Positions 1-35,374 of a stretch of DNA of 35,374 nt are shown here, piece by piece. The notes under the pieces were generated by a model. It was not told the DNA's origin. It saw nothing but the letters and a program-made list of their open reading frames with translations, and did not search any database. Source of the stretch: Verrucomicrobiia bacterium (GTDB lineage: Bacteria > Verrucomicrobiota > Verrucomicrobiia > Verrucomicrobiales > DEV007); assembly GCA_030432615.1 (NCBI GenBank), contig JAUIGT010000002.1, forward strand, positions 1-35,374, given 5' to 3'. The position numbers and the translations under genes were made by a program. Positions within the stretch are counted from its first letter, which is position 1. Each line of letters starts with the position of its first letter.

Positions 1-738
1 GGCGGCCCAGCGAGCGTAGCCCTCGGGATTGAGGTGGAGCAGGTCCTTGAACCAGGTCGGGTCGGCGTCATCGGCCTCGTTCCGGAAGAGCGTCCAGGTA
101 TCGACCACCGTGACCTGCGGGTCGCCCTTGACGGCGGCGGCGTAGAGTTCGTTGACGCGCTTGATCCGGTCGGCGGGACGATTCTTCTCCGAGGAGCTGG
201 GAAAGACCAGGCAGAGCACCACGGGAACCTCGGGATCGTGCGCCTTGATGGCGGCGAGGATTTTCTCGAAGTTGCGCCCGATGGCTTCGGGATCGATCTC
301 CACCTCGAGATCGTTGGTTCCCATCAGCAGGACGATGGCGCTCGGATCGAGCGCGAGCACGTCCTCCTTCAAGCGAATCAGCATGCCGCGGGTGGTGTCG
401 CCGCCGATGCCGCGATTGGCGAGTTTCATCCCGGCGAAGTAGCCTTTGAAATCCTTTCCCCATCCCTGGGTGATGGAGTCGCCGAGAAACACGACCGCTC
501 CCTGGTCCTCCTTCACCCGCTTCGACCATTGGGCGCGGAATTCGGGCCAGCGTTTCACGTAGCCGTCGTAGCGCCGGAGCGCGCCTTCGCCGGGCAGGGC
601 TGCTTCCTCCTCGGGCGTGGGCAGCGCGAAGGCGGCGAGATCCGCTTCGCCGATTTCCTGGGCGGAAGCGTCGCGTGCCGAAGCCAGAGAGACGAGCAAC
701 AGGGTGCAGACCAGCAGGGAAGAGGGTGCCGTTTTCAT
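1..738 (-). CDS. SGNH/GDSL-type lipase/esterase, signal peptide, 3' end truncated by window start
   Basis: Minus-strand reading from ATG at 738: MKTAPSSLLVCTLLLVSLASA...VVFLGDSITQGWG...LANRGIGGDTTRGML...IVLLMGTNDLE...DLLHLNPEGYARWAA. GDSI block, GxND block and DxxHLxxxGY block of SGNH hydrolases. The track ORF 68..529 is a different frame. Confidence 0.9.
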   Translation of the reverse strand, partial: MKTAPSSLLVCTLLLVSLASARDASAQEIGEADLAAFALPTPEEEAALPGEGALRRYDGYVKRWPEFRAQWSKRVKEDQGAVVFLGDSITQGWGKDFKGYFAGMKLANRGIGGDTTRGMLIRLKEDVLALDPSAIVLLMGTNDLEVEIDPEAIGRNFEKILAAIKAHDPEVPVVLCLVFPSSSEKNRPADRIKRVNELYAAAVKGDPQVTVVDTWTLFRNEADDADPTWFKDLLHLNPEGYARWAA

Positions 739-825
739 GTGGCCGGGACCCTAGCAGCGAGCCGGGCGATTCCGAAACGAAAATTCGCGCCCAGTGACGC
801 GCGCGGACGTTCCCGGTTCGGACCG

Positions 826-865
826 AAAAAAAACCGCCCCCGGCCTATATGGCTCGGAGGCGGTT
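826..865 (-). terminator. Intrinsic terminator downstream of the DUF3618 gene
   Basis: Minus strand: aaccgcctccg-agccatataggc-cgggggcggtttttttt; 11-bp stem with one mismatch followed by a T8 run. Confidence 0.8.
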
Positions 866-915
866 ACCCAGGAGAAAAAGGGGGCCGGTTCGGTTTCGGT
901 CCGGCGACGGAGGAA

Positions 916-1962
916 TCAGCCGGGCTCCACCTTCTGATCGATTTTCTCGCGAGCGGTCTCGGAGGCCGATTCGAGGGCGTCCTCGGCGCGGCTCTGGAGT
1001 CCCTCGATGTCGAGGTCGTTGTCGGCGAGCGCCTGCTTGGACTTGTCCAGCATGGTCTCCCCCTTGCTCTTCAGTTCCTCGCGGAAATGCTCGGCTTCTT
1101 CGCCGCAGAGATCGTTCTCGCGGCGGGTTCGGGGAATCAGCAGGGCGACGACCAGACCGGCGGCCAAGGCGCCGGCACAAAGGGCCAGCGGATGCTCGCG
1201 ACGGCCGGTATCCAACCGATCCCGGGTCTTGCGTCCGAGATTCTGCGCGGTTCTCGAGGTGGAATGGGCGGCCTGTCGGAGGGAATCCGCGGTCTGGTGC
1301 GACGCCTCGCGAAGCCGCTCCTGGGTATGCTCGGTGGCACTCGCCAGTTTCTCGCCGGCCTGGTGGGCGTGGGTGGAGACGGCGTCACTGGCCTCGTTCC
1401 ATTTCTCGGCGGCGCCGGCGGAGAAGGCCCGGGTCTTTTCCCGCAGGGTCGATCCGTTGTTGTCTTCCTGGGAAGGACCGGGGCGATGATGGTGACGCTG
1501 GGCCATCACCTTGCCACCCGGCAGCTGGCGCGCGGTCGGGGTGGCGAGGGGTGTCGGCTGGTGCCGCTGCTCGATCTCCTCGTGGGATTGGGGGCGTGGC
1601 CTGGTTCTCGACGCCCGCTCCGGGGCTGGCGAATGTTTCCGGCGGCGGAACAGGTCGCTGGGAAGGAAGGCGGAGGCGATCGCGAGGCCGCCGAGAATGA
1701 GCGGCAACGGATTTTCCCGGATCACCTCGCCGGTCTTGTGGCCGGCTTCGGAGATCGAGTCCCGGATGGCGTCGGTGTCGATGGAATCGCCTCTCTGTTT
1801 CACCCAATCGACCGCTTCGTCCACGTAGGGGCGCGGGTCGAGCTTGTCCGAGATTTTTTCGATGGTGTCGTCCATGCGATGTCGGGTCTGTTCGATGCGG
1901 GATTCGATGGCGCCCGGTTCGGACGCTTCCGGTTCATTGAGGTAGGGAGAGGTTCGGTTCAT
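916..1962 (-). CDS. DUF3618 domain protein with C-terminal DUF883/YqjD-like segment
   Basis: N-term IESRIEQTRHRMDDTIEKISDKLDP matches the DUF3618 pattern; two hydrophobic segments (NPLPLILGGLAIASAFLP and HPLALCAGALAAGLVVALLIPRTRR); long amphipathic middle. ATGA overlap with the upstream gene. Confidence 0.75.
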   Translation of the reverse strand: MNRTSPYLNEPEASEPGAIESRIEQTRHRMDDTIEKISDKLDPRPYVDEAVDWVKQRGDSIDTDAIRDSISEAGHKTGEVIRENPLPLILGGLAIASAFLPSDLFRRRKHSPAPERASRTRPRPQSHEEIEQRHQPTPLATPTARQLPGGKVMAQRHHHRPGPSQEDNNGSTLREKTRAFSAGAAEKWNEASDAVSTHAHQAGEKLASATEHTQERLREASHQTADSLRQAAHSTSRTAQNLGRKTRDRLDTGRREHPLALCAGALAAGLVVALLIPRTRRENDLCGEEAEHFREELKSKGETMLDKSKQALADNDLDIEGLQSRAEDALESASETAREKIDQKVEPG

Positions 1963-2420
1963 GGGATCTTGGATTGTGCCCAGTTCTTGGTTGCGATGAG
2001 CGACTCCGCCGTTTTCTGGGGCTTCAGGTTTTCGGCGGAGAGCTGTTTTTTCGAGTGTTGGAAAAGGAGGAAACCGCCCAGGGAGACAAGGGCTCCCACG
2101 ATGAGCAGTCCAAGAAAGACGGCCACCGTTGGAGCCAGTCCGGCTTGGACGAGCAACGCGGCCACTCCGGCGGAGACCGCCAGGAGCAGGACCATGGCGC
2201 CGGAGGCGAGGGCGACGATACCCGCCGCCATGCGGGCGGCCTGGCGGGTGGTCTCGTGGACCGTCCGCGAGAGTTCCGCCTTGGCGAGTTCGACTTCCTG
2301 TCGCATCCAGCGACTGGCGTCGTCGGCGAGAGTGCGGAAGAGCGCCTTGAGGTCCCGGGGCTCCGTGGAGGATCGGGACGTCGAGCCGGTCTCGCTGCGC
2401 TGGCGGGTTTCGGTGATCAT
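1959..2420 (-). CDS. Phage holin family / holin-X (YqjE-like) two-TM membrane protein
   Basis: RDLKALFRTLADDASRWMRQEVELAKAELSRTVHETTRQAARMAAGIVALASGAMVLLLAVSAGVAALL...KTAESL; typical Phage_holin_3_6 layout. Confidence 0.8.
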   Translation of the reverse strand: MITETRQRSETGSTSRSSTEPRDLKALFRTLADDASRWMRQEVELAKAELSRTVHETTRQAARMAAGIVALASGAMVLLLAVSAGVAALLVQAGLAPTVAVFLGLLIVGALVSLGGFLLFQHSKKQLSAENLKPQKTAESLIATKNWAQSKIP

Positions 2421-2448
2421 GGGGAAGGGGCGGGAGCGTGAGTTCGAT

Positions 2449-2913
2449 TCAGGATTCGCCTTCGGGCTTTTCCGGATGCCCGGCCTTCACGAAACGACCG
2501 GCGCAGAATCCGATCAGGGCGAGCGCGCCGAGCGTGGTGCCGGGGCGTTTGCGGACCTGGTCGGCGACGTCTTCGGCGATGGCGCCGGAATCGTGGCGCT
2601 CGAAGTAGTCGGCGACCGAAGCGATTCGCTCGGCCGCGAGGTTCATCCCGGCGACCAGGAAATCCGGCTGTTCGCCCGTCATCTCGTCGGCGGCGGTGGT
2701 GGCGGCCTGTTCCAGGTTGCGGATCTTGCCGGCGGTGGCATCGACACAGGTGTCGGCCTGGTGGCGGGCTCCCTGTCGCAGTTTGGCGAACACTTCGTTC
2801 GCTTCGGTCTTCGCTTTGCGACCGGTTTCCGCGACAGCCTCGCGCGCTTCGGAGGTTTCCTCGGCGAGCGGTCCGGACTTCGTCTTCGTGGTGGGTTCCG
2901 TGGTGGTGATCAT
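2449..2913 (-). CDS. Small helical membrane-associated protein (YqjD/apolipophorin-like), hypothetical
   Basis: MITTTEPTTKTKSGPLAEETSEAREAVAETGRKAKTEANEVFAKLRQGARHQ...RKRPGTTLGALALIGFCAGRFVKAG. Start moved from track 3069 to 2913 because the upstream extension is non-protein-like and covers a regulatory palindrome. Confidence 0.7.
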   Translation of the reverse strand: MITTTEPTTKTKSGPLAEETSEAREAVAETGRKAKTEANEVFAKLRQGARHQADTCVDATAGKIRNLEQAATTAADEMTGEQPDFLVAGMNLAAERIASVADYFERHDSGAIAEDVADQVRKRPGTTLGALALIGFCAGRFVKAGHPEKPEGES

Positions 2914-3055
2914 GGCTACCCGTTTTGAGCGCAGAGACGGTGCCATGCGAGGCTGTCGATCGTTTGTGAATTGAAGGTCAAAGGGTTGTGCTGCTTCGTG
3001 GAGAGGGGCGCACCGCCGATGCGCGTCTGCCTTGTGAAAAATGCGCTGCGATTCC

Positions 3056-3070
3056 GTTGCACCCTGCAAC
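3056..3070. promoter_or_regulatory. Perfect palindrome GTTGCA-CCC-TGCAAC, candidate operator upstream of the 2913 start
   Basis: Exact 6-bp inverted half-sites, 3-nt spacer; same half-sites recur at 5261..5275. Confidence 0.5.
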
Positions 3071-3094
3071 CCTTGCGGCGTGCCTGGAACGCGT

Positions 3095-4267
3095 TCAGAC
3101 AGGCAGGGGGATATGCTCGGCGACCTGTTCCTCGAGCCGTTGCCAGGCGGGACGACGCACGTGGGAATCGAGAGTGAGTTCCCGGCAACGGTCGAGATCG
3201 TGTTCGAAGACCGAATGCAGGATCCGCGAGAGTTTCTCCGATTGCACGTTGACGTTGGCCTCGTCGTTCATGCGGAAGGAGAAGATGTCGAAATTGATGG
3301 AGCCGATGGTCGCGAAGGCGTCATCGATGAGCATCATCTTCGAGTGGCACATGGTGGGGAGGTAGCGAAAGAGGCGGACGCCCCGTTCCAGCAGCGCGCG
3401 CCAGCGGGCTCGGGACTTCCGATGGGCCAGCCAGGAATCGCAGTGCTCGGTGGGGAAGATGATCTCGACCTTGACCCCCCGTTCCACGGCGCTGGACAGG
3501 CCTTCGACCATGAGGTCATCGGGAACGAAGTAGGCTGTCTCGATGCGAACGCTGCTCTCCGCATTCTCGATGAAGGCGCGGAAGACCTCGTAGGATTCGG
3601 ACCAGCCGGCCCGGGGAGAACTTTGCACCACCTGAGCCCGGGTGTCGTCGCAGCGTCCGCTGCTCTGCTCGAGCGGTGCGGGAAGGGAGGAGTCACCTCT
3701 CCACGGATGGGAGGTCAGGCGTTCCGCGTCGTCCACCTCGTTCCAGTTGTCGCAGAAAGCCCGCTCCAGTCCACTGACCGCGGGACCGAAGAAACGGAAA
3801 TGGAGATCGTGCCAGTGCCGGGCGTCTTTCGCATCGCCCGTCCACTCGTCGGCGATGCCCACGCCACCGATGAACCCGACCCGGTGATCGATGACGAGAA
3901 TCTTGCGATGGGTTCGCTGATTCAGATGGGTGAAATGGCGCAGGGAAAAGGGATGGAAGTGGCACACGATCACACCGGCATCGGTCATCTTGCGCTTGAG
4001 CGACTCGCGCATCCGGTGCGCGCCGAAGGCGTCGAGGAGGACGTGGCATCGCACCCCGGCGCGTGCCCGGTCGGCCAACGCGTCGGCGAATTTTTCGGCG
4101 ATCTCACCCTGCCAGTAGACGTAGGTGACGAAGTGGATGACTTCCCGGGCTCGCCGGATCTCGGCCAGCATGGCGGGAAAGATCTCGTGACCGTTGACGA
4201 GAACGTCGATGCGGTTCGGCCCGCTGAATTCGGCGCCGATGCGTTTTTCGAGAGGGCGGAGGTTCAT
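3095..4267 (-). CDS. cls: Cardiolipin synthase / phospholipase D-family protein
   Basis: Two HKD motifs: HRKILVIDHRVGFIGG and CHSKMMLIDDAFATIGSINFD. Start placed at ATG 4267 (MNLRPLEKRIG..., preceded by GGAAACC) rather than track 4354, because the extension lies in a terminator hairpin. Confidence 0.88.
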   Translation of the reverse strand: MNLRPLEKRIGAEFSGPNRIDVLVNGHEIFPAMLAEIRRAREVIHFVTYVYWQGEIAEKFADALADRARAGVRCHVLLDAFGAHRMRESLKRKMTDAGVIVCHFHPFSLRHFTHLNQRTHRKILVIDHRVGFIGGVGIADEWTGDAKDARHWHDLHFRFFGPAVSGLERAFCDNWNEVDDAERLTSHPWRGDSSLPAPLEQSSGRCDDTRAQVVQSSPRAGWSESYEVFRAFIENAESSVRIETAYFVPDDLMVEGLSSAVERGVKVEIIFPTEHCDSWLAHRKSRARWRALLERGVRLFRYLPTMCHSKMMLIDDAFATIGSINFDIFSFRMNDEANVNVQSEKLSRILHSVFEHDLDRCRELTLDSHVRRPAWQRLEEQVAEHIPLPV

Positions 4268-4301
4268 GGTTTCCAGACCGAATCCTATTTCGTGGGAAAA
4301 C

Positions 4302-4343
4302 AGGAAGGGCCGTTTCTCCAGGGTGGAGAGAACGGCCCTTCCC
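4302..4343 (-). terminator. Intrinsic terminator downstream of the VDVD-repeat lipoprotein gene
   Basis: Near-perfect 16-17 bp inverted repeat gaagggccgtttctcc / ggagagaacggcccttc with a 5-nt loop; minus-strand continuation is T-rich (cctgttttccc). Confidence 0.75.
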
Positions 4344-4392
4344 TTGGGGGTCACAAAGTCGGTTCACCGCGGGAGCGCGGTGGGGAGCCGCT

Positions 4393-4803
4393 TCACTGGT
4401 TCGCCTCGGGGTTCGTGCTTCCGGGCGAGCTGGAGGGAGCGCTTCCGCCTTCCGTGGATTTGGAGGAAGCCTTCGGCTTGATCGGATCGCCGTCCGGCTC
4501 GTCCTCCTTGGGCATATCGACATCGACATCGGGAACCGGCACGGTCACCTTTTTCTCCTTCATCTCGACATCGACGTCGGCGGTATCGACATCGAACTCG
4601 GGCAGGTTGCCACCCTTGGCATCGACATCGACGGAAGGCATTTCACCTTCCTTCGTCACTTCGACTTCGGGGAGTTCGCCGGCGTCCGCATCGACATCGA
4701 CGTCGGGCACCTTGAGTTCTTCGGTTTGATCGACATCGCAGGAGGCCAGGGCGAAACTGGAGGCGGCGATCAGGGTGAGGTAGACGGGTAGTTTCTGTTT
4801 CAT
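4393..4803 (-). CDS. Acidic VDVD-repeat lipoprotein, hypothetical
   Basis: MKQKLPVYLTLIAASSFALASC lipobox, then VPDVDVDADAGELPEVEVTKEGEMPSVDVDAKGGNLPEFDVDTADVDVEMKEKKVTVPVPDVDVDMP. Track ORF 4393..5328 is over-extended. Confidence 0.75.
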   Translation of the reverse strand: MKQKLPVYLTLIAASSFALASCDVDQTEELKVPDVDVDADAGELPEVEVTKEGEMPSVDVDAKGGNLPEFDVDTADVDVEMKEKKVTVPVPDVDVDMPKEDEPDGDPIKPKASSKSTEGGSAPSSSPGSTNPEANQ

Positions 4804-4901
4804 GAGATTGGGAAGGATGAGCTGTTGGTACGATCGTTTCGGAGAATCGGGGGCCGAGCTGTCGGCGGACTCCCCGGATGAATTCAGGTGACTGGTGAGG
4901 A

Positions 4902-5099
4902 TCAGGCGCGGGCCGGCGTGGAGCTGCCGCGCGAAAGGATGATGTAGAGCGCGTGGATGATGCCCGGGATGAAGCCGAGAATGGTCAGGAGGATGTTGAT
5001 CCAGAACTGGAGTCCGAGCCCGACCTGCATGGCCACGCCGAGTGGCGGCAGGATGATGGCGGCGATGATCCGGAGGATGTCTTTGGAGCCTTCTTTCAT
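4902..5099 (-). CDS. Pmp3/YqaE (UPF0057) small membrane protein
   Basis: MKEGSKDILRIIAAIILPPLGVAMQVGLGLQFWINILLTILGFIPGIIHALYIIL; classic PPLGV...FWINILLTILGFIPGIIHALYII signature. Confidence 0.95.
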   Translation of the reverse strand: MKEGSKDILRIIAAIILPPLGVAMQVGLGLQFWINILLTILGFIPGIIHALYIILSRGSSTPARA

Positions 5100-5260
5100 G
5101 GATAAGGATGGTTTGGTAGTGGGATTCGTTTGCGCCAGCCTTGGGGCGCTCGATTTGTGCCACGGGTGTGATGGTTTCGTAAATTTCTGACAGTGAATAG
5201 ATTGCAGTAATTACCTTTCTCGCGCTGCTGGCGATTTGCGTGCAAGGCGCGGTCCGTCGA

Positions 5261-5275
5261 GTTGCAGAGTGCAAC
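5261..5275. promoter_or_regulatory. Perfect palindrome GTTGCA-GAG-TGCAAC, candidate operator upstream of Pmp3
   Basis: Same half-sites and spacing as 3056..3070; a weaker TTGC-GT-GCAA repeat lies at 5236..5245. Confidence 0.5.
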
Positions 5276-5450
5276 CTTCGAGAAAGGCTTCTCGGAAACG
5301 ACCTCAATCGAGGCATGGCGGTCGTCAATCGATGCGTAGAGGCGGGGAATTCGGATCTGATAGCCTCCTTGTAGTGAGGCAGGAACGTGGAAGGCCACGA
5401 ACGCCGAAAGGCGGCGGAGAGCGCAGGAAAAAACCAGGGCCCAGAGCATC

Positions 5451-6785
5451 ATGAATCGCGAAATCACCATCGACCGAGAGAACGAATCCCTGGCCCCCGA
5501 GCGCGTGCTTCTGGATGACGGGAACCGCGCCGCAGCCTCCGGTCCGGGTGCGGGAAATGACTCGCCTTTCCTTCTCGGAGATCAGCATCACACCGTCGTG
5601 GGTTATGACGGCCTCAAGCGGCTGGCCCTCATGGTCACGCCGACCTGTGGCGGGGAATTTCGCGACCAGGTTTGGGAGACGGTTTCCCTGATTCGCACCA
5701 TACTCCGGCAACAGGGCGAGCCGATGGTGCTGACGATGCAGACCGTCTTCGTGGCCGATGCCGCCGATGTGCCGGTGGCGCAGCAGGTGTTCGAGGCCTG
5801 CTTCGGGGAACGGATGCCGTTGACGCTGTTCGTGGTTCAGCCGCCCTGCGGCGGTGTCGGCCTGGCGGTGGAGGCCTGGGCCATCAGCACGAACACGGTT
5901 TCCGTCGAGTATCTCGGTCCTCACCTGGTCACCGTCGAGCACGATGGCCTCCGCTGGATTCACGCGTCGGCCGGGGCCATTCACCTGGCGGGGCGCTCCG
6001 CCTACGAGCAATCGAGCGAGGCTTTCCGGGCCTTGGAAAAACGCCTGCGGGCGGTGGGCGTGCCCTTTCGGGACGTGGTTCGTCTCTGGCTCTACCAAGG
6101 GGGAATCACCGAGGACGAGGACGGGACGGAACGGTATCGGGAACTGAATCGCGGGCGAACGGATTTCTTCGACGGGATCGACTTTTCGTCGAACCCGCTC
6201 ATGACACCGACGGAGGGCCGCGATATCTACCCGGCCAGCACCGGCATCGGGACCGCGGAACACGGACTGGTGATCACCTCGCTGGCGGTGCAGACGGAGC
6301 GGGATGATGTGAGGGTTCTCTCGCTGGAGAATCCTCGCCAGATCTCGGCCTTCGATTACCCGAAGGAATACTCCGTCAAGAGCCCGAAGTTCTCGCGGGC
6401 GATGGCGATTCGGATCGGGAATCACCTGACGACCTGGGTCTCGGGAACCGCGAGCATCGTGAATTCGGAAACGGCGTTTGTCGGCGATGTCGTTCGGCAG
6501 ACCGAGCAGACCCTCGACAACATCGAGATGCTGATCGGGGCGGAAAACTTCGCCCGTCTCGGCTGGCCGGACGCCGGCGCCCGGCTCGAGGACCTGGCCA
6601 AGATTAGGGTCTATGTGAAGCATCCCGAGGATTTCGAGAAATGCCGGGAAGTCTGCGAGCGTCGCCTCGGCAAGGTGCCGTCGATCTACGCCCACGCCGA
6701 GGTTTGCCGACCCGACCTGCTGGTGGAAATCGAGGGCGTCGCCTTTTCACCCCTGGGACGGGACGAAGGAGGGGAGAAATCATGA
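5451..6785 (+). CDS. Chorismatase-like (FkbO/Hyg5/XanB2-related) protein with RidA-like N-terminal region
   Basis: RYRELNRGR..., YPASTGIG, ENPRQISAFDYPKEYSVKSPKFSRA, GDVVRQTEQTLDNIEMLIGAENF, KIRVYVKHPEDFEKCREVCERRLG, DLLVEIEG: the motif order of the chorismatase family; additional N-terminal MQTVFVADAADVPVAQQVFEACFG...PPCGGVGLAVEAWAI resembles RidA. Confidence 0.75.
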   Translation: MNREITIDRENESLAPERVLLDDGNRAAASGPGAGNDSPFLLGDQHHTVVGYDGLKRLALMVTPTCGGEFRDQVWETVSLIRTILRQQGEPMVLTMQTVFVADAADVPVAQQVFEACFGERMPLTLFVVQPPCGGVGLAVEAWAISTNTVSVEYLGPHLVTVEHDGLRWIHASAGAIHLAGRSAYEQSSEAFRALEKRLRAVGVPFRDVVRLWLYQGGITEDEDGTERYRELNRGRTDFFDGIDFSSNPLMTPTEGRDIYPASTGIGTAEHGLVITSLAVQTERDDVRVLSLENPRQISAFDYPKEYSVKSPKFSRAMAIRIGNHLTTWVSGTASIVNSETAFVGDVVRQTEQTLDNIEMLIGAENFARLGWPDAGARLEDLAKIRVYVKHPEDFEKCREVCERRLGKVPSIYAHAEVCRPDLLVEIEGVAFSPLGRDEGGEKS

Positions 6786-8374
6786 AGCGGCTCGCCTTTC
6801 TCACGGTCCTGGCCCTGGCGGGAACCTCCGCGGGACTCCGCGCGCAGCACCCGGTTTTCGAAGCCGGGCCGATGCAGGTCCCGTTGACCGAGGACGCCGA
6901 TTCCAGTGACCGGATCGACCAGTTGGTCCTGGAGCAATTGCGGGAACTCCAACTGGAACCTGCCCGCCTCTGCTCGGACGCCGTCTTTCTCCGGCGCGCT
7001 TACCTGGCCACCATCGGTACCCTGCCGACGGAGGAGGAGGCCCGCGATTTTCTCGCCAGCGAGGACGGGACGAAGCGGGCGGTGGTGATCGAGCGACTGC
7101 TGGAGCGGCCCGAGTTCGCCGATTACTGGGCGATGAAGTGGGGCGATCTCCTGCGGGTGAAGGCCGAGTTTCCCATCAAGCTGTGGCCCAACGCGGTGCA
7201 GGCCTATCATCACTGGATCCGGTCCGGCATCGAGCAGAACAAGCCGTTTCACCAGTTCGCGCAGGAACTGCTGGTGGGCAGCGGCAGCAACTTCCGGGAA
7301 GGCCAGGTGAACTTCTATCGCGCCATGCAGGATCGCTCGCCGCGCGGGATCGCCTCGACCGTGGCGCTCACCTTCATGGGCGAGCGGACCGAGCACTGGC
7401 CGGAAAGAAAGCTCGATGCGATGGCCGGATTCTTCGCCAACGTGGCCTACAAATCGACGGCCGAGTGGAAGGAGGAAATCGTCTACTTCGATCCCACCGC
7501 CGACGTGGAAGGCCTCACGGTGGGCGCGATCTTTCCCGACGGCACTCCGGCGACGGTCGATCCGGCGAAGGGCGATCCCCGGGCTCTCTTCGCCACCTGG
7601 CTGTTGCGTCCCGACAATCCCGCCTTCACCGGCAACATCACCAACCGGGTGTGGGCCTGGCTGATGGGGCGGGGCATCGTGCACGAGCCCGACGATTTCC
7701 GCCCGGACAATCCGCCGTCGAACCCCCGGCTCCTCGAATTCCTGCAGCAGGAGTTCATCGAGTCCCGATGCGACATGAAGCACCTCTACCGCATCATCCT
7801 GAATTCCCGGACCTTCCAGTTGTCGTCCATCCCGGTCCAGGACACACCCCTCGCGGCGGCGAACTTTGCCCATTATCCGCTGCGGCGCCTGGAGGCTGAG
7901 GTGCTCATCGACGCCATCAACCAGATCACCGGGACCCGGGAGGAATACAGCAGTCCCATCCCGGAACCGTTCACCTTCGTCCCCGACGACGTGCGTGGCA
8001 TCGCGCTCTCGGATGGCAGCATCACCAGCTCGTTTCTCGAACTGTTCGGCCGCCCGCCGCGCGACACCGGGCGCGAGGCGGAGCGTAGCCGGAACACCAC
8101 GCCCGCCCAGCGATTGCACCTGCTCAACTCGAGTCACATCCAGAAGAAGATCGAGGTCTGCCCTCTGGTCGCGGGTGCCGACGAATTGTCCCCGCAGGAG
8201 CGGGCCGATCTCGCCGAGCGAGCTTACCTGACCCTGCTATCCCGCTATCCGACCGGAGAAGAACTCGCCGCCATCGAGGCTCATGCGGAGGAGACCGGCA
8301 CCTTCGGACGGACCCTGGCCACCGATCTCGTCTGGGCGCTGCTCAATCAGCCGGAATTCTACTTCAATCACTGA
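6782..8374 (+). CDS. DUF1549/DUF1553 domain-containing exported protein
   Basis: Signal peptide; FLRRAYLATIGTLPTEEEARDFL (DUF1549); NRVWAWLMGRGIVHEPDDFRPDNPPSNPRLLEFLQQEF...KHLYRIILNSRTFQLSS (DUF1553). ATGA overlap with the previous gene (6782..6785). Confidence 0.92.
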   Translation: MKRLAFLTVLALAGTSAGLRAQHPVFEAGPMQVPLTEDADSSDRIDQLVLEQLRELQLEPARLCSDAVFLRRAYLATIGTLPTEEEARDFLASEDGTKRAVVIERLLERPEFADYWAMKWGDLLRVKAEFPIKLWPNAVQAYHHWIRSGIEQNKPFHQFAQELLVGSGSNFREGQVNFYRAMQDRSPRGIASTVALTFMGERTEHWPERKLDAMAGFFANVAYKSTAEWKEEIVYFDPTADVEGLTVGAIFPDGTPATVDPAKGDPRALFATWLLRPDNPAFTGNITNRVWAWLMGRGIVHEPDDFRPDNPPSNPRLLEFLQQEFIESRCDMKHLYRIILNSRTFQLSSIPVQDTPLAAANFAHYPLRRLEAEVLIDAINQITGTREEYSSPIPEPFTFVPDDVRGIALSDGSITSSFLELFGRPPRDTGREAERSRNTTPAQRLHLLNSSHIQKKIEVCPLVAGADELSPQERADLAERAYLTLLSRYPTGEELAAIEAHAEETGTFGRTLATDLVWALLNQPEFYFNH

Positions 8375-8393
8375 ATCCGTACCCGCCCTCGTC

Positions 8394-9770
8394 ATGAAAC
8401 GTTCGCTCGATCACCTTTTCGCCTCCCCGGGGAGTGTCCCCATGTCGCGCCGCGAGGCTCTTCGGCGCTCGGTCTACGGTTCCGCCGGGCTCCTGCTGAT
8501 GGAACCCTTCCGGGTGCTGGGCGCTCGCGATTCTTCCGTCTCCGAAGCGCCGAAAGTCGTCGAGGGCCGGGCCAAGTCCGTCATCCAGATCTGGCTCTGG
8601 GGTGGTCCCTGTCACATCGACACCTTCGATCCGAAGCCGGACGCTGGACGCGCCTTCACCGGGGCGCTCGACCAGGCGATCGAGACCAACGTGTCCGGGA
8701 TTCGCGTGGGCCAGCTCCTGCCCAAGTTGGCGGAGATGGCCGACAGGTATGCGCTGGTGCGGGGAATGACCCACGGCAACAACGGGCACGAGACCGCCGC
8801 CTACCTCGTGCAGACGGGCCGCGCCTCCGAGCGCGACGTCTTTCCCGGATCCGGGGCGGTCGTTTCCTATTTCAAAGGGTATGACGCCGGTTACAGCGGA
8901 CTCATTCCGCCCTACATCGTGCTCACGGAACCGCAGGGCCGATTCTCCGAGGCCGGATTCCTGGGGCCGCGCTACAAGCCTTTCGCCACCGGGGGCGACC
9001 CCAATGCCGGAGTCTTCGCCGTCGAGGGGGTGGTCACGCCCGGCATTTCCGAGGCCCGGCAAAAGAATCGCCGTTCCCTCCTGGGCAGCCTCAACACCCT
9101 GGGCGGCGCCCTGCCCGGCAACGCCGCCATCCGGACGGTGGTGGATTCCGAGGAGCAGGCCTACGAACTGATCCTCGGCGATGCCGGCAAGCTCTTCGAT
9201 CTCGGACAGGAAAAGGACGAGGTCCGCGATCAGTACGGCCGCACGACTTTCGGACAATCGTGCCTCATGGCGCGCCGGCTTGTGGAGAAAGGGGTGCCCT
9301 ACATCACCATCAACTACAAGGGGTGGGACACCCACAAGCAGCATTTCCAGATCATGAACCGGAAGCTGCCGGAACTGGACCAGGGACTCGCCGCGCTGCT
9401 CGAGGATCTCGATGGCAAGGGACTGCTCGACTCCACCATCGTCTGGTGCACGGGCGAGTTCGGGCGCACCCCCAAGGTCGCGACCGAGTCTCCTTGGAAC
9501 GGCGGACGGCATCATTTCGGCAACGCCTTTTCCTGCCTGCTGGCAGGCGGTGGCTTCCAGGGAGGGCAGGTTCTGGGAGCCACCAATGCCACCGGCGAGG
9601 AGGTGGTCGAAAGGCCCGCCTATCCGGCGGACGTCATCGGCAGCATCTATCGCCAGATGGGCATTCCCGCCGACGCCCCACTCCCGCATCCGCAGGGAGT
9701 ACCGACGAAAGTCGTGCCCGACGAGAACGAGGACGTACCCATGGCGGGGCTGCTCGATGAATTGATCTGA
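8394..9770 (+). CDS. DUF1501 domain-containing protein
   Basis: SRREALRRSVYGSAGLLL Tat-like leader; IQIWLWGGPCHIDTFDPKP; NNGHETAAYLVQTGR; WDTHKQHFQIMNRKLPELDQGLAALLEDLDGKGLLDSTIVWCTGEFGRTPKV...GRHHF. Start moved to ATG 8394. Confidence 0.95.
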   Translation: MKRSLDHLFASPGSVPMSRREALRRSVYGSAGLLLMEPFRVLGARDSSVSEAPKVVEGRAKSVIQIWLWGGPCHIDTFDPKPDAGRAFTGALDQAIETNVSGIRVGQLLPKLAEMADRYALVRGMTHGNNGHETAAYLVQTGRASERDVFPGSGAVVSYFKGYDAGYSGLIPPYIVLTEPQGRFSEAGFLGPRYKPFATGGDPNAGVFAVEGVVTPGISEARQKNRRSLLGSLNTLGGALPGNAAIRTVVDSEEQAYELILGDAGKLFDLGQEKDEVRDQYGRTTFGQSCLMARRLVEKGVPYITINYKGWDTHKQHFQIMNRKLPELDQGLAALLEDLDGKGLLDSTIVWCTGEFGRTPKVATESPWNGGRHHFGNAFSCLLAGGGFQGGQVLGATNATGEEVVERPAYPADVIGSIYRQMGIPADAPLPHPQGVPTKVVPDENEDVPMAGLLDELI

Positions 9771-9776
9771 ACCGAA

Positions 9777-11774
9777 ATGTCAGCAATGAAGGTAGGAAAA
9801 TGCTCGTGGTCGGGGTTGTTGGTCTGCCTGGGATTTTGGCTGGGGTGTGCGGGAATGGCGACCGCGGCCCCGCCCAAGGTCGGTTACGTCTATCCCGCTG
9901 GTGGACAGATGGGCGATTCGTTTGAGGCGGAATTCGGGGGGCAATACCTCGGCGACCCCGTTGCGGTGATCGTCTCCGGGAAAGGCGTCGATGCCGCGAT
10001 TCTCGAACACGACAAGGTGCCCTCGGCGCAGGTGATCAGCGACTACCGCGACAAGTTGAAAACGATTCGGCCGGCACTGAACCGGTTCCACGGAGGCGGC
10101 GATGTACCGGCGGCGGAAGTCATGCCGCGCCTTCTCGAACTGTTGGAAAAGGCCGAGCTGACGGAGAAGAACGTCCGCCACATCGACCAGTACACCCGCC
10201 AGCGGAACGATCCCAAGCGCCAGCTGAATTCCCAGATCGGCGAGACCGTGCGGGTGCGATTCACCGTCGCCGCCGATGCCGAGCCCGGCGTCCGATTCTG
10301 TCGCCTGCTGACCGAGTCGGGTCTCAGCAATCCGCTGCGCTTCGTGGTCGGGCGATTGCCCGAATACCGGGAGCCGGAGGCGTGGCGTTTTTTCCTTCCC
10401 GAATACCTGGGCGTGAAGACCGAGCCGCCCGAGGAGCAGGGAACGCGTGGGCCGGTGACCTTGCCGGCGGTACTCAACGGCCGCATTCTCCCCGGCGAGG
10501 TCGATGAATTCATGATCGAGGCGGCCGAGGGCAACCAGGTGGTGGTCGCGGTGGAGGCGCGCAGCCTGATTCCCTACCTCGCCGACGCAGTCCCGGGCTG
10601 GTTCCAGGCAGTCGTCTCTCTCGAGGACACGCGGGGGAACGAACTCGCCTTCGCCGACGACTACCGGTTCAATCCAGACCCGGTGCTGTTCTTCAAGATC
10701 CCGCGCGACGGCGAGTATCGGATCCGGATTCACGATTCGATCTTCCGCGGACGCGAGGATTTCGTCTACCGGGTCACGGTCGGCGAACTGCCGTTTCTCA
10801 CCGGCATCTCGCCGCTGGGCGGGCAGGCCGGGGCGGAGGTCGATCTCGTTTTCCAGGGCGGCAATCTCGCCGAACGGGAGCGGACGCGATTTCCGCTTCC
10901 CGAGGAACCCGGCATGCTGTTGCTCCGGGCGCGAGGGGAAACCGGGATGTCGAACGCGATCCCGTTTCACGTCGAGAACCTGCCGGAGGACGGCGAACGC
11001 GAGGGCAATGATCGGATCGGCGCCGCCAACGAGATGGACATGCCCGGGATCGTCAACGGCGCCATCGGTTGGCCCGGCGACCAGGATTTCTTCCGGGTCA
11101 AAGGCAAGGGCAACCAGCCGATGACCTTCGAGATCTTCGCCCGCCGGCTCGGTTCCCCGCTCGATGCCAACCTGGGGATTTACGACGATGACGGGAAACA
11201 GATCGCGTGGAACGACGACTTCGAGAATCCCTCGGCCGGACTGACCACCCATCATGCCGACGCCCGTGTCACCGTGACGCTGCCCGCCGACGGCCAGTGT
11301 TTCGTGCGCGTGGCCGACACCCAGAATCGAGGGAGCTACGCCCACGCCTATCGGTTGAAAGTGAGCCAGGGACCGCCGGAGGTGTTCCTGCGGGCGACGC
11401 CGTCGTCACTGAACGCCCGTCCCGGGGCCGCCGCCCAGTTCACGGTGCACGCCGTTCGCCTCGACGGCTACGATGGGCCGATCGAGGTGCGACTGAAGGA
11501 CGCCCCCGCCGGGTTTGCGCTGAGGAATTCCACCATTCCCGCGGGAGAGGATCAGGCTACGTTCTCGATCGCCGTGCCGCCGGGAGCCACCGAGGCGCCC
11601 ATGCCCCTCGCGCTGGAAGGAAGTGCGAAGCGGGATGGAGAGGATCCCGTGACGATCGAGGTCGTGCCCGCCGAGGACATGACGCAGGCCTTCATCCGCC
11701 ACCATTTCGTGCCGGTGGACACGCTCCTGATCGACGTTCGCGAACCTCCCGAGCCGGCGCCGTCCCGGGAGTGA
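9777..11774 (+). CDS. Exported pre-peptidase C-terminal (PPC)-like domain protein
   Basis: Signal sequence then PPKVGYVYPAGGQMGDSFEAEFGGQYL; PPC-like segment GDQDFFRVKGKGNQPMTFEIFARRLGSPLDANLGIYDDDGKQIAWNDDF. Typical partner of DUF1501 in PVC genomes. Confidence 0.85.
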   Translation: MSAMKVGKCSWSGLLVCLGFWLGCAGMATAAPPKVGYVYPAGGQMGDSFEAEFGGQYLGDPVAVIVSGKGVDAAILEHDKVPSAQVISDYRDKLKTIRPALNRFHGGGDVPAAEVMPRLLELLEKAELTEKNVRHIDQYTRQRNDPKRQLNSQIGETVRVRFTVAADAEPGVRFCRLLTESGLSNPLRFVVGRLPEYREPEAWRFFLPEYLGVKTEPPEEQGTRGPVTLPAVLNGRILPGEVDEFMIEAAEGNQVVVAVEARSLIPYLADAVPGWFQAVVSLEDTRGNELAFADDYRFNPDPVLFFKIPRDGEYRIRIHDSIFRGREDFVYRVTVGELPFLTGISPLGGQAGAEVDLVFQGGNLAERERTRFPLPEEPGMLLLRARGETGMSNAIPFHVENLPEDGEREGNDRIGAANEMDMPGIVNGAIGWPGDQDFFRVKGKGNQPMTFEIFARRLGSPLDANLGIYDDDGKQIAWNDDFENPSAGLTTHHADARVTVTLPADGQCFVRVADTQNRGSYAHAYRLKVSQGPPEVFLRATPSSLNARPGAAAQFTVHAVRLDGYDGPIEVRLKDAPAGFALRNSTIPAGEDQATFSIAVPPGATEAPMPLALEGSAKRDGEDPVTIEVVPAEDMTQAFIRHHFVPVDTLLIDVREPPEPAPSRE

Positions 11775-11807
11775 CGGGCCTGAAGCTCGAGGGCTAACTG
11801 CTTTCCT

Positions 11808-11930
11808 GTTATCCCGAGCGAGGAACGGGCCGAGGGATCTTCCGAGCGTCGGACAGCTCCCGCTTGGTTCGGGGACGCACGGATTTCGCAGACTTCGAAC
11901 CCAACTTCGCTCCGCTCGAGAGGACAAGCC
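11808..11930. repeat. Remnant of a dispersed palindromic repeat (ATCCCGAGCGAnnnnCGAGGGATCTTC type)
   Basis: Left end gttatcccgagcgaggaacgggccgagggatcttcc; right end aacttcgctccgctcgagaggacaagc, reverse complement gcttgtcctctcgagcggagcgaagtt. The minus frame reads SSRAERSWVRSLRNP, typical of translated dispersed repeats of this type. Confidence 0.5.
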
Positions 11931-11992
11931 AAGGGACGATGAACTCCCGCAGTTCGGCCGGCGAGACGCCCGCACTCCCAGCGAGAGATCCG

Positions 11993-14686
11993 CTACTCGA
12001 TCTTCAACAGCTCCTCCGGGGTGAACGGCGCTCGGGCGCCCTGCCCCTCGCGCCATTCCTTCACCATCTTCGGGGTGATCGGGCTGGCGGCGTTGCCCCA
12101 CTCGTTGCGCACGTAGGTGAGCATGGCGGCGAGCTCCTCGTCGTCCACCTCGGGATTGGCGCGCATGCCGGGCATGAGCGGTTGGATGTCGGGCATCTTG
12201 TAGAGTTTGCCATCGACCTCGATCGGTCCCATGACACCCTCCATCACCAGGGCGATGAGCCGGGTGGGGGAACCGGTGACCCATTCGGAATCGACCAGCG
12301 GCGGGGCGAGGGCCTGCAATCCCTTGCCGTGCGGCTGGTGGCAGGCGGCGCAGACCACGGCGTAGTGTTGCTTGCCCAGGGCGAACTGGGCCTTGTCCGC
12401 TTCGGTCTTGAGAAAGGTCTCCTCGGCCTTGCCGGAGAAATCGAAGACCGCCGCCAGTTCCAGGCGCTTCTTGGCGTCTTCGTATCCGCCTTCGTCGGCC
12501 AGCAGGGCGGGCGTGGTCTTCAGGGCGATCGGCTTGAACTTCTTGCCCACCGCTTTCCGACCCGCGAGGAGTCCGTCCACGACCGGTTTCTGGAGCGCCT
12601 TTTCCGAGGCGGCCGCCACAAGCAATTGCTCGGCGAGGGGCGCCCGGCGCTGCTTGGCGGCGGTGACGGCCAGTTCGCGTATCAGTCGGCCGCGGTAAGG
12701 TTCGTCGAGCGCGAGCACCTGCTCCCTCGCCGCGGCCAGCGCCTCAACGTCGTTGGCCTTGACCACGGCGGCGAGCAGCGGCGCGGCCACGTCCAATTCC
12801 GGTTGGTGTCGCAGCACTTCCGCGAGGAAGGCGCCTTCCTGGCCGGCGAGACCGCTGAGGGCGAGGTCTTCGCCGAGTTTCTTCTCATCGCCCTCGGCCG
12901 GCGTTGCCAGCGTCTCCCGCAGGAGATCCAGGGCGGCATCGCGGATGCTTGCGGTTTCCGCGGCGGCGGCGAACACGCCGAGACTGGCCAGCAACTGGCG
13001 TCGCAGGACCGGGGCGGGATCACCTTTGCCCAGGGCGCCCCGGCAGGCACTGACGACGGCGCCGGCCTGGGTGGAATTGGCGAGACTCTCGGCGGCGCGC
13101 AGGGCCTGGGCGGCGACTTCCGGAGGCGCCGAGAAGGCCGCGGCCACGTCTTCGGCGGCGAGGGAGCCCAGTCCCTCCAGTGTCCAGACCGCATGGATAC
13201 GGGCCCGGGGATCGGCGTCCTCGTCGCCGGCGAGCCCGCGCAGGGCGGGGATCACGCTTTCGTCGCCGCGTTCGATGATCAGTCGCTGGGCGGTCTCCCG
13301 CCACCAGCCGTTCGGGTGGGCGAGGTGGGCGACGAGTTCCGCGCTGCTATCCTCGTGCATGCGGGGCGCCTTGCCGCGCGGGTTGCCCTCGTGCACGACC
13401 CGCCAGATGCGTCCGAGACCGACGGGCTTGTCGAGCCCGCGCTCCTCGACCTGTTTGCGGAGGAAGGTGGTCATGTAGGCGGCGTGCTGGAGGATGCCGC
13501 GATAGAAATCGACCAGGTAGAGGGTGCCGTCGGGGGCGGTGTAGCTGTTGACGATGCGGGAGCGCTCGTCGGTGGAGGTGAAGAATTCGCGCCCCTCGTA
13601 CGCCTGGGTGATCTCGAACCGTCCATCCACTTCGGAAACCACGGCCCGTTTCACCAGGTTGCCGCCGGGTTCGTTGATGAAGAGGTTTCCGTAGAATTCC
13701 TCGGGGAACTGGTCGCCCCGGTAGACGGCGAGACCGGACACGGCGGTGGGGCCCTTGAGCCAGCCTTTCTCGTCCAGCATGCTGTCCATGTAACCGCGGT
13801 TGATGCCTGGCGACATGCGCGAGGCCCACATGCGCTGGTCGGTGAGCCGGGTGGAAACCCGGGCGCGAAACTCGTGATTCGGATTGCGTTCCGTCAGGCC
13901 GGGAGCGATTTCCTCGGCGGTGACGCAGTTGGAATTGGTGTTGGTGTAGAGGCGCCCGAAGTCGTCCTGGTCGATACCCCACTGGCCGCGAAACTCCGTC
14001 TTTTCCTCCACCCATTTTCCGTCGATTCGGCGGTAGCGCGTGTCGCACTTGGAGCTGTAGATCCAGTTGTCGAGCGCCATGCGGAGTCCGTTGGGTTTGT
14101 GTTCCGGGTTGCCGCCCTCGGCGTAGTTGTCATCGACGATCACCTGCTGGCCCGCCTTGGGACCGCCGTCCCCGGTTTCGATGATGGCCACTTCGTAGAG
14201 CTTGTCGTTGTCCGCGTAGAGCAGGGCGGTATCGGCCGCGGTCAGGGCGACGGCGCGAGGCAGGACGATGCCGTCGAGAAAAACGGTGTGACGATCGGCT
14301 TTCCCGTCGTCGTCGGTGTCCTCGATAACCGAGATGCGTCCCACGGGTTCGTCCTCGCCCTTGCCATCGGGATTCGGCATGTAGCCGCGCATTTCCGCGA
14401 CCCAGATGCGGCCGTTGCCGTCGAAGGCGAGAGCGACGGGATCGTGGAGCATCGGTTCCGCCGCCACCAACTCGATGGAAAAACCCTCAGGCACGGCGAA
14501 GGTCGCCCGGGCCTTTTCGGAGGTCAGCGTCGGCGCCGCGGGGATCTTCCATTCCGCTGGCGGTGGATCCATGACGTGGCCATCGCGGTCGCCGCGCTGG
14601 GCCAACAGGGTCGAGTCGCCGACCCAACAGGGTAGAATGGCGGCGACGGCGAAAAACAGGGAACGGGAGCGGGAGGGAACTCGCAT
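11993..14686 (-). CDS. PVC-type membrane-bound dehydrogenase with HEAT-like middle and C-terminal c-type cytochrome
   Basis: FAVPEGFSIELVAAEPMLHDPVALAFDGNGRIWVAEMRGYMPN...; C-terminal VVCAACHQPHGKG (CxxCH) and YKMPDIQPLMPGM. Start placed at 14686 (MRVPSRSRSLFFAVAAILP signal peptide). Confidence 0.92.
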   Translation of the reverse strand: MRVPSRSRSLFFAVAAILPCWVGDSTLLAQRGDRDGHVMDPPPAEWKIPAAPTLTSEKARATFAVPEGFSIELVAAEPMLHDPVALAFDGNGRIWVAEMRGYMPNPDGKGEDEPVGRISVIEDTDDDGKADRHTVFLDGIVLPRAVALTAADTALLYADNDKLYEVAIIETGDGGPKAGQQVIVDDNYAEGGNPEHKPNGLRMALDNWIYSSKCDTRYRRIDGKWVEEKTEFRGQWGIDQDDFGRLYTNTNSNCVTAEEIAPGLTERNPNHEFRARVSTRLTDQRMWASRMSPGINRGYMDSMLDEKGWLKGPTAVSGLAVYRGDQFPEEFYGNLFINEPGGNLVKRAVVSEVDGRFEITQAYEGREFFTSTDERSRIVNSYTAPDGTLYLVDFYRGILQHAAYMTTFLRKQVEERGLDKPVGLGRIWRVVHEGNPRGKAPRMHEDSSAELVAHLAHPNGWWRETAQRLIIERGDESVIPALRGLAGDEDADPRARIHAVWTLEGLGSLAAEDVAAAFSAPPEVAAQALRAAESLANSTQAGAVVSACRGALGKGDPAPVLRRQLLASLGVFAAAAETASIRDAALDLLRETLATPAEGDEKKLGEDLALSGLAGQEGAFLAEVLRHQPELDVAAPLLAAVVKANDVEALAAAREQVLALDEPYRGRLIRELAVTAAKQRRAPLAEQLLVAAASEKALQKPVVDGLLAGRKAVGKKFKPIALKTTPALLADEGGYEDAKKRLELAAVFDFSGKAEETFLKTEADKAQFALGKQHYAVVCAACHQPHGKGLQALAPPLVDSEWVTGSPTRLIALVMEGVMGPIEVDGKLYKMPDIQPLMPGMRANPEVDDEELAAMLTYVRNEWGNAASPITPKMVKEWREGQGARAPFTPEELLKIE

Positions 14687-14848
14687 GGGATTGGAGGAAA
14701 GGGATGATGGGAGAATCCCGAAGTGATGGGAATTCGGATTCGTGGAGGATGGGAATTCTAGCACAAGACGCCCGGGCCGCTTGCGGCTTGTTCGCGGAAG
14801 GATGCCTTCGTCCTTGCGGGATTACGCGGGATCCGGGAGAAAGGAAAC

Positions 14849-15382
14849 GTGGCGATCAAGCACAAGTGGATCTGGCTTTCGGGCCTGGGGCTCCTGGCGG
14901 CGATTGGACTCGGAACCTGTCCGTCGATCGTGGGCCGCGATGTGGTGGAGCGAGCCCGTCTTTCCCACAACATCGGCGCGGCCGGGTCCCTGCTCTTGAT
15001 TTTGAAAGCGTATGAAGCGGACCACGGCCACCTCCCCATGGTCGACGGGCCACCGGGCACGGCGGCTTTCGAAGCGCTGATGGAAGTGCTGGAAAGGGAA
15101 GGCTATCTCGACGGGCCCGAGGCGGTCCACTGGCAGGGGGCCAGGCAAGCGGATCCACAGCCCTGGATTTTCCTGCCAATCGATTCGCTCGATGGGGCCT
15201 GGCCGCGGCAACCGGTCTTCGTTTCTCCCCGGCCCGGCTGGCGAGGCCGGTTCATCGCCGCCTACGCGGATGGTGACGTGGTGGCGGAAAGGACGGGCGC
15301 CGAGAACTGGCGGGACTTTCTCGAAGAGACGGGGAAATTCGGCGCCGAATTGCCGCCTGATCCCGTCTCCAGCGATCCTTGA
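14849..15382 (+). CDS. Hypothetical protein, pseudopilin-head-like with N-terminal TM
   Basis: GTG start preceded by GAAAGGA; WIWLSGLGLLAAIGLGTCPSIVG then RARLSHNIGAAGSLLLILKAYEADHGHLP... resembling G-type pseudopilin helix/head, without a GFTLxE site. Confidence 0.6.
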   Translation: MAIKHKWIWLSGLGLLAAIGLGTCPSIVGRDVVERARLSHNIGAAGSLLLILKAYEADHGHLPMVDGPPGTAAFEALMEVLEREGYLDGPEAVHWQGARQADPQPWIFLPIDSLDGAWPRQPVFVSPRPGWRGRFIAAYADGDVVAERTGAENWRDFLEETGKFGAELPPDPVSSDP

Positions 15383-15406
15383 CGGGCGACCGGCCTGCTC
15401 TACAAT
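15379..15406 (+). promoter_or_regulatory. Sigma70-like promoter TTGACG-N16-TACAAT for the Nramp-like gene
   Basis: -35 TTGACG at 15379-15384, -10 TACAAT at 15401-15406; the -35 contains the TGA stop of the upstream gene. Confidence 0.55.
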
Positions 15407-15457
15407 CGCGGCTCCGAATTCATTTCAGCCAACCCAACCCCCTTCCCGAATTTTCCC

Positions 15458-17146
15458 ATGAGTGACATCGACCAGGCCGCCGTCGAGCAGGAAGCCGCCG
15501 AATTGGCGGAGGTGAACAAGAAGCCGTTCTTCCAGCGCTTCGGTTACTACGCGAAGAAGTCGGGTCCCGGCTGGTTGCAGGCGGCGATCACCCTCGGGGG
15601 TGGTTCGCTGGCTGGTGCCATGTATCTCGGGGTGTTCATGGGCTACAACATGATGTGGCTGCAGCCGCTGGCGATGATCATCGGTGTCGTAATGTTGAGC
15701 GCCATCGCCTACGTGACGCTCTCGACCGGCGAGCGTCCCTTTCACGCCATCAAGAGCCATGTCTCGCCCGTGCTCGCCTGGGCCTGGATCATTGCCACCC
15801 TGATGGCCAACATCGTCTGGTGCATGCCGCAGTTTTCCCTGGGGACCGCGGCGATCCAGCAGAACATCCTCGGGATGGAATCGGGAACCATGACCAGCAC
15901 GGTGATCATCTGCCTCGTCCTCCTCGGCACCGCCCTGCTGGTGAACTACTTCTACCAGGCGGGAGTAAGAGGGGTGGCCACCTTCGAGTTGATCCTCAAG
16001 ATCATGGTGGCCATCGTGGTGATCTCCTTCTTCGGCGTGGTCGGTGTGCTGACCGTGAAAGGCGGGCTCGATTGGGGCGCGGTGTTCGCCGGCATGATTC
16101 CCAACCCCAAGCTTCTCAGCGAGGCCGCTCCGACTTTTGTCCCCTACATCGAGGCCACGGGCGAGTTCGCCGGCTACTGGCGCGAGAAGATGGCGGCCGA
16201 CCAACTCGACATCATGATGACGGCCTTCGGCACCGCGGTGGGGATCAACATGACCTTCCTGCTGCCCTACTCGATGCTTCGCAAGGGCTGGGGCAAGGAT
16301 CACCGGCAACTGGCGGTATTCGACCTTTCCATCGGCCTCATCGTTCCCTTCGTGCTGGCGACCGGTTGCGTGGTCATCGCGGCGGCTTCGCAGTTCCACA
16401 CCAAGTTCGGCGACGTGCTCAACGAGGACGGCACGGTGATGACCGCGATGGCGGGCGACTTTCACGGCATCCTCGACGGACGGCTGAAGTTCGAGATGGG
16501 AGACGAGGCCTTTGCCGCGCTGACCCCGGAACAGCTCGACGCCGCCCGCGCCGACGCTCCCAAGGCCGATCGGGAACTGGCCGCGATGCTGACCAAGCGG
16601 AACAATTTCCAACTCGCCAACGCCCTGACTCCGCTGGCCGGCGAGACGGTGAGCCAGAAGATTTTCGGCGTGGGCGTGTTCGGGATGGCCCTCTCGACCA
16701 TCATCATCCTGATGCTGATCAATGGCTTCACCTTCTGCGAGATGTTCGGGAAACCGGGCAATCGCGGCATCCATCTGCTGGGTTGCCTGGTGGCCGGACT
16801 CGCCGGTTTCCTGGGGCCCATCTACATCTGGCAGAACGCGGGGCCCAAGCTCGCGGTGCCGACTTCGGTGATCGGGGGGAGCCTGATTCCCATCGCCTAT
16901 TTCACCTTTTTCCTCCTGATGAACAGTCGCAAGACCCTCGGCGACAAGATGCCGAAGGGCGGGATGCGGTTGTTGTGGAACGTGCTCATGGTCATCGCCA
17001 CGACCCTGGCCACCATCGGCACGGTGAAGGTGCTGCTCTCGAAGGGACCCATGGGGCTGGTGGGCCTCGGTCTGCTCGGCCTTCTCTTTTTCTTCGGGCT
17101 CATCGGGTTCTTTCTCAACGAGAAGAAACACCAGGCCGGTCACTGA
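15458..17146 (+). CDS. Nramp-superfamily (divalent metal/SLC11-related) transporter, non-canonical
   Basis: Multi-TM protein; KKSGPGWLQAAITLGGGSLAGAM in the TM1 position, GTAVGINMTFLLPYSMLRKGWG in the TM6 position; periplasmic insertion between later TMs. Confidence 0.8.
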   Translation: MSDIDQAAVEQEAAELAEVNKKPFFQRFGYYAKKSGPGWLQAAITLGGGSLAGAMYLGVFMGYNMMWLQPLAMIIGVVMLSAIAYVTLSTGERPFHAIKSHVSPVLAWAWIIATLMANIVWCMPQFSLGTAAIQQNILGMESGTMTSTVIICLVLLGTALLVNYFYQAGVRGVATFELILKIMVAIVVISFFGVVGVLTVKGGLDWGAVFAGMIPNPKLLSEAAPTFVPYIEATGEFAGYWREKMAADQLDIMMTAFGTAVGINMTFLLPYSMLRKGWGKDHRQLAVFDLSIGLIVPFVLATGCVVIAAASQFHTKFGDVLNEDGTVMTAMAGDFHGILDGRLKFEMGDEAFAALTPEQLDAARADAPKADRELAAMLTKRNNFQLANALTPLAGETVSQKIFGVGVFGMALSTIIILMLINGFTFCEMFGKPGNRGIHLLGCLVAGLAGFLGPIYIWQNAGPKLAVPTSVIGGSLIPIAYFTFFLLMNSRKTLGDKMPKGGMRLLWNVLMVIATTLATIGTVKVLLSKGPMGLVGLGLLGLLFFFGLIGFFLNEKKHQAGH

Positions 17147-17209
17147 GGGGATCCCCCGAAACCTTCAACCGGGAACCGACCAACCTTTCAACCTCAGCGA
17201 AGCGACATC

Positions 17210-18256
17210 ATGAAATTCGGAATCATCGGCGCGGGCATGATCGCCAACTTTCACGCCAAGGCCATCGAAGCCATGGAGGGAGGAGAACTGCATTCGGTCT
17301 ACGGCCGCCGGCCGGAGGCGGTCGAGGAACTGGCGAAGGAACTGGGCTGCAAGGGCTACAGCGATTTCGATGAATTCCTCGCCGATCCGGAACTCGAGAT
17401 CGTCACCATCGCCACCCCCAGCGGCGCCCACCTCGATCCGGCCATCGCGGCGGCGAAAGCGGGCAAGCATGTCATTTGCGAGAAGCCGCTCGAGATCACG
17501 CCCGAGCGCATCGACATGATGATCGCCGCCTGCGAGGAGGCGGGCGTGACCCTGGCGGGGATCTTCAATCGCCGCTTTCACCCGGCCATGGAGGCCTTCA
17601 AGAAAGCGGTGGAAGAGGGACGCTTCGGACAACTCACCATCTGCGATGCGCAGATCAAGTGGTATCGGGACCAGGCTTACTACGATTCCGGCGCATGGCG
17701 GGGAACCTGGAACCTCGACGGGGGCGGCGCGCTGATGAACCAATCCATCCACCTGATCGACCAGCTCATCTACCTGGCCGGTGACGTCGCGACGGTGTCG
17801 GCTTCGATGGCCTGCCTCGCCCACGAAGGCATCGAGGTGGAGGACACCGCGGTGGCCGTGCTCGAATTCAAGAACGGCGCCCGGGGGACCATCCAGGGCT
17901 CGACCGCCTGCTGGTCATCGACCGGACACCCGGCCGAGGTGAACCTCTGCGGCGACCGGGGATCCGCTTTCCTCGCGGACGAGAAATTCCGCGTCTGGGA
18001 TTTCGCGGAGGCAAAACCGGAGGACGAAGAGATCCGCGCGACCCTGATGCAGGGCTCCGAAGGGGGCGGGCTCGGCGCCAACGACCCCAAGGCCATCAAT
18101 TTCACTGGTCACCAGCGCAACTTCGAGGATGTCGTCGAAGCCATCAAAGCCGGTCGCCCGCCGAAGATCGACGGCAACGAAGCCCGCCGTGCCGTGGCCT
18201 TGATCTGCGCCATCTACGAGAGCGCCAAGAACGGCGGCAAGCGGGTGGAACTGTAG
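17210..18256 (+). CDS. Gfo/Idh/MocA family oxidoreductase
   Basis: MKFGIIGAGMIANFHAKAIEAMEGGELHSVYGRRPE...VTIATPSGAHLDPAIAAAKAGKHVICEKPLEIT: Rossmann fold and EKP motif. Confidence 0.95.
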   Translation: MKFGIIGAGMIANFHAKAIEAMEGGELHSVYGRRPEAVEELAKELGCKGYSDFDEFLADPELEIVTIATPSGAHLDPAIAAAKAGKHVICEKPLEITPERIDMMIAACEEAGVTLAGIFNRRFHPAMEAFKKAVEEGRFGQLTICDAQIKWYRDQAYYDSGAWRGTWNLDGGGALMNQSIHLIDQLIYLAGDVATVSASMACLAHEGIEVEDTAVAVLEFKNGARGTIQGSTACWSSTGHPAEVNLCGDRGSAFLADEKFRVWDFAEAKPEDEEIRATLMQGSEGGGLGANDPKAINFTGHQRNFEDVVEAIKAGRPPKIDGNEARRAVALICAIYESAKNGGKRVEL

Positions 18257-18344
18257 CCGCGCCCGACGGAGCGCGGAAGGGGAGGGCACGACTTGTGCAG
18301 CCTACCCCCTGGGGGGCGGCCGCTCCACCGCTCGGTGGCGGTGG

Positions 18345-20180
18345 TTACAGCTTCTTCACGTAGGCATAGTAGGCGCCGGTGACTTCGCCATCGGGACCGA
18401 GGAAACGCGCGTCGAATTGCGCCGGGCCGGCGGGAAGGGTGACCTTCAGCGTGACGGACGGTTTTTGCCCATCTACGGGCGCTTCCGCCTCGACATCGCC
18501 GATCTTGATCCAGGCTTTCGCCGCCGGAATGGCTACCCCGGGACGGGCGCGATACGCCTGGACGCCGGGGACGTCTTCGCCGGGAGGAAGCGACGCGGTG
18601 ATGCCGGCGCCGGATTCCTTCGGCCAGCGGCGCAGTTCGATCTCGTAGTCGCCGGCGGTCTCGACTTCGACGTTCCAGTGGCCGGTGTTTTCCGGCTTGT
18701 TCTCCCCGTTGCGAATGTGGCTGTGATTCCACGGGGTGAGGCCGACGGTGATCCAGTCGTGGGCCGTGAGCGTGCTCGGATTCTCCGCCGGATTGCCCAG
18801 GATGATGCGGGCGTCCTGCGAGAAGGTCGGCTCCAGTTCCGCCCACCAGTCCTCGTAGAAATTGATCAATCGCTTCGCTTCCTCGGGATAGAGTTCGATG
18901 ACATCGTTCTCCTGGCCGGGGTCTTCCTTGATGGCGTAGAGAGCGTGTTTCGGCTTGCCGTTCTTGCCCGCTTCCTGGCTGACGAGACGCCAGTCGGAGG
19001 TCATGACCGCCGACTTCCGCCACTTGATGGGATCCTTCACCCGCTGGCTGTCGGTCACGAGAATGCGGTCGGGCCAATCGGCGACTTTTTTCCCGTCCAG
19101 CAAGGGGCGAAGGGAAACGCCGTCGAACTTGACGCCCTCGGGAGCGGGCAGGTCGCAGTAGTCGATCAGGGTTGGAACGACGTCCACATGGGCGGTGATG
19201 GGCTCGACATCGCGACCGCCGGTGAGTCCGCCGGCCGGCCAGTGAACGAAGAACGGCACCCGGTGTCCGCCGTCGTACTCGCTGCCCTTGGCGCCGCGCA
19301 TGTCGGCGTTGAAGATCTTTGCTCCGCTGGAAGTGCCGTTGTCCGTGGTGAAGATGAAGATCGTGTTTTCCGCCAGGCCTTTCTCCTCCAGCCAGGAACG
19401 GAGTTCGCCGACGTTGTGGTCGATATTCGCGATCATGCCGAAGAAATGGGCGAGCCCGACATTCAGCCCCTGGTCCTCGTAGGGTTTGGCGAATTCCGGC
19501 GGCGCGTGCATGGGCCCGTGGGGCGCGTTGGTGGCGATGTAGGCGAAGAACGGCTTCCCGGCACCCGCCTGGGTTTCGATGAACCGCTTCGCGTAGTCGA
19601 AGAAGACATCCGTGCAGAATCCCTCGACCGGAGTCGGCTTCGAATTGTGGAAGTAGGCGCCGTCGAAGTAGGCGTTGTCCCAGTAGTCGGGAGTCTGCCC
19701 GACCCCGCCGCCGCCGTGGCGCATCACTTCCTGGAAGCCGCGATCCTCGGGCCGGAAGGGGTAGTTGTCACCGAGGTGCCACTTGCCGAACATCCCCGTC
19801 GCGTAGCCGCCATCGGAAAAGATCTGTCCGAGGGTGACCTCGTTCTCGCGCAGCATCGAACGTCCCGCGATGGTATGCCAGACGCCGGTGCGGTCCGTCC
19901 AGTGACCGGTGAGCAGGGCGCAGCGGGTGGGGGAACAGGTGGGGGCGACGTGATAGTCCGTCAGGCGCACGCTGTCGGCGTGGAGTTCATCGATGCGGGG
20001 CGTCTTGAGGACCGGGTTCCCGTGGCAGGAAAGATCGCCGTAACCCTGGTCGTCGGTGATCACGAGGACGACGTTCGGACGATCCGCGGCCAGCGTGGAG
20101 GTCGCGAGGAACGCGAAGCTGAAGAACGCGAGAAGGGAAAGGCGGCGTGCCGAGAACGGCCGGCGGAAGGAAAATTTCAT
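18345..20180 (-). CDS. Arylsulfatase-type sulfatase
   Basis: RPNVVLVITDDQGYGDLSCHGNPVLKTPRIDELHADSVRLTDYHVAPTCSPTRCALLTGH: C-x-P-x-R formylglycine motif; GKWHLG; FTTDNGT. Confidence 0.97.
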   Translation of the reverse strand: MKFSFRRPFSARRLSLLAFFSFAFLATSTLAADRPNVVLVITDDQGYGDLSCHGNPVLKTPRIDELHADSVRLTDYHVAPTCSPTRCALLTGHWTDRTGVWHTIAGRSMLRENEVTLGQIFSDGGYATGMFGKWHLGDNYPFRPEDRGFQEVMRHGGGGVGQTPDYWDNAYFDGAYFHNSKPTPVEGFCTDVFFDYAKRFIETQAGAGKPFFAYIATNAPHGPMHAPPEFAKPYEDQGLNVGLAHFFGMIANIDHNVGELRSWLEEKGLAENTIFIFTTDNGTSSGAKIFNADMRGAKGSEYDGGHRVPFFVHWPAGGLTGGRDVEPITAHVDVVPTLIDYCDLPAPEGVKFDGVSLRPLLDGKKVADWPDRILVTDSQRVKDPIKWRKSAVMTSDWRLVSQEAGKNGKPKHALYAIKEDPGQENDVIELYPEEAKRLINFYEDWWAELEPTFSQDARIILGNPAENPSTLTAHDWITVGLTPWNHSHIRNGENKPENTGHWNVEVETAGDYEIELRRWPKESGAGITASLPPGEDVPGVQAYRARPGVAIPAAKAWIKIGDVEAEAPVDGQKPSVTLKVTLPAGPAQFDARFLGPDGEVTGAYYAYVKKL

Positions 20181-20402
20181 GTCCGCCTATCATCCCGAAG
20201 GAAGACGGAGAGTTCAACCGCGAAACCATCCGCGACCGAGCCACGGACGAAGGGGACATCATCGGTTGGACCGGACCGAAACATTGGCGGCTTGACGTGC
20301 CCGGCACGGTTCCGGTAGTTTTTCGTAGTCGGCGGAAAGGCGACAGAAGCTCCCCATTCCGCTTTTGATCTCTTCCCTCAATCCCTCCACCCCTCCCATT
20401 TC

Positions 20403-21221
20403 ATGAAGACTTCCCACCGACACTCGATAGCCTCCGCATCGCAGGCGAGGGGTTTCACGATGATCGAACTTCTCATCGTTATTTTGATCATCGGCATTCT
20501 TTCCGCTCTCGCCTTTCCCGTGGCCGGCAAGGTGAAGAGACTGGCGGACGAAGCCGTGACCATCAACAACCTGAAGCAGATCAGCTCCGCGACCATGGTG
20601 TGGGCGGCCGAACATGGAGATAAATTGCCTTCTCCGAAGTATTCGGGTGACGAGATCGACCTGCCTCTCTACTGGACCCTCCAGACCGACGGTGAGGAGG
20701 GGCTCTGGCTCAACGGTGTGGTGTTTGCGGCCGTCTATATCGAGGAAGACTTGGCTGATGACCCTTCGGATATCGTGCCGGCGCCGAGCGGCGGTTCGAA
20801 CCAAGCCAGCTCGGGCGTTCATCTCGTGAGCACGGTATTCGAGAGTCGCGTGTCCACCTTGGCGAATCCGCAGGAAACGAACTGGTACAAGCACAGCTTC
20901 GCCATGAACGCCAACCTGATGTATGACGAAATGGCGACGCTTCGGGGGCTTCCCAATCCCTGGTACAGCGAGAAGGCCTTGTCCAAGTTCGAGCCAGCGG
21001 CGGCCATGCTGTTCATCGATTGTTCCGAACCGAACGTGGTGATGGCGGAGGACCTTCCCTCGATCCTGGAAACGGCGGAGGAGCGCTACGACGGCAAACG
21101 CGTTGCCGTCTGTTACCTGGATGGCCGGGTACAGAAGATTCATCCCGATGAAATTCCAGCGAGCGATCCCGAGTCCGATCGGGAATCCAGCCTCTTCTGG
21201 CGGGGCGTGCTGCCGGATTGA
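20403..21221 (+). CDS. Type II secretion/pilin-like prepilin with N-terminal methylation motif
   Basis: RGFTMIELLIVILIIGILSALAFPVAGKVKRLADEAVTINNLKQISSATMVWAAEHGDKLP; C-term VAVCYLDGRVQKIHPDEIP. Confidence 0.92.
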   Translation: MKTSHRHSIASASQARGFTMIELLIVILIIGILSALAFPVAGKVKRLADEAVTINNLKQISSATMVWAAEHGDKLPSPKYSGDEIDLPLYWTLQTDGEEGLWLNGVVFAAVYIEEDLADDPSDIVPAPSGGSNQASSGVHLVSTVFESRVSTLANPQETNWYKHSFAMNANLMYDEMATLRGLPNPWYSEKALSKFEPAAAMLFIDCSEPNVVMAEDLPSILETAEERYDGKRVAVCYLDGRVQKIHPDEIPASDPESDRESSLFWRGVLPD

Positions 21222-21602
21222 GGCGGGCGAGCATGGCGAACCGCTTGCGATTGGGCAAACTCACTCGAGGTGGGCCCGCGCGAATGTCGGAGATCATCGG
21301 CTTCGTGACACCCCACCTGTCGGCAAGTTGGCTGGACTCCTGGTCTACAAGGCTGTGGTCGGCCCGGTAAGAAATGTGGATGGCCAGCGGGCCGATTGAA
21401 GCATTCCATCGTTGATGAGCGATCCCAAGGGCAGGTTGTCGCCGGGGCATCGGAAGCTTCTCTGAACAGGCCGTGTTCCGTGTGCCGTCCCGAATAGGGT
21501 TGTTGCCGGCTTGGTTTTGCGAATCCGCCTCCCTGTTCTGCCGGAATCATGTCATGACTTGGGAGAACTTTCCCGACGGGCTGCTCCCTCCCCAGAGACA
21601 CG

Positions 21603-21635
21603 AAAAAGGCGGCCCGGTTTCCCGGACCGCCTTTC
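21603..21635 (-). terminator. Intrinsic terminator downstream of ppdK
   Basis: Minus strand: aaaggcggtccgg-gaaa-ccgggccgccttttt; 13-bp stem with one mismatch, tetraloop, T5. Confidence 0.85.
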
Positions 21636-21676
21636 GGCGTATTCGATGATCGAAATGGTTTCGGCGCTCGTCCGAA

Positions 21677-24436
21677 TCACTTCGCCAGGGCCGCCTGCGC
21701 GGCGGCGAGGCGGGCGACCGGGACACGATAGGGAGAGCAACTGACGTAGTTGAGTCCCAGTTCGTGGCAGAAGGTCACCGAAGACGGGTCACCACCGTGT
21801 TCACCGCAGATACCGAGCTTGATGTTCCGGCGCGTTCCCTTGCCCTTGGCCACGGCGATCTTCATCAGTTCGCCGACGCCGGTCTGGTCGAGGCTGGCGA
21901 AGGGGTTCTGAGGATAGATGTCGTTCTCCTGGTAGGAGTTCAGGAACGAACCCATGTCGTCACGGCTGACGCCGAGCGCGGTCTGGGTGAGGTCGTTGGT
22001 TCCGAAGGAGAAGAACTGGGCATGCTCGGCGATCTCGTCGGCGGTCACGGCACCGCGGGGCACCTCGATCATGGTGCCGACCAGGTACTTGAACTTCACG
22101 TCCTTGGCCTTCATGACCTCCTTGGCCACGCGATGGATGATCTCGGTCTGGAGCTGCAACTCGCGAGCGTAGCCGACGAGCGGCACCATCACTTCGGGGT
22201 GCACTTCGATGCCCTTCTTCACGCACTGGGCGGCGGCTTCGAAGATGGCCTGGGCCTGCATCTCGGCGATCTCGGGATAGGAAATCGCGAGACGGCAACC
22301 GCGGTGACCGAGCATGGGGTTGAACTCGTGGAGTTCTTCCACCCGACGCTGGATCTCGGCCGGTTTCACTCCGAGCTTGGCCGCCAGTTCCTTCTGCTGA
22401 TCCTTGGTGTGGGGAAGGAACTCGTGCAGCGGCGGGTCAAGCAGACGGATGGTGGCCGGCCGGCCTTCCAGCGCCTTGAAGATGCCGAAGAAGTCCTTCC
22501 GCTGGTGGGGCAGGAGTTTCTTGAGCGCCTTGCGGCGGTCGTCTTCGTTCTCGGCCAGGATCATCTCGCGCATGGCGTCGATGCGGTCTCCCTCGAAGAA
22601 CATGTGCTCGGTCCGGGTGAGGCCGATGCCCTCGGCGCCGAAAGCGATGGCGGTCTTCACCTGCTCGGGCGTGTCGGCGTTGGTGCGGACACCCAGCTTG
22701 GTGGCCTTGGCGCACCATTCCATCAGCTGGACGAAGTCCTGGAACTTCTCCGTCTTCTGGGCGGCCTTGTTGTTCTTCACGAGGCCGGCGATGATCTCGG
22801 ACGGCGCGGTCTTCAGTTCACCGCCGTAGACGGTGCCGGCGGTCCCGTCGATGGAGAGGAAATCCCCTTCCTTGAAGGTCTTGCCACCCGCCTTGACGGT
22901 CTTCTTGTGGTAGTCGATCTCGACGCCGGAAGCGCCGCAGACGCAGACCTTCCCCATCTGGCGCGCCACGAGGGCGGCGTGCGAGGAAACCCCGCCGCGA
23001 GAGGTGAGAATCCCTTCCGCGGCGATCATCCCGCGAAGGTCTTCGGGCGAGGTCTCGACGCGAACGAGCAGCACCTTCTCGCCCTTGTCGGCGGCGGCGG
23101 CGGCGCGATCGGCGTTGAGGTAGATCTTGCCGGAGGCGGCACCGGGACCGGCCGGGAGACCGCTGGCGACCTGCTTGGCCTTCTTCACCTCGGCGGCGTC
23201 GAAAACCGGGGCCAGCAACTGGTCGAGCTGATCGGCGGGGTTGAGCTGCACCGCTTTCTTCCAGTCGATGAGCTTCTCCTTCACCATGTCGGCGGCGAAC
23301 TTCAGCGCGGCGGCGGCGGTCCGTTTGCCGTTCCGGGTCTGCAGCATGAAGAGCTTGCCGTCCTGGATGGTGAACTCGACGTCCTGCACGTCCTTGTAGT
23401 GCTTCTCGAGAATCTTGCGAACCTTGAGCAGTTCCTTGTAGGCGGCGGGAAGCGCCTTGGCCATGTCCACCACCGGGAAGGGCGTGCGGACACCGGCGAC
23501 CACGTCTTCGCCCTGGGCGTTGACGAGGAATTCACCGTAGAGTTCGTTGTCCCCGTTGGCGGGGTTGCGGGTGAAAGCCACGCCGGAACCGGAGTTTTCA
23601 CCGGTGTTGCCGAAGACCATGGCCTGCACGTTGACGGCGGTGCCCCACTCGGCGGGGATGCCATACTTGCGGCGATAGACGATGGCGCGGTCGTTCATCC
23701 AGGAACCGAACACGGCGCCGGCGGCGCCTTCGAGTTGTTCCCAGGGGCTCTCGGGGAAGCTGTGACCGGTGCGGTCCTTCACCAGCTTCTTGAATCGGGC
23801 GACGAGTTCCTGGTTGTCTTCTGCGGTGAGCTCGGAATCGATGATGTCCTTGTTGCTGTAGGTCTCGTGCTTGTAGGCCTCGATCACTTCCTCGAAGGGC
23901 TCGTGATCCTCGCCGGGGCGCTTCTGCACGCCGAGCACGACGTCGCCGTACATCTGGATGAAACGGCGGTAGCAGTCCCAGGCGAAACGCTCGTTGTCGG
24001 TCGCCTTGGCGAGCGCCGCCACGGTGGCGTCGTTGAGGCCCAGGTTGAGGACGGTGTCCATCATGCCGGGCATGGAATCGCGGGCGCCGGAACGGACGGC
24101 GACGAGGAGGGGGAACCCTTCGGCGTCACCGAACTTGTAGCCCATGATCTTCTCCATGTTGGCGATGCCGGCCTCCATCTGCTGGTGCAGGCTCTTCGGG
24201 TAGGTGCGCTTGTTGTCGTAGAAATAGGTGCACACCTCCGTGGTAATGGTGAAGCCGGGAGGCACCGGAAGACCGATCCTGGTCATCTCCGCGAGGTTGG
24301 CTCCCTTGCCGCCGAGGAGCGGCTTCATCGAGCCGTTGCCGTCGGCTTTGCCGTCGCCCCAGGTGTAGACGTATTTGGTGGAGTTGCCGCTCGCCTTCTT
24401 GGCGGCGGATTTCTTGGCTGCTTTCTTTTTGGCCAT
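21677..24436 (-). CDS. ppdK: Pyruvate, phosphate dikinase
   Basis: [68 protein letters not shown] catalytic His region; C-terminal [41 protein letters not shown]. Start at ATG 24436. Confidence 0.97.
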
Positions 24437-24644
24437 GGTTGGTTTTTGTGTTGATCGATCGAAACAGGGAGGGCGCGCCAAAGGTCACGCCGGGTGAAGC
24501 CGAGGGAACAGGGTAGACACCGGCATCAGACAACACCCGACCCTGCCTCCCGCAAAGGCGGCGCAACCATACCTGTCACCGGCCATGTGTCAATCGGGCC
24601 TTCTTCCCGACCGACACCTGCGGATACGCCGTTGGCGAAGTCGC

Positions 24645-27419
24645 CTATTCGATCGTGAACTCGATCGCCTCGGTCTTGACAACGCGGTGTCGGCGATCGG
24701 TGGGGCGGGTCAGGCGGCAGAGGAAACCTTCCCACAGTTCCATGTCGGCGCGGTTTCCGGTGGAGAGCAGCAGGTTGTTGCTGGTGGTCCGAGCTTCCAG
24801 GGCACGCGGGCCGAACGAAGGGCCGGAGATGGTCACTTCGCGCACGGCGTTCGGCAGGTCGCGATACATGATGTTGTAGGGGAGCGGATTGGCTCCCTTC
24901 TCGAATCCCAACCGGGCCCAGTTGGTGCCCTGGCTGTCCTGCGCCTGCACCGGCAGGTAGAAGTTGGCGATGTTCTTCGTCATCGCCAGCCGCAGGTCTT
25001 CCAGGCTGAGACCGCCGGGGAAGTCGATGCCGTAGTAGAGCTCACCCTTCTTCCGCGCCATCGGCGGAACCCCGAAATAGATGTGGGCGCCGTCGGACTG
25101 GCCCTCGGGCGGGAGCTCGGCGGTGTAGGTGCCGGTGAGGCTGTCTTCCTTGAACCAGAAGGTCACGTCGAACTGGATCTCGTCCTCCAGCACCATCTTC
25201 CAGGTGAACTCGCCGTCCTCGAACTTGGGTTCCTCCACGTTGCGGAGAAATTTCCGGCGCGGGTAGTAGGTGCGCCCGTCCTTCTCGTTGAAGTAGGGTT
25301 TGTGACTGTGGAACCCGAAGATGATCGGGCTCTGGATGTACTTGTCGTCCTTCTTCAGGAAGATCTCGGCGCGGGCGGCGGGGCCCCGGATCACCAGGTC
25401 GAAATTGGGATAGTTGACGACCTTGAGAATCTCGTTGGAGACCTCGTGGTAGGCGTAGGATCCCCAGTAGGTTCGCAGCAGGTTCTGGTCCTCCATCTTC
25501 TCGCGGGTGGTGGCGAACTGCACGCCTTCCGGGACGGGCACCTCCTTCTCCACCGCCACGGCAATGGGCGCCGGGTCCATGTCACCCGGCCGCAGCAGGT
25601 CGGTCAGGGCGGGCAGCTCCTTGCCCCGGCTCCGGTTGGCGACCCGCCGGGCCACGATGTGCAGGTTCTCCGTGCGCGCGGCGGCGGGCTGCACGTAGGT
25701 CCGGATCTTCTCGCGGCTGAGCCGCTTGCCGAGTTCCTCGCAGACGGTCTCATCCACGAAATCCTCGAAGTCGGAAAAGATGTAGAGGGAGTCGATTCCC
25801 TGGCCGCTGAGGAATTCGGCCGCAGCGCCGACCCGGTTCTTGCCGCCGCGGGCCAGGAACATGTTGGGGCGGGTCTTGAAGGTATTGATGAGCCGATCGA
25901 CGTAGTGCTGGTCCGCCTTGCGGGGCAGGTCGTGCCAGAGGAACCAGTAGGGACTCGGATGCCGGCGACCGAATTCGTCGGTCCAGTGCGAGGTGACCTC
26001 CTCCTCGATGATCGGATGAATCTCCGTGTCCTTGCCGTCGCCGAGCATGCCGGCGTGGTTGACGTAGACGATGGGGGCGTTCTTGAAATTCTTGTCCACC
26101 TCGCGGACCACCGCCGAGAGGTATTCGGCCATCGAGCCCGACACGTCGAGGACGACCCCGAGCACCTCGCCCTCGATCTTCTGACCGAACATCATCTTCG
26201 AGGTCGGCGAAGCCGAAGCGTCGCCGAAGGTCATCGAGGGTTGGAAATCGACTTCGAAGGCGGTGTTCACGCCCACCTCGGCGGGCTCCAGGTTGGCCAC
26301 GGCGACCGACGAGAACGAGGCCGCGGAGATGAAATCGGTCGAGGCGCTGGTGGCACTCGACGGCTTGATCTGGGTGCGCTGCACCACTTCCGTGGTGATG
26401 TCGTCCGGGTTGTCCGCCTGGGCCGCCTGGGCGATGATCTGCGGAGGGACGTCGCGCGGCTTGGCGATGATGACGATCCCCAGGGCGAGGAAAACGCCGA
26501 CGTGCAGCAGGATGGTGACCGTCAGGGAGGTCAGCTTGTCCCTGGCGGCCGCGCGCTTGCGGACCTCGTCGGCTTCCTGGCGCCATTGCTTGATGTGTTC
26601 GGGATCGAAGTTGTCGGCATCGTATTCGTCGCCGAGCAGGGCGATCTCCTCGTCGGTAAGCGGCGCGACCGCCACCGCTTCCGCCTCGTCGTCGTCTTCC
26701 TCCACGACCGGGAGGGGCGCGGCCACGGCGGCGGCTTCCTCCGCGGGGGCTTCTTCTCCTTTCGGGGTCAGCTTGCGGGGAGGCTTGGCGATCGTCAGGG
26801 GTTCCTCCTTCGGCTCGGGGGAATCGGCTTTCGCCGCCGGTTCCGGCTCGGCGGCGACGACCTTGGCGGCGGGAGCTTCCTCCTCCGGCTCGTCCTCGTC
26901 CTCGGGTTCCGCGGTCACGGCGACGGCGATGGGAGTGTCCTCGTCTTCCTCCTCGGGAGGAGAAACCTCCGCCTTCTCGGGTTCGGCGGGAGTCGCCTGG
27001 GCGACCGGGGGCGCGTTGTCGCCGATCATGTCGCCGAACGCCTCGTCGAGTTCCTCCGAGGAAAGGTTCGGGTCGATTCCCGTGGCGGTCATGTAGTGGC
27101 GCAGGGCCGTCTTCCGATCGCCCTCCCGGTGCGCGATCGTGGCCAGGGCGAGGTGGGCTTCGGCGCTGGCGGGATGATGTTCCAGGACGTGCTGGACGAT
27201 GCGGCGGCCGTCTTCGGTCGAGCCGGCGAGGGTGTAGGCCTTGGCGGCGGCGATCAGCGAGGGGACATCATCGGGGAGAGCGTCGATGTCGTCGAGCAAC
27301 CCGTGGGCTTCCTCGGTGCGGCCCTCGGCGAGAAGGGCCTCCATCAGCGCCTGACGGGTCTCCCAGTTGGCGGGATCGACTTCGAGCGCTTTTTGCAGTG
27401 CCTTGATGATTGCGGACAT
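24645..27419 (-). CDS. TPR - acidic linker - single TM - VWA domain protein
   Basis: N-terminal TPR-like repeats; E/D/A/P-rich linker; TM LTSLTVTILLHVGVFLALGIVIIAK; MIDAS VVLDVSGSM (DxSxS) in the putative extracytoplasmic part. Confidence 0.8.
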   Translation of the reverse strand: MSAIIKALQKALEVDPANWETRQALMEALLAEGRTEEAHGLLDDIDALPDDVPSLIAAAKAYTLAGSTEDGRRIVQHVLEHHPASAEAHLALATIAHREGDRKTALRHYMTATGIDPNLSSEELDEAFGDMIGDNAPPVAQATPAEPEKAEVSPPEEEDEDTPIAVAVTAEPEDEDEPEEEAPAAKVVAAEPEPAAKADSPEPKEEPLTIAKPPRKLTPKGEEAPAEEAAAVAAPLPVVEEDDDEAEAVAVAPLTDEEIALLGDEYDADNFDPEHIKQWRQEADEVRKRAAARDKLTSLTVTILLHVGVFLALGIVIIAKPRDVPPQIIAQAAQADNPDDITTEVVQRTQIKPSSATSASTDFISAASFSSVAVANLEPAEVGVNTAFEVDFQPSMTFGDASASPTSKMMFGQKIEGEVLGVVLDVSGSMAEYLSAVVREVDKNFKNAPIVYVNHAGMLGDGKDTEIHPIIEEEVTSHWTDEFGRRHPSPYWFLWHDLPRKADQHYVDRLINTFKTRPNMFLARGGKNRVGAAAEFLSGQGIDSLYIFSDFEDFVDETVCEELGKRLSREKIRTYVQPAAARTENLHIVARRVANRSRGKELPALTDLLRPGDMDPAPIAVAVEKEVPVPEGVQFATTREKMEDQNLLRTYWGSYAYHEVSNEILKVVNYPNFDLVIRGPAARAEIFLKKDDKYIQSPIIFGFHSHKPYFNEKDGRTYYPRRKFLRNVEEPKFEDGEFTWKMVLEDEIQFDVTFWFKEDSLTGTYTAELPPEGQSDGAHIYFGVPPMARKKGELYYGIDFPGGLSLEDLRLAMTKNIANFYLPVQAQDSQGTNWARLGFEKGANPLPYNIMYRDLPNAVREVTISGPSFGPRALEARTTSNNLLLSTGNRADMELWEGFLCRLTRPTDRRHRVVKTEAIEFTIE

Positions 27420-27501
27420 AACTGGAGAGAATGGATGCTTCCGAACCGTCGATCCTGTGAAAAATTCGCGGTCTTGTCACGTACATTGCAGGGGGAGCGC
27501 G

Positions 27502-27516
27502 TTTGCGTGACGCAAA
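27502..27516. promoter_or_regulatory. Palindrome TTTGCG-TGA-CGCAAA, 83 bp upstream of the TPR-VWA gene
   Basis: Exact 6-bp inverted repeat with 3-nt spacer in the intergenic region 27420-27647. Confidence 0.35.
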
Positions 27517-27647
27517 AGTGAAAAACCCTTCCGAACCGGGTCAAGTCCGGAACCTGACCCTGTTGAATACGGGCCTTTCCGAGCGGTTGGGAGAGGCAGG
27601 ATCGGACGCGCTCGTTTTCATTCTCCCCGGAGATCCAGGAGAGGGCT

Positions 27648-29870
27648 TCAAAACGTCTTCCAACCCGGCTCGCCTTCGGTGATCTCGATGCGCTGGTCCA
27701 CCGGCGCCGGAGAAAGGACCTGGGTTTCCCCGCTGACCGGCCAGAAGATCTCGAGACGTTTCACCTCGGCGGCGGTGCCGAGGCCGAGGTGCTGGATCGT
27801 GGGATTCGATCCGAAGCTGCCACCGCCGTTCACCGTGGTGTAGACGGAGCGCTCGACGCCATCTTCCTCGATGACGGCCCGGAGGCGGGCGCCGATTCCG
27901 AAGCGGTTGCTGCGGACACCTTTCAACCGCACCTGGAGCCAGTGCGTTCCCGCGAAGCCGGGATTCTCGAAGAGGGCGTCGTAGTAGGGATCGCCCGGAA
28001 CCGCGCCGCCCATCTGCTCGAAGACATCCAGGTCGCCGTCGTTGTCGAAATCGGCGAAGGCGACGCCATGCCCCTTCTGCAGGTGCCCCATGCGGGCGGC
28101 CACCGTGCGATCCTCGAATCCCTCGCCGCGTTGGTTCACGAACAGCAGGTTGGGCACCACGTCGGCGTAGTTCGGCGTTCCCGTTCCCAGGTAGATCTCG
28201 GGGAAGCCGTCGTTGTTCAGGTCGCCGAAATTGCTTCCCATCGGGACCATGGGCGCGTCGAGTCCGAGTTCGCGGACGGCGTTGCGAAAGCCGCCCTCGC
28301 CATCGCCGAGGTAGAGGGCGGCGATGTCTCCGTCGTCGAGGGTCTCGCCACGGTAGTAGGGCCAGTAGACCCGGCCGCCGGTCGTGTAGTTGGAGGCGAA
28401 GAGGTCGAGGTGGCCGTCGTTGTTGAAGTCCCAGAACCAGGTCGGAAAGGTCCGCTCCGGACCGTCCACGCCGAGGCCCGGGGCAACGTCGATGAAGGTG
28501 CCGCCGCCGTAGTTCTTGTAGAGCCGGTTGGCGCCGTCGAGATTGGCCACGTAGAGGTCGGGATCGCCGTCGCCGTCGAAGTCGCCCCAGCTGCATCCCT
28601 TGGTGTAGCCGAAATTTTCCACGCCCGCGGTGGCGGTGATGTCGGTGAACCGGCCATCGCCCTCGTTGCGGAACAATTGGCAGGGCACCCGGAGCCTGCG
28701 CGAGGTCTCGTTGCCGATGAAGAGGTCGAGATCGCCATCGAGATCGAAGTCGGCGAACTCGGCCGTCTGGGTCGGCGCGCTGAGGTCGCCGATGCCGCTC
28801 AGGAAGGTCACGTCGATGAAACGGGGCACACCGTCGGGACCGGGGCCCTCGTTGCGGAGGAGCGAATTCGGATGTTGCCCATGTTCGCCGAGGTAGGCTC
28901 CGCGGAGCACGAGCAGGTCGAGGTCGCCGTCGTTGTCGTAGTCGGCGTGGACGAGGTTCAGGCCGCCGTAGAGCCCGGCGAAGTTCGCGCTTTCCGAGCG
29001 ATCCTCGAAGGTTCCGTCGGGCAACTGGAGGAAGAAACGCAGCGGCACGCGGGAATCCCAGCAGGACACCACCAGGTCGATGCGCCCGTCGCCGGTGAAA
29101 TCGTCGGCCGCCACCCCGCCGGCGAGCCCGTAGGTGCCGAGGCCGCGATCGGCGGCGACATTGCGAAACTCCGGAAAGGGCTCTCCTGCGGCCGAGCCTT
29201 TCCCGCCGTCGGGCAGGGCGATGCGCCAGCGCGGATCGACGCCTTCCGGCCACGAGTCGAGCGTCATGTGCGCCAGGTTCAGCAGCCAGGCGGCGTCGGC
29301 CTGGATCTTGGCGGTGAGGCTCTCGCGGTCCAGCAGTTCCTCGAGCACGCGGATGGAATTCTCCGAGCCTTCCGTGTCGGTGTGAATGCCTCCGCCCCGG
29401 AGGGGAAAGAGGCAGCTGTCCATGCTCGGTTTCTGGCAGCAGTTGCGGGTTTCCGCGATCCTGAGCCAGGAGACGGCGGTGAAATACAGGCATTCCGAGA
29501 GCGACGCATCGGGCAATCCCGACTCGGGAAAAACCTCGCGCGCCGCATGCAGCTGCGCGATGGCCTCGCGTTCGTTGCCGAGATTCAACTCGGCCAGGCC
29601 CAGGCGCATGTGACCGTCGAAGCGGTCCGACGCGGGAGTTCCGGCATCGAATCCGCCCACGATTTTCCGCAACTGCCGAGCCTGGGCCTCGCCGATGTAG
29701 AAATTGGTGTCGTCCGTCTCCGCGCGTACCGTTTCCAGCGCCGCCAGCATGCGGGCGTGCGATTCCTCGGGCGTCTTCGGGCGATCCCCCTCCTGGCCCT
29801 CGACCGGCACCGATCTCGAGGCGAGGACCACGGCGAGCACGAGGAAAAGGCGGAGCGCGAAGAGTTTCAT
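27648..29870 (-). CDS. FG-GAP/VCBS repeat protein with C-terminal UnbV/ASPIC domain (CRTAC-like)
   Basis: Repeated calcium-binding loops DYDNDGDLDLLV, DFDLDGDLDLFIG, DFDGDGDPDLYVA, DFNNDGHLDLFAS, DFDNDGDLDVFEQ; C-term GIGARLRAVIEEDGVERSVYTTVNGGGSFGSNPTIQHLGLGTAAEVKRLEIFWPVSG. Signal peptide from ATG 29870. Confidence 0.92.
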   Translation of the reverse strand: MKLFALRLFLVLAVVLASRSVPVEGQEGDRPKTPEESHARMLAALETVRAETDDTNFYIGEAQARQLRKIVGGFDAGTPASDRFDGHMRLGLAELNLGNEREAIAQLHAAREVFPESGLPDASLSECLYFTAVSWLRIAETRNCCQKPSMDSCLFPLRGGGIHTDTEGSENSIRVLEELLDRESLTAKIQADAAWLLNLAHMTLDSWPEGVDPRWRIALPDGGKGSAAGEPFPEFRNVAADRGLGTYGLAGGVAADDFTGDGRIDLVVSCWDSRVPLRFFLQLPDGTFEDRSESANFAGLYGGLNLVHADYDNDGDLDLLVLRGAYLGEHGQHPNSLLRNEGPGPDGVPRFIDVTFLSGIGDLSAPTQTAEFADFDLDGDLDLFIGNETSRRLRVPCQLFRNEGDGRFTDITATAGVENFGYTKGCSWGDFDGDGDPDLYVANLDGANRLYKNYGGGTFIDVAPGLGVDGPERTFPTWFWDFNNDGHLDLFASNYTTGGRVYWPYYRGETLDDGDIAALYLGDGEGGFRNAVRELGLDAPMVPMGSNFGDLNNDGFPEIYLGTGTPNYADVVPNLLFVNQRGEGFEDRTVAARMGHLQKGHGVAFADFDNDGDLDVFEQMGGAVPGDPYYDALFENPGFAGTHWLQVRLKGVRSNRFGIGARLRAVIEEDGVERSVYTTVNGGGSFGSNPTIQHLGLGTAAEVKRLEIFWPVSGETQVLSPAPVDQRIEITEGEPGWKTF

Positions 29871-29953
29871 GTCACCGGAAGGGGAAAGGAATTCTCGCCG
29901 GAGCCCGCGCTCTTGCCAAGCCACCATTCACATCCTCGCAAGGCGGCGGGGAA

Positions 29954-30394
29954 TCACACCCCGGCATCCTCGCGATCGGAATGCTGATCCAGCAGGGTCT
30001 CGATGGCCTGGATCATCGCGGGGCTGGAACGGACGCCCACGGAGATTTCCTCGATCCCCGAGCGCACCAGGAGGATCTGGAGCGTGACCGACTTTCCCTT
30101 TCGGGCGGGATGGAAATCCAGCTGGCGCGCCTCGGCGGGGCGGAGTTTCGCCACCAGGTTCTCGATGATCCCGATCTGCTGCGGGCCGAAACCACGATCG
30201 AACAACTTGGTGAGGACGGTGAAGAAGGGCGACACCGCGTCGCGATGCATCTCGGTGATGGTTTCCTCTAGATCGGATTCCCAACTCCAGTCCGATTCGT
30301 CGGGTTCGATGTGCTCGCTTTCCACCAGCCGGGACGCGAACATCCCCGCGAACCGCTCGGCCAGCCAGCGATAGAGCCAGAAGTCGTACATCAC
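29954..30394 (-). CDS. Hypothetical protein
   Basis: 146-aa ORF MMYDFWLYRWLAERFAGMFASRLVESEHIEPDESDWSWESDLEETITEMHRDAVSPFF...; protein-like composition, same strand and close spacing to neighbours. Confidence 0.6.
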   Translation of the reverse strand: MMYDFWLYRWLAERFAGMFASRLVESEHIEPDESDWSWESDLEETITEMHRDAVSPFFTVLTKLFDRGFGPQQIGIIENLVAKLRPAEARQLDFHPARKGKSVTLQILLVRSGIEEISVGVRSSPAMIQAIETLLDQHSDREDAGV

Positions 30395-30486
30395 CGGAGA
30401 GAATGGTCCGCGTCGCCCTCGTTAGTCGAGGAAAAACGGCGGAGTTTGCCGATGGGAAAAGGACGCGCTGCGAGCGCGGGGAATCC

Positions 30487-31209
30487 TCACGACGGCTGAT
30501 CGAGCCGGTAGCCGACCCCGTGGACGGTGCGGAGAAATCGCGGGGAAGATCCGGCGTCGCCGATCTTCTTTCTCAGTTGAGCCACGCATTGGTCGAGGGT
30601 CCGGGTGGTGCCGAAGTAGCGGACACCCCAGACGGCATCGAGGAGGACATCGCGGCTGAGCACCTTGCCGGGATGGCGATGGAGAAAGCGGAGCAGTTCC
30701 ATCTCCTTGGGGGTGAGGCGCTCGGTCTCGCCATCGCCGCGGGTGATCTCCCAGGTCGCTTCGTCGATGACGGCGTCGCCGACCTGGAAGCTGCCGGGTT
30801 CGGCCGGGGAACCCCCGGTGTCGGCTTCCTCGGCGCGCTGGATGCGACGAAGGAGGGCGTGGACCCGCGCCACCAGCTCACGCACCCCGAAGGGCTTGGT
30901 CACGTAGTCGTCGGCGCCGGAGTCGAGCCCGACGACCTTGTCGATCTCCTGTCCCTTGGCGGTCAGCATGAGGATGGGCACCCGGCATTTGCCCCGGCGC
31001 AGGTCGCGGCAGATTTCGTAGCCGTTCTTTCCCGGGAGCATGATGTCGAGGATGATGAGGTCGGGCAATTCCGCGGCGATGGCTTCTTCGGCACGGTCTC
31101 CGCGTTCGCAGGCGGCGGTGGCGAAGCCCTCCGACTCGAAGACTTCGACCAGTCCGAAGCGGATGCTGGCATCGTCCTCGACGACGAGAATCTTGGTGTC
31201 GGCATTCAT
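30487..31209 (-). CDS. OmpR/PhoB-family response regulator
   Basis: TKILVVEDDASIRFGLVEVFESEGF...LPDLIILDIMLPGKNGYEICRDLR...ILMLTAKGQEIDKVVGLDSGADDYVTKPFGVREL; C-terminal winged helix LTPKEMELLRFLHRHPGKVLSRDVLLDAVWG. Confidence 0.97.
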   Translation of the reverse strand: MNADTKILVVEDDASIRFGLVEVFESEGFATAACERGDRAEEAIAAELPDLIILDIMLPGKNGYEICRDLRRGKCRVPILMLTAKGQEIDKVVGLDSGADDYVTKPFGVRELVARVHALLRRIQRAEEADTGGSPAEPGSFQVGDAVIDEATWEITRGDGETERLTPKEMELLRFLHRHPGKVLSRDVLLDAVWGVRYFGTTRTLDQCVAQLRKKIGDAGSSPRFLRTVHGVGYRLDQPS

Positions 31210-33458
31210 GATTCGGTGGGGGAAACGAGGGGAAGCGTGAGGACGAAGCGGCTTCCGCCGCCGGGTCGCGGACGGTGGACGAGATCGCCCCGATGGGCGC
31301 GCGCGATCTGGCGGGCGAGGGTGAGACCGAGACCGGATCCCTCGATGCCGCTGGCGAGCGAATCGTCGGCCCGGTAGAACTTTTCGAAGATCTTCTCGGC
31401 CTGCTTGCGGGGAATGCCGGGGCCGCGATCCAGCACCGCGATTTCCGCGTGGTCGCAGGCGCAGCGGAGTTCCACGGCGATTTCCCGGGCGTCGCCGCCG
31501 TATTTCTCGGCGTTGGACAGCAGGTTGAGCAGCACCTGGGCGAGGGCGTCGCGGTCGCCGATGACTTTTCTCGGGTTCCCTTCGCCGCTGTCGGGGCAGT
31601 CGATCCTCAGGTCGAAGCCGTCGCTCTCGATCTGGTGGCGGCAGGTTTCGAGCATCTCGAGAAGAAAATCCCGGATCGCGATGGGCTCCATCCGGTAGCG
31701 CTTTTCCCCGCGCTCCATCCGCGAGAAATCGAGGAGGTTGTTGATCAACCGGCTCAGCCGCGCCGATTCGCGGGAAATGATGCCGGAGTACTCGGCCCGT
31801 TTTCCCTCGTCGAGATCGCGACGGGTTCCCAGCAGGTCGGAAAACATGCGGATGGAGGTGAGCGGGGTCTTCAGCTCGTGACTGACATTGCTGACGAAGT
31901 CGGTCTTCTGCCGGGCGAGGCGCATCTCGCGGCCGATCTCGCGCATGATGAGGAATCCGCCGATCCCGATGGCGACGAGGAGAAAGGGGATCAGCATCCA
32001 GAGCAGCAAGCGGGCATCCCGGGCCGAACGGGCCACGGCGCGCGGATCGAGGAGATAGGCGGCCACTTCCCAGTGCGGCAGGATTTCCCCGACCTCGGTG
32101 GCTACGAAAGGCTGGCGCCAGTCGGTGGTGAACCCGTCCACGCTGCGGGCCACCACCTCGCCGGTGGCGTCGAGGAGGGCGAGGCAGATCTCCGGTTCAG
32201 GGCCGCGGCTCGGAGCCGCGTCCTCGACGATGCGGGCGAGATCGCTCCGGAGTTCCCGGAGATTCAATTCCACCCAGAAGATCTTGTCCGGGGCGGACGG
32301 ATCGCGACGCCAGAGCAGGACCTGGAGACCGTCGGAAACGAAACGGCTCACCGCGCCCTCGGGGGCGTCGCCCATCTTCTCGCGAAGCTCACCGCGATTC
32401 AGGTCGAGGGTCGACCAGGCGAGCCGGTTGGGATTGTCGGCGAGGGCATCGGTGGCGGCCTTGGCGAAACGGGAGAATCCCTGGCCCTCCTCCATCGACT
32501 GCTGCAACTGGCCGAGCGGACGAACATTGCGGGCTCGCTGGGAAATCTCCGGGAGATCGTCCGCCGGGGAGGTTCCCGCTTCGGCCTGCGACACCGGAGG
32601 CCGCGACGATCCTCCCGCGCCCGCTCCCTCGAGAGCGCGGCCCACGGTCTGTGGCTGCGCTTCCGCCGCCGCCGGGCTGTCGAAAGCCAACGCTTCAGCC
32701 TGGCGTCGATCGGTCGGCTCCTTGACCGCGACCTTCTGCTGCTGGACCTCGGCCTGGACCTGCAGTCCACTGGCAGCCATCACCTCGTCGGAGGCCTCGA
32801 GGCTCGGCGTGGCGGCAACGGCGGACGGTGCCTCGGGACTCGTCGGCGCGGGCGCGGTCGGGGGAGCGATTTCCGCCTGTGCGGACATCTCGGTCTCCTG
32901 CAGCGTCCGGTCGGCCGCCTCCATCGGTTCCTCGCGCACGGGGAGTTCGGATCTCCGCGAGAACCGCTCTCCGAGGCTGCCCCGTTCGGCCTGGGAAGGT
33001 TCGATGGTGACGACGTTGTTTCGGATCGTGGACGGCGCGAGATAGAAATCGGAGCGCGCCGCGTTCATGAGGAACGGGCGGGTGTCGGCGAGGAAATTCC
33101 GCGTCTCGGGCTCGGTCGCGGTGAGCGGAGGGTTGAGCCATTCGCCGTTCTCGGACACCACCGCCCCCAGCCGGGCCTGGCTCCAGTGTTCCCGGAGAAT
33201 TTCATCGAAATGACGGGCGAGTTCGTCGGCGCCTTTTTCCGCGATGAGCTTTTCCAGGAGATCGCCGTAGAAGATGCGGATGTCGTCGAGAAACAGGTTC
33301 AATTCCCCGGCGAGGGAATCCGTCGCGCCCTGGTGGAGCAGGGCGCGCTGGCTGTGGACGATGAGTTCCTGGTCCCGCAACGACCGAGTCGCCAGCCACG
33401 CCAGGGCCACGGCGGGCACCAGGACGGCGATGACGAAAACGGTGGCGAGTTTTTTCAC
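31206..33458 (-). CDS. Sensor histidine kinase with large periplasmic domain containing a low-complexity insertion
   Basis: GTG start; two TMs; FVSNVSHELKTPLTSIRMFSDLL (H box), LLNLLSNAEKYGGD (N box), DRGPGIPRKQAEKIFEKFYRADDS...GSGLGLTLARQIARAHRG (G boxes); 4-bp ATGA overlap with the response regulator. Confidence 0.95.
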   Translation of the reverse strand: MKKLATVFVIAVLVPAVALAWLATRSLRDQELIVHSQRALLHQGATDSLAGELNLFLDDIRIFYGDLLEKLIAEKGADELARHFDEILREHWSQARLGAVVSENGEWLNPPLTATEPETRNFLADTRPFLMNAARSDFYLAPSTIRNNVVTIEPSQAERGSLGERFSRRSELPVREEPMEAADRTLQETEMSAQAEIAPPTAPAPTSPEAPSAVAATPSLEASDEVMAASGLQVQAEVQQQKVAVKEPTDRRQAEALAFDSPAAAEAQPQTVGRALEGAGAGGSSRPPVSQAEAGTSPADDLPEISQRARNVRPLGQLQQSMEEGQGFSRFAKAATDALADNPNRLAWSTLDLNRGELREKMGDAPEGAVSRFVSDGLQVLLWRRDPSAPDKIFWVELNLRELRSDLARIVEDAAPSRGPEPEICLALLDATGEVVARSVDGFTTDWRQPFVATEVGEILPHWEVAAYLLDPRAVARSARDARLLLWMLIPFLLVAIGIGGFLIMREIGREMRLARQKTDFVSNVSHELKTPLTSIRMFSDLLGTRRDLDEGKRAEYSGIISRESARLSRLINNLLDFSRMERGEKRYRMEPIAIRDFLLEMLETCRHQIESDGFDLRIDCPDSGEGNPRKVIGDRDALAQVLLNLLSNAEKYGGDAREIAVELRCACDHAEIAVLDRGPGIPRKQAEKIFEKFYRADDSLASGIEGSGLGLTLARQIARAHRGDLVHRPRPGGGSRFVLTLPLVSPTES

Positions 33459-33477
33459 GGACGGGGGAAAGGAGGGT

Positions 33478-34005
33478 TCAGCGGGTATCCTCGACCGCGC
33501 TCCCCTCGAAGCGCAGTCTCGGGTCGTCGATGCGGAGCAGCTCGTTCAGTTCGTAGACATTTCGGTAGCCGTAACCGTAGAGGTTGATGAAGGTCGGAAG
33601 ATTGAGCGCGAGTTCCATCCGTTTCGTCGGGAAATTCTCGGGGTCCTTTTCGAAGTTGTTGTTACAGTAAATCAGGATCCGGGTCTTGGGCGAGGGAATC
33701 ACGGCGGCCAGCTTTTCCTCGGTGAAGTCGGAAAAGTTGAGGTGAACGGCGCCCGCCAGGTGCTTTCGGGCGAAGGCGGCCCGCGACCGGGTGTCGAGAA
33801 TGACGGTGCCCGCTTCCCGGCTCAGGGCGAGGAAGCGGTCGAGATTCACCAGCCGTTCCCGGCGGGCTTCCGCGGCTTCGTCGGTGAGTTTCTGTAATCC
33901 GGGCAGATCCACGAGCGAGGGGCGCTCGGAAGTTTCTCCGAAGGCAAGCAAGGGAGCTCCCAGGCTTGCGAGCAGCATCGCGAAGGGGAGGAACGAAGAT
34001 TTCAT
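33478..34005 (-). CDS. Exported rhodanese-like domain protein
   Basis: Signal peptide MKSSFLPFAMLLASLGAPLLAFG; TVILDTRSRAAFARKHLAGAVHLNFSDF; ILIYCNNNFEKD (active-site Cys); INLYGYGYRNVYELNE. Start at ATG 34005. Confidence 0.85.
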   Translation of the reverse strand: MKSSFLPFAMLLASLGAPLLAFGETSERPSLVDLPGLQKLTDEAAEARRERLVNLDRFLALSREAGTVILDTRSRAAFARKHLAGAVHLNFSDFTEEKLAAVIPSPKTRILIYCNNNFEKDPENFPTKRMELALNLPTFINLYGYGYRNVYELNELLRIDDPRLRFEGSAVEDTR

Positions 34006-34040
34006 GGCGAGGTCCGGTGTGGATTGGGTGATGATAAGTT

Positions 34041-35374
34041 TCAGCGGGAACCGGTGCTGGACTGGTCCAGGCTCTTGTTGTTGCGACGGTTGAAGAGATT
34101 CCACTGGAGCGCCTTGCGGCCTTCCTTGGAAAATCCGGAGCTGCCGAGCTGGGATTGGCTTTCCTCGAGCACCTCGATCTCGCGTTCGATATCCGCGGCG
34201 GCGGCTGCGGGAGCTGCCGTCTGGGCACTGCGCAGTTGGCGAACCTGTTGGGAAATCACCTCGTCGGCTTCGTGTGACTTCCCGGCGTCAGCCAGGGCGA
34301 TGGCGCGTTCGGTGACGGCGGCGTTGCGGTAGATCTCGGCCCGGGCGGTGATGTCGCGGACCTGCGACCGTGAGACGAGGTCGGCGTTGTCGATCGTTTT
34401 CACCGAGACCTCGCGGCTGACGCTGACTTCGCGGTTGTCGGCGTCGGCGTAGGTGAGCCGGGTCTGGACGACCGGACGGGCGGCGTCCCGGGCGCGATCG
34501 GGATCGATGCGGCAGGCGAGGTAGATTTCCCGGTTCTGTTCGGCGGCCAGGGTGCCGAAAACGATTCGGCCCTGGCGTTTCTCGAGGGCGTCGGGGCGAC
34601 CGAGGATTTCCAGCGGCTCGACGCCTTCGGGAAAGGTGATCTCCAGTTCGAGTCGGCGGGCGATGACGCTCTTCAGTTCGCCGAGTTCGTCTTCGAAGAC
34701 GCCGGGCAGCGCCTCCACGTCGGCGACGTAGTAGTAGTTGGCGTCGCTGGCTTCCGCGAGCGCGGTCATGAGATCCTCGTTGTAGTCGTCACCGAGACCG
34801 ATGGTGGTGACGGAGCGTCCCTGGCGGGCGAGTTGCTGGCCGAGGTGGGCGATGTCCCGGTTGGAGGACGGGCCAACATTGGCGATGCCGTCGGAGAGCA
34901 GGAGGACGCGATTGATGCGCTTCGCATCGAAGAACTCCGAGAGCTGTCGTCCCCCGGTTTCCACGCCGGCGTGGAGAGCGGTACTGCCCCCGGGTTCGAT
35001 GCGGCGAATCTGGCGACGGATGTCGTCGGTGTTCCCGCGGATGCGCCGGGGCGGCACGAGGACCTCGACCTCGGTATCGTAGATGACCAGGGAGAAGACA
35101 TCGTCGGGGCCGAGCCGATCGACGAGCATCTCGGCGGCCTGGCGGGCCTGCTCGAGTTTGGCGCCGCTCATGGAGCCGCTGCGGTCGAGGACCACCGCGA
35201 GGTTGAGCGGGGTTCGTTCGACGTCGGTGGCGAGGGCCCGGCCTTCGAGATCGATGCGAACGATGATTTCCTGGGGACCGGCACCGTGGTGCAGCAGGGG
35301 CCGGTCGGCCTTGACGGTGAGTTTCACCGCATCCGCATCCGCATCCGCGTCGGGCGGCGGCCCGGCGGAACAGG
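34041..35374 (-). CDS. VWA domain protein, probable lipoprotein, 5' end truncated by window end
   Basis: LNLAVVLDRSGSMSGAKLEQARQAAEMLVDRLGPDDVFSLVIYD MIDAS; LLSDGIANVG. Frame stays open upstream of track start 35327: ...C-S-A-G-P-P-P-D-A-D-A-D-A-D-A-V-K, consistent with a lipobox Cys and spacer. Confidence 0.88.
   Translation of the reverse strand, partial: CSAGPPPDADADADAVKLTVKADRPLLHHGAGPQEIIVRIDLEGRALATDVERTPLNLAVVLDRSGSMSGAKLEQARQAAEMLVDRLGPDDVFSLVIYDTEVEVLVPPRRIRGNTDDIRRQIRRIEPGGSTALHAGVETGGRQLSEFFDAKRINRVLLLSDGIANVGPSSNRDIAHLGQQLARQGRSVTTIGLGDDYNEDLMTALAEASDANYYYVADVEALPGVFEDELGELKSVIARRLELEITFPEGVEPLEILGRPDALEKRQGRIVFGTLAAEQNREIYLACRIDPDRARDAARPVVQTRLTYADADNREVSVSREVSVKTIDNADLVSRSQVRDITARAEIYRNAAVTERAIALADAGKSHEADEVISQQVRQLRSAQTAAPAAAAADIEREIEVLEESQSQLGSSGFSKEGRKALQWNLFNRRNNKSLDQSSTGSR

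Follow-up and report, generated by a model that had tools for sequence, protein, structure and literature searches.

The four-gene unit and its products

The window, by which we mean the whole stretch of 35,374 nucleotides that was analysed, carries on its forward strand four closely packed genes, preceded by a short conserved element:

5325..5340, + strand: candidate promoter or operator TCAATCGATGCGTAGA, 126 nt upstream of CHOR, recognised by conservation
5451..6785, + strand: CHOR, cytoplasmic chorismatase-like protein, 444 aa (Pfam, fold model)
6782..8374, + strand: haem-less DUF1549 (PSCyt2)/DUF1553 (PSD1) protein, 530 aa, Sec-type N-terminus (Pfam, model)
8394..9770, + strand: DUF1501 protein, 458 aa, twin-arginine (RR) N-terminus (Pfam, motifs)
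9777..11774, + strand: PPC-like protein, 665 aa, Sec-type signal (motifs; PPC domain below the Pfam cut-off)

The stop codon of CHOR and the start codon of the DUF1549 gene share 4 nt (ATGA at 6782-6785), and the following intergenic gaps are 19 nt (DUF1549 to DUF1501) and 6 nt (DUF1501 to the PPC-like gene); the coordinates, overlap and gaps given in an earlier note on this DNA thus match the open reading frames in the window. The same 4-nt overlap is present in several close relatives (L072, L077, L079, L095). Over 37 modules from both phyla that carry the unit, Verrucomicrobiota and Planctomycetota, the DUF1549 start can be drawn from -31 to +74 nt relative to the CHOR stop if the earliest in-frame start is allowed, a choice that favours small gaps, so that some modules may in fact have larger gaps.

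The upstream element retains 13 to 15 of its 16 positions in 7 close relatives, where it lies at -48 to -123. Elsewhere in the window's genome we observed a single site with one mismatch, and we rejected a regulon for this 16-mer because this genome has essentially no other such site. An Rfam scan of the window returned no known RNA element, a search for sigma-70 promoters was likewise empty, and terminators were as numerous as expected by chance. Outside the four genes there is no conserved neighbourhood except in close relatives, a comparison limited by shadow ORFs in GC-rich DNA, and the conserved neighbours of the unit include no aromatic-acid transporter and no additional biosynthetic gene. 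Convergent with the unit on the minus strand (11993-14764) lies a gene for a PVC-type haem-binding CxxCH protein (DUF7133 plus cytochrome c), whose position is kept only in the nearest relative (L071). A reading of the unit as an anti-phage defence system was rejected, the four proteins giving zero matches to the PADLOC models at E 0.01.

The second gene product matches PF07583 (112 bits) and PF07587 (146 bits) and the third PF07394 (308 bits), while PF04151 (PPC) reaches only 17.9 bits on the fourth against a gathering cut-off of 25.9, so that 'PPC-like' is a weak name, kept for convenience. Of the gene names proposed in the earlier note, the first three are therefore upheld by Pfam and the last is not. 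By inspection, the N-termini of the DUF1549 and PPC-like proteins are Sec-type and that of the DUF1501 protein is twin-arginine, while CHOR has no signal peptide, in agreement with the previous proposal of a soluble enzyme accompanying three products with predicted export signals. Planctomycete DUF1549 proteins of the unit, also by inspection, begin with a basic cytoplasmic tail followed by a membrane anchor.

None of the 37 module DUF1549 proteins contains a CxxCH haem motif, which makes 'cytochrome' a misnomer for this subtype, and a Pfam search of the unit gave no match to the PSCyt1 domain. The DUF1549 model is all-helical; it matches no solved structure with an E-value below 0.8, and a sequence-profile search with this protein found nothing. 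For DUF1501, the sole sequence-profile match is a weak one to a sulfatase (E 0.016), and its conserved motifs are GWDTH and a GGRHHFG-type motif (Asp/His). The module DUF1501 looks like a relative of alkaline phosphatases and sulfatases with a putative metal site, with which both the sulfatase match and the Asp/His motifs are in keeping. The PPC-like protein has two invariant motifs, DAVPGWFQ and THHAD.

CHOR, a distant relative of the chorismatases

CHOR exceeds the Pfam cut-offs for both PF21168 (FkbO/Hyg5-like N-terminal domain; 44.3 bits, cut-off 27) and PF01042 (54.8 bits, cut-off 27.3), and phmmer relates it to Hyg5 with an E-value of 1e-35 and to FkbO with 2e-29. Against the NCBIfam model TIGR04444 (FkbO/Hyg5) it scores 179.5 bits, which is under the curated cut-off of 325; the best E-value for this model among 64 CHOR members is 1.5e-53. 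An AlphaFold2 model computed from 64 aligned sequences (pLDDT 87) contains three RidA-like structural units, at about residues 45-146, 159-282 and 317-434, and its top Foldseek matches are solved chorismatases, with Hyg5 (5a3k) at an E-value of 7e-28 and a TM-score of 0.82 by target. From these observations, CHOR is clearly a distant chorismatase relative. Because the TIGR04444 cut-off is not reached, we file it as a relative with the chorismatase fold and not as a member of the FkbO/Hyg5 subfamily, and its substrate is a matter of inference.

Counting by hand on the phmmer-search alignment, we observed that Glu334, Cys327, Gly240 and Gly173 of Hyg5 correspond to E426, C419, G332 and G265 of CHOR, all four of which are invariant in the 64 members. 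In Hyg5, E334 is the catalytic glutamate, and the Gly/Gly/Cys combination is the CH-II signature that marks the 3-hydroxybenzoate-forming class of chorismatases (PMC7170507). Some positions otherwise conserved in Hyg5 and FkbO are changed in CHOR, for example YGPR to YSVK, and the substrate may therefore differ. The chorismate-like substrate suggested in the earlier note thus agrees with the fold and the catalytic residues, but it has to be set against the missed NCBIfam cut-off and the finding that the reaction of a chorismatase is not predictable from sequence alone (PMC3949708).

Along most of its length CHOR has the fold of the chorismatases FkbO, Hyg5 and XanB2 (5a3k, 5ag3, 4bps), and it shares their catalytic glutamate and CH-II signature residues. 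It exceeds them by about 100 residues, has a complete RidA-like unit at its N-terminus and lies in an operon with exported proteins instead of a polyketide or pigment cluster. We rejected the idea that the N-terminal unit is absent from Hyg5, as the Foldseek alignment covers most of the chain; Hyg5 probably has a shortened version of it.

At E 1e-10, the CHOR of the window finds matches in 141 of 390 sampled Verrucomicrobiota genomes, mostly of the ordinary chorismatase-like kind. Besides CHOR, one such ordinary gene is present in the genome of the window itself (G000:C35:3292-3951; L002, L070), so that a supply of hydroxybenzoate alone would not require CHOR.

Conservation of the unit in Verrucomicrobiota and Planctomycetota

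Within a sample of 76 genomes from the window's bacterial family, close CHOR orthologues (about 58-82% identical) occur in 14 other genomes, and in all 14 CHOR is followed, on the same strand and in the same order, by the DUF1549/1553, DUF1501 and PPC-like genes. Scanning 85,462 named species genomes, we kept 80 CHOR loci, chosen on CHOR only and overlapping as a set with the 14 family orthologues. Directly downstream of CHOR, 42 of these 80 loci, from Verrucomicrobiota and Planctomycetota, have a DUF1549 gene, which is followed by DUF1501 and a PPC-like gene wherever the contig is long enough; two further loci (L092, L122) have the triad upstream of CHOR rather than downstream. The window's genome contains about 77 DUF1549 and about 97 DUF1501 matches, fragments included, from which, with a gene number estimated at about 5,200, same-strand adjacency is expected by chance at about 0.7% per locus. 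Against this expectation the adjacency in 14/14 and 42/80 loci makes the association of CHOR with DUF1549 more than chance, and the homologues are far from being almost never beside DUF1549/DUF1501 genes, the outcome that the earlier note had named as speaking against its proposal.

Visualizing the CHOR sequences as a tree, we observed that the unit is present in 23 of 23 members of a Verrucomicrobiota block, and that a mostly Planctomycetota block of 17 comprises 15 with the triad downstream, 1 with it upstream and 1 without. Almost all loci that lack a downstream DUF1549 gene belong to a sister clade, in which just 1 of 23 has a triad beside CHOR. The presence of the module changes 4 times on the tree, compared with 22.9 times when the labels are shuffled.

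Of the 76 family genomes, 16 have a module-type DUF1501, which is accompanied by CHOR in 15 and is without it in 1; none has CHOR only, and the other 60 lack both (Fisher p = 6e-15, without correction for kinship). In the sixteenth genome the contig begins inside DUF1549, so that CHOR would fall off the contig end. The window's module DUF1501 shares 54-57% identity with module members from planctomycetes but at most 42% with paralogues from its own genome. Between the four proteins, the distance matrices show correlations of 0.82-0.94, to which shared species history contributes. Duplicates of the whole unit occur on one contig (L080/L086) and as pairs from single assemblies (L083/L085, L121/L130). 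The unit of four genes is real, old and specific, if rare: it is an operon, with a single predicted transcript, that is inherited as a unit across Verrucomicrobiota and Planctomycetota, which bears out the linkage of the four genes first proposed from the window.

Several variations on this arrangement were observed. In two loci (L076 2776-7760, L078 3595-8619) the CHOR unit is immediately preceded, on its own strand, by a second DUF1549-DUF1501-PPC triad; this triad is without a CHOR of its own, with about 51-56% identity in DUF1549 and DUF1501 and about 40% in the PPC-like protein. One Verrucomicrobiota genome has a tandem pair of CHOR-like genes, 46% and 27% identical to that of the window (L115 9001-11987). 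A di-haem oxidoreductase (DHOR) gene lies directly upstream of a triad-less CHOR (L109 6725-8311), and in L130 (5627-5986) a GYD-domain gene comes after the PPC-like gene or overlaps its end, with similar genes in 6 loci.

Possible links between CHOR and the exported proteins

We hypothesize that CHOR is a cytoplasmic lyase that supplies or tunes a small aromatic acid for the exported DUF1549-DUF1501-PPC assembly, a reading to which we give a probability of about 0.4. The lyase, with its chorismatase fold, would most likely act on chorismate or a close analogue, yielding pyruvate and an acid of the hydroxybenzoate type, for which 3-hydroxybenzoate would be the best guess from the CH-II residues. 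The exported assembly would consist of the Sec-type DUF1549/DUF1553 protein (membrane-anchored in planctomycetes), the Tat-type DUF1501 protein and the large, secreted PPC-like protein, and may use, modify or attach outside the cytoplasm the aromatic acid made within it. Alternatively, CHOR may set the aromatic-acid supply; a lyase under the control of the assembly was also considered. The narrower proposal, that the chorismate-derived acid is a dedicated substrate, building block or cofactor of the exported machine, we put forward as tentative. The substrate, the product, the export and the direction of the link between CHOR and the assembly are what we infer, and we stress that gene proximity is no proof that CHOR and the exported proteins act on the same molecule.

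Three other explanations have to be weighed against a lyase that serves the assembly. CHOR might be a sensor or regulatory subunit with chorismate or a hydroxybenzoate as its ligand, controlling the assembly by way of, for example, protein contacts or Ser/Thr phosphorylation signalling. A hint of a Ser/Thr phosphorylation link comes from the sister clade, in which CHOR relatives from Kiritimatiellota and Lentisphaerota (L066, L067, L068, L069, L134, L135, L140, L141) carry an FHA-like N-terminus with an SRRHCE motif, recognised by this motif rather than by a profile match. In five planctomycete modules the gene immediately upstream encodes a PP2C phosphatase (assigned by Pfam in L103 and L108, by similarity to those in L106, L107 and L111), two modules have an Rrf2 regulator gene, and the basic cytoplasmic tail ahead of the membrane anchor in planctomycete DUF1549 would also suit signalling of this kind. 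The invariant catalytic residues, however, would be superfluous in a pure sensor, and FHA, PP2C and Rrf2 genes are absent from the unit in the window and its near relatives; we consider such a role rather unlikely. A further idea is that CHOR is not a chorismatase at all but a Rid enzyme that retains the fold and has a house-cleaning role, hydrolysing reactive imines or enamines, or some other small carbonyl compound, that arise near the exported assembly. The Rid model TIGR00004 matches all 64 CHOR members and RutC matches 60, R420 of CHOR adjoins the signature cysteine in the region of the carboxylate-binding arginine of RidA (whose Arg105 and Arg107 have been described; PMC4433059), and the TIGR04444 shortfall would fit as well. 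Over most of CHOR, though, the best structural matches are chorismatases, with E-values some 20 orders of magnitude below those of single RidA proteins, and the Glu, Cys and Gly residues of chorismatases do not vary, so that we judge this identity unlikely.

It is quite improbable, in our view, that the link is genetic only, with CHOR serving an unrelated metabolism and belonging to the operon either because it is regulated together with the other genes or because a mobile cassette was inherited. Such an origin would be in line with the patchy distribution of the unit (in one sample, module-type CHOR is found in 2 of 393 planctomycete genomes) and with the mostly triad-free sister clade; but the genes hold their order and strand from one phylum to the other at identities of about 50-57%, the unit is duplicated as a whole, and its members are present or absent together almost perfectly in the family, where a neutral linkage would decay.

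Few protein families are as strongly amplified in planctomycetes and verrucomicrobia as DUF1501, DUF1549 and DUF1553, which to our knowledge have no known function; of DUF1549 and DUF1501, PVC bacteria carry dozens of copies. Earlier work has nevertheless described a DUF1501 gene module for PVC bacteria (Kamneva et al. 2012, by way of PMC4452313), and the 'undescribed system' of the earlier note is for this reason too strong a term. With that module and with the planctomycete-specific cytochrome and PSD genes (PMC4452313, PMC5615132), the unit shares DUF1549/DUF1553 adjoining DUF1501 and export signals, and it differs in its haem-less DUF1549, a fixed PPC-like third partner and a chorismatase-like first gene. 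The DUF1800-DUF1501 operons, some of which lie next to chitin synthase genes in Proteobacteria (PMC5122149), similarly combine a Tat-type DUF1501 that has a fixed partner with a neighbouring biosynthetic enzyme, but the partner there is DUF1800 and the enzyme chitin synthase, whereas here they are DUF1549/1553 and a chorismatase-like protein. Our literature search found no paper naming DUF1501 together with DUF1549, and among the matches listed for chorismatase and the PVC phyla none names a chorismatase. The chorismatase-like fourth gene is unmentioned in the papers found, a set that does not extend to Kamneva et al. 2012, and as far as we have searched it is the new part of the DUF1501 module.

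The partnership with CHOR offers a chemical lead on the role of the abundant exported DUF1549/DUF1501 proteins, and a dedicated aromatic acid, if confirmed, would be the first known small-molecule chemistry for these families. With a fixed, assayable enzyme partner for one subtype, the question of their function becomes testable at the bench in named organisms, among which Rhodopirellula rubra, Stieleria sedimenti and Aporhodopirellula aestuarii carry the unit.
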